From Thermogemmata fonticola (lineage in GTDB: Bacteria; Planctomycetota; Planctomycetia; Gemmatales; Gemmataceae), in NCBI RefSeq assembly GCF_013694095.1, contig NZ_JACEFB010000011.1, positions 1-64,000 of the forward strand: a DNA stretch of 64,000 nt, read 5' to 3'. Every line of letters starts with the position of its first letter. Position 1 is the first letter of the stretch. The position numbers were made by a program, and so were the translations under genes. Shown piece after piece: positions 1 through 64,000 of the stretch. The notes under the pieces were generated by a model. The model was not told the DNA's origin and ran no database searches. It saw nothing but the letters and a program-made list of their open reading frames with translations.

Positions 1-196
1 CCGACCCCTTCTCCCACGCTGGGGCGGTGCCCTCATCCCCCGACCCCTTCTCCCACGCTGGGGTGGTGCCCTCATCCCCCGGCCCCTTCTCCCACGCTGT
101 GGGAGAAGGGGAGGAAGAGGTGGGGGAAGGGGGGACGCTGTGGGAGAAGGGGAGGAAGAGGTGGGGGAAGGGGGGACGCTGCGGGAGAAGGGGAGA
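1..196. repeat. Inverted array of 39-bp C-rich and 41-bp G-rich units
   Basis: Pyrimidine-rich units begin at 1, 40 and 79 (period 39) and share a CCCCTTCTCCCACGCTG core. From about 94 the same core continues in the opposite orientation as purine-rich units beginning at 94, 135 and 176 (period 41). The switch point is a perfect hairpin: a 13-bp arm at 83-95, a 3-nt GCT loop and the complementary arm at 99-111. The G-run strand could also form quadruplex-type structures, which is inference. No coding potential is supported here. Confidence 0.85.
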
Positions 197-255
197 TAAT
201 CGAGGCGCGGCTGGTTTGTGTCCTCACATTGTCGGGCGCCTCTGTCCTTGTCCGT

Positions 256-543
256 TCTTATCCGTCATCGAGGATCGAAGATGGCGTTACTGGGGAGTAT
301 GGGGGCGGTCCCAACCGGAGCGGTCCCGTCGGGGGGAAGAGTTGGTACAAGTCTTATCCGTCATCGAGGATCGAAGATGGCGTTACTGGGGAGCAGCAGG
401 GCGGTCCCAACCGGAGCGGTCCCGTCGGGGGGAAGAGTTGGTACAAGTCTTATCCGTCATCGAGGATCGAAGATGGCGTTACTGGGGAGCAGCGGGGCGG
501 TCCCAACCGGAGCGGTCCCGTCGGGGGGAAGAGTTGGTACAAA
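256..543. repeat. Three 96-bp tandem repeats
   Basis: Units run 256-351, 352-447 and 448-543 and differ only at a few positions around the GGGAG(T/C)A segment. Each contains two GCGGTCCC blocks. The period is a multiple of three, so all three forward frames stay open across the array, which makes spurious ORFs. There are no unique spacers, so this is not a CRISPR array. It ends about 60 bp before the M50 protease start. Confidence 0.9.
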
Positions 544-605
544 AATGACGAAGGCTGCCGGTGGCAGTGAAGTGATCCCAACGATGGTCAAGGGAGCCGC
601 GAACG

Positions 606-1835
606 ATGCAAGGGGACATTTATTTGGGCCGGGTGCTGGGGATACCGTTTCGGGTGCACTGGAGTTGGTTTGTGGCGGTGTTGCTGATTGCTTGGACGCT
701 GGCGGACCATTACTTCCCGCAGATGCTGCCGGAGCACGGGGAAGCGGGCCGGGGGTGGTTTTGGATGTGGGGTGTGGCGGCGGCGTTGGGGTTATTTGTG
801 TCGGTGCTGCTGCATGAGCTAGGGCATGCGCTGGCGGCCCGATTTTACGGGATTGCCACGCGGGGCATTCGGCTGTTCATTTTCGGGGGCGTGGCGGAAC
901 TGGGGGGCGAGCCGCGCCGGCCGATCCACGAGATTGTCATCGCCGTGGCCGGGCCGGCGGTGAGCGTGCTGCTGATCCTCGTGTTTTCCTTCGCCGTCAG
1001 TCTGGTGGTGCTCGGCAGCGGGTTGACCTTCGTGGCGCTGGAAGACGGCAGCGGCTGGCAATTGCTCGGCGGCTCGCGCTGGGTTAGTGCCGTGGCCGCC
1101 CTGTTCTATTACCTGGCCATGATCAACACCGTCCTGGTGCTGTTCAACCTGATTCCGGCGTTTCCGCTCGATGGAGGGCGTGTGCTGCGCGGCGTGGTGT
1201 GGCTCGTGAGCGGGGATTATCTCGGCAGTACCCGCCTGGCAGCGATGGTGGGGATCGGTTTTTCCTGGCTGCTGTTTGTGGGCGGATTTTTCCTGGCGAT
1301 GCTGGGGCATTTCCTGGCGGGACTGTGGTTTTTCTTCCTGGGGATGTTTTTGCAGAATGCGGCGACCTCCAGCGTGGCCTATGCCCAGATGCAGCAGTTG
1401 CTCCGCGGGGTGCGGGTGGTGGACATTCTCTGTCGGGACCCGATCGTCATGCCGGCGGGTTTGACCGTGCGCGAAGCGGTGGAGCTGTTCTTCCTGCGGC
1501 GGCCCTACAAAGCTTATCCGGTGGTCCAGGCGGATGGCCGCTTTGTCGGCATGCTCAATCTGGCGGATGTCCAGCAAGTCGAGCCGGCCCAGTGGGAGCA
1601 AACGACCGTGGGGGAACTGGCTGCGCGGGGGGAGCGCGTGCCGGCCGTGCGCCTGGATGAACCGGCGATCCGCGCCTTGCACAAACTGGCGGAAAGCGGC
1701 CAAAGCCGCCTGCCCGTCCTGGAAAACGGCCATCTCGTGGGTTTGGTCTGCCGGCGCGATCTGATGAACTACATGGAAATCCGGGCCGGATTGATCGCTC
1801 CGCGGGAGTGGGCTGTCTCCAGGGCCGAGGAGTAG
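606..1835 (+). CDS. Site-2-protease-like M50 metalloprotease with two CBS domains
   Basis: A polytopic inner-membrane zinc protease of 409 aa. The zinc motif HELGH is at residues 70-74, and the third-ligand motif NLIPAFPLDGG is at 181-191. Hydrophobic segments lie at about 20-35, 55-75, 110-140, 160-185 and 215-255. The C-terminal third (about 268-395) looks like a CBS pair, which in this subgroup (SpoIVFB-like/YdcA-type) is thought to sense adenine nucleotides. Substrates are unknown. The ATG at 606 has an AAGGGAG Shine-Dalgarno about 11 nt upstream. The gene stands alone directly after the 96-bp repeats. Family assignment is firm; the physiological role is not. Confidence 0.93.
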   Translation: MQGDIYLGRVLGIPFRVHWSWFVAVLLIAWTLADHYFPQMLPEHGEAGRGWFWMWGVAAALGLFVSVLLHELGHALAARFYGIATRGIRLFIFGGVAELGGEPRRPIHEIVIAVAGPAVSVLLILVFSFAVSLVVLGSGLTFVALEDGSGWQLLGGSRWVSAVAALFYYLAMINTVLVLFNLIPAFPLDGGRVLRGVVWLVSGDYLGSTRLAAMVGIGFSWLLFVGGFFLAMLGHFLAGLWFFFLGMFLQNAATSSVAYAQMQQLLRGVRVVDILCRDPIVMPAGLTVREAVELFFLRRPYKAYPVVQADGRFVGMLNLADVQQVEPAQWEQTTVGELAARGERVPAVRLDEPAIRALHKLAESGQSRLPVLENGHLVGLVCRRDLMNYMEIRAGLIAPREWAVSRAEE

Positions 1836-1869
1836 GGCCGCGGCAGTTCCTGGGCGGCTGTCGCTTTGC

Positions 1870-2382
1870 TCAGGCGCCGCTTTTTCCCTCGCCGATTCTG
1901 ACGGAACGGTCCCGATGGCGCAGGTGTTCCAAGCGCCGCACGAATGCCTCTGGCTGGCGCACGCCGGGCAAGATCAAGCGACGATTGGCCGCCTGAATCT
2001 CGATGGTGCCAATTCCCAGGCAGCGTCCGAATACCCCCCGGCGGATTGTCACCTGGCGAATCTCGTCCAGCGGCAGCGGCGGCTGATACGGATGCCAAAA
2101 GCCAAAATCGACCAGTAAAGCCCGATCTGTCAAGCGGTAGGTATAGGTGACGGTGCGGTAGAAGAAGAGGGCCGCTAAGATCGGCCAGACGGCCCAGGCC
2201 AGGAGGAAGACGGCCAGCGCCCCCATGCGATCCGCCAAGCCGGAGAGGTCTTCAAAGTACCACCGGCCCAGCCAGACGCCCCAGGAGAGGATCGCCGTCC
2301 CCGCCACAAGCACCGCCAACGCCCGCGGATCGTAGCCATACCAGGCCAGGTCCCGATGCGCCGGATCGGAAGAATCGGCCAT
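1870..2382 (-). CDS. PH-domain (bPH2/DUF304-like) membrane protein
   Basis: A protein of 170 aa with two transmembrane helices at roughly 20-40 and 55-80. These are followed by a bacterial PH-like domain whose strands include TYTYRLTDRALLVDFGFW and the segment around LPLDEIRQVTIRRG. Members of this family are small membrane-anchored proteins of unknown function. A longer in-frame ORF reaches 2514. I chose the ATG at 2382 because GGGAGA sits 8 nt upstream and the first residues (MADSSDPAHR) lead into the helices. It is divergent from the aminopeptidase across a 246-bp gap. Confidence 0.8.
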   Translation of the reverse strand: MADSSDPAHRDLAWYGYDPRALAVLVAGTAILSWGVWLGRWYFEDLSGLADRMGALAVFLLAWAVWPILAALFFYRTVTYTYRLTDRALLVDFGFWHPYQPPLPLDEIRQVTIRRGVFGRCLGIGTIEIQAANRRLILPGVRQPEAFVRRLEHLRHRDRSVRIGEGKSGA

Positions 2383-2545
2383 CGATTCATTCTCCCAGAA
2401 CGTACAATCGACCGAAAGCGTCTCTTCTATTCTCTCGATATTATTTGTCAGTGGGATGCCAGAGGATTGCGAATCCAGAGAACCGAGTCCTGTAAAAACA
2501 ACCGAACTTATCAAGTTTTTTGTGGCAAGCCTCTTCTCTCAGGAA

Positions 2546-2551
2546 TATAAT
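2546..2551 (+). promoter_or_regulatory. Candidate -10 element (TATAAT) upstream of the M24 peptidase
   Basis: A consensus TATAAT sits 78 bp before the start at 2629, in an AT-richer patch of an otherwise GC-rich region. No convincing -35 box is present at 17 bp, so this is a weak call from one hexamer. Confidence 0.3.
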
Positions 2552-2628
2552 TGGAATAGACTTGTCAGGAAGCGAGCGGCAAGTGTGTATGTTACCTTTC
2601 CCTGTCTCTTTCCAGAGGTGGTGATGCC

Positions 2629-3801
2629 ATGAACTACATTCAACAGCGCCGTCAGACATTGACGCAAAGTTTGAAGAAGCACGGGGTCGATGCGTTTTTA
2701 GTCACGGCCGTGCCGAACGTCACGTATTTGACGGGTTTTACGGGCGATTCGAGTTATTACATCGCCACGCACCGGCACAATTACATTGTCAGCGACGCGC
2801 GCTACGAGGAGCAAATCCGCGAGGAGTGCACGGAGCTGGAAGTCATCATCCGCGGTCATGACAAGACGACATTGGAAGCGGCGGCGGAAGTGCTCAACAA
2901 GAGCGGGGCCAAGAATGTCGCGGTAGAAGGGAATCGGATCACGGTCGGGGAGTTGGAGCAGCTCAAGAGTTTATCGCCGCGGATCACTTTCGTGCCGATC
3001 AACGGCGAGGTGGAGTCGATGCGGCTGATCAAGGACCCGTCCGAGGTGGAGCAGATCCGGGCGGCGGTGCGGATCGCGGAGCGGGCCTTCCAGATGTTCA
3101 CGGCCACGCTGCGGGAGACGGACACGGAGAAGGAGATGGTGGATGCCCTGGACGGGTACATCCGCCGGGCGGGGGGTCGAGCGCCGGCCTTCCAGCCGAT
3201 CGTCGCCGTGGGCGAGCGCGGCGCGCTGCCCCATGCTCCGCCGACCAACAAGCAGTTGGGCGAAGGGAGCAAGCTGGTCATCGACTGGGGCGTGGACCTG
3301 ATCTACAAGTGCGATCTGACGCGGACGATCCGCAGTCCGTTTACCACGATGCCGATGCGCAAGAACAAGTACGAGCGGGTGGGGGTGAACTTCGAGGAGG
3401 TGTACAACATCGTGCTATCGGCCCAGAATGCGGCCCTGGCGATGATCAAGCCGGGGGTGAAGGCCAAGGATGTGGACGCCGCCGTGCGCAAGGTTTTCGA
3501 CTCGGCCAAGCTGCGGCGCGGCCCCAAGGATGTCAAACTCAGCGACTTCTTCACCCACGGACTGGGCCACGGCATCGGCCTGGAACTCCACGAAGCGCCC
3601 CGCATTCGCGCCAACTCCAACGACGTCCTCGATTCCGGCATGGTCATCAGCATCGAACCGGCGCTGTACATCCCCGGCTGGGGCGGCGTGCGGATCGAAG
3701 ATAACGTCCTGGTCACCCACAACGGTTGCACCTTGCTGTCTTCCGTGGCCCGGCAGTTGCCCGCCGGCGTGGAACAGGAGACGGAAGAAGCCGTCGAGTG
3801 A
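2629..3801 (+). CDS. M24B metallopeptidase (Xaa-Pro aminopeptidase family)
   Basis: A cytosolic dinuclear-metal peptidase of 390 aa that removes N-terminal residues preceding proline. The creatinase-like N-domain spans about 1-130 and the pita-bread catalytic domain about 140-380. The metal ligands can be read directly: D219 (IDWGVD), D229 (CDLTR), H314 (HGLGHGIGLELHE), E343 (SIEPALY) and E357 (RIEDNV). The ATG at 2629 follows GAGGTGG with an 8-nt spacer. Length is normal for the family. Prolidase versus aminopeptidase specificity cannot be settled from sequence alone. Confidence 0.93.
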   Translation: MNYIQQRRQTLTQSLKKHGVDAFLVTAVPNVTYLTGFTGDSSYYIATHRHNYIVSDARYEEQIREECTELEVIIRGHDKTTLEAAAEVLNKSGAKNVAVEGNRITVGELEQLKSLSPRITFVPINGEVESMRLIKDPSEVEQIRAAVRIAERAFQMFTATLRETDTEKEMVDALDGYIRRAGGRAPAFQPIVAVGERGALPHAPPTNKQLGEGSKLVIDWGVDLIYKCDLTRTIRSPFTTMPMRKNKYERVGVNFEEVYNIVLSAQNAALAMIKPGVKAKDVDAAVRKVFDSAKLRRGPKDVKLSDFFTHGLGHGIGLELHEAPRIRANSNDVLDSGMVISIEPALYIPGWGGVRIEDNVLVTHNGCTLLSSVARQLPAGVEQETEEAVE

Positions 3802-4254
3802 TAGCTCCCCTCCGTCCTGAGCGAACCGGAGCGATCGCGTGCGGGTTGCCCGGCGCCCTGTCCAAACCTTTCCGTGGCGGGCAGGAGCCTCGGGGACCTG
3901 TTTTGGCTGGATTCAGCCGCTTGGACCTTCCCCGCTGCCATGCACGGTCCAGTGGTGCCGTGTTCTGCGGCCGGTGGGCGGGGCCAGGCGGGTTCGACCA
4001 CCGCTGCCGCCGAGGGTTCCGATCACTACACTAATGCCCCTAACGGGAATGCCGAAGTGAGGGTCAGGCGCCGCGCCTCCGCGACGGTCCAGGTGCTGCC
4101 CATGTGCACCGGCGGGCTGGCAGCGGAGGACAGCGGTTGAGCCGCCCGTGGCAGAGCCGGTGGTGTCTGCCCGACACAGCCGCGCTAGCCGAGACCGGCG
4201 GGCGGCCTCTGGCAGCGGAAGGCCTCCTCTGAGCGGATGTGTGAGGACGAGACT
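3802..4254. other. Intergenic, no gene seen
   Basis: 453 bp between the aminopeptidase and accB. Open frames here have no recognisable protein features and lie in GC-rich sequence. It probably holds the accB-accC promoter, but no clear hexamers were found. Confidence 0.5.
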
Positions 4255-4821
4255 GTGGCGGAAAGTAATGACAAACACGAATCGCCCCGGCCGTTCGATG
4301 TGCGGACGGTGGAATATCTGCTCAAGCTGATGAGCGAGCATGATCTGAGCGAAGTGGACCTGCGGGAAGGGGACCAGCGCATCCGTTTGCGGAAAGGTCC
4401 GGCGCCCGCTTCGGCGGCACCGTATGCTGCTCCTCTCCTTCCTCCCGCTCTCGTTTCCGCTCCGACGGCGGCCCTGTCTGCGGAGTATCGGCCCGCCGCC
4501 TCGAATCCGCCCGCGGCGGTCGCCGATCCCCCGGCTTCGGCTCCTGCTTCCCCGCCTGCTCCCCCGGCGACGAGCCGCAAAATCCACGAAATCCGTTCCC
4601 CCATGGTCGGCACCTTCTACTCCAAACCCAAGCCGGACAAACCCGACTACGTCACCGTTGGCTCGCGGGTGTCGCCAAATACCGTCGTCTGCCAGATCGA
4701 AGCGATGAAGCTGTTCAACGAGATCACGGCCGATTGCAGCGGGACCATCGTGGAGGTGTGCGTGAACAACGGCGACTTTGTGGAATACAATCAGGTGCTC
4801 TTCCGGGTGGAGCTGGATTGA
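4255..4821 (+). CDS. accB: Biotin carboxyl carrier protein of acetyl-CoA carboxylase
   Basis: Carries biotin for the first half-reaction of fatty acid synthesis (188 aa). An N-terminal helical segment is followed by a long Ala/Pro linker at about 50-108. The biotinyl domain ends the protein, with EAMKL; the biotinylated lysine is K152 in this numbering. I prefer the GTG start at 4255 because GAGG lies 9 nt upstream and the protein then begins (V/M)AESNDKHE. An ATG at 4237 would add six residues but has a poorer ribosome site. It lies upstream of accC, as expected for an accBC operon. Confidence 0.93.
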   Translation: MAESNDKHESPRPFDVRTVEYLLKLMSEHDLSEVDLREGDQRIRLRKGPAPASAAPYAAPLLPPALVSAPTAALSAEYRPAASNPPAAVADPPASAPASPPAPPATSRKIHEIRSPMVGTFYSKPKPDKPDYVTVGSRVSPNTVVCQIEAMKLFNEITADCSGTIVEVCVNNGDFVEYNQVLFRVELD

Positions 4822-4954
4822 GAGACGGCCAAGCGGCGGCAAACCGCCTGGTTCGGTAAGGGGGGGCAGAGGCCGAGCCGGTCCAGGTCCGGCGGGCGGC
4901 TGAAGGGAGCGGACGCCAGAGCAAGTCGCAGCAGAGGAGCACAGGTCCTTGCCC

Positions 4955-6319
4955 ATGTTCCAGAAGATACTGGTCGCGAATCGAGGGGAGATCGCCCTGC
5001 GGGTGATCCGGGCCTGCCGCGATCTGGGGATTCAGGTGGCGGTGGTGTATTCGGAGGCGGATCGGGGAGCGCCGTATTTGGAGCTGGCGGATCAGGCGAT
5101 TTGCATTGGTCCGGGTCCGGCGCCGGAGAGTTATTTGAAGATTCCGCGGATCATCGCAGCGGCGGAAGTGGCCGGGGCGCAGGCGATTCATCCGGGCTAC
5201 GGCTTTCTGTCCGAGAACAGCAAGTTTGCGGAGCAGTGTCGGGAGTCCGGGATCGAGTTCATCGGTCCGCCGGTCTCCGCGATGGAGAAGTTGGGGAACA
5301 AGGACAAGGCCAAGGAACTGGCCCGAGCGGCGCGGGTGCCCACGGTGCCGGGCAGCGACGGGATCGTCACCTCGGATGAGGAAGCGCTGCGGGTGGCGCG
5401 TGCGGCAGGATACCCGGTGTTGATCAAAGCGGCGGCGGGCGGCGGCGGCAAAGGGATGCGCCTGGTCCGGGAGGAAGCCGCCTTGCTGCCCCTGCTCCAT
5501 CAGGCCCGCGCCGAGGCTGAGGCCGCCTTCAAGGATGGCAGCGTCTTCATCGAAAAATATCTGGAACGTCCCCGCCACGTCGAAGTGCAAATCCTCGGCG
5601 ACCAGTACGGCAACGTCATCCACCTCTTCGAGCGCGATTGCTCCCTCCAGCGGCGGCACCAAAAACTGGTGGAAGAATCCCCCGCGCCCCACTTGCCTGA
5701 CAGCGTCCGGCAAGCGATTTGCGAAGCGGCGGTGCGCCTGGCCAAGGCCGCCGGCTACTACTCCGCGGGCACCTGCGAGTTCCTCGTCGATCAGCAGTAC
5801 AATTTTTACTTCATCGAGGTCAACGCCCGGATCCAGGTGGAGCATCCGGTCACGGAGCTAGTCACCGGCGTGGACCTGATCCGGGAGCAGATTCGCATTG
5901 CCGCCGGGGAGAAGCTGCGCTACCAGCAGGCGGACATTGTCCAGCGCGGCTGCGCCATCGAGGCGCGGATCAACGCCGAGAACCCGGAACAGGACTTCCG
6001 GCCCAGTCCGGGTACGGTCACCGTCTGGCGGCCCCCTGGCGGACCTGGCGTACGCCTCGACACCCACGTGGTCACCGGCTACCGCGTTCCCCCGAATTAC
6101 GACTCTATGGTCGCCAAACTCCTCGTCTATCAGCCGACGCGGGCCGAAGCCTGCGCCGTCATGCGCCGGGCCTTACGTGAGTTCATCGTCGAAGGCATCC
6201 ACACCACCATCCCCTTGCACCGGCAAATCTTCGAGCATCCCGCCTTCCTCGAAGGGCGCGTCTATACCACCCTCATCGAGCAGGAAATCCTCCGCCCGCG
6301 CCGCTCCGCCTCCGCCTAG
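4955..6319 (+). CDS. accC: Biotin carboxylase subunit of acetyl-CoA carboxylase
   Basis: An ATP-grasp enzyme of 454 aa that carboxylates the biotin on AccB with bicarbonate and ATP. The N-domain begins [20 protein letters not shown]. The glycine-rich ATP loop [11 protein letters not shown], the [11 protein letters not shown]-type catalytic stretch (here [15 protein letters not shown]) and the RIxAE region are all present. Length is normal. The ATG at 4955 matches the family N-terminus. A TTG two codons upstream (4949) is nine bases from the GAGGAG at 4934 and is a real alternative. The gap to accB is 133 bp. Confidence 0.96.
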
Positions 6320-6322
6320 TCC

Positions 6323-6344
6323 GCCGGCTTTAGGTTTGGCCGGC
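6323..6344 (+). terminator. Possible hairpin after accC
   Basis: Two GCCGGC arms flank a 10-nt AT-rich loop four bases after the accC stop. There is no T-tract, so intrinsic termination is uncertain. Confidence 0.3.
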
Positions 6345-6431
6345 AGGGTCCCGGTGTGTCCCGCCCCGGGATGGGGCTTAGCCGTCATGGGATTAAGCTT
6401 CCCTCCGAGCGGGAGAGGAACACGCTTCTCC

Positions 6432-6509
6432 ATTCCTTCACGTTTGCTCCACGGAAAATGTCCCTTCTGGATTCCTTCACGTTTGCTCCACGGAAAATGT
6501 CCCTTCTGG
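6432..6509. repeat. Perfect 39-bp tandem duplication
   Basis: Copies at 6432-6470 and 6471-6509 are identical. Each begins ATTCCTTCACGTTTGCTCC and contains CGGAAAATGTCCC. It lies between accC and the HAD gene, in sequence less GC-rich than its flanks. Confidence 0.9.
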
Positions 6510-6638
6510 GGCTTCCGCCGCCGGAAGGTGTGAAGAGGCCGTGAGACTTGGATGGATTCTCGGCGCTCCGCCCGTCTTGCTCTCGCAGAAAGCTATCAGA
6601 CCGTTGTAGGATGGAATAAAGCCGCCGGAGAAACAACG

Positions 6639-7334
6639 ATGCGCTTTTCCCTGCTGATCTGGGATTTTGATGGCACGCTGGCGGATTCGTTAGCGCTGGC
6701 GCTGGAGTTGTTCAACCGCTCCTCGGCCGTGTGGGGGTACCGTCCGGTGACGGACGTGGAGGCGGTGCGGCATCTGTCGGCCCGGCAGTTTATGCGGCAG
6801 CATGGCATCTCCTGGTGGCGTCTGCCCCGGCTGGTGCGTTACTTTCATGCGGAGGCGGCGGCCTACGCCTCCCAATTGCGCCTGTATCCCCCGGTGGCGG
6901 AGATGTTACCCCCCCTGCGCGAGGCAGGCTTGCGCTTCGGCATCCTCTCGTCCAACAGCGAGGCGAACATTCGGGCCACATTGCGGGCCAACGGCCAGGA
7001 AGAGGCGTTTGAGTTCATCGCCTCCTGCCCGCGCCTGTTTCGCAAGGGTTCCGCCTTGAGACGGCTTGTCCGCCGCCTGGACGTGCCCCGTGAGCGCATT
7101 CTCTATCTAGGGGATGAAGTGCGGGACATCACCGCGGCGCGGAAGGCCGGCGTCGCCATCGCGGCGGTGAGCTGGGGGTTCCATGCTCTGCCAGTGCTGC
7201 GGGCCGCCCAGCCGGACTTCCTCCTGACGCATCCCCATCAGTTGTGGGACGTACTTGCGGCCGTGCCGGCGAGCGCGGAGCGCGCCCCTGGTGTTTCCCC
7301 CGGTGCCGCTCGGCTTCCCTCTCCCGCGGCGTAA
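6639..7334 (+). CDS. HAD-superfamily phosphatase (phosphoglycolate phosphatase-like)
   Basis: A protein of 231 aa. Motif I is DFDGT (nucleophile D9, acid D11), motif II is the LSSNS stretch, a lysine sits in FRKGSAL, and motif III is YLGDEVRDITAARKAG. The cap insertion follows motif I, as in the Gph/PGP subgroup. The substrate is not determined. The ATG at 6639 has GGAGA about 8 nt upstream. The longer ORF from 6552 adds an unconserved leader. The last 97 bp overlap the protoglobin gene on the other strand, and the residues encoded there are low-complexity. Confidence 0.85.
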   Translation: MRFSLLIWDFDGTLADSLALALELFNRSSAVWGYRPVTDVEAVRHLSARQFMRQHGISWWRLPRLVRYFHAEAAAYASQLRLYPPVAEMLPPLREAGLRFGILSSNSEANIRATLRANGQEEAFEFIASCPRLFRKGSALRRLVRRLDVPRERILYLGDEVRDITAARKAGVAIAAVSWGFHALPVLRAAQPDFLLTHPHQLWDVLAAVPASAERAPGVSPGAARLPSPAA

Positions 7335-7894
7335 TGCCGGTGGATCAGATCATTTTGAATCCAGAGCAGTTTCTGGAAGGCCCGCACCAGCCGCTGCTCC
7401 GCCGCCTTTCCCAAACCCAGGCCGAAAATCGCCGCCGTCACGGCATCCGCCACGAATCCCATCAGGGCGTTCATCTGGACCTGCGGCACGTGAATGTTCG
7501 GATTTCCCGCCTGCCGCGTGTGAATCTTCCCCACCATGTCCAGGTATTCCACCATCTTGCCGTCGTAAGGACGCGTGACCAGGGCGCTGAGATAGCGGGC
7601 CAGGTGCTGCTTGCGATAGCGAATCTGGGGGTGGTCCATCGTCAGCTCGGCGAGAGACGGGGGCGTGGGGCCTTCATAGCCGTGCTGCCGGGGCAGAAAA
7701 TGCCGCCAAGTGGCGTCCTGCTGGATCAGCTTGTCATACACGGCATCGACGAGTACCGGAACCAGCGGAGCCAAAGACGCCGCCGCCTCATGCAAAGCCG
7801 CCTCATCGTCTGGACCAAAACCGATAAAGTCGGCCAGATAACGATAACGGTACCCCAAGTCCCGTTCCAGGCGGGCTTCGTCGATCTGTCGCAT
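7238..7894 (-). CDS. Protoglobin-family haem protein
   Basis: A stand-alone globin-sensor-type domain of 218 aa. It shows the long pre-A/Z helix start (LGYRYRYLADFIGFGPDDEA) and the likely F-helix haem histidine H125 in VGKIHTRQAG, followed by the VPQVQMNALMGFVADAV helix. Protoglobins bind O2, CO and NO. There is no attached signalling domain, so it is more likely a gas-binding or detoxifying protein than a receptor. An excellent AAAGGAG site lies 8 nt before the ATG at 7894. Upstream is a divergent Rrf2 regulator with a palindrome between them. The C-terminal tail (about 190-218) is low-complexity and overlaps the HAD gene. Confidence 0.85.
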   Translation of the reverse strand: MRQIDEARLERDLGYRYRYLADFIGFGPDDEAALHEAAASLAPLVPVLVDAVYDKLIQQDATWRHFLPRQHGYEGPTPPSLAELTMDHPQIRYRKQHLARYLSALVTRPYDGKMVEYLDMVGKIHTRQAGNPNIHVPQVQMNALMGFVADAVTAAIFGLGLGKAAEQRLVRAFQKLLWIQNDLIHRHYAAGEGSRAAPGETPGARSALAGTAASTSHN

Positions 7895-7999
7895 GGCTGT
7901 CACTCCTTTCTCGGAAGGTGCAGGTGGGACCAGAACAACTCCAGGCGGGGACCCGAACCGCAGGCGGGATTTCCAGGTGCGGCGGGCCAAAGTGGAGGG

Positions 8000-8030
8000 A
8001 AAGAGGATATAGGAGTATTTTATCCTCTTT
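8000..8030. promoter_or_regulatory. Palindromic operator candidate between protoglobin and Rrf2 genes
   Basis: AAAGAGGATA at 8000-8009 and TATCCTCTTT at 8021-8030 are perfect 10-bp inverted arms with an 11-bp spacer. The site lies in the shared 215-bp intergenic space of a divergent pair. The right arm overlaps the expected -35 position for the TATAAT at 8049. Rrf2 proteins bind dyads of about this length, so autoregulation plus protoglobin control is a reasonable inference. Confidence 0.6.
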
Positions 8031-8048
8031 AGTGGGAGTGTAGCGTCG

Positions 8049-8054
8049 TATAAT
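8049..8054 (+). promoter_or_regulatory. Candidate -10 (TATAAT) for the Rrf2 gene
   Basis: A perfect TATAAT 56 bp before the Rrf2 ATG. The corresponding -35 would fall around 8026-8031, inside the right arm of the palindrome, which fits repression by occlusion. Confidence 0.45.
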
Positions 8055-8109
8055 GGAAAGTCAAGGGGCAGGTGGTAGAAATCCGAAAAAAAAGTGGGGA
8101 GGCCGGTCG

Positions 8110-8571
8110 ATGTTGTCTCAGACGGCGGAGTATGCTTTGCGGGCGGTGGTGTATCTGGCCTACGAAGCACCGGAAGCCCGCACGACGGAGCAGATTCATC
8201 AGGCGACGCTGGTCAAGCGGGCCTATTTAGCCAAGATTTTGCAGGGGCTGGCCAAGAAGGGGATTGTCACGACGCAGCGTGGGGTGGGAGGGGGCGTGGC
8301 CCTGGCGAAATCGCCGCAGGAATTGACCCTGCTGGAGGTGGTCAACGCCGTGGAGCCGCTCCAGCGCATCCGCACCTGTCCGTTGGGGATAGCCACCCAC
8401 GGCAGCCGGCTGTGCCCGCTTCACCGGCGGATCGATGCGGTTTTGGCCGTCGTCGAGGAACAATTCGCCCGCACCACCTTGGCGGAAATTCTCTCCGAAC
8501 CCGGCGCCAACATGCCGCTGTGCGAAACCCCTCGCCCGGTCAAACTCCAACTCCTCAAACGCCCGACCTGA
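8110..8571 (+). CDS. Rrf2-family transcriptional regulator
   Basis: A winged-helix regulator of 153 aa. The N-terminus MLSQTAEYALRAVVYLAYEA is typical, and the wing reads RGVGGGVALAK. Possible cluster ligands are C90, H97, C102 and H105, with another cysteine at 138. NsrR and IscR use three cysteines in this region, so the coordination here would differ. The ATG at 8110 has GGGAGG 7 nt upstream; the longer ORF from 8053 would run through the promoter. Because it is divergent from a protoglobin, nitric oxide, oxygen or redox sensing is the likely role, which is inference. Confidence 0.88.
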   Translation: MLSQTAEYALRAVVYLAYEAPEARTTEQIHQATLVKRAYLAKILQGLAKKGIVTTQRGVGGGVALAKSPQELTLLEVVNAVEPLQRIRTCPLGIATHGSRLCPLHRRIDAVLAVVEEQFARTTLAEILSEPGANMPLCETPRPVKLQLLKRPT

Positions 8572-8877
8572 TCGGTTCCAACGTCCTCGCTCTCCCGGAC
8601 CGGCCTATTCGGCCTGTGGGCCGTTTCCGCCGCCTGCTTTGAGCGGCTTCTGTGCTCCTCTCTGTTCCTTCATTTTCTCTCGTTTTCCCCGTTGTTCTCA
8701 CATTTCCTCTTCTGCTACCCATTTTGGGGTGAGTCTCTCATTTGTCGCTCATTTTTGGACTTTTCTCCATGTGATGACTTTCCATTTTCGTCTAGTTTTG
8801 TACAATTGCATTTCCGTTTTTGGCTTTCCGTGACACGCGAAGTCAGGAAAAGGATGTCCACCCAGGAGGAAGCAGCC
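8572..8877. other. Intergenic, T-rich patch
   Basis: About 300 bp before the CAP gene. From 8670 to 8830 it is unusually T-rich on the + strand compared with its surroundings. It probably contains the CAP gene promoter. No gene was seen. Confidence 0.5.
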
Positions 8878-9420
8878 ATGAGCATGGGAAAGCTGGCCGT
8901 GATGGCGAGGCTGGGGAAGCTGGTGGTGCTGGCCGGTCTAGCGGCGGGATGGTGGCTGGGGGGAGCGGCGGCGGTGCAGGCGGCGGAGGGGAACGGGGCC
9001 GAGAAGTCGGAGCGCAGCGAGGAGGAGGTACAACTGACGGAGGAGGAGCAGCAGTTGCTGGAGCTGACGAACGCCGAGCGGCAGCGGTGCGGTTTGCGGC
9101 CTTTGCGTCCCCATCCCCTGTTGATGCTGGCGGCCCGGCGGCATGCGCAGAACATGGCTCGCCAAGGCCGGTTGTCCCACACGCTCGATGGCAAGACCTT
9201 TGCGGATCGGGTCAGCGAAGTCGGCTATACCTATCGGCATCTGAGCGAGAACATCGCGTGGAATCCGGCGACGCCGTTGGCTGCCCTGCGCTGCTGGCTG
9301 GCTTCGCCGGGCCATCGGGCCAATCTGCTCGGACCTGGTGAGGAAGTCGGGCTGGCTGTGGCGACCAACGAGCGCGGCGAGCGTTACTGGGTCCAAGTCT
9401 TCGGCACCTCGGCCCGCTGA
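8878..9420 (+). CDS. Secreted CAP-domain (SCP/PR1-like) protein
   Basis: A protein of 180 aa with an N-terminal signal peptide (charged start, hydrophobic VVLAGLAAGWWLGGAA, cleavage near VQAAE). The mature CAP domain shows LELTNAERQRCGLRPL, HAQNMARQGRLSHT, HLSENIAWN and WLASPGHRANLL, with the usual two histidines and glutamate of the CAP cavity. The function of bacterial stand-alone CAP proteins is poorly defined. The ATG at 8878 follows AGGAGG by 8 nt. The in-frame upstream extension to 8692 is not needed. Confidence 0.9.
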   Translation: MSMGKLAVMARLGKLVVLAGLAAGWWLGGAAAVQAAEGNGAEKSERSEEEVQLTEEEQQLLELTNAERQRCGLRPLRPHPLLMLAARRHAQNMARQGRLSHTLDGKTFADRVSEVGYTYRHLSENIAWNPATPLAALRCWLASPGHRANLLGPGEEVGLAVATNERGERYWVQVFGTSAR

Positions 9421-9766
9421 AGGCGGGGTTTTTCGCACCGGCGTTTTTGGTCCGCCGCTGGGTCTGCCTGCTGTCAACGCACTGCCCCCCGTTCCGCTTC
9501 CCCCGGCTGTTCGCCTTCCTTCCCTTGTCAAGAGGGCTGGATCGGGTGGAAGGGAAGGGTTTCGGCTCGACAGGGGCGGGGTTGGCCGCAGGGATGGCGG
9601 TGGGACTACAATGGGGTCGAAAGCGGGGGCGGGGAATGGCCCTGGCGACGGCCGCAGGGTGCCGGGCGATAGCCGCAAGCTGCCGCCGGATGCTGCTGGT
9701 CGAGAAAAAGCTGTCAGCAGGCAGGGAGCGGCACCTCCCCCGTCAAACGGAGAAGGGTCAAGCGAC
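9421..9766. other. Intergenic, no gene seen
   Basis: 346 bp between the CAP gene and the SDR. The SDR frame stays open through it, but the peptide is low-complexity Gly/Arg/Pro-rich and unconserved-looking, so I do not extend the SDR into it. Confidence 0.5.
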
Positions 9767-10447
9767 ATGGGACGTGTCATTGTCATCACGGGTGTGACGC
9801 GGGGTTTGGGCCGGGCGCTGGCGGAGGAGTTTATCGCCGGGGGCCATGTAGTCGCCGGCTGCGGGCGGGATGCGGGGCGGATCGCGGAGTTGCAGGAGCG
9901 TTACGGCACGCCCCATCTCTTGGCCGCGGTGGATGTGCAGGAAGAAGCCGCGGTGCGCCGCTGGGCCGGAGATGTCCTCGCCCGCCTCGGCCCGCCGGAC
10001 CTGCTGATCAACAACGCCGCCGTGATGGCCCGCCCCGCTCCGCTCTGGCAGTTGCCTGCCGAGGAGTTCCGCCGCTCGTTTGCGGTCAACGTGGCCGGCA
10101 TGTTCTATGTCTTGCAAGCGTTTTTGCCCGCGATGGTGGAACGGCGCCGCGGTGTTATCGTCAATCTGTCCAGTACCTGGGGCCGCAGCACTGCGCCGCG
10201 CGTCGCCACCTACTGCGCCACCAAGTATGCCGTGGAAGGACTCACGCTGGCCCTGGCTCAGGAACTGCCCCGCGGCATGGCGGCCATCCCCCTCAATCCT
10301 GGCATCATCGACACGGACATGCTGCGCTCGATCTGGGGTGCCAACGCCGGCCGCTATCCCAAGGCCGAAGCCTGGGCCAAACGCGCCGCTCCCTTCCTCC
10401 TGCAATTGTCTGCCGATGACAACGGCAAGTCCCTAACTGTGCCGTGA
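9767..10447 (+). CDS. Short-chain dehydrogenase/reductase
   Basis: A classical SDR of 226 aa that uses NAD(P)H. The cofactor loop is TGVTRGLG (8-15) and NNAA is at 82-85. The catalytic set is S136, Y149 and K153 (YCATK). The PG motif appears as LNPGIIDTDM. It is somewhat short at the C-terminus, without a long substrate-binding tail. The start at ATG 9767 is set by AGAAGGG upstream and the family N-terminus MGRVIVITG. The substrate is unknown. It is convergent with the ABC ATPase gene. Confidence 0.9.
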   Translation: MGRVIVITGVTRGLGRALAEEFIAGGHVVAGCGRDAGRIAELQERYGTPHLLAAVDVQEEAAVRRWAGDVLARLGPPDLLINNAAVMARPAPLWQLPAEEFRRSFAVNVAGMFYVLQAFLPAMVERRRGVIVNLSSTWGRSTAPRVATYCATKYAVEGLTLALAQELPRGMAAIPLNPGIIDTDMLRSIWGANAGRYPKAEAWAKRAAPFLLQLSADDNGKSLTVP

Positions 10448-10525
10448 TCAAGCGCCGCTCATCCTGAAGCCGAACCTCTCTTGAATCGCGGCCCCGCGGA
10501 GGCGAAACTCCGAAGCGGAGAAGGA

Positions 10526-11245
10526 TCAGGAGACCAGGGAAAAGAACAGCTCTTCCAGGTCGTTCTGACGGTAGTATTCCTGCAAGTCGCGGAGGGTGCC
10601 ACAGGCGACGATCTGGCCGCGGGACATGATCGCGACCCGGTCGCAGAGTTTTTCCACCTCGCGGAGGATGTGGGTGGAGAAGAGGATGGTTTTGCCCTGG
10701 CCGCGGAGTTGTTGGATCGTCTGGAGCACGGCGCGCTGGACCAGGACATCGAGGCCGACGGTCGGTTCATCGAAGATGAGCACCGGGGGGTCATGGACCA
10801 GGGCGCGGGCGATCGAGACTTTTTGCTTCATGCCGGTGCTCATTTCCCCGCCGCGGCGGTGGCGGAAGTCGTTCATCTGCAAGGTAGCGAACAGTTCCTC
10901 CATGCGGCTGCGGAGGCGTTGGGGCGGTATTTGGTAAAGCTGGCCGTAGTATTCCACCATTTCCCAGGCGGTCATGCGTTCGTAAATGCCGGTGTTGGCG
11001 GAGAGGAAGCCGATGTGGCGGCGGACCTCGGCGGCTTGTTCCACCACGTCGAAGCCGGCGACACGCGCTAGGCCGCGGCTGGGCCGCAACACCGTGCAGA
11101 GCATCCGCAAGGTGGTCGTCTTACCCGCCCCATTGGGGCCGAGCAGCCCGAACACTTCCCCCGGTTGGACCGTGAAGTGCAGGTTCTCCACCGCAGCTTT
11201 GCTGCTGCCGCGAAACCACTTCGTCAAGCCCTGGACTTCGATCAT
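10526..11245 (-). CDS. ABC transporter ATP-binding protein (NatA/ABC-2 type)
   Basis: An ATPase of 239 aa. Walker A is GPNGAGKT (36-43) and Walker B is [11 protein letters not shown]. The signature is shifted to MSTGMKQK instead of LSGGQ, as in NatA-type exporters, and the H-loop is STHI. Such ATPases pair with an ABC-2 permease, but none is adjacent. The gene just upstream is a four-TM unknown whose stop codon overlaps this start as ATGA, so the two are translationally coupled and that protein may be the partner. Substrate unknown. Confidence 0.92.
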
Positions 11246-12105
11246 TCCTGTTCCCCGCCTTCCCCACGCTTAGCTGCCGCCTCCCGTTCCCGCTGCCAAC
11301 GGCGGTAATTGTCCCAACTCGCCGGCTCGATCGGAAAGGGGGGAGACATCTCGCCGTTCAGGTACAACTGCACCCAGTCGTGCTTTTCGCCGCTGTTATC
11401 CTCAACAGGGAAGAGCAGGAAGTCGCCGTAGTGGGACAGGGCCACTTGCCGGTCTTTCCGCCCCACTGCCACGACCAGGTCGCCCAATAGGGCTGCCTTC
11501 CAGGGCGGGCGGGTTGGCAGGTCCACAATCGTCGGGTCCGTGTGCGGATCGCCGTGGCGGATGTCTTGGAGGAACCGCTCGAACCAGCGCAACTGCGCGC
11601 GGTTGGGCCGGATGCGGAACAGCTCGCGCAGGTTGCGGTAGCTCTGCCACTGCCGCCAGGCGCTCAGCAGAAACAAGCCGATGAGGAAGGCCAGAATCGG
11701 ATCGGGTCCAAACCCCACCTGAAATTTCAGGTACGCTATCATGCCGTTGAGTAAGGCGAAAGCCAGAAGAATCAGGGCGTCGCACAGCACTCCTTCCGCC
11801 GAGGGGAAGAACCACTTGTAGAAGGCGATTAGCAATTCCCCCAAGATGAAGAAGGCATAGATGGCCAGGATCAAGTCATTGCCGCCATTCTTTTGCGAGA
11901 GGAAGGCGAAGAAGGCCATGATCAGAGCGAAGACGAAGTTTTCCCGGCCGCTCCGCTGCACGGCCCGGCACAGATCGCGGTACATCAGGACGTGGACCAG
12001 CCGCTGGTGCAACTCCGCCGCACTCATCGAAGCGGCGGACTCCTTGTCGGAGGCCGCCTCGGAATCGCCTGACGCATCGGAACTGTAAGGAGTCCCCCAG
12101 GACAT
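11242..12105 (-). CDS. Four-TM membrane protein of unknown function, coupled to ABC ATPase
   Basis: I do not recognise the family (287 aa). After an acidic N-terminus, four hydrophobic stretches lie at roughly 52-65, 70-92, 98-118 and 128-145. A soluble C-terminal half follows, with [20 protein letters not shown] and a region around [18 protein letters not shown]. Its stop overlaps the start of the ABC ATPase by 4 bp. It is not a typical ABC-2 permease, being too few helices. The ATG at 12105 is preceded by a GAGGGGGA stretch. An in-frame extension to 12309 is Pro/Arg-rich and unlikely. Confidence 0.75.
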
Positions 12106-12286
12106 GGATGCTTTCCCCCTCATGCGGAGACAAGCCAACTGTGTTTGTGCTATTGTTTCCTCGGCCAGCCATTCTGGCAATCGGAGTTCTGCCGCTCCGG
12201 CGGGAGGAAGCGGCAGCAGCGGGCGGCGGGGAAGGACGGCAGCGGAGGGAGGACAGCGACGGGGAGGGCTGCCGCGGCGAGGCTTT

Positions 12287-13405
12287 TCACGAAGCCAGGG
12301 GTAAGGCAAAGGAGGGGGACGGCGGCGGGGTAGGCGGACGGGTGTCGATCAGTTCGTAGAAGACGTTGCGCTGACGCGGTTCCCAGCCGGCTTCCCGGAT
12401 CGCCCGGCGGATTTCTTCGAGCGTGAGGTAATAGACCGTCCCAGCGGAGGCCACCACGTTTTCCTCGATCATGAGGGACCCCATGTCGTTGGCACCGAAG
12501 AAGAGGGCGATCTGGCCGATCTTGCCCCCCTGCGTGACCCAGGAGGATTGGATGTTGGGGATGTTGTCGAGGTAGAGGCGGGCGATGGCCTGGGTGCGGA
12601 GGTATTCAAAGGCGCCGACTTCTGGGAAGTGGGCCATTTTGTGCCCCGGCTGGAGCGTCCAGCAGATGAAGGCGGTGAAGCCGCCGGTCTCGTCTTGCAG
12701 TTCGCGCAGGCGGGTGAGGTGTTCGATCCGCTCGGCTTCCGTCTCGATGTGGCCGAACATCATGGTGCAGGTCCCTTTGCCGCCCAGTTCGTGCCACACC
12801 CGGCAGACTTCCAGCCATTCCTGGGTCAGGGCTTTGCCTTTGGTCAGCTCTTTGCGGACGCGATCGACCAGGATTTCGCCACCGCCTCCCGGCAGGGAGC
12901 CGAGACCGGCAGCTTTCAGGCGGGCCAGCACCTCCCGCAGCGGCAGCTTGTTGATCTTGTGGAAGTGCCAAATCTCCGGCGGGCTGAACGCATGCAAATT
13001 GATCTGCGGATAGCGCGCCTTGATGTCCCGCAGCAGCTCCTCGTACCACTCCAGTTTGAGCTGCGGGTGCATGCCGCCCTGGAGCAGGATCTGGTCGCCG
13101 CCTAAAGCGATGGTCTCCTCGATCTTGCGGTACAATTCCTCGCGGGGCAGGACGTAGGCATCCGCATCGTGGGACTTGCGGTAGAAGGCGCAGAAGTCGC
13201 AGACCGCCGCGCAGATGTTCGTGTAGTTGATATTGCGGTCGATGTTGTAAGTGCGGTACGGTTCGGGATGGAGGCGCAGGCAGACGGCATGAGCCGCTTG
13301 GCCGAGGCGGATCAAATCGCGGCAGCGGAACAGTTCCAATCCTTCTTCCGGCGTCAGGCGATAGCCATCGACGGCTTTGCCGAGGATACGGTCGAGGTCG
13401 TTCAT
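12287..13405 (-). CDS. mqnC: Cyclic dehypoxanthinyl futalosine synthase (radical SAM)
   Basis: A step of the futalosine route to menaquinone: a radical SAM cyclisation of dehypoxanthine futalosine (372 aa). The 4Fe-4S motif is C65, C69 and C72 in ICAAVCDFCAFYR. Family blocks include NIDRNINYTNIC, GGDQILLQGGMHP, GGGEILVDRVR, TCTMMFGHIET and FFGANDMGSLMIEENVV. The last block, with DETGGFTAF, points to MqnC rather than MqnE. The ATG at 13405 overlaps the mqnA stop by 4 bp. The C-terminal tail is Pro-rich. Confidence 0.93.
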   Translation of the reverse strand: MNDLDRILGKAVDGYRLTPEEGLELFRCRDLIRLGQAAHAVCLRLHPEPYRTYNIDRNINYTNICAAVCDFCAFYRKSHDADAYVLPREELYRKIEETIALGGDQILLQGGMHPQLKLEWYEELLRDIKARYPQINLHAFSPPEIWHFHKINKLPLREVLARLKAAGLGSLPGGGGEILVDRVRKELTKGKALTQEWLEVCRVWHELGGKGTCTMMFGHIETEAERIEHLTRLRELQDETGGFTAFICWTLQPGHKMAHFPEVGAFEYLRTQAIARLYLDNIPNIQSSWVTQGGKIGQIALFFGANDMGSLMIEENVVASAGTVYYLTLEEIRRAIREAGWEPRQRNVFYELIDTRPPTPPPSPSFALPLAS

Positions 13406-14232
13406 GGCGCAGCTCCGGCGAAGGCCAGGGCGGGTAAGGAGGTTTGCAGCCGCCGTTCTTCCAGGGGCGGCGTCAGGCCGAGTTGGGCGGTCAGTTCCGC
13501 GAAGCGGCGCAGGCCGGCCAGTTCCCACGCTCCCAGGTCATAGCGGATGATATGGCTCAGGTAGCGGCGGCAGTAGCCGGCGTCCAGATGGAGCCGGGCG
13601 GCTTCCCGTTGAGCGATCAGTCCCAGGCGCGAGAGGCCGCGCTGCCGCGCCTGGAGGAACGGTTCGGCCACGTCCTCCAGAGGGATTTCCGGCCGCACCG
13701 CCCAAAGGGCATAAACCATCGGCAGGCCGGTCCAGTCGGTCCATTCCGTGCCCAGATCGTAGGCGTAGGGCCACCCCGGCAGGCAGGCGTGCATCGCCCG
13801 ATCGCCGATCAAAAGCACAGCGTCGGCCTCCACGTCCTCCACCGTGTGGTGCAGAGGCAGCGGCTGATACTCCGCCTCCACGCCCCAGCGCTCTTGCAGA
13901 AGCACGCGGACCAGAACAGCACTGGTGCGGGACCCTTCATCCAGAGCCACGCGGCGGATGTGCGGCCACTTGACCCGGCTGAAAAGCGTCACGCTGAGGA
14001 CCGGACCCCGCGAAGCGATGGCTATCCCCGGAATGAACGTGTAGTCCGGCGCGCGGAGAAACTCCACCACGGGAATCAAACCGATGTCCAGCGTCCCCGC
14101 GGCCATCGCATCGGCCAGGCGGCTTGGCACGTCCAGGATCAACTGCCAGGGAGGGACATAGCGGTCCAGCTCCTCGATCAGCGGACGGGCGTTAAGGTAG
14201 CTGACCGCCCCTACACGCACCTGTCGGGTCAT
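13402..14232 (-). CDS. mqnA: Chorismate dehydratase of the futalosine menaquinone pathway
   Basis: Converts chorismate to 3-enolpyruvylbenzoate, the entry step of the futalosine pathway (276 aa). It has a periplasmic-binding-protein-like fold. Visible family features are VGAVSYLNARPLIEEL at the N-terminus, DIGLIPVVEFL, DEGSRTSAVLVRVLL and ADAVLLIGDRAM. The ATG at 14232 has GGGGAG 9 nt upstream. The gene order mqnA-mqnC with an ATGA overlap supports an operon read leftward. The other mqn genes are not in this window. Confidence 0.93.
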   Translation of the reverse strand: MTRQVRVGAVSYLNARPLIEELDRYVPPWQLILDVPSRLADAMAAGTLDIGLIPVVEFLRAPDYTFIPGIAIASRGPVLSVTLFSRVKWPHIRRVALDEGSRTSAVLVRVLLQERWGVEAEYQPLPLHHTVEDVEADAVLLIGDRAMHACLPGWPYAYDLGTEWTDWTGLPMVYALWAVRPEIPLEDVAEPFLQARQRGLSRLGLIAQREAARLHLDAGYCRRYLSHIIRYDLGAWELAGLRRFAELTAQLGLTPPLEERRLQTSLPALAFAGAAP

Positions 14233-14398
14233 GGTCTTGCACTCCCCATTCCAGGCTTGGTCTTTTCGTTATAAGAACCGCAAGCGGCGGTGAAAACACA
14301 ACCGCCCGGCTTCGCCTCGGCGAGGAAGAAGGCGGGCAAGCCGGGGGAGGAGTTGCTGCATCAGGGGGGCTGAGGTCGCAGCGCGGTCGGGGCGGCTC

Positions 14399-16378
14399 TC
14401 ACGGGCAGCCCGCTGGAGGACAGGGCGGACAAACCGGCACGCACACCGGGACGCACCGCTGCACGCACACCGTCACGGTGTACGGCTCCCAGCGGCAGGT
14501 CGTCACCGGCACCAAACGGCAGTGGCTTTCCGGTACCACTTTGCAGGTTGTGACAGGAACATAACGGATGCGTTCTTCACATTCCATACGGATGCGGCAC
14601 TGGCGGACCACACACTGCCGGGGTTCACAAACCAGGCGGCAAACCACTCGAGGAACATATCGCACGCAGTGTTGAGGAACCAATTCCGTTGTACAACGCG
14701 TCTCATAACGGACATGGTTTTCCTGGACCAGGCGGCAGACGGTATACGGGACCACCCGGCAGCGGCTCTCCAACACCGTGAAGCAACGGCGCCGCACCTC
14801 GTGGCGGACGTGATCCTCCCGGACCAGCTTGCAGACGGTGTACGGCACCAGCGCCTTGCGCACCTCCGGCACATAGGAGCAGCGCCGTTGCGTCACCAGG
14901 CGGACGCACGTCTCCGGCACCACCCGGCAAACGGTATAGGGCCGGTAGCATACCCTTTGTTCACAAACCGTAGAGCAGCGATAGCGCGTCTCCGTACGCA
15001 CCGCCGTCTCCGGAACCAGGCGGCATACCGTGTAAGGGATATAACACACCTTGACTTCAGGAACCAGAGAACAGCGGGTACGGGTCTCATAGCGGATGCA
15101 GTGTTGAGGAACCAGGCGGCAGACGGTGCGCGTACAAGGCCGCAGCTCCGTCCGGCAGACCTTGCGGCATACAGGAACCTGCACAGTGACGCATACAGGC
15201 TTGCACACCTGGCGACATTCACGGATGACACGACATTCTTCATGGGGAACCCAGATCGAGCGGCACACCACACGGCCCGGACATTGCACGAGCTGCTCTA
15301 CAATCGGACCGGGGCGGTAATAGGTCGTGCAGGTGCAGGGGTCAAATACGCATTCCCCAGGCAATTGCACACATTGCTTGACCACTGGACCCGGCACATA
15401 TTCCGACACCGTCACGAAACGCCCCGTGCATACCTTCTCCACACGTTCCACAATCTGCGGCTCGATGACATACTGAATCTGTGTCTGAGGGACATACTCG
15501 ATCACATCATGATACGTGGTGACCGGTACGTAAAAAGTCTCCGTCTCATAAACTGGCTTTAGGACCGTGTAAGGAATAGCAACCTGGTATTGTTCCGTCA
15601 CTGGACGATAATGTACAGAACGTTGCTCCCGATAATGCGTTTCCTGAATCGGCTTCCAAACAGTATAAGGCACCTGGACTGTGTAGGGTTCTACAACTTG
15701 TCTTTGGACGGTGTACGGCTGAGCGGCAATATGCTGCTCTTGAATAACTTTCGGCACAGTATAGGTGACGGGAATCTGGCACTCCTCGACCACGGGGCGC
15801 AGGACAGTGTAGCAGTGCTCGCGGTAATGGGTTTCCGCCACGGTGCGGTAGGTCGAGTAAGGAATGGCGACGACGTAGTCTTGGACCACCGTTCGCGGCA
15901 CCGTATAAGTTTCCTGGCGGTAGTGGGTCTCATAGACGGGGCGGAGGACGGAGTAGGGGACGGCCACCTGGAAGGTCCGCGTCACCGGTTTCCACACCGT
16001 AAAGGCTTGCTGCTGCCACTGGGTCTCGTAAACAGGCCGCTGCACGGTATATTGGTGGATCGTATCATAATGTTCCACCACGGGCCGTTGCACCACATAC
16101 TTCTGAGCTAGCAGTTGAGTTTCCTGGACTTGCCGCAAGATTGTGCAAGTCTGGACCTGATAGTGGGTCTCATACACAGGCCGGTAGCAGACCTGTTGAT
16201 GGTATTCCAGGATCGGTTGGTAATGCACGGTCAGGCCGCTGACCGGCGGCGCGCATTGCTCCGGCAGCAAACAGGGTTTGGGATAGCGGCACAAGCCCAG
16301 ATGCCCGGCCCAAGCCAGCGGTGCCGGCAGAAGCCATCCTCCAAGCGTCAGAAGGGCAGTGCAGAGCCAACGCTTCAT
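14399..16378 (-). CDS. Secreted YTV-repeat protein with Cys-rich second repeat block
   Basis: A protein of 659 aa with a signal peptide (MKRWLCTALLTLGG, cleavage after LAWA). Residues of about 45-300 are a run of YTV units containing phrases such as YTVQRPVYETQW and YRPVYETHYQ, the PF07639-like repeat known from planctomycetes. Residues of about 380-620 hold a different repeat of 32 aa beginning YTVCRLVPE and carrying regularly spaced cysteines. The protein ends in a Cys/Pro-rich tail. The family is thought to be extracellular or wall-associated; function unknown. The ATG at 16378 has GAGGGA upstream. An extension to 16465 is in frame but would precede the signal peptide. Confidence 0.9.
   Translation of the reverse strand: MKRWLCTALLTLGGWLLPAPLAWAGHLGLCRYPKPCLLPEQCAPPVSGLTVHYQPILEYHQQVCYRPVYETHYQVQTCTILRQVQETQLLAQKYVVQRPVVEHYDTIHQYTVQRPVYETQWQQQAFTVWKPVTRTFQVAVPYSVLRPVYETHYRQETYTVPRTVVQDYVVAIPYSTYRTVAETHYREHCYTVLRPVVEECQIPVTYTVPKVIQEQHIAAQPYTVQRQVVEPYTVQVPYTVWKPIQETHYREQRSVHYRPVTEQYQVAIPYTVLKPVYETETFYVPVTTYHDVIEYVPQTQIQYVIEPQIVERVEKVCTGRFVTVSEYVPGPVVKQCVQLPGECVFDPCTCTTYYRPGPIVEQLVQCPGRVVCRSIWVPHEECRVIRECRQVCKPVCVTVQVPVCRKVCRTELRPCTRTVCRLVPQHCIRYETRTRCSLVPEVKVCYIPYTVCRLVPETAVRTETRYRCSTVCEQRVCYRPYTVCRVVPETCVRLVTQRRCSYVPEVRKALVPYTVCKLVREDHVRHEVRRRCFTVLESRCRVVPYTVCRLVQENHVRYETRCTTELVPQHCVRYVPRVVCRLVCEPRQCVVRQCRIRMECEERIRYVPVTTCKVVPESHCRLVPVTTCRWEPYTVTVCVQRCVPVCVPVCPPCPPAGCP
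14480..15200 (-). repeat. 32-aa (96-bp) Cys-containing repeats inside the YTV protein
   Basis: About five imperfect units start at YTVC(R/K)LV. Each has a Val-Arg-x-Glu core, an RC pair near the middle and a VxY(x)P end. Boundaries are approximate. They differ from the upstream YTV units by their regular cysteines. Confidence 0.7.
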
Positions 16379-16809
16379 AATCGTGGTCCCTCGCATGCGG
16401 GTCCTTCGCAAGGGCGGCGAATAGCGCCAGGCGATGGAGTCCTCCTCTTCTGTCAGTGTGCGCAATGCGCGGAGAACAGGAAGGCCACAAGGCTTTCTGC
16501 CGCCGTTTCCTCAAGCCCAGAATGCCGCACATTCAATCTTCCCGGCGCATCCCATGCCAGCGGCTCAGAATAAAGAATTGCTCGAATCGGCGATAATGGA
16601 ATCATCGGCACTGTTCTTTGTCCTTGCAGAGGGCCTGTAGTTGATGCGAAGCGAAGGATCGGCAGAGTCGAAGATGAGGCGGCAGCGACGTTAAGGGGGC
16701 AGTTCGTCGCTGTGTGCCGGGAACGCTTCGGCCTGGGCAGGCAGGAGGTGCGGCCTGGGAGCGGAAGATTCGGCCTGGGTGAGGGACTTCAGGCCGTTGT
16801 GCCGAGGAT
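16379..16809. other. Intergenic, no gene seen
   Basis: 431 bp between the kinase-fusion stop and the YTV gene start; both genes read leftward. Small open frames here have no recognisable features. It presumably holds the YTV gene promoter, but no convincing hexamers were seen. Confidence 0.5.
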
Positions 16810-19116
16810 TCAGCCTTCGCTGTGGATTTGCTCGAAGCGCGGGGCGGCTTCAAGGAAGGCGGCCAGGAGGTGGGGGTCGAAGTGGTTTTGCAGGTCTTGG
16901 GAGAGGAGCTTGACGGCGCGAGCATGGGAGAGGGCAGGGCGGTAAGGCCGTCGGCTGCGTAGAGCTTCGTAGACGCTCACCAGACTGACCACGCGGGCGG
17001 AGAGAGGGATTTCGTGGCCTTTGAGCATATCTGGGTAGCCGCTGCCATCCCAGCGTTCGTGGTGGTGGCGGACAATTTCCGCGGCCAAGGGGAGGAAGGG
17101 CAGCTCGCTCCCCAGCTTGGCGGCGACGCTGAGCATCACTTCGGCGCCGACGGTGACGTGGGTTTGCACCACGGCGCTTTCTTCTTCGCTGAGTTTATCC
17201 GGCTTGATGAGTAATCCGCGGGGAATGGCCACCATGCCGATGTCGTAGATGGGGGCGATGGCGGCTAACAGTTCCAGGTAGGCATCGTCTTTGAGGCGGG
17301 TGTATTCGCCTTGATCGACGACAGCACCGGCCAGGGCGCGGACGTAACGGATGATGCGCCGCCAGTGGCCTTCGCTCACCAGGCTGGTTTCGGCCAGCAG
17401 ACGGGAGAAGGTCAGGGAGAGGGCCTCGGCAGGGGCGGCTCGCCGCAGGGCGGGAAGGGACGCGGGTTTGGCCGGCGCTTGCCGTTGGGTCAGGGCATTC
17501 GAGATGCGCTGGGTCGGCTGGCTGCTTTCGGAGCCGCTGCTTTGCGCCCGGCGCATGAGCAAGGCGCGGACGCGGGAGACGAACTCGCTCGGCTTGAACG
17601 GCTTGGCCAGGAAGTCGTCCGCCCCGGTGGTCGACAAGCCTCCGAGGGCTTCATCCGGCATCATGCCCGACATGAGGAGAACTTTGAGCCGGTCGCTGTC
17701 CCAGCCGGCGGAACGGACCTTGGCGATCAGCTCCGTGCCGCTCCAGCCCGGCAGATTGACATCGACGATCAACAAGTCCGGCGAGAAGCGGGCCAGCTCC
17801 TCGTAGGCGGATTCTGCATCGGCGGCTTCGCGCAGCTCGTAGCGGTCCTTGAGCAATTGGGTCATGAGCAGGCGGATGGAGTCTTCATCATCGACGATCA
17901 GGATGCGTTCGCGTTTGCTCGTGCGGGAAGCGGCCTCGCGGGAGAGGGTCGCGGCAGTATTGGGGAGCCAGAGGCAGAAGCCGGTGAGGGTGGACGCGAC
18001 GGCGCGGGCGGAGGGGAAGCGCTGATCCGGGTCGGTTTGCATCAGACGGGCGACCAAGTCGGAGACTTCCTGCGGCACTTCGGGGCGGAGTTGGTGGACC
18101 GGCGGCGGCGAGGTGGTGAGGCGGCGGTGCAAATCCTGCAACGGGTTCCCCGTTTCCGGATAGGGTTCCACCCCGGTCAAGGCCCAGTAGAGCGAAGCGC
18201 CGAGGCTGAAGAGGTCGGCCCGGCCATCGACATTGCGGGGATCGCGAGCCTGCTCGGGGGCCATGTAGCCGATCGTGCCCAGGAGCGTCCCCGGTTCGGT
18301 GACGTTGCGCATCGGCATGCGGGCCAGGCCGAAATCCAGCACCTTCGCTTGCCAATCCGGCGTCACCAGGATGTTGGAGGGTTTGATGTCGCGGTGGATC
18401 AAGCCGTGGCGGTGGGCTTCGGCCAAGGCTTCGGCCACCTGGCGGAACAGATCGCAGGCGCGGTGCGGCGCCAGCGGCCCTTTCTCCCGTACCAGCGTGT
18501 ACAGGTCCTGGCCGGGGATCAACTCCATGACGAAGTAATCGCGGTACATCGGCGTGGGGCCTGGCTGCTCCCAGCGCCCGGCGTCGAAACAGGCGACTAT
18601 GTTCGGATGCTGCAACCGGGCCACGGCCCGCGCTTCCGCGTAGAAGCGGTGGACCATCCGTTCGTTCCCATCCGAGGCCCGGCTCATGACCTTCACCGCC
18701 ACTTGCCGCCGCAGCGTGATGTGTTCCCCGCGGTAGACCGTCCCCATGCCGCCGTGGCCGAGCAGGTCCAGCAGCCGATAGGAACCCAGGAGCAACTCAT
18801 GCCCGTTCCCTTTGCGGATGGCTTCCATCTGGAAGCGGGTGATCAGATGCCGCTGGTGCAAGGCGTGCAGCAGTTCGTCGATCGTCAGGGCTTGTTCCAG
18901 GCGGTGGCGGTCGCTTTCGGGCAGCTCCTCCCACTCCTCGTGCAGGACGATGTGCTTGTCGAGCAGCCAGTGCAGCAGCGTTTGAGGCAGGGTGGGCGCT
19001 CCTCCTTCCACGTGCACTGTCGTGGCGGGCGAAGCGGGTGATTCGAAGAGGATCGAATCCGGGTATGGCGACATGCCGGGGGCGCTCCGACTTCTTCCGG
19101 TGGGAGACCAACTCAT
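16810..19116 (-). CDS. Ser/Thr protein kinase - receiver - HD-GYP fusion protein
   Basis: One 768-aa polypeptide combines three signalling modules. Residues of about 113-380 are a Hanks-type kinase (loop LGHGGMGTVYRG, K142, HRDIKPSN 241-248, DFG 261-263). Residues of about 403-522 are a response-regulator receiver (D409, D410, phospho-acceptor D452, K505). Residues of about 570-765 are HD-GYP-like: H584, H684-H686 and the HHERWDGSGYP block at 685-695 are present. The HD dyad itself reads Y624-D625, inside YDIGM where HDIGK is expected, so c-di-GMP hydrolysis may be lost or altered. No transmembrane segment is visible. There is no clear Shine-Dalgarno at the ATG of 19116, and an in-frame ATG at 19074 is an alternative. 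Confidence 0.93.
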   Translation of the reverse strand: MSWSPTGRSRSAPGMSPYPDSILFESPASPATTVHVEGGAPTLPQTLLHWLLDKHIVLHEEWEELPESDRHRLEQALTIDELLHALHQRHLITRFQMEAIRKGNGHELLLGSYRLLDLLGHGGMGTVYRGEHITLRRQVAVKVMSRASDGNERMVHRFYAEARAVARLQHPNIVACFDAGRWEQPGPTPMYRDYFVMELIPGQDLYTLVREKGPLAPHRACDLFRQVAEALAEAHRHGLIHRDIKPSNILVTPDWQAKVLDFGLARMPMRNVTEPGTLLGTIGYMAPEQARDPRNVDGRADLFSLGASLYWALTGVEPYPETGNPLQDLHRRLTTSPPPVHQLRPEVPQEVSDLVARLMQTDPDQRFPSARAVASTLTGFCLWLPNTAATLSREAASRTSKRERILIVDDEDSIRLLMTQLLKDRYELREAADAESAYEELARFSPDLLIVDVNLPGWSGTELIAKVRSAGWDSDRLKVLLMSGMMPDEALGGLSTTGADDFLAKPFKPSEFVSRVRALLMRRAQSSGSESSQPTQRISNALTQRQAPAKPASLPALRRAAPAEALSLTFSRLLAETSLVSEGHWRRIIRYVRALAGAVVDQGEYTRLKDDAYLELLAAIAPIYDIGMVAIPRGLLIKPDKLSEEESAVVQTHVTVGAEVMLSVAAKLGSELPFLPLAAEIVRHHHERWDGSGYPDMLKGHEIPLSARVVSLVSVYEALRSRRPYRPALSHARAVKLLSQDLQNHFDPHLLAAFLEAAPRFEQIHSEG

Positions 19117-19466
19117 GGCCGTATCACAATTTGGCTTACAGTTGGAGGAAAAACAAGCCGCGCAGCGGACGGAAAGTGCGGGGAGGGGCGAAAACGCTCG
19201 CAGATTTCACGCCGAGGTGAAATCCCGTGTCCGGCATCAGGCGGCGGCGTAAGAATCCTGGGAGATATTCGGCAAGCCGAGAAAAATTGGGCCGGGATAA
19301 ACAGCACGGGAAGGCAGGTTCCCTTCCCAGCGACCGGTCCAAGGACGAATACAGTCTGCACCGGGCGGAGGGACCGGACTGCTCCGGGCATCGAGTCCGA
19401 GGAACCGGACTGCTCCGGGAATCGAGTCCGAGGGCGGCAGAAATGACGGGGAGTACGGGGAGGCCG
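19117..19466. other. Intergenic with short direct repeats, no gene seen
   Basis: 350 bp between the kinase fusion and the metK stop, both leftward. It contains the 30-bp repeat pair at 19373-19433. No coding region was recognised. Confidence 0.5.
19373..19433. repeat. 30-bp direct repeat pair downstream of metK
   Basis: ACCGGACTGCTCCGGG-type units at 19373-19402 and 19404-19433 differ by one base. Between them AGTCCG-AGGAAC-CGGACT forms a short stem-loop. The position just after the metK stop would suit a transcript-end structure, but there is no T-tract. Confidence 0.7.
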
Positions 19467-20732
19467 TCAGACGCCGGCAGCCCGGCGGAGCGCCTCAGCC
19501 CGATCCGTTTTTTCCCACGTGAAGTCCGGCAGCTCCCGCCCGAAGTGGCCGTGGCAGGCGGTCTGCCGGTAGATCGGCCGGCGGAGTTTGAGTGTGTCAA
19601 TGATGCCTTGGGGCGTGAGGTGGAAGAATTCGCGGATCAGCTCGATGAGGCGCCCTTCGGCGATCTTGGCCGTGCCGTTGGTGTTCACCCAGATGTTGAG
19701 CGGGTCGGGGTAGCCGATAGCGTAGCTGAGCTGGACTTCGCATTCGCGGGCCAAGCCGGCAGCGACGATGTTTTTGGCGATGTAGCGGGCCATGTAAGCG
19801 GCACTGCGGTCGACTTTGGTGGGGTCTTTGCCGCTGAAGGCGCCGCCGCCGTGGCGGCCCCGACCGCCGTAGGTGTCCACGATGATCTTGCGCCCGGTCA
19901 GGCCGCTGTCCCCGTGCGGACCGCCGGTTAGGAAGCAGCCCGTCGGATTGATATGGCAGGCGATGTCTCCCGCTTCCAGCTTGGGCGGCTTGTCCCCCGG
20001 CGGAATCATGACGAACCGCCCGCGGATCAGGTCCTCCCGTTCCCGCCGCAAGACCGGCTCGATCAGCTCGTGGATGATCCGTTCGCGGGCCTCATCGGTG
20101 AAATAGTCCTTATTCTGGCGGCAGGTCATCACCTCGCGGGTATGCTGGGTGCTGAGCACAACCGTATGGATGCGGTGCGGAGTTCCGTCGGCGTTGTATT
20201 CGACCGTCACCTGGCTTTTGGCATCGGGCCGCAGCCAGGGCAGCCGACCGCTCCGCCGCAACTCCGCGTGATACTCCACCAGCCGGTGGGCCAAATGGAT
20301 CGGCAGCGGCATGAGGCTCTTCGTCTCGTTGCAGGCGAAGCCGAACATCATCCCCTGATCTCCCGCTCCGCCGCAATCCACCCCCTGGCTGATATGCGGA
20401 CTTTGTGCGTGGATGTGGCAGTCGATCTGGCACGACTCCGCCGTAAAGCCAATCTCTTCCCGCTCCGCCTCATTACGGGCCACGTAGCCGATCTCTCGGA
20501 TCACCTCCCGCACCAGACGGTCGATCGCTTCCCGTGTCAGGGGAGCCTGGGTGGTGATCTCCCCAGCCACCACGACCAGATTCGTCGTCACCAGGGTCTC
20601 ACACGCCACCCGGCTGTTCGGATCATGCTGCAAGCAGTAATCCAGCACGGCATCGGAAATCTGATCGGCTACCTTGTCCGGATGCCCCATCGACACTGAT
20701 TCACTGGTAAACAGATAACGCTCATCCGACAC
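19467..20732 (-). CDS. metK: S-adenosylmethionine synthetase
   Basis: Makes S-adenosylmethionine from ATP and methionine. The product is 421 aa from the chosen start. It shows [22 protein letters not shown] near the N-terminus, the [12 protein letters not shown] block, [14 protein letters not shown], the P-loop-like [16 protein letters not shown] and AYAIGxP (here [11 protein letters not shown]). No ATG fits the family N-terminus; the GTG at 20732, leading into [10 protein letters not shown], is preferred, with GGGGG 7-8 nt upstream. A second GTG (20738) and an upstream TTG (20771) are also in frame. There is no SAM riboswitch that I could recognise upstream. Confidence 0.94.
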
Positions 20733-21254
20733 GATCACGCCCCCAACAACAACGGCCTCCCTGGACCGCAAAACCCGGCGACCCCGCTTTTGGTACGCTC
20801 GTTATACACAAACACCCTGCCCAAGGCCAAGTGCCCGGCGGATCCTTCCCCGCACTCGCGCCCCATGCGCCCCGCCTGCCTTTGTTCCCGCAGGCTAGCG
20901 GGCTTCCCCTCCATCCGTTCCCGCAGATCAGGAGGCCTGACTCCCCTTCTTCCCCCCGACTGTCGAAGCGCTGACGCTCCGCGGGGGATTCCACGTGTGC
21001 CGTCGGCCCAATCTCCTCCCTTTCCCATGATACGGCTCTCCAAATGAAATGATACGGCTCCCGCCCTCTCTTCAGGAGCGAGAGAATCAGGAGCGAGAGA
21101 AGCGAGAGCGAGGACGGAGGGAGTGGAAAAGCGGAAATCGATGGCCAGACGGTCTGATCCGGAATCCCCGCCCATTTCCTGTCCCGCATCCGGTTCTGGG
21201 CAAATACGGGGGATGCCGGTCCGGCCGGGGTCACTTTCCAGCGACAGGAAGATG
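20733..21254. other. Intergenic with purine-rich short repeats, no gene seen
   Basis: 522 bp. ATGATACGGCTC occurs at 21027-21038 and 21049-21060. TCAGGAGCGAGAGA occurs at 21072-21085 and 21087-21100. Near 21230-21280 there are two related GTCACTTTCC-GCGAC segments, the second running into the end of the next gene. The open frames here lack protein features. Confidence 0.55.
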
Positions 21255-22133
21255 TCACTTTCCGGCGACGGGAACGGCCCGGCCTTCGATGGCGGCGAAG
21301 AGCTTGCCGAAGGTCTCGGTGATGTCAGCCCCGGACTGGACGAGCACGCGCTTGGTTTCGCGGACGGTTTGCCCGGCCACGGTCAGTTCAGCAGTGACAT
21401 CGTAATAGTAGAGCTGGCCGGGTTGCAGCGGCGGGGTGGTGAAGGCCCGCTCCGTCCCTTCCTGGGTCGTCAGGCGGCCATCGACATACAACTTCGCTTC
21501 CGCCGGCAGGACGAACTTCAGATGAGCGCCGATTTTCTTCCCCTCCTCTTTGGTGCCGTCCTTCTTCTCCTTATCGCCGGGTTTGGGTTCGATTGGCTTG
21601 GGCTGATCCGGCGTGCCGGGAGGCGGGGCTTGCGGCAGCGTGGGCTGGCCGTAGATGGCATACGGCGCGCCGTAGATGCCCGGCGGAGCGTAACCCCAGC
21701 CGCCGCTGGTGCGATGGCCCCACACCGTGGGCACCATGATCACCGACGGCCCAAACGCCGAGCCGATGCCGTAGTAGCCGCCGTAGCAGCCGCCGTGACA
21801 GGCCCAGGGCGTGCTCAGCCAAGCCCCATAGCCGCCGTAGCACGCGGCACTGCCGTAACAGGCCCCCAAGCAGCTACAACCCCAACCGCCGTCCACCACC
21901 GCATAAGCCCGATGGGCATACTTCCACGCTTTCTTGGCATGCAGCCAGCCGAGCAAGCCGCCGTGACAGCCCGTGCAGCCATAGCAGCCGGTACACCCCG
22001 CGCAGCCGTACAGCACCACCCCTGTGCACCCGGCACACCCCGCACAACCGGACACCACCACCGGAGCCGCTTCCGCCGCAGGCGCGGGATCGGCAGCCGG
22101 CGTCAGCGCCGCCAGAAGAACCACTCCATACAT
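21255..22133 (-). CDS. Cys/Gly-rich secreted protein with TIGR03000-type planctomycete domain
   Basis: A protein of 292 aa. A short hydrophobic/Ala-rich N-terminus is followed at 30-56 by a GCxGC run with eight cysteines (30, 33, 36, 44, 47, 50, 53, 56). A Gly/Tyr/Cys-rich stretch follows to about 130, then a Pro-rich linker and a Lys/Glu-rich segment. The C-terminal 80 residues (VLPAEAKLYVDGRLT, TPPLQPGQLYYYDV, RETKRVLVQSG) match the TIGR03000 domain pattern known only from planctomycetes. Function is unknown; metal binding or disulfide cross-linking is inference. The ATG at 22133 has GGAGGAG 5-6 nt upstream. Confidence 0.85.
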   Translation of the reverse strand: MYGVVLLAALTPAADPAPAAEAAPVVVSGCAGCAGCTGVVLYGCAGCTGCYGCTGCHGGLLGWLHAKKAWKYAHRAYAVVDGGWGCSCLGACYGSAACYGGYGAWLSTPWACHGGCYGGYYGIGSAFGPSVIMVPTVWGHRTSGGWGYAPPGIYGAPYAIYGQPTLPQAPPPGTPDQPKPIEPKPGDKEKKDGTKEEGKKIGAHLKFVLPAEAKLYVDGRLTTQEGTERAFTTPPLQPGQLYYYDVTAELTVAGQTVRETKRVLVQSGADITETFGKLFAAIEGRAVPVAGK

Positions 22134-22591
22134 GGCGTCTCCTCCAGAAGAACTCTTGTAGCCGCAGTTGGTCCCATCTCCACCCGTCGGCCACACCTTC
22201 GATAGTAAATCTGCACAGCAGGCGAGTCAAAGGCAATCTGCGACAACTGGCGAAAATGCGTAAACCCCCGCAACCGCATAAACGGAACCGCGTTCCCGGA
22301 GAGCTTGTCCCACCACCACTTGCGGCTCTCCCAGCCGATCAAACCAAGCGATTGACTCGACGGGAATCGAGGGGCTTCCACCGTGAAGTCGTCTGCGCTG
22401 CGGCAACGGAAGCGATTTTCCGCTGCGTCCCTCGGTGGCAAGAAGGCCGGAGGGGGTTCCCGCTCCTAAACAGCTTGGCAATGCAGAGGGGTACTAAACG
22501 GAGGCGGAGGAACGAAGGATCAGAGTGGGAACAGCGGAAGCGGGGGGACGCCCCGCAGCGGCTTTCTCACCGCCCAGACTGGCGCGGCCGG
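22134..22591. other. Intergenic, no gene seen
   Basis: 458 bp between the thrS stop and the Cys-rich protein start, both leftward. Open frames on either strand here are antisense shadows or have no recognisable features. Confidence 0.5.
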
Positions 22592-24436
22592 CTAGCCGGG
22601 AAGCAGTTGGAGCGAGCGGCTGCGATTCATCTGATCCAAAAGGGCCTCGAACTCGGCGACAGGTTTGGGTCCGAGGTCCTCGCCGGTGCGCAGGCGGACC
22701 GAGACGGCCTGGGCCGCCACCTCCTTGTCCCCCACCACCAGAATGTAGGGCACCTTCTGCAATTGGGCTTCGCGAATCTTGGCATTCATGCGGGCGCTGC
22801 TCAGATCGGCTGTCACCCGGAAATCCCGCTCCGTCCAGCGCTGGGCCAAGTGGCGGACGTAGTCGAAGTGGCGGTCGGCGATCGGTACCAGCACCGCTTG
22901 CACGGGGGCCAGCCACACGGGGAAGGCCCCGGCGTACAGCTCGATCAGATAAGCCAGCATCCGTTCCATCGTGCTGATGACGCCGCGGTGGATCATTACC
23001 GGCCGCTTCGGGCGGTCATCGCTGTCCTTGTATTCCAGCTCGAACTGATTCGGCAGGTGAAAATCGAGTTGGATGGTGGAAAGAGTTTCCTCCCGGCCCA
23101 TGACGTCCTTGACCTGCACGTCGATCTTGGGGCCATAGAACGCTGCCTCCCCTTCCGCCTCGAAAAACGGCAAGCCGTGCTCTACCAGCGCCTCCCGGAG
23201 CATCGCTTCCCCTTTGGCCCACATTTCGGGATTGTCCACGTACTTTTCCTTGTCGTTGGGATCGTGCTTGGACAGGCGGAAGCGGTAATCCTGAATGCCC
23301 AGGTCAGCGTACGCCTTCTTCATGAGGTTGAGCACGCCGGCGATTTCTTCCTTGATCTGATCCGGCCGGACGAACAGGTGGGCATCATTGAGGGTCATGC
23401 AGCGGACCCGCGACAGGCCGCCGACCACGCCGGAACGCTCGTAGCGGTACATGGTGCCCAGCTCGGCGATCCGCACCGGCAGATCGCGATAGCTCCGCGG
23501 CTTGCACTTGTACACCTGAATGTGATGAGGGCAGCACATCGGGCGCAGCACCAGCTCCTCCCCGTCGCCCACCTCCATCGGCGGGAACATGTTCTCCTTG
23601 TAATGCGCCCAATGGCCGGACTGAATGTACAGCTCCTTTTTGGCGAGGTCCGGGGTGTACACGTGCTCGTAGCCGGCTTTGCGTTCGTAGTCGGTGATGA
23701 ACGTCTCCAAAATCCGGCGGATGGTCGCTCCCTTGGGTAGAAGCATGGGGAAGCCGGAGCCGAAGATCGGCTCGTTGGCGAATAGCTCCAGCTCCCGGCC
23801 CAGTTTGCGGTGATCGCGGCGGGCGGCCTCTTCCAGCCGGGCCAGATGTGCCTGCAAATCCGCAGCGCTGGCCCAGGCCGTGCCGTGAAAGCGCTTGAGC
23901 ATCTTGTTCCGGCTGTCCCCGCGCCAATAGGAACCTGTCACCTGCAAAATGCGGAAGGCGTCCGGGTCCAGATGCCCCGTCGATTCCACATGCGGCCCGC
24001 GGCACAAGTCGATGAACCCATCATGCTGATACACGGTGATCACCACCGGTCCCCCGGCGGCATTGCCATACTCATCCTGCCCGCGCGTCAATCCCTCGAT
24101 CAGCTCCAGCTTGTACGGATTGTCCCGGAAAATCTGCCGCGCTTCCTCCGCCGTCACCTCCCGCACGTGGAACGGGTGGTTCTCGCGGATGATCTGCCGC
24201 ATCCGTTCGCTGATCCACTGGAGGTCTTCCTCCGTCGGGTTCACGTCCAGGTCGAAATCGTAGTAAAAACCGTATTCCACCGGCGGGCCGATCGTCGGGC
24301 GGGCCTGGGGGAAGCGCTCCACCACCGCCTGGGCCAGAACGTGGGCAAACGAATGCCGCAGCTTGTATAGCGCCGGATCGTAATCCTTGGGAATATACTT
24401 TTCGCTGGCTGCCTTCAGCTCCGCTTCACTGGCCAT
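22592..24436 (-). CDS. thrS: Threonyl-tRNA synthetase lacking the TGS domain
   Basis: Charges tRNA-Thr (614 codons). The editing domain is present: HSFAHVLAQAV (the HxxxH motif), YYDFDL and CRGPH. The class II catalytic core has CCPHHIQVY, TMYRYERSGVVGGLSRVR and RGVISTMERM, followed by the anticodon-binding domain. The protein begins directly before the editing domain (KYIPKDYDPALYKLRH), so the N-terminal TGS domain of E. coli ThrS is missing. The ATG at 24436 has AGGGGA upstream; the ORF extension to 24535 contains no TGS-like sequence either. Confidence 0.95.
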   Translation of the reverse strand: MASEAELKAASEKYIPKDYDPALYKLRHSFAHVLAQAVVERFPQARPTIGPPVEYGFYYDFDLDVNPTEEDLQWISERMRQIIRENHPFHVREVTAEEARQIFRDNPYKLELIEGLTRGQDEYGNAAGGPVVITVYQHDGFIDLCRGPHVESTGHLDPDAFRILQVTGSYWRGDSRNKMLKRFHGTAWASAADLQAHLARLEEAARRDHRKLGRELELFANEPIFGSGFPMLLPKGATIRRILETFITDYERKAGYEHVYTPDLAKKELYIQSGHWAHYKENMFPPMEVGDGEELVLRPMCCPHHIQVYKCKPRSYRDLPVRIAELGTMYRYERSGVVGGLSRVRCMTLNDAHLFVRPDQIKEEIAGVLNLMKKAYADLGIQDYRFRLSKHDPNDKEKYVDNPEMWAKGEAMLREALVEHGLPFFEAEGEAAFYGPKIDVQVKDVMGREETLSTIQLDFHLPNQFELEYKDSDDRPKRPVMIHRGVISTMERMLAYLIELYAGAFPVWLAPVQAVLVPIADRHFDYVRHLAQRWTERDFRVTADLSSARMNAKIREAQLQKVPYILVVGDKEVAAQAVSVRLRTGEDLGPKPVAEFEALLDQMNRSRSLQLLPG

Positions 24437-24776
24437 AATCGTCCCCTGCTCTTCGTCATTACTCCATGTCCTCAGGGCGAGAAGCGACCCATGCCAGGGG
24501 GCTGCCCTGCCTGCCGGACCAGCCGACGCAAGCACGGATCGAACTCTCCCCTCCAGAACCGGGCCTTTGCAGCATCACCATTCTATCCTGCGCCAGTCCG
24601 GCTTGCAGAAGATATAGCACCAGGGAACGAAAAGGGGACGGGTCCGCGCCGCCAGGTTCGTCAAATCGCAGCCTCGTCCTGAGCCGCCAAGGAGTGGGCG
24701 ATCTCGGCGAGACAGAGGCGGCCCGGCCGAGAAAGCAGCCTCAGAGATTTCCAGGGCTTCACGACCGGTCAGGGCG
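24437..24776. other. Intergenic, no gene seen
   Basis: 340 bp between the stop of the CARF-HEPN gene and the thrS start, both leftward. No T-box-like leader was recognised before thrS, and no gene was seen. Confidence 0.5.
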
Positions 24777-26063
24777 TCACGGACGGCGGGGCAGAAGTTG
24801 CGGCAGAGCGCGGTAGAGGTTCCAACTCAGGCGAAGCAGCTTGCAGAAACGGCTGGGTTCGTCCAGGGCGGCTTCCACCGCCGGATCGGGTCTTTCTGGC
24901 GATGTGCCGTGGGAGCACGCATTGCGCACCCATTGCACTTGCCGCAAGGTGGCCTTGTATTCTTCATCCAAGCCAGCATAGTTGAACAGATATTCTTCAG
25001 CATTCTTCCGGCTGTCATAACGGGATGTACTCTTATAGCCAAAAACCAGGCGACATGTACGTATGAGAATCGCTTCATATGTCAAGATTATAGCATGGAG
25101 ATAATTCTGATGTTTCAGTGCTTCCTGCGCATTGGCATAGTACCATTCGTCATCATAATGCCGGCTGGAGAGGAAGTTGCGTAGTTGCTGCTGGATGATC
25201 GCGGTGAGTGCCGGGCTGGCATGGCGGGACTGGCTGAGCCGATCGATGAGGTCTTGGATTTGGGTTCGCGCACGGGAAAGCTGATTGGTGTTTTCCAGGA
25301 ACCAGACCTGCTCGGCGAGTTGCTGGTCCTCCTCATTCTGAAGGAACTGCTGGAGGAGTTGCTGGTAGTTGCCGGTCAGGTGGAAGACGGCCATCGCCTC
25401 GGTCAGGCCCTGCAATTCCTGGCAGAACGAGAGGCAGGCCACCGGCGTCTGATTCAGGGCATCCCGCGCCTCGAACACCCCGCTGTAATAGGAGACGGAA
25501 CGGATGTCATGCGTCCAGCGCATGAGGGTAAGCACATGGGTGGCCAGCGTCGGCAGATGGCGGAAGCCGTGGCTGATGTCCAACACCACTTCGCTTTTCT
25601 CCGGCACCGCCTTCAGTAACACCTCCGCGAGCCGCTCCTGATCGAACGGCTCGATCAGATGCAAGGAGACCTGAGGCTGCTTATCGACCCCATATTGATT
25701 AATGAGGCTTTCCCAATGAGTGAGTATATCTTGATTGATAGTCTTAGATATGACATGATCATCGATTCTTATATATTCTTCTTCCAATTGATTTTGCACA
25801 GAATTATCGAGGAGCCGATACAACTCCGACCAGAGGGACGCGTTGGTACCTAGAATGATCCACCGTTCGACTTTTTTCTGGAGGCCGTTGATCAGGTAAT
25901 CGAGGAGGGCCAAGCCGAAGAGGGAGGTAGCGCGGGTGAACGATGAACCGGGGGAGGAAGGGGGCGGATCGAAGCGATAGGTGGTCTGCTCGTATTGGGA
26001 ACGGGGATTGTGGGGATCGCGTTTGCGGCCCACGCCGAGGAAACTGATGAGGGTCGTCGCCAT
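24777..26063 (-). CDS. CARF-HEPN protein of the Csx1/Csx2 (TM1812) family
   Basis: A CRISPR-associated-type protein of 428 aa. The N-terminal Rossmann/CARF half starts TTLISFLGVG with QTTYRF at 26-31 and WIILGTNASLW at 68-78. The DxTHG signature appears as LDISHGFRHLP (161-171). The C-terminal half is helical and ends in a HEPN RxxxxH motif, R380-NACS-H385. Family members are ribonucleases switched on by cyclic oligoadenylate made by type III complexes. No cas10, csm/cmr, cas6 or array is in the window, so it is an orphan here. AGGAGT lies 7-8 nt before the ATG at 26063. Part of the gene is strikingly AT-richer than its neighbours. Confidence 0.85.
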   Translation of the reverse strand: MATTLISFLGVGRKRDPHNPRSQYEQTTYRFDPPPSSPGSSFTRATSLFGLALLDYLINGLQKKVERWIILGTNASLWSELYRLLDNSVQNQLEEEYIRIDDHVISKTINQDILTHWESLINQYGVDKQPQVSLHLIEPFDQERLAEVLLKAVPEKSEVVLDISHGFRHLPTLATHVLTLMRWTHDIRSVSYYSGVFEARDALNQTPVACLSFCQELQGLTEAMAVFHLTGNYQQLLQQFLQNEEDQQLAEQVWFLENTNQLSRARTQIQDLIDRLSQSRHASPALTAIIQQQLRNFLSSRHYDDEWYYANAQEALKHQNYLHAIILTYEAILIRTCRLVFGYKSTSRYDSRKNAEEYLFNYAGLDEEYKATLRQVQWVRNACSHGTSPERPDPAVEAALDEPSRFCKLLRLSWNLYRALPQLLPRRP

Positions 26064-26651
26064 AGGGTCAACTCCTGGGATGCAGCGCTGGGGCGGGGAA
26101 GCTCTGCGTTGTCGGTCGATGCTTCCGCGGTGAGGGATGCGGATATTTTCCGGTATCATATTGGCACGATTAGTGATGACCTCTCTCCTGCCGCAGTTTG
26201 GGAAGCCGTGGGGTCGGCAACTCCTTTCCCAAAAAACGGCTGCCATTACCCAGAATTACGTTGAGACGCACCACGGTATGACACCGATTCGCGCCCCGCT
26301 GTTTCCTGCCCAGCTCCTGAGCAAAATTGCCCGCGAGCGGCCCACGCCTTGCGGCAATCGCGGCCTCCGCCAGGCGAACATGGCCAGGGAGAGGTTATCC
26401 GCCGGGCTAGGGTATACTGCCAGTTTACCCCAACGGCAGGTACGGACAAAGCAAAATCTGCCTCAGCGATAGCCGAAGTGGATGAGCGTCACGCCCAAAT
26501 GTTGGTTTGTTCCAGCGTACCGCCTGGAGGAGCGGCGTAGTTGCTGCTTCATTTCCCTCGCGGAAACGAAGGACTTGCGAAGAGCCGCCCGTTGTTTACC
26601 ATAAAGTCTCAATGCTGGGGGGAAAGGTGAGGTTCGAGGGAGGGGCGGCCC
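26064..26651. other. Divergent intergenic region, no gene seen
   Basis: 588 bp between the CARF-HEPN gene (leftward) and the Kelch gene (rightward). It has some AT-rich segments around 26140-26180 and must contain promoters for both, but I could not assign hexamers with confidence. No CRISPR repeats are present. Confidence 0.5.
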
Positions 26652-28565
26652 ATGGGACGACACGTGAGCTTAGCAGGGTTAGTTGCGATCCTGGCTGTGG
26701 GGAGCTATGCGCAGGAGCCGAGCATTTCCCAAGCGCCGAACACATGGGTCAAACGCAGTCCGTTGGAAGGCACGCCGCCGTCGCCGCGCTTAGGTTATGA
26801 GGGGGCCTGCGTCTGGGACAGCAAGCACCACGTGATGATTCGTTATGGCGGGCACAATCAGGGGGGCGGCGGGGAACAGCATTCGGAAGTCTGGACCTTC
26901 GATCCGATCACCGCCAGGTGGACGCTCAAGGAACCGAACACTTCCCCGCCGGGGATTTGTTGCGGTCAGCAAAACGTGTTTGACCCGATACGCGGCCGTT
27001 ATATCCGCTTCCCGGCCTTTAGCGGGAGTCATGGCTGGCAGTGGTTTCGTGAGATTTATCTCAACGATTCCTCGGTGTGGACGTATGATCTGGAAACGAA
27101 CCTGTGGCGCAACATGCGGCCGTTACCGTCGCCCCGACTGGCTCCGCTGCGCTGTGCGTCGTGGGATGCCGATGAGGAAGTCGTCGTGGTGTTCGGCGGG
27201 GAGGGGTCTCGCGAAGGGACCCTCGTTTACGACCCTTACACCAACGAGTGGAAGTGGATGAATCCGAAGATCGAGCCGGAGTTTCGCAGCGGCGGCAACA
27301 TGGCCTATGACTCGGCCCGCAAGCTGCACATCTTGTTCGGTGCGCAATTCCTCGATGATCCCCACACCTGGGCCTATGACTTGAAGAAGAACGAATGGCG
27401 GGACATGAAGCCGGCAGTCATGCCGCCGACGAAACAGAATGATGCGGTGCTCGCCTATGACCCGCACAACAAAGTCATCCTGGCCGTGGTGAAAATCACC
27501 GAAACGCGCGAAGGCAAGAGCGTGGATCGCCTGGAAACCTGGGCATACGATGCGGGTGCGAACCGATGGACCAAGATGAACCCTCCCCAGGAACCGGACC
27601 CGTCCGGCGCCCGTGCTCGCCAGCTCATGTTCGCTCCGGAACTCAACCTGGCCATTCTGGAAAACCGCACCCATCCGCCCCAGGGCCGCCACGAACAACA
27701 AATCTGGACCTATCGCTATGCGGACGGCAAGCCTCATGAGCCACCGAAGCCCTCCCCGCGCAAGCGCACGCAGCCGCCCCTTGTGGAAGACGTTACCGTG
27801 TCCGTTGTGTCCGCCAAGCAGGTGGAGTTGTCGTGGAAGCCGGTAAAACTGCCCGGTGAAACGGACAACTTGGAAGGCTCCGCAATCGTCGGCTATCATG
27901 TGGAACGCGCCGTGGTGGAAGTGTGGAGCGAGGATCAGCTCAAGCGTCTCAAGTCGAGCACGCCGCCGCTCCCAGAGCCATCCGTGGGCGCCATTCGCCG
28001 CATCGGACAATTCGAGCGCCTCACCGCGATGCCGGTGAAAGGGACAACGTTCACCGATACGTCAGTGGACTTGCAAACGCCCAAGGTTGTCGCCGCCAAG
28101 CCGATCTACGAACGCCGATTTTATCCCGAGGAATTGGAGGACAATGGCAAGCCGTATCGTTTCGCCGTGTACGCCTACCGCATTCGTGCCGTCAACGCCC
28201 GCGGCGAATGGAGCGGCCCATCTCCCGCCTGCTTCACACTCCCTTCCTCGCCGCAGTGGGTGTTCGCCAAAGAGGAGGGGACCACCTGCCACCTCAAATG
28301 GGCCGCCAATCCCGAAAAAGGGATCCAGGGCTACCGTATCTACCGTATGGATGGCCGCTGGCAAAAGGACCCTGTTTCGCGACTCACAGCGCACCCTATT
28401 TCCAGGACGACTTACAGTGATCCGACCGCAGGCAAAGCTGCACGCCGGTACTATGTGGTCGCCGTGGACGCCCTTGGGCAAGAGGGTTTTCCATCCGCAC
28501 CGGTGTGGTTCAACCGGGAGTGGCGGCCATTTTACTTGCCCTTCATTGGCGAATGGCATCAATGA
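26652..28565 (+). CDS. Secreted Kelch-like beta-propeller protein with Fn3-type C-terminus
   Basis: A protein of 637 aa with an N-terminal signal peptide ending near SYAQ. Residues of about 40-370 hold repeated Kelch-like blades: recurring WTFDPITARW, WTYDLETNLW, VYDPYTNEWKWM, WAYDLKKNEW and WAYDAGANRW. After a Pro/Lys linker, about 385-620 shows fibronectin-III-like strands (VELSWKPV, YRIRAVNARGEWSG, YVVAVDALGQEG). Probably an extracytoplasmic binding protein; the ligand is unknown. The ATG at 26652 follows a GAGGGAGGGG stretch. It is convergent with the export operon. Confidence 0.85.
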   Translation: MGRHVSLAGLVAILAVGSYAQEPSISQAPNTWVKRSPLEGTPPSPRLGYEGACVWDSKHHVMIRYGGHNQGGGGEQHSEVWTFDPITARWTLKEPNTSPPGICCGQQNVFDPIRGRYIRFPAFSGSHGWQWFREIYLNDSSVWTYDLETNLWRNMRPLPSPRLAPLRCASWDADEEVVVVFGGEGSREGTLVYDPYTNEWKWMNPKIEPEFRSGGNMAYDSARKLHILFGAQFLDDPHTWAYDLKKNEWRDMKPAVMPPTKQNDAVLAYDPHNKVILAVVKITETREGKSVDRLETWAYDAGANRWTKMNPPQEPDPSGARARQLMFAPELNLAILENRTHPPQGRHEQQIWTYRYADGKPHEPPKPSPRKRTQPPLVEDVTVSVVSAKQVELSWKPVKLPGETDNLEGSAIVGYHVERAVVEVWSEDQLKRLKSSTPPLPEPSVGAIRRIGQFERLTAMPVKGTTFTDTSVDLQTPKVVAAKPIYERRFYPEELEDNGKPYRFAVYAYRIRAVNARGEWSGPSPACFTLPSSPQWVFAKEEGTTCHLKWAANPEKGIQGYRIYRMDGRWQKDPVSRLTAHPISRTTYSDPTAGKAARRYYVVAVDALGQEGFPSAPVWFNREWRPFYLPFIGEWHQ

Positions 28566-28930
28566 AAGGACGGCTCCTGCCTTCCCCCCAGCCTGATCTG
28601 GGCCTACTCGGCTCGGTTTCTGCATTTGGTCGCTTGTTCAGAGATGGGGCCGAAGTCAAGGGATGGCGCCGAGGCGAGCGGTTAGGGCGTGAGCGAGGGG
28701 GAGTTCCCGCGGCGGAGTTGGGACCCACCTGGCGGGGTAAACACCTTGGAGGCTTCGCATTCGTGTGGCTGCTCTTGGTCATGCTGTTCCCAGGGGCAAG
28801 GAATGGTCAGCGGCATGAGTTGGGGTGTGGCCTGTACGCCTGCTTCGGCGGACATTTTCGGCAACGACTGGCGGCCAGGCGATGGCAGGCGCGCGGGCTG
28901 CCGAGGACAGGGTGGGGAGGTTCCTCCGGC
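28566..28930. other. Convergent intergenic region, no gene seen
   Basis: 365 bp between the Kelch gene and the TolC-like gene. Open frames run in from both sides, but none looks like an independent gene. No clear terminator hairpin was found. Confidence 0.45.
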
Positions 28931-30643
28931 TCAGCGCGGCGGGGACAGGACCTGGCTGAGGAGCGGACCGCGGGGTTGGTCTACTCCCAACACGGCCAGA
29001 TAATTGGCGACGGCGTTGAAGTAACTCCCCAGGATGACGGCGACCTTGGTCTTGGCCTCCGCCGCGGCGATCTCTTGCAGGTTCAGCTCCACCAGTGAGA
29101 TGCGTCCTTCGCGGAAACGCACGGTTTCGATTTGCAAGACCCGTTCGGCCTGTCGCTGTTCCTCCTGGGCTTGCTGGAGGCGCTGCCAGGTGAGGAGCAG
29201 TTCCGAGACGGCGTCCTGGACCTGGACGGTGATTTCGTCGCGGGCGTAGCGTTCCTGGGCAAGGAGTTGGGCGAGCTGGGCCTGAGCCGTCAGCGCCTGG
29301 CCGCGGGCATTGCGGAAGGGAAGGGGAAACTCCAACACGGCCCCGACTTCGCCGGTGGTGCGGTCCGTGGCGAAGGGTCCCGTACCGCTCAGGGTTTTTT
29401 TGGCGGCTCCGACGTCCTGGGCGCCTTGCAGCACGAGGTTGAGGTTGGGCAGGAGTTGATTGTTGGCCAGTTGCCATTCGAGGCTGCGCCGCTGTTTTTC
29501 CAATTGGAAGCGGATCAATTCGGGGCGTTGGCGTAGGGCCAATTGCACATCCGCCGCCAGGCCTTCCGCACGGGGCAGGGGGAAGGGGGTTTGCAGGAAG
29601 TTGGGGTCGAGCCAATGGCTAGGAGGAACGACGGGCTGGCCCTGTTCGTCGCGCAAAAACAGGGACAGGCGCAAAGCGGATTGTTGGACGAGCCGTTCGG
29701 CGGCGAGTAGAGCTTCGCGGCGGGAGGCCACGAGGCGGCGGTTGAGGGCCACCGGGGCTTCAGCGATCTTGCCGGCGCGGAATTGTTCGTCGAAGACCTG
29801 CTGGCGATCCACGGCCAGGCGGAGCAGCTCCTCGGCGATGCGATACTGAGCGCCCGCCACTTGCCAGCTCCAGTAAGCCTGGGCGGCGGCCCGGAAAAAG
29901 TCGAGGCGCGCCCGGCGGATGGTAGGTTCGGCCAGGTTCTCGGCGATCTGCGCGGCCCGCAAGCGTGCCCGCCGGGGATCGATCGCGCGGTTTTGCAAAA
30001 GAGGCACTATGACTCCGGCCTGCCATTCGCCTCCCTCGCCCGTCTTGCGGTCGCCGTAGTAGATCGGAAAGTTGCCCTGGCCCCAACGCCAGGCGGCAAA
30101 GGTGGACATGCCCCCGTAGGGAGAAGTCTGCTCGATGCTGGCCAGGAGCCGACTGCTGCTAAAGGTTCCCCCCTGCTCGGCGGAGCGGAGGCGGAGCACC
30201 GGGTCGAACTGCCCTTCCGCCGCGAGCCGCTGGCCGGCGGCGATTGTCCGTTCGAGTTCCACGGCATAAAGCAGGGGAAAGGCTGCCGCTACGCTTTCCA
30301 GCACTTCCTCCAGCCGCAGGGGTTCTTCGGCGGGTCGGGGGAAAGGCAAGACGGCGGGCGGTGAAGCCGGTGAAGGCGAAGGAGCGGGCCGAGTCGGTTC
30401 CACCGCCTCGGGGCGGTCTTCTGCCGGTCGCGGGGGCGGGGCTTCAGGCGGTTCCGCCGTTGGCGTGGTATCGTGAGGGGGCGCGGGCAGGGGAGCGGGC
30501 GGTGGAGGCGGAGGCAGCGTGGGAACAGGCAGCGGCTGGCGAAGGTAGGCATTCGACGGCAAAGGCGATTGCAGGGCACAACTGACCGGCAGGAGGGCGA
30601 CAACGGCCAGCAGGACTAACCCGCCGCGGCGGCCAGCTATCAC
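28931..30643 (-). CDS. TolC-like outer-membrane efflux lipoprotein
   Basis: The outer-membrane duct of a tripartite exporter (570 aa). The start is inferred as the GTG at 30643, giving RRGGLVLLAVVALLPVSC, a lipoprotein signal with a lipobox-like VSC. A very Pro-rich linker of about 80 residues follows. The OEP repeats then hold the long helices and conserved segments such as DFFRAAAQAYWSWQVAG and LLTWQRLQQAQEEQ. There is no good Shine-Dalgarno at this GTG. The gene is last in an ABC-HlyD-TolC operon, 52 bp after the adaptor. The in-frame ORF begins inside the adaptor gene, which is not credible as a start. Confidence 0.85.
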   Translation of the reverse strand: MIAGRRGGLVLLAVVALLPVSCALQSPLPSNAYLRQPLPVPTLPPPPPPAPLPAPPHDTTPTAEPPEAPPPRPAEDRPEAVEPTRPAPSPSPASPPAVLPFPRPAEEPLRLEEVLESVAAAFPLLYAVELERTIAAGQRLAAEGQFDPVLRLRSAEQGGTFSSSRLLASIEQTSPYGGMSTFAAWRWGQGNFPIYYGDRKTGEGGEWQAGVIVPLLQNRAIDPRRARLRAAQIAENLAEPTIRRARLDFFRAAAQAYWSWQVAGAQYRIAEELLRLAVDRQQVFDEQFRAGKIAEAPVALNRRLVASRREALLAAERLVQQSALRLSLFLRDEQGQPVVPPSHWLDPNFLQTPFPLPRAEGLAADVQLALRQRPELIRFQLEKQRRSLEWQLANNQLLPNLNLVLQGAQDVGAAKKTLSGTGPFATDRTTGEVGAVLEFPLPFRNARGQALTAQAQLAQLLAQERYARDEITVQVQDAVSELLLTWQRLQQAQEEQRQAERVLQIETVRFREGRISLVELNLQEIAAAEAKTKVAVILGSYFNAVANYLAVLGVDQPRGPLLSQVLSPPR

Positions 30644-30695
30644 GGCTTGTCTGGCAGGAGGCCCGGAGGCGATCAGCCCAGCCGCCGGCCTCGCC

Positions 30696-32168
30696 TCACT
30701 TGCCCCGGCGCTGGACCGGTCCCAAGGGCGAAGCCGATTCCTCCGCCGGCTTGAGTTCGCGGACCAGCGGGAAGCCATTGAGCACGCGCCAGACTTCGTA
30801 GCCCAGCGGAACCTGCCGCAGGAGAATCCAGCCCTGAGCGCGCACTCCTTGGCGCAGGTATTCATACGCAGGCCATTCCTCCCCCGCTGCCGGTGCCACC
30901 AGAATGCGGAAGCGGCCATTGCCATCGGAAGTGGGGTCAATCAGGTACACTTCCCCCCGGAAGGTTCCCGCGGCCACCTGGGGAAACGAGGCCAACTGGA
31001 CGGCAGGCCACCCCTCAAACTGGAGCAGAACCGGGGCCCCCTTGTGCACCAATGGCAGATCGTTGCCATCGATGTAAAGCTCGGCCACAATAGCGGGGTA
31101 TTCCCCCCATGTCAAGGGGTCGTAGAAGCTGTAAGCCAGCCCTCCCAGCAGGGCCAGTTCCGCCGGCTGAATCGGCGGTTTGCTGGGATCTTCCAAATCG
31201 GGGACCAGCACCGCGAGGCGTTCGCCGGGACGCACCAGTTGCCCGCCGGCTTCAGCGTTCGCCAAAATGCGGAAGATGACGCCCGCCACGGGTGCATAGA
31301 CGCGCTGGTTCTCCTGGCGCTGCACCTGGGACCGCACCATCAGATATTGTTGCCGGACGGCAGCTTGTTCGCTCAGGGCGGCCTTGAGGGCGGCTTCCTC
31401 CGTTTGGATGAGGGCGGCGGTGCGCTTGTCGGTGGCCTCCCGCTGAGCTTCGGCGGCTGCCAGCGTTTTCTCCGCTAGCTTGACCCGCGCTTCCGCCAGC
31501 GGCACCTGGGCCTTGGCCAGGTTGCGCTTCCGCTCGGCTTCTTCCAGTTCATCCTTCGACACCACTTTCCCTTCACCGAGACTGCTGCGGTATAAGCGCA
31601 GGGTCCGCTGATAATTCAGCTCTTCCCGTTGCAGGTCGAAACGGGCACGTTCCAGTTCCTGCTGGGCCACGAGCACTTGAGCCTGGGCTTGTTCCACGCG
31701 ATAGCCTGCCTCCGCCAGCAGCACTTCCCGTTCCTGTTGCACATATTGCAAGCGGGACTCCTGGTCCTTGACGCGCCCATCCGCCAGGGTGAGGCGTTGC
31801 AAAGCGAGCAGTTCCTGCTCCCGCAGACGCTCCAGGATGAGCGGATCGTTGTCCACCAGGTCCACGAGCAACTGCCCGGCCCGCACCCGATCCCCCTCCA
31901 CCACATGCCACTTTTTCACCCGCCCTTCGATGGGAGAGACGATGAATTGGGGGCGGCGCGCGGGATGGAAGGCGATGGTCTGTCCCCTGCCGGGGACCGT
32001 TTGCGTCCAGGGGACGAAAGCGGCGGCGGGGAGCAGCAGAAACAGCAGCAGGACCAGGCCGAAAGCCAAGCGGCGCACCGACCGCGGAGTTTGGCTCAGG
32101 CGGATGGCCGGTAGATGCAGATCGGGTTCGGCAGAGCGGATGGGAGAACGGAAGGCAGATCGGATCAT
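30696..32168 (-). CDS. HlyD-family periplasmic adaptor (membrane fusion protein)
   Basis: Links the inner-membrane ABC exporter to the TolC-like duct (490 aa). One transmembrane helix lies at about 37-55 (FGLVLLLFLLLPAAAFV). A biotinyl-lipoyl-like half (VSPIEGRVKKWHVVEGDRV), a long coiled coil at about 120-260 rich in Glu/Arg/Ala, the second lipoyl half (YAPVAGVIFRI) and a beta-barrel end follow. I prefer the ATG at 32168, with GGAG 8 nt upstream, over the one at 32174. It is the middle gene of the export operon. Confidence 0.9.
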   Translation of the reverse strand: MIRSAFRSPIRSAEPDLHLPAIRLSQTPRSVRRLAFGLVLLLFLLLPAAAFVPWTQTVPGRGQTIAFHPARRPQFIVSPIEGRVKKWHVVEGDRVRAGQLLVDLVDNDPLILERLREQELLALQRLTLADGRVKDQESRLQYVQQEREVLLAEAGYRVEQAQAQVLVAQQELERARFDLQREELNYQRTLRLYRSSLGEGKVVSKDELEEAERKRNLAKAQVPLAEARVKLAEKTLAAAEAQREATDKRTAALIQTEEAALKAALSEQAAVRQQYLMVRSQVQRQENQRVYAPVAGVIFRILANAEAGGQLVRPGERLAVLVPDLEDPSKPPIQPAELALLGGLAYSFYDPLTWGEYPAIVAELYIDGNDLPLVHKGAPVLLQFEGWPAVQLASFPQVAAGTFRGEVYLIDPTSDGNGRFRILVAPAAGEEWPAYEYLRQGVRAQGWILLRQVPLGYEVWRVLNGFPLVRELKPAEESASPLGPVQRRGK

Positions 32169-32375
32169 CGTCATGTCTCCAGCTTGAGAGACGAGAGCGC
32201 GCGCACCCCAGGGGCTTTGGGCACGGCTTGGGGCCAACCCCGCGGGAGAACCGCCGCGCTTCCTCAATTATCCGTTGTGCATCTCCCCAGTCGGACCAGG
32301 GCGTCTTCTGTCTCCCCCAGCGGCTCCGAAGGCCCAGGTCCAGCTTCCTTAGCTTTCCCTAGTCCAGCGCAAGGA

Positions 32376-34619
32376 TCAGCCGGCGCGGCTCTGGACCTCC
32401 CGCGGACTGCTACGCGCTGGCGGCAGCAAGGTGATAACGCGGTCGCATTGGCGCGCTACGGCTTCGGAGTGTGTGATCACAATCAACGTCCAGGGCGTGT
32501 CTGGACCCAAGAGAGTGGCCAGTGTCATGTCGCGGAATTGTTCATCGAGGTGGTCCAAGGCTTCGTCGATGATCAGGAGTCTCGGTTCTCCCAGCATGGC
32601 GCGGGCGAGCATCAGGCGGCTGGCCTGGCCTAATGACAGTGGCTTGCCATCACCCCAGAGCATAGTATGCAGCCCGTCGGGGAAGGCCATGATGGTGTCC
32701 AGCATGCCGACTTTGGCGAGGATCTCGTGGATTTGCATGAGGCTGATCTCTTCGCGCCCCATGCGCAGGTTGTCCAGCACGGTCCCTTCGATGATTTCCA
32801 CCCCTTTGACCAGGGCCACATGTTCCCGCAAGGAATCGGGACGCAGGCTGCGGATATCCACGCCGTCGATTTCCACCCAGCCGCTTTGGGGGGTGCGCAA
32901 GCCGTAGAGCACGTCTGCCAGGGTGCTTTTGCCTGCGCCATTGGGGCCGACAATCGCCACCCGTTCCCCTGGACTGATGCTCAACGACAATTGTTGCAAT
33001 GCTGGCCACTTCTGCCCGCTGTAGGTGAAGGAGACGCTATGCAGGGTGACGCTCGCCCCTTTGCTGTGCGCGACGTGATGCTCCCCGGTGAGGCTTTCGG
33101 ACGGCAGGTCCTGGAGTTGGCCCAGTTTATCCATCGCCGCCAAGATGTCGTAGTACGCCTCGACGTATTTGATGATCTTGAGGAAAGTCGCCAGGATGAG
33201 ATTGATGACGATTTCCGCCGCCACGAGTTCGCCAAGGGTGAGTTGCCCCTGGATCACCAAGGTGCCGCCCAGCGCCAGCAGAGCCACGTTGATGACGATA
33301 TACAGCAGCACCAGGAAGGCGAACTGCCGCAGGAGAATGCGGAAGTGCTGCTTGCGAGCTTCGAGGTACTCCCGCGTCAAAGCTTCGGCCCGCTCCCAGG
33401 CCATGCGGGGACCTCCGGCGAGCTTGAAAGCCACGGGATGCCGCGCGATTTCTTCCATCCAGCCGGCCACCCGATACTTGGCGACGGATTCCCGAATGGC
33501 CGTGCGCACCGCGCCCCGTCCCAACACCACGACCCAAAACGCCAGCGCACCCAACAGCAGCATGTTGAATCCCAGGAGCAATTGATGATATACGGCCAGC
33601 AGGACCATGCCGATGCCGATCTGCAACAGCAAAGAGACGCCATCGAGCAGCAGCACTGCCGAGGACTTCTGCACGGTCAGCACATCGAAAAACCGATTGA
33701 CCAACTCAGGCCCGTAGCGGTGGTCGAAGGCCTTGAGGTCCACCCGCGGCAATTTGTACGACAACTCCGAAGCCACACGAATGAATATCCGCCGCTGGAT
33801 GTACTCCACGAGCAAATACTGCAACAGAATCAGAACCCCGGCGATCGTGAGCGCCACGAGTAAGCCCAGGCACAGCACGATGAGCTGCTGGATCAGCGTG
33901 CCGAAGGCCACGGTGTTGACCACGGCCATGGTCACAATCGGCACGGTGAGATTGAGCAGGCCGATCGCCACGGCAAAGGCGATGACCAGGCGGATGTCCG
34001 TCCGGTCGGGGCGCAACAGCCGCAGCAGCCGCTTCCAGGGATGCAGGCCGGTCAGGAAGTGGCCGTGCTCCTCCTCCTGCTTCGGAGCCGGCCACGGAGG
34101 AGTCGTGACGGCGATGGGAATCGGTTCCAGCCATTCCAGAACCACATCCGCGTCGCTGGCGCCTAGGATAGCCGCTAGCTCATCCGCGCTATGCCAGACC
34201 GGCTCTTCCTTATCCGAGGCGATGAGCAAGCCCCGGCTTCCCTCAGCATCTTCGATAATGAACCACCGCCCGCTCCCCGTGGGCGTGATCGCAAAAATGA
34301 GCAGGGGAACTTCCTCACGGTGGATGTAGGACAACGCCTCCCGGATCGAGTAGTGATGGGATTGCAGGCGAATCCCCAGTCCCTCGGCCGCTTGAGCCAA
34401 GCGGATGCGTGAGGCCCGCGGCAACGTCGGCTCGATCCGCTGCACCGCCGCCCGATAAAGCTGGGCGGCATGCTCCAGATCGAAAGGCAGATCGCAAACC
34501 TGCGCCAGATATTCCAGGATTCTGAGCGATTCGATATCCTGCGCCGAGGCTGGCTGCTGGGCTTTCAAGTCACTGAGCACCGCGATCTCCTCGGAGGGGG
34601 TTGTTCGTCGCCGTCGCAT
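32376..34619 (-). CDS. Type-I-secretion-like ABC exporter (TM + ATPase)
   Basis: A protein of 747 aa from the ATG at 34619. The N-terminal 160 or so residues are a soluble domain with a shape resembling the C39-like domain of type I secretion ATPases. I see no C39 catalytic cysteine/histidine, so it would be a docking domain (inference). Next come the six-helix ABC membrane domain and then the ATPase: Walker A GPNGAGKST, signature LSLGQ, Walker B LLIIDEALDHLDE and H-loop ITHSE. Upstream ATGs at 34628 and 34700 are also possible. With HlyD and TolC genes following, it forms a full tripartite exporter whose cargo is unknown. Confidence 0.9.
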   Translation of the reverse strand: MRRRRTTPSEEIAVLSDLKAQQPASAQDIESLRILEYLAQVCDLPFDLEHAAQLYRAAVQRIEPTLPRASRIRLAQAAEGLGIRLQSHHYSIREALSYIHREEVPLLIFAITPTGSGRWFIIEDAEGSRGLLIASDKEEPVWHSADELAAILGASDADVVLEWLEPIPIAVTTPPWPAPKQEEEHGHFLTGLHPWKRLLRLLRPDRTDIRLVIAFAVAIGLLNLTVPIVTMAVVNTVAFGTLIQQLIVLCLGLLVALTIAGVLILLQYLLVEYIQRRIFIRVASELSYKLPRVDLKAFDHRYGPELVNRFFDVLTVQKSSAVLLLDGVSLLLQIGIGMVLLAVYHQLLLGFNMLLLGALAFWVVVLGRGAVRTAIRESVAKYRVAGWMEEIARHPVAFKLAGGPRMAWERAEALTREYLEARKQHFRILLRQFAFLVLLYIVINVALLALGGTLVIQGQLTLGELVAAEIVINLILATFLKIIKYVEAYYDILAAMDKLGQLQDLPSESLTGEHHVAHSKGASVTLHSVSFTYSGQKWPALQQLSLSISPGERVAIVGPNGAGKSTLADVLYGLRTPQSGWVEIDGVDIRSLRPDSLREHVALVKGVEIIEGTVLDNLRMGREEISLMQIHEILAKVGMLDTIMAFPDGLHTMLWGDGKPLSLGQASRLMLARAMLGEPRLLIIDEALDHLDEQFRDMTLATLLGPDTPWTLIVITHSEAVARQCDRVITLLPPARSSPREVQSRAG

Positions 34620-35060
34620 TCCGCACATCCTGCCTTCCCGCCACGGTTGCGACTCGCCGGGGTCGGCTTCCGAGTGCTTACCGAAGGCTTTTTGTACCAT
34701 GATAACCTGGAGAGAGGGAGTTGTCCCACCGCCTTCCTTCCCTGTCACGGATTCCTGCCTGGCCTCGTCGTCGCTGCTGGCCTGCCGGCCGTTCCAGGCC
34801 GTACCATGACTCCAACCCAGGGGCTAGCCTCCCGCCTGGCGGGATTGTCTCTCTGAGGCGGCCGATCGCATGGGGAGCTGCGGTTAGCTATGACGGCGGC
34901 CGAGGCTCGATTTCGCTGGCGGAGCGGCAGGGGCGGACAAACGCAACGGGAACGCTATAACGTCGCCACCAGCGGGTTGTGGCCCACACCACGGCGGAGG
35001 GAAGGGGACCTCAGTCGCGGCGGGCAGGACGCAACCGTTCGACCTGTGGAGGGGCAGATC
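34620..35060. other. Divergent intergenic region, no gene seen
   Basis: 441 bp between the export operon and the S46 peptidase, which diverge. It should hold both promoters. The peptidase frame is open here from 34890, but the extra leader is Arg/Gly-rich and precedes a good signal peptide. Confidence 0.5.
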
Positions 35061-37208
35061 ATGCGCTCCCGGTTCATCACCTTGGCAAAAAACGTGATTC
35101 TAGCAGTGGGATGGCTTATGATGGCGGAACCCGTCTATGGCGATGAGGGGATGTGGCTGTTCAACCAGCCGCCGCGGGAATACTTGCAGAAACAGTACGG
35201 TTTCGCCCCGGATGACGCCTGGTTGGAACATGTCCGGCTGGCCTCGGTCCGCTTCAATTCCGGCGGCTCCGGCAGCTTCGTCAGCCCCTACGGCCTGGTG
35301 ATGACCAATCACCACGTGGCTTCGGATGATCTGGCCAAGCTGTCTACCCCGGAGAAGAACTACCTGCGTGACGGCTTCCATGCGAAAACTTTGGCGGAGG
35401 AGTTGCCTTGCAAGGGGCTGGAGCTGAACGTCCTTATCGGGATCCAGGATGTGACGGCGGAGGTGGAAAAGGCGGTGCCGCCGGGGACCCCGCCCGCCGA
35501 GGCGTTCAAGCTGCGCCAGGCCCGCATCGCCGAGCTGGAGAAAGCCGCCGCTGACCCAGACAAAAACATCCGCGCCGATGTCGTCACCCTTTACGCTGGC
35601 GGGCAATATCACCTCTACACCTTCAAAAAGTACACTGACATCCGCCTGGTTTTCGCGCCGGAAAAAGACGCCGCCTTCTTCGGCGGAGACCCGGACAACT
35701 TCGAATATCCCCGCTACTGCCTCGATGTGGCCTTTGTGCGCGTGTACGAGAACGGCAAGCCGATCAACAGCCAGCATTATCTGAAGTGGAGCGCCCAGGG
35801 GAGCCGGGAAGGGGAGCTGGTCTTCGTCTCGGGGCATCCGGGCCGGACCAACCGGGGCAATACGATGGCGGAGCTGAAATACCTGCGGGACACCGGCTAT
35901 CCCTATCTGCTCCAGCGTCTCAACCGGCTGGAGGTGCTGCTGAGCGCCTGGAGCGCCCGCAGCGAGCGCAATGCCCAGCGTGCGGAAGATGAGCTATTCA
36001 GCATCCAGAACAGCCGCAAGGCGCGGATCGGCGGCTTGGCGGGCCTGCTCGATCCCAAACTGATGGCCCGCAAAGAGGCCCAGGAGAAACGCCTGCGGGA
36101 CTATCTGACCCATTTGCAAGTGCGGATGCAGCCCCTGCCGCCTTGGCACGCCGAGGCCACGAAAGCCTTTGAGGTCATCGCCCAGGCGGAAAAGGTCCGG
36201 GCCGAGTTGATCCGGGATGTCACCCTGCTGGAAAACGCCGCCGGCTTCTATTGCGCCTCCTTCGGAATCGCCCGAACCCTCGTCCGTGCTGCCGAGGAGC
36301 TGCCCAAACCCGGCGGAGAACGCCTGCGCGAGTTCGCCGACGCTCGCCTGCCCAGCCTCAAATTCCAGCTCTTCTCCGATGAACCGATCTATGAAGACCT
36401 GGAGATCGTCAAACTCACCGATGCCCTGACCTTCCTGGCGACGAGTCTGGGAGCGGAGCACGAACTGGTTCAGAAAGTGCTGGCTGGCAAATCCCCCCGC
36501 GAACGGGCCTATGAATTGATCAGCGGCACTCGCGTCCGCGATGTGGAGTTCCGCAAGAAAGTCTTCGCAGAGATCGAAGAGAAGGCCAAGGCCGGCCAGA
36601 AGGTCGAGGTCAGCCGTTGGAACGATCCGATGATGGATCTGGCCCTGCTGGTCGATCCGGCTGCCCGCGCCGTACGCAAGCGCTTCGAGAATGAAGTCGA
36701 GGAGCCGAAGCGCCAGGCTTACGCCGCTTTGGCCAAGGCCCGCTTCGCCATGGATGGGGACCGGGTCTATCCTGATGCCACCTTTACCCTGCGTTTGGCC
36801 TTCGGCGTGGTCAAGGGGTACAAGGAAGATGGCAAGGACGTGCCGCCGTTCACCACCTTCGCCGGCATGTTCCAGCGAGCCGAGGAGCAGAAGCATCAGC
36901 CCCCCTTCGTGCTGCCCAAGCGCTGGCTGGAGCGCAAAAAGGCCCTCGATCTCCAGACGCCGCTGAACTTCGTCTGCACGGCGGATATTATCGGCGGCAA
37001 CTCCGGCTCGCCGGTCATCAACAAAAAGGGGGAGGTCGTGGGCCTGATCTTCGATGGCAACATCCAGTCGCTGGTGCTGGACTTCATCTACGATGACGAG
37101 CAAGCGCGGGCCATCTCCGTCGATAGCCGGGGCATTCTGGAAGCGCTGCGCAAAATCTACGATGCCCAGGACCTGGCGGATGAGATCACCGGCGTCCTCA
37201 AGCGCTGA
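35061..37208 (+). CDS. S46-family serine peptidase (dipeptidyl-peptidase 7/11-like)
   Basis: An exported dipeptidyl-peptidase of 715 aa. The signal peptide runs to about residue 27 (AEPVYGDEG). The trypsin-like catalytic set can be read: H85 in VMTNHHVAS, the aspartate in GGDPDNFEYPR, and the serine in IGGNSGSPVINKKGE. An all-helical regulatory domain lies between them, as in the family. Such enzymes act in the periplasm of bacteria that feed on proteins. The ATG at 35061 has GGAGGGG 7 nt upstream. Length is typical. Confidence 0.93.
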   Translation: MRSRFITLAKNVILAVGWLMMAEPVYGDEGMWLFNQPPREYLQKQYGFAPDDAWLEHVRLASVRFNSGGSGSFVSPYGLVMTNHHVASDDLAKLSTPEKNYLRDGFHAKTLAEELPCKGLELNVLIGIQDVTAEVEKAVPPGTPPAEAFKLRQARIAELEKAAADPDKNIRADVVTLYAGGQYHLYTFKKYTDIRLVFAPEKDAAFFGGDPDNFEYPRYCLDVAFVRVYENGKPINSQHYLKWSAQGSREGELVFVSGHPGRTNRGNTMAELKYLRDTGYPYLLQRLNRLEVLLSAWSARSERNAQRAEDELFSIQNSRKARIGGLAGLLDPKLMARKEAQEKRLRDYLTHLQVRMQPLPPWHAEATKAFEVIAQAEKVRAELIRDVTLLENAAGFYCASFGIARTLVRAAEELPKPGGERLREFADARLPSLKFQLFSDEPIYEDLEIVKLTDALTFLATSLGAEHELVQKVLAGKSPRERAYELISGTRVRDVEFRKKVFAEIEEKAKAGQKVEVSRWNDPMMDLALLVDPAARAVRKRFENEVEEPKRQAYAALAKARFAMDGDRVYPDATFTLRLAFGVVKGYKEDGKDVPPFTTFAGMFQRAEEQKHQPPFVLPKRWLERKKALDLQTPLNFVCTADIIGGNSGSPVINKKGEVVGLIFDGNIQSLVLDFIYDDEQARAISVDSRGILEALRKIYDAQDLADEITGVLKR

Positions 37209-37376
37209 CAGAGAAAGGGAAGGAGAGGAGCGGAGACAGGGCGAAGGTAAGGCGGAGGCGGGGGTCCAGCCGAGCGGCGGCGCAAGAGGGGCGGCGGAGC
37301 GCTGCCGGGGACCGGAGGGACCAATCAGGCCGTGGCGGAAGCGGCTGCCCCAGCTTCCCAAGGGAGTGACACAGCG

Positions 37377-38801
37377 ATGGCGGAAACCCGCAGCACTCAG
37401 CTCCTGGTGATTGGCGCCGGACCCGGCGGCTACCCGGCGGCGTTGCATGCGGCCGATCGCGGATGGGCCGTCACCCTGGTCGATGAGGATAACCGCCTGG
37501 GCGGCGTCTGCCTCAATCGCGGCTGCATCCCCTCCAAGGCGCTGTTGCATATCGCCCGGCTCCTCCATGAAGTCCGCGCCTTGGCGGAACAGGGCGTGCG
37601 CTTCGAGGGACCGCAGATCGACCTGGAGCGCCTGCGCAGCTACGTCCAGAAGCAAGTCGTGGGCCGGCTCAATAGCGGGATCGCCCAGTTGACCAAGGCC
37701 CGCGGCGTCCAGGTGCTCACCGGTCACGCCACCTTCCTCGACCCGCACACCGTCCGGGTGCGTCCCAGCGTCGGCGAAGAGCTGACCTTGCGCTTCGAGC
37801 ATTGCATCCTGGCTCCCGGCTCGCTGCCCGTGGTGCCTTCCGCCTGGCAGGTCGATCCCCAGCGCATCTGGGATAGCACGGCCGCCCTGCAACTGTCCTG
37901 CCTGCCGCCGCGCTTGTTGGTCATCGGAGGGGGGTACATTGGCTTGGAGATCGGCACCGTCTATGCGGCCCTGGGCAGCCAGGTGACGGTCGTGGAAGCC
38001 TTGGACGGCCTCTTGCCCCTGGCGGACCGGGACCTGGTGGCGCCGCTGGAGAAACGCCTGCGTCGGGAGTTCGCCGCCATTTACGTGAACACGCGGGTGG
38101 CCAGTGTGCAAGCGGCGGAGGAGGGGATCGCTGTGACCCTGGAAGGCCGGGATGTGCCGGAACGGCTCCTCTTCGACCACGTGCTGGTCGCCGTGGGGCG
38201 CCGGCCCAATACGGCCCATCTGAACCTGGACAAGGCCGGGGTGCAGGTCGATGAGCGTGGTTACATCCGCGTCGATGCACAACGCCGCACCAGCGTACCG
38301 CACATCTATGCCGTGGGCGATGCGGCGGGGGAGCCGGGACTGGCCCACAAGGCGACAGCGGAAGCACGGGTCGCCGTCGAAGCGCTCTTGGGGGAACCGG
38401 CGGCCTGGCAGCCCCGCGCGATTCCAGCCGTGGTCTTCACCGATCCGGAAATCGCCTGGGCCGGCCTGACGGAAAAGCAAGCCCAGGCGGAAGGGATTCC
38501 CCACGAGGTCCTCAAGTTCCCCTGGACCGCCAGCGGCCGCGCAGTAACCCTCGACCGCACCGAAGGGTTGACCAAACTCCTCGTCGAGCCGGACAGCAAA
38601 CGCATCCTGGGCGTTGGCATGGTCGGCGTCGGTGTCGGAGATATGATCGCCGAAGGAGTGTTGGCCATCGAGATGGGCGCCGTCGCCCGCGACCTCCTGG
38701 AAACCATTCACCCCCATCCCACCCTTTCGGAAACCCTCATGGAATGTGCCGAGCTGGCTTACGGTGCCTCCGTCCATATCGCTCGTCCGAAACGCAGTTA
38801 G
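37377..38801 (+). CDS. lpdA: Dihydrolipoyl dehydrogenase (E3)
   Basis: A flavoprotein of 474 aa that reoxidises dihydrolipoamide of 2-oxoacid dehydrogenase or glycine-cleavage complexes. It shows the FAD loop VIGAGPGGYPAA, the redox disulfide GGVCLNRGCIPSKAL, the NAD loop VIGGGYIGLEIG, the FAD-binding YAVGDAAGEPGLAHKA and the C-terminal acid-base pair in HPHPTLSE. The ATG at 37377 follows AAGGGAG by about 10 nt; a GTG at 37332 is in frame. No E1 or E2 genes are nearby, so the partner complex lies elsewhere. Confidence 0.95.
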   Translation: MAETRSTQLLVIGAGPGGYPAALHAADRGWAVTLVDEDNRLGGVCLNRGCIPSKALLHIARLLHEVRALAEQGVRFEGPQIDLERLRSYVQKQVVGRLNSGIAQLTKARGVQVLTGHATFLDPHTVRVRPSVGEELTLRFEHCILAPGSLPVVPSAWQVDPQRIWDSTAALQLSCLPPRLLVIGGGYIGLEIGTVYAALGSQVTVVEALDGLLPLADRDLVAPLEKRLRREFAAIYVNTRVASVQAAEEGIAVTLEGRDVPERLLFDHVLVAVGRRPNTAHLNLDKAGVQVDERGYIRVDAQRRTSVPHIYAVGDAAGEPGLAHKATAEARVAVEALLGEPAAWQPRAIPAVVFTDPEIAWAGLTEKQAQAEGIPHEVLKFPWTASGRAVTLDRTEGLTKLLVEPDSKRILGVGMVGVGVGDMIAEGVLAIEMGAVARDLLETIHPHPTLSETLMECAELAYGASVHIARPKRS

Positions 38802-38863
38802 AGCTGCTCGTTGGAAACACCCAGCGCGTATAAGTGAGTGTTGCTTGTTCAACGGAGTGAGTG

Positions 38864-39727
38864 CTATCCGTGGGCTACGCCGTCCGAAGCGTGTCCCCGG
38901 TTCCTTCCAGGAAGTGCGGCGTGAGAAGAGCGGTTCTGGCCCCTTGGCTCTGATGTTTCTCGTTGCCTAAGCGCTTCTACGCCGGCGGCCGGCGGTGGGG
39001 CCGCGTAGTATTCCTGGTACAGTTTCTCTACGATGGTTTCGCCATGCCGGGCCAAACGCCGCCGGATGCGCCAGTTCTGCCACAGCACGGGGAGCAGTCC
39101 CCGCTTTTGGAAGCGGCGCGGAGAGACCGTCACGGGAAGATCGAGATAGGCGAGCGGTCCGCTTAGCTGCAAACGCCGGGATAGGGCCACATCTTCCAGA
39201 AACGGCCAGGGGGGAAAGCCGCCGATGGCTTCCAGGACCGAGCGGCGGAAGAACTGGGCCTGGTCGCCGTAAGCCAGTCCCCGGCGGGCGCGGCGGCGAT
39301 CGGCCCATTCGACGAGACGATACCACCAGGCTGCACTGTCAAAGCGATGGCCCAGGCAGCCGCCCACAATTTCGGGATGATCGGCGAGCCGTTGGCGGAC
39401 CCGTTCCAAAGCCACAGGGGGGAAGATCATGTCGGCATGGGCGATCAGGATGATGTCCTGCGGACAGAAATCCAGGGCGTAAGCGATCTGTCGGCCTCGG
39501 CCGCGCTGAGGACAGGAGAGAACCAGGGCGCCGCCTTGCTCCGCGATGGCCGCGGTCCCATCCGTGGAGCCGCCATCGGCGACGACAATGCACTCGGCCG
39601 GTGCGCTTTGCTCCTGAAGCGACTGGAGCAGCAGGGGCAAGCAATCCGCTTCCTGCCAGGTCGGCACGATGACAGCCAGGGTGAGGGTGCGTGAGGGTGA
39701 AGGCCGGTCTGTCATGGAGCGGTTCAT
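38864..39727 (-). CDS. Family 2 glycosyltransferase, TIGR04283-like
   Basis: A GT-A fold enzyme of 287 aa. It begins with LAVIVPTWQEADCLP, then ADGGSTDGT (nucleotide-sugar aspartates), AHADMIFPP (DxD-type) and YGDQAQFFRRSVLEAIGGFP. This pattern fits the TIGR04283 group, which includes glycosyltransferases annotated for arsenosugar biosynthesis, but no arsenic genes are beside it. The last 45 residues are low-complexity and unconserved-looking. The start at ATG 39727 has GGAGG close upstream; the ATG at 39715 is an alternative. It lies 77 bp downstream of tnaA. Confidence 0.85.
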   Translation of the reverse strand: MNRSMTDRPSPSRTLTLAVIVPTWQEADCLPLLLQSLQEQSAPAECIVVADGGSTDGTAAIAEQGGALVLSCPQRGRGRQIAYALDFCPQDIILIAHADMIFPPVALERVRQRLADHPEIVGGCLGHRFDSAAWWYRLVEWADRRRARRGLAYGDQAQFFRRSVLEAIGGFPPWPFLEDVALSRRLQLSGPLAYLDLPVTVSPRRFQKRGLLPVLWQNWRIRRRLARHGETIVEKLYQEYYAAPPPAAGVEALRQRETSEPRGQNRSSHAALPGRNRGHASDGVAHG

Positions 39728-39804
39728 CCTTCCTCCAGGGAGGGGGGAAATAAGAGAAAACAAGGATGCAGGGGGACGATAACACTTGTCGCGGTCCAGC
39801 CGGG

Positions 39805-41178
39805 TCAAATCTCCTCAAAGCGGGCGGTGAAATGCCGCAGTAGCGGGGGTGCGTCGATGAGGCGCAAGCCGCGGATGGACGAGCGGTCGGCGTAGACTTC
39901 CGCCACGGCTTCGATGACGTAGTCGATGTGGCTTTGGGTGTACACCCGGCGGGGGATGGCCAGGCGCACCAATTGCATCGGCGGATGGATCATGCGTCCC
40001 GTGGCCGGGTCCTGCCGTCCGAACATGACGCTGCCGATCTCGACGCCGCGGATCCCCGCATGGCGGTACAGGGCACACACCAGGGCCTGGCCGGGAAATT
40101 CATCCGGCGTCAAGTGTTCGCAGAAATCGGCGGCATCGATGTAAATAGCGTGCCCCCCCGGCGGCTCGACGATCCGCACCCCGGCATGCAGCAGACCTTC
40201 GCCCAGATACTCCACGCTGCGGATGCGGTATTGCAAGTAATCCTCGTCCAGCACTTCCTGGAAACCCTGGGCCATCGCTTCCAGGTCCCGCCCTGCCAGT
40301 CCGCCGTAAGTGATGAACCCTTCGGTCAGGATCAGGAGGTTGTTGGCCCGCTGGGCTAGCTGATCATCCCGCATGAGCAGCACGCCGCCGATGTTGACCA
40401 GCCCATCCTTCTTGGCGCTGATGGTGGCGCCGTCGGCCAGAGCGAACATGTCCCGGACGATGTCCCGCACGGAGCGGTGCTGCTGTCCTTCTTCCCGCAG
40501 TTTGATGAAGTAGGCATTCTCGGCGAAGCGGCAGGCGTCCAGGAACAACGGGATGCCGTAACGGTCGCAGACCTGGCGCACCGCTCGAAGATTGGCCAGG
40601 CTCACGGGTTGGCCGCCGCCGGTGTTGTTCGTGACGGTCATCATGACGACGGGGATGCGTTCCGGCCCCACCTTCTGGATTAGCTCTTCCAGCCGGGCCA
40701 CATCCATGTTCCCCTTGAAAGGGCGGCGCAGGCGGGGCTTTTTCCCTTCTTCGCAGAGCAGGTCCACCGCCTCCGCTCCGGAGTGCTCGATATTCGCGCG
40801 GGTGGTGTCGAAGTGGCTATTGCTCGGCACGATCTTACCCGGCCCGCCGAGCAGCTCGAAGAGGATGCGTTCGCTGGCCCGGCCTTGATGCGTCGGCAGA
40901 ACGTGGGGCATGCCGGTGATCTCCTTCATCACGGCCTCGAAACGATACCAGCTCCGCGCCCCCGCGTACGACTCGTCGCCCCGGAGCATCCCGGCCCACT
41001 GCTCGCTGGACATCGCCGCTGTGCCGCTGTCGGTGAGCAAGTCGATCAGCACCGCCTCCGCCGGTATCAAAAACGGATTGAAATAGGCGGAACGCAAAAT
41101 CGCCTCCCGTTCCGCGCGTGTGGTCAACCGTAACGGTTCCACCATCTTGATGCGAAAGGGTTCGATGATGGTCTTCAT
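39805..41178 (-). CDS. tnaA: Tryptophanase / tyrosine phenol-lyase family beta-eliminating lyase
   Basis: A PLP enzyme of 457 aa that splits an aromatic amino acid into the ring compound, pyruvate and ammonia. It shows the DLLTDSGTAAMSSEQWA entry segment, LPTHQGRASE, TVTNNTGGGQPVS, FLDACRFAENAYFI, the PLP lysine in ISAKKDGLVNIGG and GVEIGSVMFGRQDP. Sequence alone does not separate tryptophanase from tyrosine phenol-lyase with certainty; tryptophanase is the default. The ATG at 41178 has GAGGAA 6 nt upstream. No tnaB permease or tnaC-like leader was seen. Confidence 0.9.
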   Translation of the reverse strand: MKTIIEPFRIKMVEPLRLTTRAEREAILRSAYFNPFLIPAEAVLIDLLTDSGTAAMSSEQWAGMLRGDESYAGARSWYRFEAVMKEITGMPHVLPTHQGRASERILFELLGGPGKIVPSNSHFDTTRANIEHSGAEAVDLLCEEGKKPRLRRPFKGNMDVARLEELIQKVGPERIPVVMMTVTNNTGGGQPVSLANLRAVRQVCDRYGIPLFLDACRFAENAYFIKLREEGQQHRSVRDIVRDMFALADGATISAKKDGLVNIGGVLLMRDDQLAQRANNLLILTEGFITYGGLAGRDLEAMAQGFQEVLDEDYLQYRIRSVEYLGEGLLHAGVRIVEPPGGHAIYIDAADFCEHLTPDEFPGQALVCALYRHAGIRGVEIGSVMFGRQDPATGRMIHPPMQLVRLAIPRRVYTQSHIDYVIEAVAEVYADRSSIRGLRLIDAPPLLRHFTARFEEI

Positions 41179-41391
41179 TCTGGGTTCCTCGGCGCCCGCT
41201 CTTGCAGCCACGACAGGGTATGATCCATATTACCGGACTGCCGAGCGAGCCGATAGCCTGACCCCCGGCTGCCTGATGGACCGATAGCTTGCCGCTGGGG
41301 GTGGGCGAAGAGTCGATCGCCCGCCCGCTCCGGGCCGCTAAAGCAACGGAGCGCTCGCTGCCTTCGCCAACTTGCATGAGGGAGCCTGCCG

Positions 41392-41859
41392 ATGATCCGC
41401 CTGCTCCAACCGCCGGATGTCCCCCCGTTGCTGGAACTCACCGCGCAGACGGATATGTTCCTCCCTCACGAACTGGACGCTCTGGAGGAAGTCTTTACGG
41501 ACTACTTCGCCGCCCTGAAGGATTACGATCATCACGCCTGGGTTTGGGAGGCGGAAGAGCGCTTGCTCGGCTTCGTCTACTATGCCCCGGCACCGCTGAC
41601 GGATCGGAGCTGGTATCTCTACTGGATCGTCGTGGCAAAGGAGTACCAGCGCCAGGGCTTGGGCAGCCGATTGCTCCAATTTGTGGAAGCGGACCTGCGC
41701 ACCCGCGGAGCACGTCTGTTGCTCGTCGAAACGTCCTCCAAGCCGTCCTACGCTCCGACTCGCGCCTTCTACCACAAACACGGTTACACGCTTTGTGCTA
41801 CCGTGCCGGACTTTTACGCCGATGGCGACAGCCTGGTCATTTTTGCCCGCCGCCTCTGA
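41392..41859 (+). CDS. GNAT-family N-acetyltransferase
   Basis: A compact GNAT domain of 155 aa. The acetyl-CoA loop is AKEYQRQGLGSRLL, preceded by the beta4 strand WYLYWIVV and followed by RLLLVETSS and RAFYHKHGYT. The acceptor is unknown; small-molecule or protein targets are equally possible. GAGGGAG lies 7 nt before the ATG at 41392. It is divergent from tnaA. Confidence 0.9.
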   Translation: MIRLLQPPDVPPLLELTAQTDMFLPHELDALEEVFTDYFAALKDYDHHAWVWEAEERLLGFVYYAPAPLTDRSWYLYWIVVAKEYQRQGLGSRLLQFVEADLRTRGARLLLVETSSKPSYAPTRAFYHKHGYTLCATVPDFYADGDSLVIFARRL

Positions 41860-42056
41860 GACTCCGCGGCCTTCTGAGAGTCGCCGGTATGTTGAAGGCT
41901 TCCCCAGGTCTTGGCCCGCCTGGCTTCCCCTGGCTTTTCCCTCGGCATCGAACCGCTGACTGTTGCTCGGCTTGAGCCCCGAGGTCCGGTGACACAGGTT
42001 CGTCTTGGCTCTCCCTCGGCGCAGAAGGAGGGGGGGCATGGCAAGGCGAAACGAAT

Positions 42057-42881
42057 TCAAGCGGAACGGAAGCGTGCCGTCAGGGGTTGGAGACGCTGAA
42101 GGGCCTCGGCGTGGCACAGGCCATTGGTGGCGAGCAGTCCGCGGCGCTGGGCGAAGTCGTCCGCTTGATAAGCGATGGGTTGGCCGAAGAGGTCGGTGAC
42201 AGTGCCGCCGGCTTCAGTGACCAGCAAGTGTCCCGCGCAGATGTCCCAGTCGTGAAAGGTTTCGTAGGTGTTGGCGTAAACGTCGGCTTCGCCGCGGGCG
42301 ACACGGGCGAGCTTGACGCCGCCGGAATAGGTCTCCTGAATGTGCTTGGGTGTGAGCAGAGCTGCGGCGCGGCTGACTTGGCCAGGTTTGGCCCAGGATT
42401 GCACCAGGATGCACTCGGAAAAGGGGCGGCGGGAGACCTGGCAGCGGACGGCGGTGGCATCCCCGACATAGGTCCAGCAGCCGCCGCCCTGCCGCGCGAA
42501 GGTGATCCGATTCTGGGCGGGTTCAGCGACGACTCCCACCACTGGCATTCCCTCGGCCAAAAGGCCGATCATCACGGAGAACTGGCCGTTTTTGCGGGCG
42601 AACCCCCGGGTGCCGTCGATCGGATCGACGACCCACGTCCGCGGGCCGCGCTGTGCCACAGTCTCGAAACCGCTGATCTTCTCCTCCGCGCAGAGAGCAT
42701 CGTGGGGGAAGTGGTGGTGGAGCCGATCCAAAATCAGTTCCTGCGCCCGCCGATCGACGGGGGTGCTGATGTCGGCAGGGGCATCCGGAATGGCTGTGAA
42801 GGCCTGGTATTCCTGGCGGAGGCGCTCCGCGGCTTCCTCCGCCACCTTCAGAGCGATCGTCAATTCCCTATCCCAGGGCAT
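42057..42881 (-). CDS. cysQ: Inositol-monophosphatase-superfamily 3'(2'),5'-bisphosphate nucleotidase (CysQ-like)
   Basis: A protein of 274 aa. The metal-binding motifs are visible: EEKI for the first glutamate, WVVDPIDGTRGFARK for the second set, and WDICAGHLLVTEAGG for the distal aspartate. In the CysQ/BPNT subgroup this hydrolyses PAP from sulfate assimilation. The assignment within the superfamily (PAP versus inositol phosphate) is probable but not proven. The ATG at 42881 follows AGGAG by 5 nt and lies 2 bp after the stop of the degenerate ABC protein, so the pair is co-transcribed. Confidence 0.87.
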   Translation of the reverse strand: MPWDRELTIALKVAEEAAERLRQEYQAFTAIPDAPADISTPVDRRAQELILDRLHHHFPHDALCAEEKISGFETVAQRGPRTWVVDPIDGTRGFARKNGQFSVMIGLLAEGMPVVGVVAEPAQNRITFARQGGGCWTYVGDATAVRCQVSRRPFSECILVQSWAKPGQVSRAAALLTPKHIQETYSGGVKLARVARGEADVYANTYETFHDWDICAGHLLVTEAGGTVTDLFGQPIAYQADDFAQRRGLLATNGLCHAEALQRLQPLTARFRSA

Positions 42882-42883
42882 GG

Positions 42884-45049
42884 CTACTCCTGTGGGTTGG
42901 ATGCCGTCTCGGCGACCTGGGCTTCCGCCAGCAGTTGCAAGCGGCGGTAATAGTCGTTGCGCTGCCACAATTCCCGGTGGGTGCCCATGTCGCTGATCTT
43001 ACCGTTGACGATGAGGAAGACCCGATCCACCCAGCGCAAGGTGGTCAAGCGTTGGGCCAGGACGAGGATGGTCCGTCCGGGAGCGACGCGCTGCAAGGTG
43101 TCGTCCAAGAGCACTAAGGTGTCCTCATCCACGGGCGGGCCGGGTTCCTCCACCACCAGAATGCTAGGATCGCGAACCAGGGCGCGGGCCAGAGCGATCC
43201 GGAAGGCTTGGCCGGGAGTCAGCGGCACGCCATGCTCCCCGATCACGGTTTCGTAGCCGTAGGGGAGACGTTCGATGAACTGGTGGGCATGGGCCAGTTT
43301 GGCCGCTTCGATGATCTGCGGCAGGCGGTACTGCGGGTCGCCGCAGCCGATGTTGTTCGCCACCGTATCCGTGAAGACCCATTCATCCTCCATCACGAGG
43401 GCGACTTGGAGGCGGAGGGATTCGTGCGTGACCCAGCGGATGTTTTTGTCTTCGATGCGGATTTCTCCTTGCGTCGGGTCGAAGAAGCGCGGCAGGAGGT
43501 AGGCCAGGCTGCGCAGGGCGCGGCGATCCGAACCGACGAAGGCGACTTTCGCACCTGCTGGAATGGCGAAGGTGAGATTTTCCAGCAGATAGCGGTCGCT
43601 GCCCGGTTCCAGGAGGGAGACATGGCGGAACTCGATGCGGCTGCGCAGAGGGGGGAGGTATTCGGCATCCACGGCTTCGGCGGCTTCCCCTTTGCGTTCG
43701 AGATACTCCAGGATGGCATCGGCGGCTTCCACGCCGCGCCGCCAGCGGGAGCGGACCCGGAACAGGTCCACCACCGCCGGCGCTAGACCCACCAAAGCCA
43801 CTGCCAGCACGGCTAGACCCGCGGGACTGAACTCGCCTGCCAGTACCGACAGGCCGCCCAAATACAGCAATCCCGCCCCTCCCAACAGGGCCACCGCGTG
43901 GAGCATTGGCTCGGCCAGGGCATCCCCACGCAGCTTCCGCCAAGCCGCACGGATCAACGTACTCAGTTGCCGCTCGACCCGGTTCTGATTGAACCGCTCC
44001 AGTTGATAGCATTTGACCAGTCTCACCAAACGCAAGCTTTCCAGGAGCAAAGCCTGGGCGCTCTGAAGTTGCCGGCTGCCCTGACGGCCTTCCCGCCGGT
44101 AATACGCTGACAACTGGCCGCCCACCAGCCACACCAGAGCCGCCATCACCACGAAAGTCACCGCTAGCCAAAAATGCACCAGCAGGATCAGCAGGAGCAA
44201 TCCCGCCAATTGGGGAATCGCACGCCAGGGCAGAGTCACCACGCTATACATGGCTTGGCCGGCCGTCTCCGCTTGCCGGGTGAAAAGCGCCTCCGCTTCG
44301 GCTGTACCCGCCGTCCGAATGGCCAGCGAACCCAAACGGTAGGTATGCAGATAAATCGCCCGGCGCAAGCGGGTAATGACGTCCAGCATCACCGCTGAGG
44401 CGAGGTAAGTCACGGTGGTACTGGCCAGACTCCGCAGGACTACCAGGGCGAAAGCAGCCAGAAACAAGCCCGTCAGATAGGGGAAATTGGGAATGCCGGA
44501 ACCAGAGGGGCGCCAGGTCCAACCGTTCCACGCGGCCAGCCGTCCCAGGAAGCGGCCCGTCCAGCGCTGACGCTCTTGCACCACCACCGGCAGTACGCCC
44601 AAAGGGCCGGACGGCCCCATCCGGCTTTCCCCCAGCGAGGCCCGGTAAGTCTCCGCGGCCTCCGGCCCCACATGCTCCTCCAACGCCTGATAAGCCACCG
44701 CTCGCCAGATGCCCTCCCACTGCTCCAGGGGCAGCGCCGCCTCCAGACCCTGTTCCGCCACCTGCTGTTGGGCTTCGGCGGATACGCCAAACCGCTGCCC
44801 GCGCTCCAGCCGCTGCTCCGCGGACCAGCGCGACCATTCGTCCGCCAGCCGCGCTTGTTCCCCCGCGCTCAGATCGGCAAAGCCGGGAATGCGGCCCCGA
44901 TCCGTGAGCAGCGCGACGAACAGGTACAGCCAGGCGACCAGGATCACCGTCACGATTCCCACCAGCACGGACCCTGCCCGCGCTCCCCATTGCTCCACCT
45001 TCGCCTTGCAGAAATCCCGGCTGAGTCGCTGCCACGCTGCCCCGTTCAT
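42884..45049 (-). CDS. ABC exporter-like protein with degenerate nucleotide-binding motifs
   Basis: A 721-aa membrane-ATPase fusion. TM1 lies at about 28-48. A roughly 140-residue extracytoplasmic insert (50-190) separates it from the remaining helices. The NBD region (about 465-700) has lost its catalytic signatures. Walker A reads GSDRRALR at 506-513, with no P-loop lysine. The Q-loop position is glutamate (E554), the C-loop is LTPGQ, Walker B ends EE where DE is expected (634-635), and the H-loop histidine is Q666. It therefore probably cannot hydrolyse ATP alone. It could be a partner half-transporter, a regulator or a scaffold. The ATG at 45049 has GGGGAGA upstream. cysQ follows 2 bp later. 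Confidence 0.87.
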   Translation of the reverse strand: MNGAAWQRLSRDFCKAKVEQWGARAGSVLVGIVTVILVAWLYLFVALLTDRGRIPGFADLSAGEQARLADEWSRWSAEQRLERGQRFGVSAEAQQQVAEQGLEAALPLEQWEGIWRAVAYQALEEHVGPEAAETYRASLGESRMGPSGPLGVLPVVVQERQRWTGRFLGRLAAWNGWTWRPSGSGIPNFPYLTGLFLAAFALVVLRSLASTTVTYLASAVMLDVITRLRRAIYLHTYRLGSLAIRTAGTAEAEALFTRQAETAGQAMYSVVTLPWRAIPQLAGLLLLILLVHFWLAVTFVVMAALVWLVGGQLSAYYRREGRQGSRQLQSAQALLLESLRLVRLVKCYQLERFNQNRVERQLSTLIRAAWRKLRGDALAEPMLHAVALLGGAGLLYLGGLSVLAGEFSPAGLAVLAVALVGLAPAVVDLFRVRSRWRRGVEAADAILEYLERKGEAAEAVDAEYLPPLRSRIEFRHVSLLEPGSDRYLLENLTFAIPAGAKVAFVGSDRRALRSLAYLLPRFFDPTQGEIRIEDKNIRWVTHESLRLQVALVMEDEWVFTDTVANNIGCGDPQYRLPQIIEAAKLAHAHQFIERLPYGYETVIGEHGVPLTPGQAFRIALARALVRDPSILVVEEPGPPVDEDTLVLLDDTLQRVAPGRTILVLAQRLTTLRWVDRVFLIVNGKISDMGTHRELWQRNDYYRRLQLLAEAQVAETASNPQE

Positions 45050-45532
45050 GACTGACTCTTCTCCCCTCGCGCCTGGCCTCCTCTCCCCTTTCTCTACCGT
45101 TTGGTCTGCTCTCCGGCTTCCCCTTCCCCAGACTACCAAAACCGGCTGCGGGCGAAAATCCCACTTGCCCATAGCCAGGCTGGAACTCGCGGACGCAGGA
45201 GAATACAGCCGGTATCGCCCCTGACTCCGCTCCGCTACTCCCTGGCCGAACCGAAACTTGCTGCCGCATCGTTTATCCTCCAGAAGCGGGCAGGGATCGT
45301 TCACGCTCCCCCAACGTCCCGGAATGGTGCAAAGAAGAAGCACCGCTACGCACCGCTGCTTTCATGCCGGCGGAATTACGGGGGGGTGGCCAACTTCCGC
45401 CGCTGCTGCGGGTGATGGAAGACGGGCACCGGCACCCTGGGCGTTCCGCCGTGGACCATTTATGTGAAAATATGTACCATAAAATGGAAAATGTCAAATG
45501 AAATGATCAGATTTTCATAAATTGCCGGATTG
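45050..45532. other. Intergenic with AT-rich island, no gene seen
   Basis: 483 bp. GC-rich until about 45455, then a clear AT-rich stretch to about 45530, next to the end of the GT4 gene. Possible promoter or horizontally acquired remnant; no gene was seen. Confidence 0.5.
45456..45487. repeat. Imperfect inverted repeat in AT-rich island
   Basis: CCATTTATG and CATAAAATGG flank a short AT-rich centre, with one unpaired base. A second weaker dyad (TGAAA ... TTTCA) follows. It could be an operator or a transcript-end hairpin for the GT4 gene. Confidence 0.4.
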
Positions 45533-46588
45533 TCAAGATGAATTCCGGGAGCGTTCAGCGGGGCCCTCACCAGGTGCAGGTCCGCGGGTCGGGACAAGCG
45601 CTTCGAGAAACTGGCGCGTGGCATTGGGCCAGGAGTAGCGTTGAGCATAGGCAGTGCAGGCGGCGGGATCGCCCCGCTGGAGGGCCAGTTGGATCGCCGT
45701 CTGAAGGTCGTCGTGGAGGGCGCCACAGCGGGGGTCGGTGATCAGATCGCGGGGTCCTGGTGCGGGGTAGGCGGCGACGGGTAGTCCGCTGGCCAACGCT
45801 TCCAGGATAACGTTGCCGAAAGTGTCCGTGCGGCTGGGGAAGACGAAGAGGTCCGCGGCGGCGTAAAGTTCGGCCAATTCCCGGCCATGACGATAGCCGA
45901 GAAAGACCGCCTCGGAATAACGCTGCTGCCACGGCTGCCGGGCCGGTCCATCGCCGACCAGCACCTTGCTACCCCTCAGCGGCAGGCGCAGGAAATCTTC
46001 CAGTCCCTTTTCCGCTGAGATACGGCCCACGTAAAGAAAGATCGGGCGCGGATACGGCAGCGCCGGCTTCGGCCGCGGATGGAACAGCGTGGTATCCACC
46101 CCGCGGGACCAGAGAGAAACGGGGGGAGTGAAGCCGCGCTGCTGCAACTCCTGGGCGAGCGTCGGCGTGGCGACCAGAAGCCGAGCCGCGGCCCCATGAA
46201 ACCAGCGCAGATAGCTATAACTCAGCCGCGGCGGGATGCCGGCCAGAGTGTGGAGATATTCGGGAAAGCGTGTGTGATAGGAGGTGGTGAAGCGCCAGCC
46301 GAGGCGGCGCGCCACGCAGCGGGCCAGAAGGCCGAGCGGACCTTCTGTGGCAATGTGCAGATGGTCCGGGCGAAAGCGCAAGAGCCGCCGGGCGATCCGC
46401 CCGCTCCGGGGCATAGCCAGGGAGATTTCCGGATAAAAAGGAGCCGGCAGGCGGAAAAAAGCGGACGGCTCGATGACATCCACGGTATGCCCGAATTGCT
46501 GCAACAGGCGGCAGGTCGTGTCCAGCGTGCGGACCACACCGCTAACTTGAGGATGCCAGGCATCGGTGACCAGCGTGATCCGGGCCAT
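45533..46588 (-). CDS. GT4-family glycosyltransferase
   Basis: A GT-B retaining glycosyltransferase of 351 aa. The N-terminal acceptor domain has VTDAWHPQVSGVVRTL and DHLHIATEGPLGLLAR. The C-terminal nucleotide-sugar domain has FLYVGRISAEKGLEDFL, DLFVFPSRTDTFGNVILEALASGLPV and GPRDLI. It resembles the PimB/alpha-mannosyltransferase-like group; the exact sugar is unknown. No clear Shine-Dalgarno lies before the ATG at 46588. The last 25 residues are low-complexity. Confidence 0.9.
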   Translation of the reverse strand: MARITLVTDAWHPQVSGVVRTLDTTCRLLQQFGHTVDVIEPSAFFRLPAPFYPEISLAMPRSGRIARRLLRFRPDHLHIATEGPLGLLARCVARRLGWRFTTSYHTRFPEYLHTLAGIPPRLSYSYLRWFHGAAARLLVATPTLAQELQQRGFTPPVSLWSRGVDTTLFHPRPKPALPYPRPIFLYVGRISAEKGLEDFLRLPLRGSKVLVGDGPARQPWQQRYSEAVFLGYRHGRELAELYAAADLFVFPSRTDTFGNVILEALASGLPVAAYPAPGPRDLITDPRCGALHDDLQTAIQLALQRGDPAACTAYAQRYSWPNATRQFLEALVPTRGPAPGEGPAERSRNSS

Positions 46589-46687
46589 ACGTCGTCTGCC
46601 AGGAGGGGAAAAGAATCGGCGGGTGAGGGTGCCCCCCTGTCCCTCCCTTTATTCTCCCCGGATGAACTGGGGATGTAAAATGCGTGT

Positions 46688-47665
46688 ATGACTGCTGAAA
46701 AATATCTGCGACCGGAAGTGATCCGCCAGGTGGGCCGCCTGGACCTCCGTGCCAAGTTTATTGTGGAAGGGTTCCTCAGCGGTTTGCATGCCAGTCCCTT
46801 TCACGGTTTCTCAGTCGAATTCTCAGAGCATCGCAAGTATAACCCCGGCGACGACATCAAGACCATCGACTGGAATGTCTACGCCAAGACCGGCAAGTAT
46901 TTCGTCAAAAAATACCGGGCGGAGACGAATGTGACAGGTTGGCTGGTCATGGACCTGTCGCAATCGATGGACTGGAACGGTCCGCTGGAAGCGCGGAGCG
47001 CTGGGGTCAAGGTGGATGCCTCCGTGCTGGGTGCAGCGGCGACGGAAACGCTGACCAAGTTCGAATATGGCATCTGCCTGGCTGCGGCCCTGGGGTATCT
47101 CATGATCCAGCAGCAGGACCCCGTCGGACTCGTCGCCTTCGACACGCAACTGCGCACGGTCGTTCCCCCCAAAAGCAAGCGGACCCAGCTTGGCACGTTG
47201 CTCTCCGTGCTGGCGAATCTGCGGCCGAGCGGCCCGACCGACATCGCCGGCAGCCTCATGCAACTGGCGGCCTTCGTTCGAGGCAAGAGCCTGATCATGC
47301 TCTTCAGCGATCTGCTCCCCACCCGCGACGACTGGCGCAGCGAAGCCGAAGCTGTCATCCGCAGCCTCTACCGCCTCCGCTACGCCGGCCACGAGGTCAT
47401 CGTCTTCCACATCCTCGATGTTCTGGAAGCCCAATTTCCCCTCGCCGGACTGATCGACTTTGCCGATGTGGAATCCGAGGCGCACCAGGAAGTGGACGCC
47501 CAGGGGATCCGCGAGGATTACCTGCGGTTTGTCGAGGAGTTCCGGGGTTACTATCAGCGGGAGTGTGCCGCTGCCCGCGTCGATTACGTGCCGATAGACA
47601 CCTCGGTCGGCTTCGACCGGGCACTGCTGGATTATCTGATCCTGCGCCAGCAGCGCTTCGGCTGA
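46688..47665 (+). CDS. DUF58 (vWA-like) protein
   Basis: A protein of 325 aa. The DUF58 signature segment reads HRKYNPGDDIKTIDWNVYAKTGKYFVKKYR-like at about 48-77. A vWA-type fold follows, with the MIDAS-like DLSQSM at about 89-94 (WLVMDLSQSMDW). Partners in other bacteria are MoxR-type AAA ATPases, none of which is adjacent, so it is separated from the usual moxR-DUF58 pair here. The start at ATG 46688 fits MTAEKYLRPEVIRQVGRLDLRA-type N-termini; the ribosome site is weak. Confidence 0.88.
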   Translation: MTAEKYLRPEVIRQVGRLDLRAKFIVEGFLSGLHASPFHGFSVEFSEHRKYNPGDDIKTIDWNVYAKTGKYFVKKYRAETNVTGWLVMDLSQSMDWNGPLEARSAGVKVDASVLGAAATETLTKFEYGICLAAALGYLMIQQQDPVGLVAFDTQLRTVVPPKSKRTQLGTLLSVLANLRPSGPTDIAGSLMQLAAFVRGKSLIMLFSDLLPTRDDWRSEAEAVIRSLYRLRYAGHEVIVFHILDVLEAQFPLAGLIDFADVESEAHQEVDAQGIREDYLRFVEEFRGYYQRECAAARVDYVPIDTSVGFDRALLDYLILRQQRFG

Positions 47666-48046
47666 ACGCCCCCGCTTCCCACTTCTGTTCTGGACCAGCC
47701 CCTTCGGCGGCATGGACAAGAGGTTTTTTGTGATGATGTGCGTCTACTGTAAGGAAGCGAGCAAAGCGGTACCTTCGACTTGGTACATCGACAATGCCAC
47801 GAGTGAGAACGGGCCTATGATTCCGGCTCCGCAGGCGAGGCTTCGCCGGAGTGAGGACCGAACAGCCGAGGCTTGAAATCCCTGGGGTCTGAAGGGGAAA
47901 TTGGCTCAGAACCGAGGGAGGCAAGCGAGACGGGGCGGTCCGCTCGTAGCTGCCCCCCTCCGAGGGGCGCGAGAGAGGGTCAGGCGGTCATGGCCGCGTC
48001 GAACGGTGGATGCCAATGGGTTGCCAGGTGTGATTGGACACGTGGT
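47666..48046. other. Convergent intergenic region with one possible small ORF
   Basis: 381 bp between the DUF58 gene and the PfpI-like gene. Apart from the candidate at 47733, no gene was seen. GC content is normal. Confidence 0.5.
47733..47876 (+). CDS. Possible small CxxC-containing protein
   Basis: A 47-aa frame starting MMCVYCKEASKA, with a CxxC pair near its start and an acidic/basic tail. AAGAGG lies 9 nt upstream behind a T-rich spacer, which is a fair ribosome site in a GC-rich genome. An ATG at 47712 is in frame. There is no homology evidence and the region may be non-coding. Listed because it is too short for ordinary calls. Confidence 0.22.
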   Translation: MMCVYCKEASKAVPSTWYIDNATSENGPMIPAPQARLRRSEDRTAEA

Positions 48047-48562
48047 TTAGACGTGCTGATTCCAGCGAGAGGGGTAAAGCAGGCGGGGCAGGAGCAGGGG
48101 CAAGTCTTCGCGGTCGCGGCAGGTGAAGAGCTGGCCATCCACGACGACTGCCTCATCCCGATAGGCAGCCCCCGCGGCCCGGACGTCATCCCGAATGCCC
48201 GGCGTGCACGTCACTTGCCGTCCGTCGAGCACTCCAGCGCTGATGAGCAGTTGGGGGCCGTGGCCGATGGCCGCCACAGGCAAGCCGTCTTGTACAAATG
48301 TCCGTGTCACATCGACGGCCTCTTCCCGCAACCGCAGCCGTTCGACACACGTCCCATCCGGGATCAGGAGCAGATCGTAATCGCTGGGATTGACCTGATG
48401 GATGGTGGTATCGGGTTCGATGCGGTAATTGTGCATGCCCACGAGCACATGCATGAGGGGGGAAGCCAGGCAAACTTCCCATCCCGCCTCGCGGAGCCGG
48501 TACCAAAGGTAATGCACGGTCACGTCTTCAAAGCCGTCATCGAGCAACACCAACGCTTTCAT
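48047..48562 (-). CDS. DJ-1/PfpI-family protein lacking the nucleophilic cysteine
   Basis: A protein of 171 aa with the class I glutamine amidotransferase-like fold. E12 is in GFEDVT and H101 is conserved, but the residue before it at the nucleophile elbow is glycine: AAIGHGPQLL, where ICHGP is expected. The codon is GGC, read directly. It therefore cannot act as a cysteine protease or glyoxalase by the usual mechanism; a binding or stress role is possible. AGGGGGG lies 8-9 nt before the ATG at 48562. Confidence 0.85.
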   Translation of the reverse strand: MKALVLLDDGFEDVTVHYLWYRLREAGWEVCLASPLMHVLVGMHNYRIEPDTTIHQVNPSDYDLLLIPDGTCVERLRLREEAVDVTRTFVQDGLPVAAIGHGPQLLISAGVLDGRQVTCTPGIRDDVRAAGAAYRDEAVVVDGQLFTCRDREDLPLLLPRLLYPSRWNQHV

Positions 48563-48805
48563 GATGTGGTTCCCCCCCTGAATGATGCCGTTTTCCCCGT
48601 GAGCGGGGCAGGTTCCCCACGACCAGCCCCTGAGATAACCATCGATAACTCCTGCTAGCCATTTTAGTGAATGTTTTGGAAGGGCGAGTATTGCGCGGCC
48701 ATGTTCCGGGGCAGGGAGTCTTTGGCGGGGGTGGGAGCGGCTGCGGAGGCCCTTTGCGGGAGCAATCCGGGCCGGGTCGATCACGTTGGCAAACAGTATT
48801 TCTCG

Positions 48806-49396
48806 TTATTTTTTGCGGAAGGGATTGGGGGGCAGATCGACTTTTTTGATGGATTGGAGGAAGTCCAGGATTTTACCGCCGTCATCGGCGAGTTGGGCGT
48901 GGAAGTGGAGGGTGAAGCCGTGGGGTCCTTTGGCGTCGATCAAGGCGGGTTGCAAGGTGAGGAAGGTTTTGACCACGTCGATTAGTCCCATCATGGTGGC
49001 GCAGAAGATGTCGATGCGGGCACCGTGGGCCAGGAGGTACTCGGCGATATCGCGGCGGCCCATGTGGGAAGCAGCACCGAGGGCGGATTCCCAATCTCCG
49101 CCGCCCCAGTCGATGGTGGCGTTGACCAGGGCGGGCTGGCGGGTCAACAAGCGCTGAACCATGGGCAAATCGCTGTGAGCGAAGATCACGAAGTCCTGGA
49201 CGAGCAGGCGGGGAAGCGGGGAACGGCGCCAGGAGGGGGTGAAGCTGGGCTTGGGATAGTCGCGGACGAAGGGTGGCTCGACGGGAACCGGGGTCGGGGG
49301 CGGGGCCAACTCCGGTTCGGCGGCTGTGAGGGCGTCCGCTCCCAGCACGACACTGCTGGCGCAGGTGATGGTGAATTGGCGGCGGCTCCAGGCCAT
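48806..49396 (-). CDS. Tat-exported ankyrin-repeat protein
   Basis: A protein of 196 aa. It begins with a Tat-like signal SRRQFTITCASSVVLGA, then a Pro-rich segment. Two to three ankyrin repeats follow at about 75-165 (DLPMVQRLLTRQPALVNAT, RRDIAEYLLAHGARID, LIDVVKTFLTLQPALIDAKG). Probably a periplasmic protein-binding module. GAGGAGG lies close to the ATG at 49396. Downstream of DUF1501 in the same direction with a 182-bp gap. Confidence 0.85.
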   Translation of the reverse strand: MAWSRRQFTITCASSVVLGADALTAAEPELAPPPTPVPVEPPFVRDYPKPSFTPSWRRSPLPRLLVQDFVIFAHSDLPMVQRLLTRQPALVNATIDWGGGDWESALGAASHMGRRDIAEYLLAHGARIDIFCATMMGLIDVVKTFLTLQPALIDAKGPHGFTLHFHAQLADDGGKILDFLQSIKKVDLPPNPFRKK

Positions 49397-49578
49397 GGCG
49401 GTTTCCTCCTCTTGCAGACGGGCGGGGGTTATGCCTTTTCCAGCGGGGGCAGCAGGTCTCGTTGCGCGCAGGACGCCGCTGCTGCTTCATCATAGCCGTG
49501 CTGAGGGTGGGAAGCCACGCTTCGGCAGAAATGGAGTTGGGGGAAATCGAGGCGCGGAGCGGAAGCCAGGCGGCGAGG

Positions 49579-51069
49579 TCAGCCGAGGGCGTCGTGGAGG
49601 ACGGAGCCGGTGGGGAGGAGGGGAACCGGGCGTCCGATGCGGTCGCGGAGCGTCGTTTCCAGGTCGAAGCCGAGGAGGTAGTAGGCGGTGGCGAGGATGT
49701 CCTTAGGCGAGACAGGCCGATCGACGACGGTGCCGCCGATGCGATCGGTTTTGCCGATGACTTTGCCCCGGCTGATGCCGCCTCCGGCAAGCAGGACGGT
49801 GTAAGCCTGGGACCAGTGGTCGCGTCCGCCGCCTTTGCTGGAGTTGAGTTTGGGGGTGCGGCCATGTTCGCTGAGGACCAGGACGAGGGTTTCGTCGAGC
49901 AGGCCGCGTTGTTCCAGGTCGGTGAGGAGGGCAGCGAAGCCGCGGTCGAAGCCGGGCATCAGTTCTTCGCGCAAGCGAGGGTAGTGTTCCCAGTGGGTGT
50001 CCCACCCGGAGCCGGCCAGGCCGTACTCATCCCAGAAGACGGTGACGAAGCGGCTGCCGGCTTCGATGAGCCGCCGGGCGGCCAGGCAGCTTTGGCCGAA
50101 GAGAGTATGGCCGTAGGTGTCGCGTACTTTGGCCGGTTCCCGCCGCACATCCAGGGCTTGGCGTACCTGGGGTGAAGTGAGCAGGGTGTAGGCCATCTCG
50201 CGGAAAGGGTCGCCGCTGTCGATGCGGTCGCGGACGCGGCGGGCCTGTTCCAACTGTTCGAGCAAGGAGCGGCGGCGTTCCAGGCGGTCCAGCGTGATGT
50301 CAGGAGCCGGAGGCGGTCCGAGCGTGAAATAGGCGTCCGGATCGATCCCGACGTAAGGTTCCGCGAAGGTTTCGCTTTCGTTGTTGAGCGTCTTGGTGAT
50401 GGTGCGATTGGCTCGGCCGTGGAACTGGGTGAAGTGGGGGGCATAGGGCCGGCCCAGGAAGGCAGGATAAGGTCCGGCACGCGGCACTTCGCCCCGCCGC
50501 TGACTGCTGAAGGGGAAGGGAAGGGCGATGTTGTCCGGCACGGGCTTGCGCCGGGCGGCGGGCGAACGCTGTTGTTCCAGATAGGCCACCACCGACCCGA
50601 TGAACGGCCAGTGCCGGCTGTCATTCGGCGCCAGTTCCATGGCGACGTCAATCTGGGGCACGCCGGTGGTGGCATAGGCTACGCCGTGGATCGGATACGG
50701 GTGGGTCACCGAGCGCACGACTGTCAGCAGGTGCATGACGCGGCTGGTCTGCGGCAACAATTCGCAAACATCGCAGCCGGGAAGCGTCGAGCGGATGGGG
50801 CGGAGTTCGCCGCGGACCTCGAGGGGAGCGTCCGGCTTCATATCCGCCAGTTCGAGCTGGCTGGGGGAGCCATAGAGAAACAGCAGAATGCAAGACTTCG
50901 CCCGGCCAAAGAATCGTCCGGCCGTATGGGCTGCTAGACTGGCTGCCGAAGCCGACCCCCAGCGCAGGGCCTCCGCCAAAGTCAGGCCCGCCGCTGCTCC
51001 AACCGTCAGCCATTCCCGACGCGTGTAACCGTCACAGAACCGTTTCGGTTGACCCAGCAATTGCAACAT
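49579..51069 (-). CDS. DUF1501 domain-containing protein
   Basis: A large planctomycete/verrucomicrobial family of exported proteins (496 aa). It has a Tat motif at TRREWLTVG (residues 16-24), then SCILLFLYGSPSQLELADMKP, GWDTHWEHYPRLREELMPGFDRG, LVLSEHGRTPKLN and GRDHWSQAYTVLLAGGG. The fold is related to alkaline phosphatase/sulfatase-type proteins; biochemical function is not established. These are usually paired with a DUF1549/DUF1553 gene, which is absent here. The ATG at 51069 has a weak upstream GGAG. Confidence 0.92.
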   Translation of the reverse strand: MLQLLGQPKRFCDGYTRREWLTVGAAAGLTLAEALRWGSASAASLAAHTAGRFFGRAKSCILLFLYGSPSQLELADMKPDAPLEVRGELRPIRSTLPGCDVCELLPQTSRVMHLLTVVRSVTHPYPIHGVAYATTGVPQIDVAMELAPNDSRHWPFIGSVVAYLEQQRSPAARRKPVPDNIALPFPFSSQRRGEVPRAGPYPAFLGRPYAPHFTQFHGRANRTITKTLNNESETFAEPYVGIDPDAYFTLGPPPAPDITLDRLERRRSLLEQLEQARRVRDRIDSGDPFREMAYTLLTSPQVRQALDVRREPAKVRDTYGHTLFGQSCLAARRLIEAGSRFVTVFWDEYGLAGSGWDTHWEHYPRLREELMPGFDRGFAALLTDLEQRGLLDETLVLVLSEHGRTPKLNSSKGGGRDHWSQAYTVLLAGGGISRGKVIGKTDRIGGTVVDRPVSPKDILATAYYLLGFDLETTLRDRIGRPVPLLPTGSVLHDALG

Positions 51070-51442
51070 GATGACACCGACTCCACGGATCGACACTTCT
51101 CGACAACGGGATGCCGTAAAAAGGGACACCGGCAGGGCGGGCAGTTTTCTCCCGGTCGTTCCGCACGGAGAGACTATCCGAACAACCTGTTCTTATGATG
51201 CCGGATGATACGGGATGGGGCAAGTCAAAAAATGCGGATACTTTCAGTTGAAGCCGTCTCTTTCGACTGGAAGCACCCAAGGGGGCGCCCGTTGCCCTCT
51301 CTCCGAGGAAGGGGGGTCGGAGAAGGCTCGGCAGAATACCAGGGTGACATGGCGGCGTGGACAAGGGGAGGGAGAAGGCCGTCTGCCGGCAAAAGGCGGG
51401 GCGCTGGAGCGGAGGGGGCGATCCTCCGGTTCCGACGTTCAA
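51070..51442. other. Intergenic, no gene seen
   Basis: 373 bp between the stop of the multi-TM protein gene and the DUF1501 start, both leftward. No recognisable gene or repeat. Confidence 0.45.
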
Positions 51443-53236
51443 TCAGACGCTCAAAGAGGGCGCAGGAGTATAGGAGAACTCATGGGGCGGAGTGATAGGT
51501 TCTTCCTCGCCGCCGCGGTCCTTGAAGATATGGAGTGCTCGCAAACGGGACAGATCGAGGTATTTGGGTTCCGGGTACAGTTCGTGGGTGAAGGGGTTGC
51601 CGGGGGCATAGTCGTGGATCATGACGCGGACTTTGGGCAGGCCGCGGAAGTGGAGGTCTTCTGCGCGTCGGCGTCCGCCGTGGACATCGTACAACTCGGC
51701 CAGGATGCGCAGGACGCGCTCGACGTGTTTGAAGGAGACGCCGTCTTCGACGAAGATGATGTCGATGTGGGTGGCGCGGAGCAGGGCGTGGGCGTGCTGC
51801 CGGGCGCGGCGGGAAAGAACGGTATGATACGGCGGACCCACCAGGCTGGCGCGCCCTTCCTCGGAGTTGGGATCGGATTCTTCCCGACCGGCACTGTCGA
51901 GGAACCACCAGTGCGGGGCAAGCCAGAAGGCGCCGCCTCCCGGTCCACGGTAGGGGGCCAGCCGCTTGAAGAGTTTGTGCAAGCCCCGGAAGAGCTGGCG
52001 GCGCAGTTGGATGACATCCCGCCGTTCTAATCGTTCTCGTACCTCGGGCCGTTGCAGGTCCTCCACACTTACGCGCAGGGGCCAAGGCGGGTCGAAATCT
52101 GTCGCTTGGGATTGCTCCGGCGGGACAATAAGGATGGGAACATCCCCGCTCTGGCGCGGCGCCGGATGGCGGCGGACATACCAACCCCAGCGGCGGATAA
52201 GAGTGGCGGCGCGGGCGATGGCCAGCGGGTCGGTACCGCCGATGTGGACCGTCGGCGGAGTACGGCGAGCGGGATCGTGACGCCGGGACTGACACCAGAA
52301 CGCCAGGGTGACGGCCCACAAACCGGGCAAAAGCCAGGCGGCTACTGCTCCCAATAGGCCCGTCAGCGGCAGCGGGTCCTGACCTGGCGGCGGCCCCCAC
52401 AGGCGATTGCCGCAGGCTGTCACCAGGATATCCGCTGTCAACAGCAGGAGCAGGAAAGCGACGAGAGTCAACAGGCGGCGGATGGGCAGCGCGCGAATCC
52501 CGCGGCGGCTTTGCCAGACTACGGCCGCTTCATCCCGTCCCAGCAGCAGGCCGACCGCTGCCGTGAACAAGAGCAATCCGCCGTTGATCAGCAGAATCCA
52601 GCCGCAGGGTGCTTCCCAGGCCAGGGCGGAGATGAGCACGGCATACGCCACCACCGCGGCCAGTTCCACCCCTCGCCGGTCCGGATCGCCCAGGCGGGTT
52701 TTGAGCAGCCGATCCAGCACCGTTACCGGCACATAAACCCCGAAAAAAGTCAGCAATAGCAATAGCAGCCACAGGATGCCCAGCGCGGCCAGATATAAGG
52801 TGTAGGAACCGTACACGCCAAGCAGGCGCCAGCCCGCCTCGGGAGCCAGATACCAGAGTAGTCCTGCCAGCATCCCCCAGAGCACGAGACCGGCGATCCC
52901 CCAGGTGATCCAGCGCGGCACGGCTTGGGGCAGAGGCGGTTCGCCCCGCAGGTCCAAGCCTAGCTTGTATTGCCATTGGCTCGCCTGGTAGCCCCATTGG
53001 CCGCAGAGTTCCAGCAACCCCTCCAACCAGGGCAACGGCGTACGCCGGTGCCGGATCACCACCGTGATGAGAGCCACGTTGAGGGCCAGCAGCCCCAGCA
53101 GGTCCTGGAAATCGTGCCGGGCAAAGCGGCCGGCCACTTCCAGCGCCAGCACGAAGCCGCACAGCACTAAGGTGAATCGCCCGCCGTTGCGCAAGAAGCG
53201 GCGACTCCCCGGCCAGACTCGTGTCAACAGTTTCAT
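51443..53236 (-). CDS. Multi-TM membrane protein of unknown function
   Basis: I do not recognise the family (597 aa). The N-terminal 320 residues hold about eight or nine hydrophobic helices (for example TLVLCGFVLALEVAG, ILWLLLLLLTFFGVYVP, LLTLVAFLLLLLTADILV). The C-terminal 270 residues are soluble, with a WYVRRHPAPRQSGDVPILIVPP segment and a conserved-looking core THIDIIFVEDGVSFKHVERVLRILAELYDVHGG-type stretch. No catalytic motif was identified. Probably a planctomycete-specific protein. The ATG at 53236 is the only reasonable start. Confidence 0.75.
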   Translation of the reverse strand: MKLLTRVWPGSRRFLRNGGRFTLVLCGFVLALEVAGRFARHDFQDLLGLLALNVALITVVIRHRRTPLPWLEGLLELCGQWGYQASQWQYKLGLDLRGEPPLPQAVPRWITWGIAGLVLWGMLAGLLWYLAPEAGWRLLGVYGSYTLYLAALGILWLLLLLLTFFGVYVPVTVLDRLLKTRLGDPDRRGVELAAVVAYAVLISALAWEAPCGWILLINGGLLLFTAAVGLLLGRDEAAVVWQSRRGIRALPIRRLLTLVAFLLLLLTADILVTACGNRLWGPPPGQDPLPLTGLLGAVAAWLLPGLWAVTLAFWCQSRRHDPARRTPPTVHIGGTDPLAIARAATLIRRWGWYVRRHPAPRQSGDVPILIVPPEQSQATDFDPPWPLRVSVEDLQRPEVRERLERRDVIQLRRQLFRGLHKLFKRLAPYRGPGGGAFWLAPHWWFLDSAGREESDPNSEEGRASLVGPPYHTVLSRRARQHAHALLRATHIDIIFVEDGVSFKHVERVLRILAELYDVHGGRRRAEDLHFRGLPKVRVMIHDYAPGNPFTHELYPEPKYLDLSRLRALHIFKDRGGEEEPITPPHEFSYTPAPSLSV

Positions 53237-53716
53237 ACCCGCCCTGCCCGTAAGCCCTGGACCTGCCCCCAGGAAGACTCTCTCTGCTGCTAGGTGTGGC
53301 CTACATCATTGTGGCCCGCATTGAGAATCCTTGGCGAAGCATTGTTGTGGCCTACATCGTTGTGGCTTGCTGTATCGCGGTCTGCATCGGAGAAGTTTGC
53401 GCTTGCTGGCCCCCCTACTCCTCCCAATGGAACAACCTCGGGATGGCTTTCGGGAGAAGATGGGGGATGGCCGCCTTCCGCCGCGTTAGCTTTCCTCTTC
53501 TCCCTATTCCGAATCTGGTCTCCGAACGTCCCTATTGTATCACTTTGGCCAGCCGCTACGGGGGGTGGATCGGAGAAAAATGCTGTCCCCTAACCAAGCG
53601 GAGGGAAAGTTGTTTCCGGCGGCATTCCCTGTTTCCAAGTGCAGTGTTGGCTCATGACCGTTTCCCGGTGCAGTGCAGGGTCATGACCGGCGGGGCGCCG
53701 GGGTGGAGGAAAGGGC
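53237..53716. other. Divergent intergenic region with direct repeats
   Basis: 480 bp between the multi-TM gene and truD. TGTGGCCTACATC-TTGTGGC occurs at 53295-53315 and 53346-53366 with one mismatch. A second doublet around TCATGACCG lies near 53650-53700. The forward ORF through here lacks protein features. Confidence 0.6.
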
Positions 53717-54793
53717 ATGGAGAACCAAGGCAGGCGGAGTTGGCCGTTGTGGACGGCAGCGTGGCCGGGAGTCGGCGGGCGCATCCGGGAACGGCTGGAG
53801 GATTTTGAGGTCGAGGAGGTGGCGGCTTACGAGCCGTGCGGGCAAGGCGAGCATCTGTTTCTGTGGGTGGAGAAGCGGGGGGTCGGCTCGGAGTATCTGC
53901 TGCGGGCGGTGGCGCAGTGCCTGGGCATTCCGGTGGGTGCGGTGGGAGCCGCCGGGTTGAAGGATCGCTACGCTATCACGCGGCAGTGGCTGTCGGTGCC
54001 GCAGGAATGTGCCGAGCGCCTGGGTCGCCTGGAGGCGCTGCACGCCGAGGGGATATACCTGCTGCGGGTGGCACGCCATCGCAACAAACTCAAGCCGGGG
54101 CATTTGCGGGGGAATCGCTTTTGCATTTTCATTCGGGGAGCTTCGGCGGCAGCGCCCTGGCAGGCCATTTTGGAGAAGATCCGCCGGGAAGGCTTGCCGA
54201 ATTACTACGGTCCGCAGCGTTTCGGGCGGGAAGGCAGTACCCTAGCTTTGGGTTGGCAGTGCCTCCGCGGCCAACTCCGGCGGCGCCTCCGCCCGTTCCA
54301 ATTCCGCTTGGCCCTGTCCGCGGTCCAATCCCATCTCTTCAACGATTACCTGGCGCGCCGGCAAGAGGATGGCTTGCTCCACACCGCGCTGGAGGGGGAT
54401 GTGATGGCGCACTGGCCGGTCGGCGGACTGTTCCGGGTGGAGGATGTGGCGGCGGAACAGCGGCGGCTGGAAGCGCGCGAGATCGTGCCGGCCGGGCCGA
54501 TGTTCGGAACGCGCACCTACCCGGCGGCGGGAGTGGCGGCTCGGCGGGAAGCGGACGTACTGCGGAGCTATGACCTCACACCGGCGGTTTTTGCGGGCTT
54601 CGGCCAACTGCTCTCGGGCACGCGGCGACACAACCTCATCTACCTGGACGATCTGCAAGCCGAGTGGGAAGCAGAGGGATTGCGCCTGCGCTTTACCCTG
54701 CCGGCAGGGAGCTACGCCACGGTGCTGCTGCGCGAAGTCATGAAAAACGACGCTGTGGAAGCGGTTCCGCCGGATGAAGCCGAGGAGGAATGA
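53717..54793 (+). CDS. truD: tRNA pseudouridine synthase TruD
   Basis: Makes pseudouridine 13 in certain tRNAs (358 aa). The catalytic aspartate is D83 in AAGLKDRYAITRQ. Other TruD features are FEVEEVAAYEPCGQGEHLFL, RHRNKLKPGHLRGNRF, NYYGPQRFG and the QSHLFNDYLARR insertion region. The ATG at 53717 follows GGAGGAAAGG. Length is normal. It is convergent with the unknown gene that follows. Confidence 0.95.
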   Translation: MENQGRRSWPLWTAAWPGVGGRIRERLEDFEVEEVAAYEPCGQGEHLFLWVEKRGVGSEYLLRAVAQCLGIPVGAVGAAGLKDRYAITRQWLSVPQECAERLGRLEALHAEGIYLLRVARHRNKLKPGHLRGNRFCIFIRGASAAAPWQAILEKIRREGLPNYYGPQRFGREGSTLALGWQCLRGQLRRRLRPFQFRLALSAVQSHLFNDYLARRQEDGLLHTALEGDVMAHWPVGGLFRVEDVAAEQRRLEAREIVPAGPMFGTRTYPAAGVAARREADVLRSYDLTPAVFAGFGQLLSGTRRHNLIYLDDLQAEWEAEGLRLRFTLPAGSYATVLLREVMKNDAVEAVPPDEAEEE

Positions 54794-54821
54794 CAGGCCG
54801 AAATCACTGTCTGGTGCGCTC

Positions 54822-54905
54822 GGCATTCCGCTGCCATCCTCGGTTTTCGTTGGCCTTCGTTCGGCAACTCTGGCATTCCGCTGCCATCCTCGGTTTTCGT
54901 TGGCC
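54822..54905. repeat. 34-bp direct repeat pair after truD
   Basis: GGCATTCCGCTGCCATCC-type units at 54822-54855 and 54872-54905 are identical, with a 50-bp period. They lie in a 295-bp convergent gap without genes. Confidence 0.85.
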
Positions 54906-55088
54906 CCTGGGCTACTTTCCTGGGTACCCCCCGCTACTCTGCCGCCGCGATCGGCCGATCTTGTCCACCTCTGCATCGTGCTCTCTGCAACCCGGCGGGG
55001 TGCTTCCCAGAGCTAAGAACCGGGGGAAACTCACGAGGCGGGCCGGCTCACTTCCTCCGATCCCCTTCGGTTTTCCGACGATGACTTG

Positions 55089-56633
55089 TCACTTCCCTTT
55101 CTCCCCTTCCGCCTTCCAGACGATGACGTATTGCAAGGAGTTGAGGGAATCGGGTTTTTCCCCTGCTGGCGGGGGGGCTTCCAGGATGAAGCCATCCGGG
55201 GTGCGGCGGTAGAGGAAGGGCTGGCCGGTGGAGGGGTCGTTCGGGATCGGAGTGGCCGTGATGTCGGCGAGTCGCTCCGGGAGTTGGCCGTGATGGGTTG
55301 CGGCGTGCCAGCGGATGGCTTCGAGGGTTTGCAGGGCGGCGATCCGCCGCTGGGTGCGGGCAAAAGCGTAGCTGGTCTTCCACACCGACTTCAGGGTGAG
55401 GGCATAGACGCTCAGTAGCGCGTCATCCTGGCGCCGTACGCGTTGTTGTACCTGCTGGTCGAGCTTGGCGAAGCGCGCTTGGGCCTGATGGTACGGCAGG
55501 CGGAAAGCCTCAAGGGTGGCATCCCACCATTGCCGCAGGAGGAGCAGATTGCGCAGGAGGAGGGCTTGGGCGTCGGGCATCTCGTCCACAGCCTGGGGCG
55601 GTTGGCCGAGTTGCAGGAGTTCGGCACGCGCCGCGGGGGCTTGCTGGGCCGCAAGCTGGAGAAGCTGGGCTTCCTGAAAGGGCGGCGGACCCGCCGGGTT
55701 CCGGTGGAGGATGGCGTACATAGCGACCAGGTGGCGGCGGGCTGTCTCCGGCGGAAGTACCCCTTGGAATACTTCCTTCCATTGGGGCCGAGCCAGGCCG
55801 ATGAACTGCGCCTCGCCTTCGAGCATGGGCCAGGGGTGGGGCCAGGGTTGCGGCAATTGACTCAGCGCCAGAGAAAGGTTGGGGGCGGCGGGGCGGCTGA
55901 GCCAATCTTCGATACTGTCCCACGCGGAAGCCAGGATGGCGAGGCCCACCAGTGCGCGGATCAACGTCGGGCTTTCGGCAATGTCCCGTCCCAAGCGGAG
56001 ATGGGCCTGGAGTGTTCGCCAGGCATCCTCGGCTTGCCCCCGCGCGAGATGCAGGCGGAATTGCAGGCGGAGCAACTGACCCAGTTGCCGGTATTTGCCG
56101 AGTTCTTCCAGAAACGGCGTGACGTCTCCCTGGAGGAGGAACGGTTCAAGCTGCCAGTCGCAGGCGGTCAAAGCCGTGGCGTGCCGCAGGGCGAGCAAGG
56201 AGGGGCGGTAGGGTTGCAGATGGGCTTGGAGGGCGTCACCTTCCGGGGCCAATTGTTCGAGCGGCAGGGACAGCCAGCGGTCGATCTTGTCGGCCCGTTC
56301 CTGAGCTTCCTGGGGGTTGTGCGGCGGCGGAGGCAGCAGAGCGATGGCGCGGAGATATTCCAGGGCAGCATTCCCCCGGACCTGTTCGCTGGGGGGGACG
56401 AAGAGGGTGTACTTGAGGGGCGGAACAGGGGGCGGAGCGGGACCGAGGGTGAGTTTCCGCCCTGGGGGTTTGGCGGGCTTGGGGTCTGCCGGGGTCTGCT
56501 TGCCTGCTGGGGCCTCTTGAGCCGCCGCGGCCTTCCCTTCTCCTCTCGGCCCAAGGCCGGCGAGCAGGATTGCCAGCATTCCCGCGCCCAGCCCCAGGCC
56601 GAAGCCAGCCGCCAGCCGTCGTGTCGTGATCAT
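55089..56633 (-). CDS. Secreted/anchored helical protein of unknown function
   Basis: I do not recognise this 514-aa protein. An N-terminal signal or anchor (GFGLGLGAGMLAILLAGLG) is followed by a Pro/Ala/Lys-rich linker. An all-helical body rich in Leu/Ala/Gln follows at about 80-440, with a short C-terminal segment (IPNDPSTGQPFLYRRTPDGF) that resembles the planctomycete DUF-type tail TGxPFxY. GGAGA lies 9 nt before the ATG at 56633. It is upstream of nothing in its own strand until uvrB. Probably lineage-specific. Confidence 0.75.
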   Translation of the reverse strand: MITTRRLAAGFGLGLGAGMLAILLAGLGPRGEGKAAAAQEAPAGKQTPADPKPAKPPGRKLTLGPAPPPVPPLKYTLFVPPSEQVRGNAALEYLRAIALLPPPPHNPQEAQERADKIDRWLSLPLEQLAPEGDALQAHLQPYRPSLLALRHATALTACDWQLEPFLLQGDVTPFLEELGKYRQLGQLLRLQFRLHLARGQAEDAWRTLQAHLRLGRDIAESPTLIRALVGLAILASAWDSIEDWLSRPAAPNLSLALSQLPQPWPHPWPMLEGEAQFIGLARPQWKEVFQGVLPPETARRHLVAMYAILHRNPAGPPPFQEAQLLQLAAQQAPAARAELLQLGQPPQAVDEMPDAQALLLRNLLLLRQWWDATLEAFRLPYHQAQARFAKLDQQVQQRVRRQDDALLSVYALTLKSVWKTSYAFARTQRRIAALQTLEAIRWHAATHHGQLPERLADITATPIPNDPSTGQPFLYRRTPDGFILEAPPPAGEKPDSLNSLQYVIVWKAEGEKGK

Positions 56634-56746
56634 GAGGCGGTTCTCCGAGGGGAGGATCGAGATTCGTCACTCTGCTATTCGCCAGGATGCTGCCGATATT
56701 GGGGCTACCTTTCGGTCGGGCAGGTGGGAAGAATCCGGGAAATACC

Positions 56747-58828
<2,082 letters not shown>

Positions 58829-59283
58829 GGGAGCATCCTGGCTCTGCTGAGGGTCCCGTCCGCGGGAAAGGAAGCAGCTCCTGTCCGGCTAGCGGACTGT
58901 TTCGTGATCTATTGTAGGGGGGAAGGGGGAGGTGTGCCCCCCTGGGAAGGCGGCCATGCGGAGGCGGCTGAGGTGTGCGCGGAGGAAGCGCCAAGCGAGA
59001 AGGAATTCTCGACCGAAACGCGAGGCGGCCTCAAACTGGTATATCCGATAGAGCTGGCAGGACCCCGCCGGCTTCAGTGGCGTCGGTCGAGGAAAGAGCG
59101 CGGCAGACCGGCCAGGATCGGGTAAACTGATAGTGCTGGCCGTTGGCGAGCCGGAGCGTTCCTCGCCGTGGGGTCGGAGCGTTCCTCGCCGTGAAATGTG
59201 GGATGCTGCGAGGGGGGCTTTGCACGCAGGCCCGCAAGCGAAGTTCGGTCACGTCCCGATCATTCTTCTAGGAGGGCACGAAC
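58829..59283. other. Divergent intergenic region, no gene seen
   Basis: 455 bp between uvrB (leftward) and the Ig-repeat protein (rightward). The repeat pair at 59152-59193 lies here. Promoters for both genes are expected but could not be assigned. Confidence 0.5.
59152..59193. repeat. 19-bp direct repeat pair
   Basis: CGGAGCGTTCCTCGCCGTG occurs at 59152-59170 and 59175-59193 (period 23), about 90 bp before the Ig-repeat protein start. It could be a regulatory doublet. Confidence 0.75.
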
Positions 59284-61920
59284 ATGAGTCGTGAAGGCCA
59301 CCAGTCCGGTTTGCGAGTGCGCTTGCAGGCGGAGGCGCTGGAGGATCGAACCACGCCGGCGGGAAATGTGACCGCCTTCGTCTCCGGCGGTATCCTGTTC
59401 GTGCAAGGGGACAGCGCCAGCAATCAAGTCTGGCTCAGCTCCTTGAGTGAGGATACGGTGGCCGTCACGGCTCTGGGGGATACCCGCGTCAATGGCACCT
59501 GGCTGCCGCTGACCTTCAGCGGGGTGACGCTGGGCTGGGTCATCACGATGGGCCAGGGGAATGATCAGGTGTACATTTCCCGGACGCGAGGGAACATCGG
59601 TGTTTTCCTCAACACCGGGGCGGGGAATGACCACATCACCCTCAATCGGGCGCAGCATGCCGGGCCGACGGTCATTCGCAGCGGGGCGGGGGACGACCTC
59701 ATCTCGCTTGGCATGGGGCAGTATGCCGGGAGTGTGCTGGTTAACGCAGGCGGAGGGAATGATCGCGTCTTCGTCTCCGGGGTAAATTTCCGCAATGAGA
59801 CTCAGTTCGACGGCGGGCCGGGGTTCGATCAATTGGGATTGGATCAGAGCCGCTTCGGCGAGTCGCCAGCCATTCGCAACTTCGAGCAGGTCTTTACGGC
59901 CTTGATGCCAACGGCGGTGGATGACAGCGTCTCGGTTCCCGACAACGGGCGCATCACCATCTCCGTGCTAGCCAACGATCTGCCGATCGGCGGGCCGTTC
60001 CAGTTGGACTCCATCCGTATTGTCACCCAGCCGCAGCAGGGCACGGTGACCGTCAACAGCAATGGGACGATCACCTACGTGGCTCACACCACGGTGAATA
60101 GCGACAGCGACAGCTTCCAGTACACGGTGCGCAATCAGTTGGGCGGGGAGTCGAACGTGGCTACGGTGCATCTGCGCCTGCCGGTAGCTTTGCGCCCGCC
60201 AACACCCACCATCAGCACCACTGCTAGCAACCCGACCAATTTGGCCAGCATCCCCTTCCGCGTGACCTTCAACAAAAACGTGACGGGCTTTACTGCCGGT
60301 GACATTACGGTGACCAACGGCACGCTCTCCGGTTTTACCACCGTCAACGCTCAAACCTACACCTTCAACGTGGCTCCCACCGCGGATGGCCCCGTGACTA
60401 TCAACATTCCCGCCGGTGCGGCGACGGACAGCGGAGGCCGGCCCAGCACCGCCGCCTCTTTCAACATCACCTCGGACCGCACGGCGCCGACCGTGAATCT
60501 GACCACCACGGCTAGCGATCCCACCAATCTCGCGGCGATTCCTTTCACAGCGACCTTCAGTGAGAACGTGACGGGCTTTACTGCCGGTGACATTACGGTG
60601 ACCAACGGCACGGTCCAGAACTTCTCCGGCAGCGGCAGCACTTACACCTTTGAGGTGGTCCCGACCAGCAATGGGACAGTGACCGTGTCGATTGCGGCCA
60701 ATGTGGCTCAAGATGCCGCCGGGAACAACAACACCGCTTCCAACACTGTCACCCTCACCTCGGATCGCTCGGCTCCGACCGTGACCCTGAGCACGACAGC
60801 GACTAGCCCCACCAATCTCGCGGCGATTCCTTTCACAGCGACCTTCAGTGAGAACGTGACGGGCTTTACTGCCGGTGACATTACGGTGACCAACGGCACG
60901 GTCCAGAACTTCTCCGGCAGCGGCAGTAGCTATACGTTTGAGGTGGCTCCCACCGCGGATGGCCCCGTGACCGTGTCGATTGCGGCCAATGTGGCTCAAG
61001 ATGCCGCCGGGAATAACAACACTGCTTCCAATACTGTCACCCTCACCTCGGATCGCACGAAACCGACGCCCACCGTCAGCACCACCGCGGCGAGCCCCAC
61101 GAGCGACAATCCCATTCCCTTCACCGTCACCTTCGATGAGAATGTGACCGACTTCACCGCCGGCGATGTGCTCGTCACCAATGGCAGTATCATCAACTTC
61201 ACCCAGGTCAACGGGTCCACCTACACCTTCGACGTGGTGCCAAATACGACGGGCAATGTGTCCGTGACCGTGCCCGTTGATGTTGCCGAGGATGCGGCCG
61301 GGAATAAAAACAATGCCTCCAACACTGTCACGGTCAATTTCACCGGTAACGTCGTGACTACGACGATCACCACGACAGAGTCCGACCCGACCAACGCCAA
61401 TCCCATCCCCTTCGCCGTGACGTTCAGCGAAAATGTGACCGGTTTCACTCTCAGCGATATTCAGGTGATCAACGGCACAGCCCAGAACCTGACCGGCGGC
61501 GGTGCGAGTTACACCTTTGAGGTGGTACCGGGCGGAGATGGGCCAATTGTGATCGACATCCCCGCAGGAGCGGCGACCGGATCGTCAGGCACCCCCAACA
61601 GTGCTGGCACCTTCATCATCACCTCCGATCGCACCGCGCCGACGGTAAACATCAATTCCACTGGTATCAATCAAATTTCCGGGACGGCCAGCGATGCCAA
61701 CACGATCACCCAGGTGGAGCTGAGTATTTACAACGGTATGAATTACTGGGATGGCACTGGGTTCAACAGCTCCACGGAAGTGTTTGTCACTGCCAGTGGC
61801 ACGAATAACTGGAGCTATACTTTCATGACTCCTGGTACTTACACCGTGCATGCTCGTGCGACGGATGCCGCAGGCAATGTCGGGGACGACACGGAGACGG
61901 TAACTGTCAGTACAATCTGA
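59284..61920 (+). CDS. Large surface protein with RTX-like segment and Ig-like repeats
   Basis: A protein of 878 aa. Near the N-terminus is EALEDRTTPAG (17-27), a motif common on planctomycete surface proteins. Residues of about 80-200 carry repeated GxGND/GxGDD motifs (GQGNDQVY, GAGNDHITL, GAGDDLISL, GGGNDRVF) resembling calcium-binding RTX nonapeptides. A cadherin-like/Big_9-type domain follows at about 215-300. Then come five roughly 96-aa Big_12-like Ig repeats (TFSENVTGFTAGDITVTNGT type) and a final Ig-like domain. AGGAGGG lies upstream of the ATG at 59284. Probably an adhesin or stalk/matrix protein; the export route is unknown. Confidence 0.88.
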   Translation: MSREGHQSGLRVRLQAEALEDRTTPAGNVTAFVSGGILFVQGDSASNQVWLSSLSEDTVAVTALGDTRVNGTWLPLTFSGVTLGWVITMGQGNDQVYISRTRGNIGVFLNTGAGNDHITLNRAQHAGPTVIRSGAGDDLISLGMGQYAGSVLVNAGGGNDRVFVSGVNFRNETQFDGGPGFDQLGLDQSRFGESPAIRNFEQVFTALMPTAVDDSVSVPDNGRITISVLANDLPIGGPFQLDSIRIVTQPQQGTVTVNSNGTITYVAHTTVNSDSDSFQYTVRNQLGGESNVATVHLRLPVALRPPTPTISTTASNPTNLASIPFRVTFNKNVTGFTAGDITVTNGTLSGFTTVNAQTYTFNVAPTADGPVTINIPAGAATDSGGRPSTAASFNITSDRTAPTVNLTTTASDPTNLAAIPFTATFSENVTGFTAGDITVTNGTVQNFSGSGSTYTFEVVPTSNGTVTVSIAANVAQDAAGNNNTASNTVTLTSDRSAPTVTLSTTATSPTNLAAIPFTATFSENVTGFTAGDITVTNGTVQNFSGSGSSYTFEVAPTADGPVTVSIAANVAQDAAGNNNTASNTVTLTSDRTKPTPTVSTTAASPTSDNPIPFTVTFDENVTDFTAGDVLVTNGSIINFTQVNGSTYTFDVVPNTTGNVSVTVPVDVAEDAAGNKNNASNTVTVNFTGNVVTTTITTTESDPTNANPIPFAVTFSENVTGFTLSDIQVINGTAQNLTGGGASYTFEVVPGGDGPIVIDIPAGAATGSSGTPNSAGTFIITSDRTAPTVNINSTGINQISGTASDANTITQVELSIYNGMNYWDGTGFNSSTEVFVTASGTNNWSYTFMTPGTYTVHARATDAAGNVGDDTETVTVSTI
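60520..60926 (+). repeat. Recent duplication between Ig repeats 2 and 3
   Basis: A 119-bp block at 60520-60638 recurs without change at 60808-60926, exactly 288 bp (96 codons) away. A further 46-bp identical block follows. Repeat 1 shares the ACGGGCTTTACTGCCGGTG core and repeats 1 and 3 share the GCTCCCACCGCGGATGGCCC core, suggesting gene conversion between units. Confidence 0.9.
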
Positions 61921-61943
61921 AACACTCCCTGGAAGGTTACCAG

Positions 61944-62420
61944 TTAGCGAGAAGGGGTGTCTGGAGATGGGTCGGGCCGCGGTGGGGATTCGAGGATGAA
62001 GGTGACCGGTCCGTCGTTGATGAGTTCCACCTGCATATCGGCGGCGAAGCGGCCCGTAGCGACCGGGACCCCCCAGGCTCGCAGGGCTTGGATAAAGGCT
62101 TCGTAAAGGGACTGGGCCGTCGCTGGCTCTGCCGCCTGGGTGAAACTTGGCCGGCGCCCTTTGCGGCAATCGCCGTAGAGGGTGAACTGGCTGACGACGA
62201 GCACAGCGCCCTGCACGTCCTGGACATCGCGGTTCATCTTGCCCTGAGCGTCGGGGAAGCCGCGGAGGTGGACGACTTTTTCCGCCAGCCATTCGGCGTC
62301 CGCCGTCGTGTCGCCCTGCCCCACACCCAAGAGGACTAGCCAGCCGCTGCCGATCTGACCGGTCACTTCCCCTCCGACAGTGACGCGCGCTTGCCGGACC
62401 CGCTGGAGCACCGCCCGCAT
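61944..62420 (-). CDS. dtd: D-aminoacyl-tRNA deacylase
   Basis: Removes D-amino acids (and mis-charged glycine) from tRNA (158 aa). The family motifs are [17 protein letters not shown] at 77-93 and the Gly-cisPro-bearing NDGPVTFIL at 135-143. [15 protein letters not shown] is the usual N-terminus. GGAGGAA precedes the ATG at 62420. The C-terminus has a short Pro/Ser tail. It ends 23 bp from the Ig protein's stop, convergent. Confidence 0.95.
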
Positions 62421-62651
62421 CGCTTCCTCCGCTTCACCTTGGCCTTGTTTTCTTGGCTTCGGTCCGTTGTGTGTCGATTCGTTGTGTGTCCTCTGCCTCG
62501 GCTTCGCCTCGTCTTCTTCCGCCCCGCTTCAGTCTATCGAGACTCTCCGTCCCCCCACCGGCGGATACCGCGGGAACGAGGGCGGCTCCAGACGTTGCGT
62601 GGGGTTTGGGGTTGGCCCTCGCATGGGCATTCGGATCAGCTCTGGCTTGGT

Positions 62652-64000
62652 TTACTGGACAGGCCGGGCGTAGTCACCCCGCATGAAGCCGCTGTCGGCG
62701 GGGGGATCGTATCGGATGTCGCGCAGGTCCGGTGTTTCCAGGCGGGCGGAGCGGCGCACGCGGGATTCCAGGGCGTAGTCGAGGATGCCGCCGGTGAGGA
62801 GGGTGCGTTCCACGGGGTAGGGGGGCTGGCCGGTTTCCAGGAAGCGTTCGATGTGGCGGGTCAGGGCTTCCAGGAAGGCCGCGCCCGGCGGCGGCGGGAG
62901 ATAGAACAGGCAGGAGGCGATTTGCGGCGGTTGAGCCAAGCGGGCGGCGAAGGTTTCATCCGCGACATGGCCGTCGAGTTGCAGCACGGCGGCCTGCAAG
63001 CCGTCGAGGTACTCGATGAGAAAGGCGATCGGGCCGGGAACAAAGTTGCCCCACGTCGTGGGCCGGGCGAAGCGGCGGCAGTTGGCCCGAACGTCGCCGG
63101 CGTTGCGGGACAGGCTCCGGCCCAAGGCGTGCTCCAGCAACTCCCAGGACCATCGCCCCTCCTCGGCGGCTTGCCAGACCGCGTCTCCTTGCAGGCAAGT
63201 CACGGCCCGGACGCCCTGCGCTGCTCCATCTTTCCCAACGGGGCGGAAGCGCCGCTCCACCATGCATTGCAGCGCTTCCAGGGCGTGAATGCCGTAAATT
63301 TCCAATTCCCCGCGCGAGGCCACGAGGGCTTCCTTCATCCCTGTACCCAGAGGCAATTCCAGTTCCGGCCGCCGCCAGGTCACCGGCAGACTGGACCCCG
63401 CCATCAGGGGGAAGCCCATTTGACGGGCCGTCATTACCATTTCCGCCGCCTGACGCCGGTCGTAACTCAGATGCTTGTCGCAAAACACCGGCACGCTCCG
63501 CCCGCTTTTCTCGAACACCGCCACGATCTGCCGGAAATAGTCGTAACGAGGATAGAGCTTCTGGCCTTTGGCGTTGTACGGGTAATCCCCATGCTCCGCG
63601 ATGAGCAGCACCCCATCGACCGCCAGCTTGCCCGTACCCAAGGTCAGGGCATCCTCGATGGTCGGCGACAGGCGGAAGCCGTGTTCCTGGGCCAGCTCCC
63701 GGCTCAGATCATTCTTTCGCACCTGTTCCACATAGAGGCTGGCGACTCCGAAGGAGGGAAAGTGATAGCCGTCGTCACGCAGGTAGCCGTCCAGGAAGCG
63801 CCCGGCGATGTGATAAGCGTGGGAGAGGTAGTGATAGATAGTCGTGAGGACGGCCAGTTTCTTCTCGGCGGGGCGAGGCCGTTTGGGAGGCCGGCTGCGG
63901 GGGAACGATGACAGACTCGAAGCATCTCTGCCACTTGCCGGACCGCCACCCTCGCTTCCATTCTTCTCCGGACTCCAGGAGGCCGCGGCCCCGGCCAGGA
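62652..64000 (-). CDS. Planctomycete conserved hypothetical, cut by the right window edge
   Basis: At least 449 codons, open to the last base, so the true start lies beyond 64000. The GTG at 63731 is internal: the frame continues upstream without stops, reading back through AEKKLAVLTTIYHYLSHAYH and a Ser/Gly/Pro-rich stretch to an Ala-rich LAGAAASW that looks like the end of a signal peptide. Distinctive segments are HIAGRFLDGY, GVLLIAEHGDYP, YPRYDYFRQIVAVFEKSGR, CDKHLSYD and SSLPVTWRRP. I recognise the pattern from planctomycete hypotheticals without an assigned function. Confidence 0.82.
   Translation of the reverse strand, partial: LAGAAASWSPEKNGSEGGGPASGRDASSLSSFPRSRPPKRPRPAEKKLAVLTTIYHYLSHAYHIAGRFLDGYLRDDGYHFPSFGVASLYVEQVRKNDLSRELAQEHGFRLSPTIEDALTLGTGKLAVDGVLLIAEHGDYPYNAKGQKLYPRYDYFRQIVAVFEKSGRSVPVFCDKHLSYDRRQAAEMVMTARQMGFPLMAGSSLPVTWRRPELELPLGTGMKEALVASRGELEIYGIHALEALQCMVERRFRPVGKDGAAQGVRAVTCLQGDAVWQAAEEGRWSWELLEHALGRSLSRNAGDVRANCRRFARPTTWGNFVPGPIAFLIEYLDGLQAAVLQLDGHVADETFAARLAQPPQIASCLFYLPPPPGAAFLEALTRHIERFLETGQPPYPVERTLLTGGILDYALESRVRRSARLETPDLRDIRYDPPADSGFMRGDYARPVQ

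Follow-up and report, generated by a model that had tools for sequence, protein, structure and literature searches.

The gene at 16810..19116 of the window (the whole stretch of 64,000 nucleotides that was analysed) encodes a 768-residue protein in which a Hanks-type Ser/Thr kinase and a receiver (REC) domain are joined to a degenerate HD-GYP domain that very probably no longer hydrolyses c-di-GMP, and the degeneration is shared by a conserved clade of Gemmataceae proteins. We give an even chance to the explanation that this pseudo-HD-GYP is a former hydrolase that now serves as a non-hydrolysing c-di-GMP-binding (or partner-binding) module on the kinase. The features of the locus are listed below.

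16810..19116, minus strand: coding sequence of 768 residues with an ATG start, in the order N-terminal helical region, Ser/Thr kinase, REC, degenerate HD-GYP
18801..18996, minus strand: N-terminal helical region before the kinase, residues about 41-105 (AlphaFold2 pLDDT 89-96; aligned in the clade)
18004..18783, minus strand: Hanks-type kinase domain, residues about 112-371 (PF00069; PknB fold match; K142, HRD, N248, DFG)
17572..17907, minus strand: receiver domain, residues about 404-515 (PF00072; D452, S483, K505)
17449..17535, minus strand: disordered REC-HD linker, residues about 528-556 (pLDDT <50), standing where canonical paralogues have a 48-residue coiled-coil-like helix
16813..17430, minus strand: degenerate HD-GYP domain, residues 563-768 (PF13487; model pLDDT 94.5)
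17242..17247, minus strand: Y624-D625 (YD instead of HD), followed by M628 instead of K
17032..17064, minus strand: intact HHERWDGSGYP, residues 685-695
16975..16977, minus strand: S714 instead of the metal ligand Asp (equivalent to D305 of PmGH)
19467..20771, minus strand: metK (S-adenosylmethionine synthetase), the upstream neighbour

The sequence-only reading of this gene had placed a kinase, a receiver and an HD-GYP domain in one chain, and Pfam bears this out, with matches to Pkinase (112-371, E 4.5e-46), Response_reg (404-515, 2.8e-20) and HD_5 (592-749, 4e-27) whose coordinates run one lower than the numbering of the 768-residue protein. The catalytic set of the kinase is complete (K142, HRD at 241-243, N248 and DFG at 261-263) and the receiver has the phospho-acceptor D452 together with S483 and K505; K142, HRD, DFG, D452 and K505 are as that reading had them. 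AlphaFold2 predicted three confident domains and a small helical region before the kinase (residues about 41-105) that has no Pfam match, with low confidence in residues 1-36 and in the linkers 385-399 and 528-556. The kinase model resembles the PknB fold (TM 0.89 over the target), and the HD domain, modelled alone, gave Z scores of 27.7 to 4r8z (PA4781), 25.1 to 4mcw (PmGH) and 20.9 to 9rbz (DvhD). Because these models match PknB and the HD-GYPs of PA4781 and PmGH, and the domain order recurs in homologues, the architecture is not a product of chance. Against the NosR family of NCBIfam (NF053512) the protein scores 121.5 bits, below the curated cut-off of 400 bits.

The active site was mapped onto PmGH, in which the metal ligands are E185, H189, H221, D222, H250, H276, H277 and D305 and in which K225 and D183 are likewise essential (PMC4159591). 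The substitutions H221A, K225A and D183A abolish the activity of PmGH, and alanine substitutions in GYP, R314 and K317 have little effect on it (PMC4159591). In the complex of PmGH with c-di-GMP, where the bound nucleotide was seen with the G-site iron only, Y285 of the GYP motif contacts the phosphate and R314/K317 the guanine (PMC4159591). Aligned with our protein, E185 falls on V580, H189 on H584, H221 on Y624, D222 on D625, H250 on H653, H276 on H685, H277 on H686, D305 on S714, K225 on M628 and D183 on S578, with Y285, R314 and K317 falling on Y694, R723 and R726. We take D222, H250, H276 and H277 to form the G site of PmGH, an assignment made from the geometry given in the PmGH paper and from general knowledge of the HD superfamily. 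Five residues of catalysis or metal binding are lost in the window protein (the equivalents of E185, D183, H221, K225 and D305), and with Y624, M628, S714 and V580 both the full metal-ligand set (H...HD...H...HH...D) and the catalytic Lys are broken; by the same mapping the residues of the nucleotide pocket are retained. Loss of the E185 equivalent alone does not imply inactivity, because a Y/F subfamily of HD-GYPs lacks this residue and the E185A and D305A forms of PmGH retain some activity (PMC4159591). From the combined loss of the H221, K225 and D183 equivalents, we strongly infer that hydrolysis of c-di-GMP by this domain is very unlikely.

H584, Y624-D625, M628 and GYP (693-695) all lie exactly where the sequence-only reading had them. 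Its HHExxxGxGYP motif is present but was written short of the full canonical HHExxDGxGYP (685-695), and it named the changes at Y624 and M628 correctly while overlooking those at V580, S714 and S578. Its suggestion that the output is binding or signalling rather than hydrolysis gains support from the five lost PmGH equivalents and from the conservation of the variant in the clade.

In two trees, one built from the receiver and HD domains and the other from the kinase through to the HD domain with the trait columns removed, the window protein fell into a single clade apart from the canonical proteins (SH-aLRT 100; 41 and 40 rows). Counting two HD-only fragments, the sampled members represent 31 genomes and 6 genera. 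E580, K628 and D714 are found in none of the 40 members of this degenerate clade, as opposed to 27, 33 and all of the 38 canonical proteins, respectively. H584 is kept in 9/40 degenerate versus 36/38 canonical proteins and H624 in 14/40 versus 36/38, whereas D625, H653, HHE and DGxGYP are found in every protein of both groups (40/40 and 38/38). Invariant in the degenerate clade are D625, H653, H685, H686, E687, D690, G691, G693, Y694 and P695, and the pocket residues defined by the PmGH mapping are equally well kept (K638, Y694, L719 and R726 in 40/40, R723 in 39/40). The catalytic residues of the kinase (Lys, HRD, Asn, DFG) are likewise present in all 40 members, and the receiver retains D452 in 37 and K505 in 38 of them.

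The histidine of the HD dyad has been lost in 26 of the 40 degenerate proteins, where position 624 is Tyr in 23, His in 14, Phe in 2 and Cys in 1, and parsimony requires a switch between His and a non-His residue no fewer than three times over the tree. The missing metal-binding histidine had been taken as the key event, but 14 of the 40 clade members keep HD and yet lack E580, K628 and D714; these members are degenerate with an intact HD, so the clade is not defined by the loss of that histidine. YD is one recurrent step of a wider inactivation and not a lone mutation. A lone mutation or sequencing error as its origin was ruled out, since YD is found in 23/40 clade members and in the sister species. 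The homologues thus answer the check proposed earlier: YD is conserved in its own subclade, the domain order recurs, and the clade members with an intact HD share the degeneration. In two proteins of the canonical clade KD stands in place of HD. The loci L117 (1162-3645) and L118 (1086-3551), from the other family of Gemmatales, encode kinase-REC-HD-GYP proteins with KD and otherwise canonical ligands.

The fusion of the three domains had been regarded as unusual in itself, which did not hold. An HD-GYP-domain match (E 1e-10) was obtained in 93 of the 95 genomes of Gemmataceae, the family of the window, full kinase-REC-HD-GYP proteins were found in both sampled families of Gemmatales, and active-looking HD-GYPs occur on such fusions in most of the genera sampled. 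That the fusion is unique to the window protein was therefore ruled out, and within the sampled genomes it looks restricted to Gemmatales. In the wider class the best matches lay in open frames of mostly 350-550 residues, those examined lacked a kinase, and among the 80 matches listed from species genomes a kinase was present in five, all of them titled as planctomycetes. Named records among the homologues include an uncultured Gemmata and a Fimbriiglobus. Plasmids yielded no relatives beyond short kinase or other partial matches, and no paper on the kinase-REC-HD-GYP fusion was found in the open-access literature searched.

Sequence conservation, compared between the two groups, points to reuse of the domain and not to decay. 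Of 59 HD positions conserved in the canonical proteins, 41 persist in 36 or more of the 40 degenerate members and five (R577, K628, D633, F674 and D714) are lost almost outright. The mean column entropy is 1.26 in the degenerate clade versus 1.42 in the canonical proteins for the HD domain, and 0.88 versus 1.45 for the kinase. In 37/40 degenerate members position 584 or 624 is aromatic, usually only one of the two, as if one aromatic ring filled the vacated metal site; in the canonical proteins these positions are occupied by His, Arg or Lys. R633 accompanies Y624 in 20 of 23 cases, and both counts of co-occurring residues are inflated by the kinship of the clade members. The REC-HD linker is 48 residues long and coiled-coil-like in 36/38 canonical proteins, and in the degenerate clade it varies from 36 to 70 residues. 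Since the linker of the clade is so variable and that of the window protein falls below a pLDDT of 50, the rigid REC-HD helix was thus given up together with catalysis.

Adjacency of metK to the orthologous gene is kept at several loci in three genera. A terminator-like stem-loop (19307-19329, minus strand; a consensus match only) lies between metK and the kinase gene and may speak against an operon of the two. No SAM riboswitch or other Rfam element near metK reached the gathering threshold in the window, and no cognate histidine kinase gene was found among the neighbours scanned. In a sister species (G073) the order is metK, codons 543-768 of the orthologous gene only, and the YTV protein; the pseudo-HD-GYP fragment (L051 3632-4402) has lost kinase and receiver by deletion, and the rest of that genome has no copy of them (best match 43% identity). 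The fragment does not open with an ATG, and translation from the TTG that it has instead would yield 195 residues. Between the window and G073 the HD part shows a dN of 0.08 and a dS of 1.4-1.8, the latter near saturation. In another genome (G023, L134 1357-3604) the pseudo-HD-GYP is out of frame with kinase-REC. Both the G073 truncation and the G023 frame change could be assembly faults, the latter being either a real split or an assembly indel. Also in the window are a long YTV-repeat protein rich in Tyr, Cys and Val (14399-16465, minus strand), which lies downstream of the locus in G073 as well, a CRISPR-associated TM1812-family protein (TIGR02221, DxTHG motif; 24777-26246, minus strand) a few kilobases away, and an MqnC and a menaquinone-biosynthesis (VitK2_biosynth) protein of the futalosine pathway (12287-14232, minus strand), the reading frames of which overlap by about 127 bases as called.

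Because the single GGDEF protein of the window genome looks like an active REC-GGDEF cyclase, with RxxD (RGSD) followed by GGEEF, and the genome also encodes one canonical HD-GYP, an FHA-GAF-HD-GYP protein (L137 2002-3594, minus strand), c-di-GMP is probably both made and broken down in this organism. The FHA domain, a reader of phospho-Thr, hints at a link to Ser/Thr kinases. An EAL domain gave no match in this genome, PilZ gave one weak match, and a canonical kinase-REC-HD-GYP paralogue is absent. Another degenerate HD-GYP (L138 1582-3183, plus strand), with ADIG for HDIG and HHERPDGSGYP kept, had no kinase or receiver matches.

Under our preferred explanation, the HD-GYP ancestor would have been a c-di-GMP phosphodiesterase, a state presumably still seen in the canonical paralogues, and the residues forming the catalytic part of the metal centre would have disappeared in one Gemmataceae clade. 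D625, H653, H685 and H686, probably the peripheral G metal site, would have been kept along with the GYP-loop tyrosine and the guanine-contact arginines, and the domain would most likely bind, but not cut, c-di-GMP or a related nucleotide. Its role may be that of an input or recruitment module on a flexible tether, serving the kinase, which would be the conserved catalytic output; REC would add a phospho-Asp input. Retained metal, nucleotide binding and control of the kinase we only infer. Binding of c-di-GMP is preferred because the retained set includes the c-di-GMP contacts of the PmGH complex, which held the G-site iron only. Against this explanation, the GYP and HH residues may have been kept solely for folding or protein contacts, tight allosteric control of a kinase would more naturally call for a rigid linker than for a flexible one, and in G073 the pseudo-HD-GYP frame stands alone, which means that the three parts need not always be combined. 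More tentatively, and at less than even confidence, the clade could be a family of c-di-GMP-responsive Ser/Thr kinases in which an HD-GYP turned receptor, with one metal site kept, sets the kinase output. If true, one protein family would show the passage from second-messenger enzyme to sensor, with active-looking paralogues persisting in some of the same genomes, and c-di-GMP would be connected directly to Ser/Thr phosphorylation in Gemmataceae, in which Ser/Thr kinases number about 100 or more (PMC11032199). The graded losses across the clade provide ready natural variants for testing.

The chief rival, which we consider rather unlikely, is that the pseudo-HD-GYP is a protein-interaction scaffold that binds and inhibits or activates the REC-GGDEF or the FHA-GAF-HD-GYP protein by a route other than the nucleotide. 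HnoD suppresses HnoB in this manner by direct interaction (PMC6335343), the degenerate NosR of Burkholderia is proposed to act likewise (PMC12570481), and a review ties the GYP motif, invariant in the degenerate clade, to GGDEF binding (PMC8177086); a flexible tether would suit recruitment, and the genome offers one cyclase and one FHA-bearing canonical HD-GYP as partners. However, the strict retention of D625, H653, H685, H686 and the guanine-contact arginines exceeds the needs of a surface scaffold, and the conserved neighbour is metK, not a partner gene. It is improbable that the remaining ligands hold one metal with which a different or slow reaction is still catalysed: those four ligands are invariant and the HD superfamily includes one-metal members with other chemistries (PMC8177086), but the equivalents of H221, K225 and D183, none of which PmGH can do without (PMC4159591), are gone, and the same review states that every HD-GYP phosphodiesterase reported to date is di- or trinuclear. 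We hold it least probable of all that the HD-GYP is a functionless vestige on an otherwise working kinase. The partial gene losses (the HD part without an ATG in G073, the HD part out of frame with kinase-REC in G023) and the lack of a canonical paralogue in the window genome would fit decay, but the HD column entropy is as low as in the canonical proteins, most of the canonical-conserved positions are kept, and dN is far below dS between the window and G073.

Regulators with an inactive HD-GYP have been described before, one of them with Tyr in place of His. In Pseudomonas aeruginosa, PA2572 (REC-YN-GYP) resembles the window protein in having a receiver and an HD-GYP with Tyr at the HD histidine, and it is regulatory although its c-di-GMP phosphodiesterase activity is undetectable (PMC3411652); it lacks a kinase and has lost the Asp too (YN versus YD). 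DvhD of Desulfovibrio vulgaris is a proven non-hydrolysing HD-GYP and c-di-GMP receptor with a solved bound structure (PMC13090378), which is among the top fold matches of our HD domain. Unlike the window protein, DvhD is a membrane PAS-HD-GYP that has neither kinase nor REC, in which HD has become SQ, HH is lost as well and binding is metal-free, while D625, H653 and HH are invariant in our clade. HnoD of Shewanella oneidensis, which has no phosphodiesterase activity (PMC6335343), and NosR are, like the window protein, response regulators (REC-degenerate HD-GYP) with an inactive or probably inactive HD-GYP, but they have no kinase, HnoD binds a phosphodiesterase, and the NosR motif is HG-GTP. 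PmGH and PA4781 share the fold and an HHExxDGxG[YF]P-type motif with the window domain, but are active enzymes with intact metal ligands and catalytic Lys. The canonical Gemmatales paralogues, nearest relatives of the degenerate clade, have the same domain order and differ in mostly keeping the metal ligands and K628 and in their rigid 48-residue REC-HD helix. Overall, what appears new is a conserved clade whose Hanks kinases carry an inactive HD-GYP and whose sister family in related organisms looks active.
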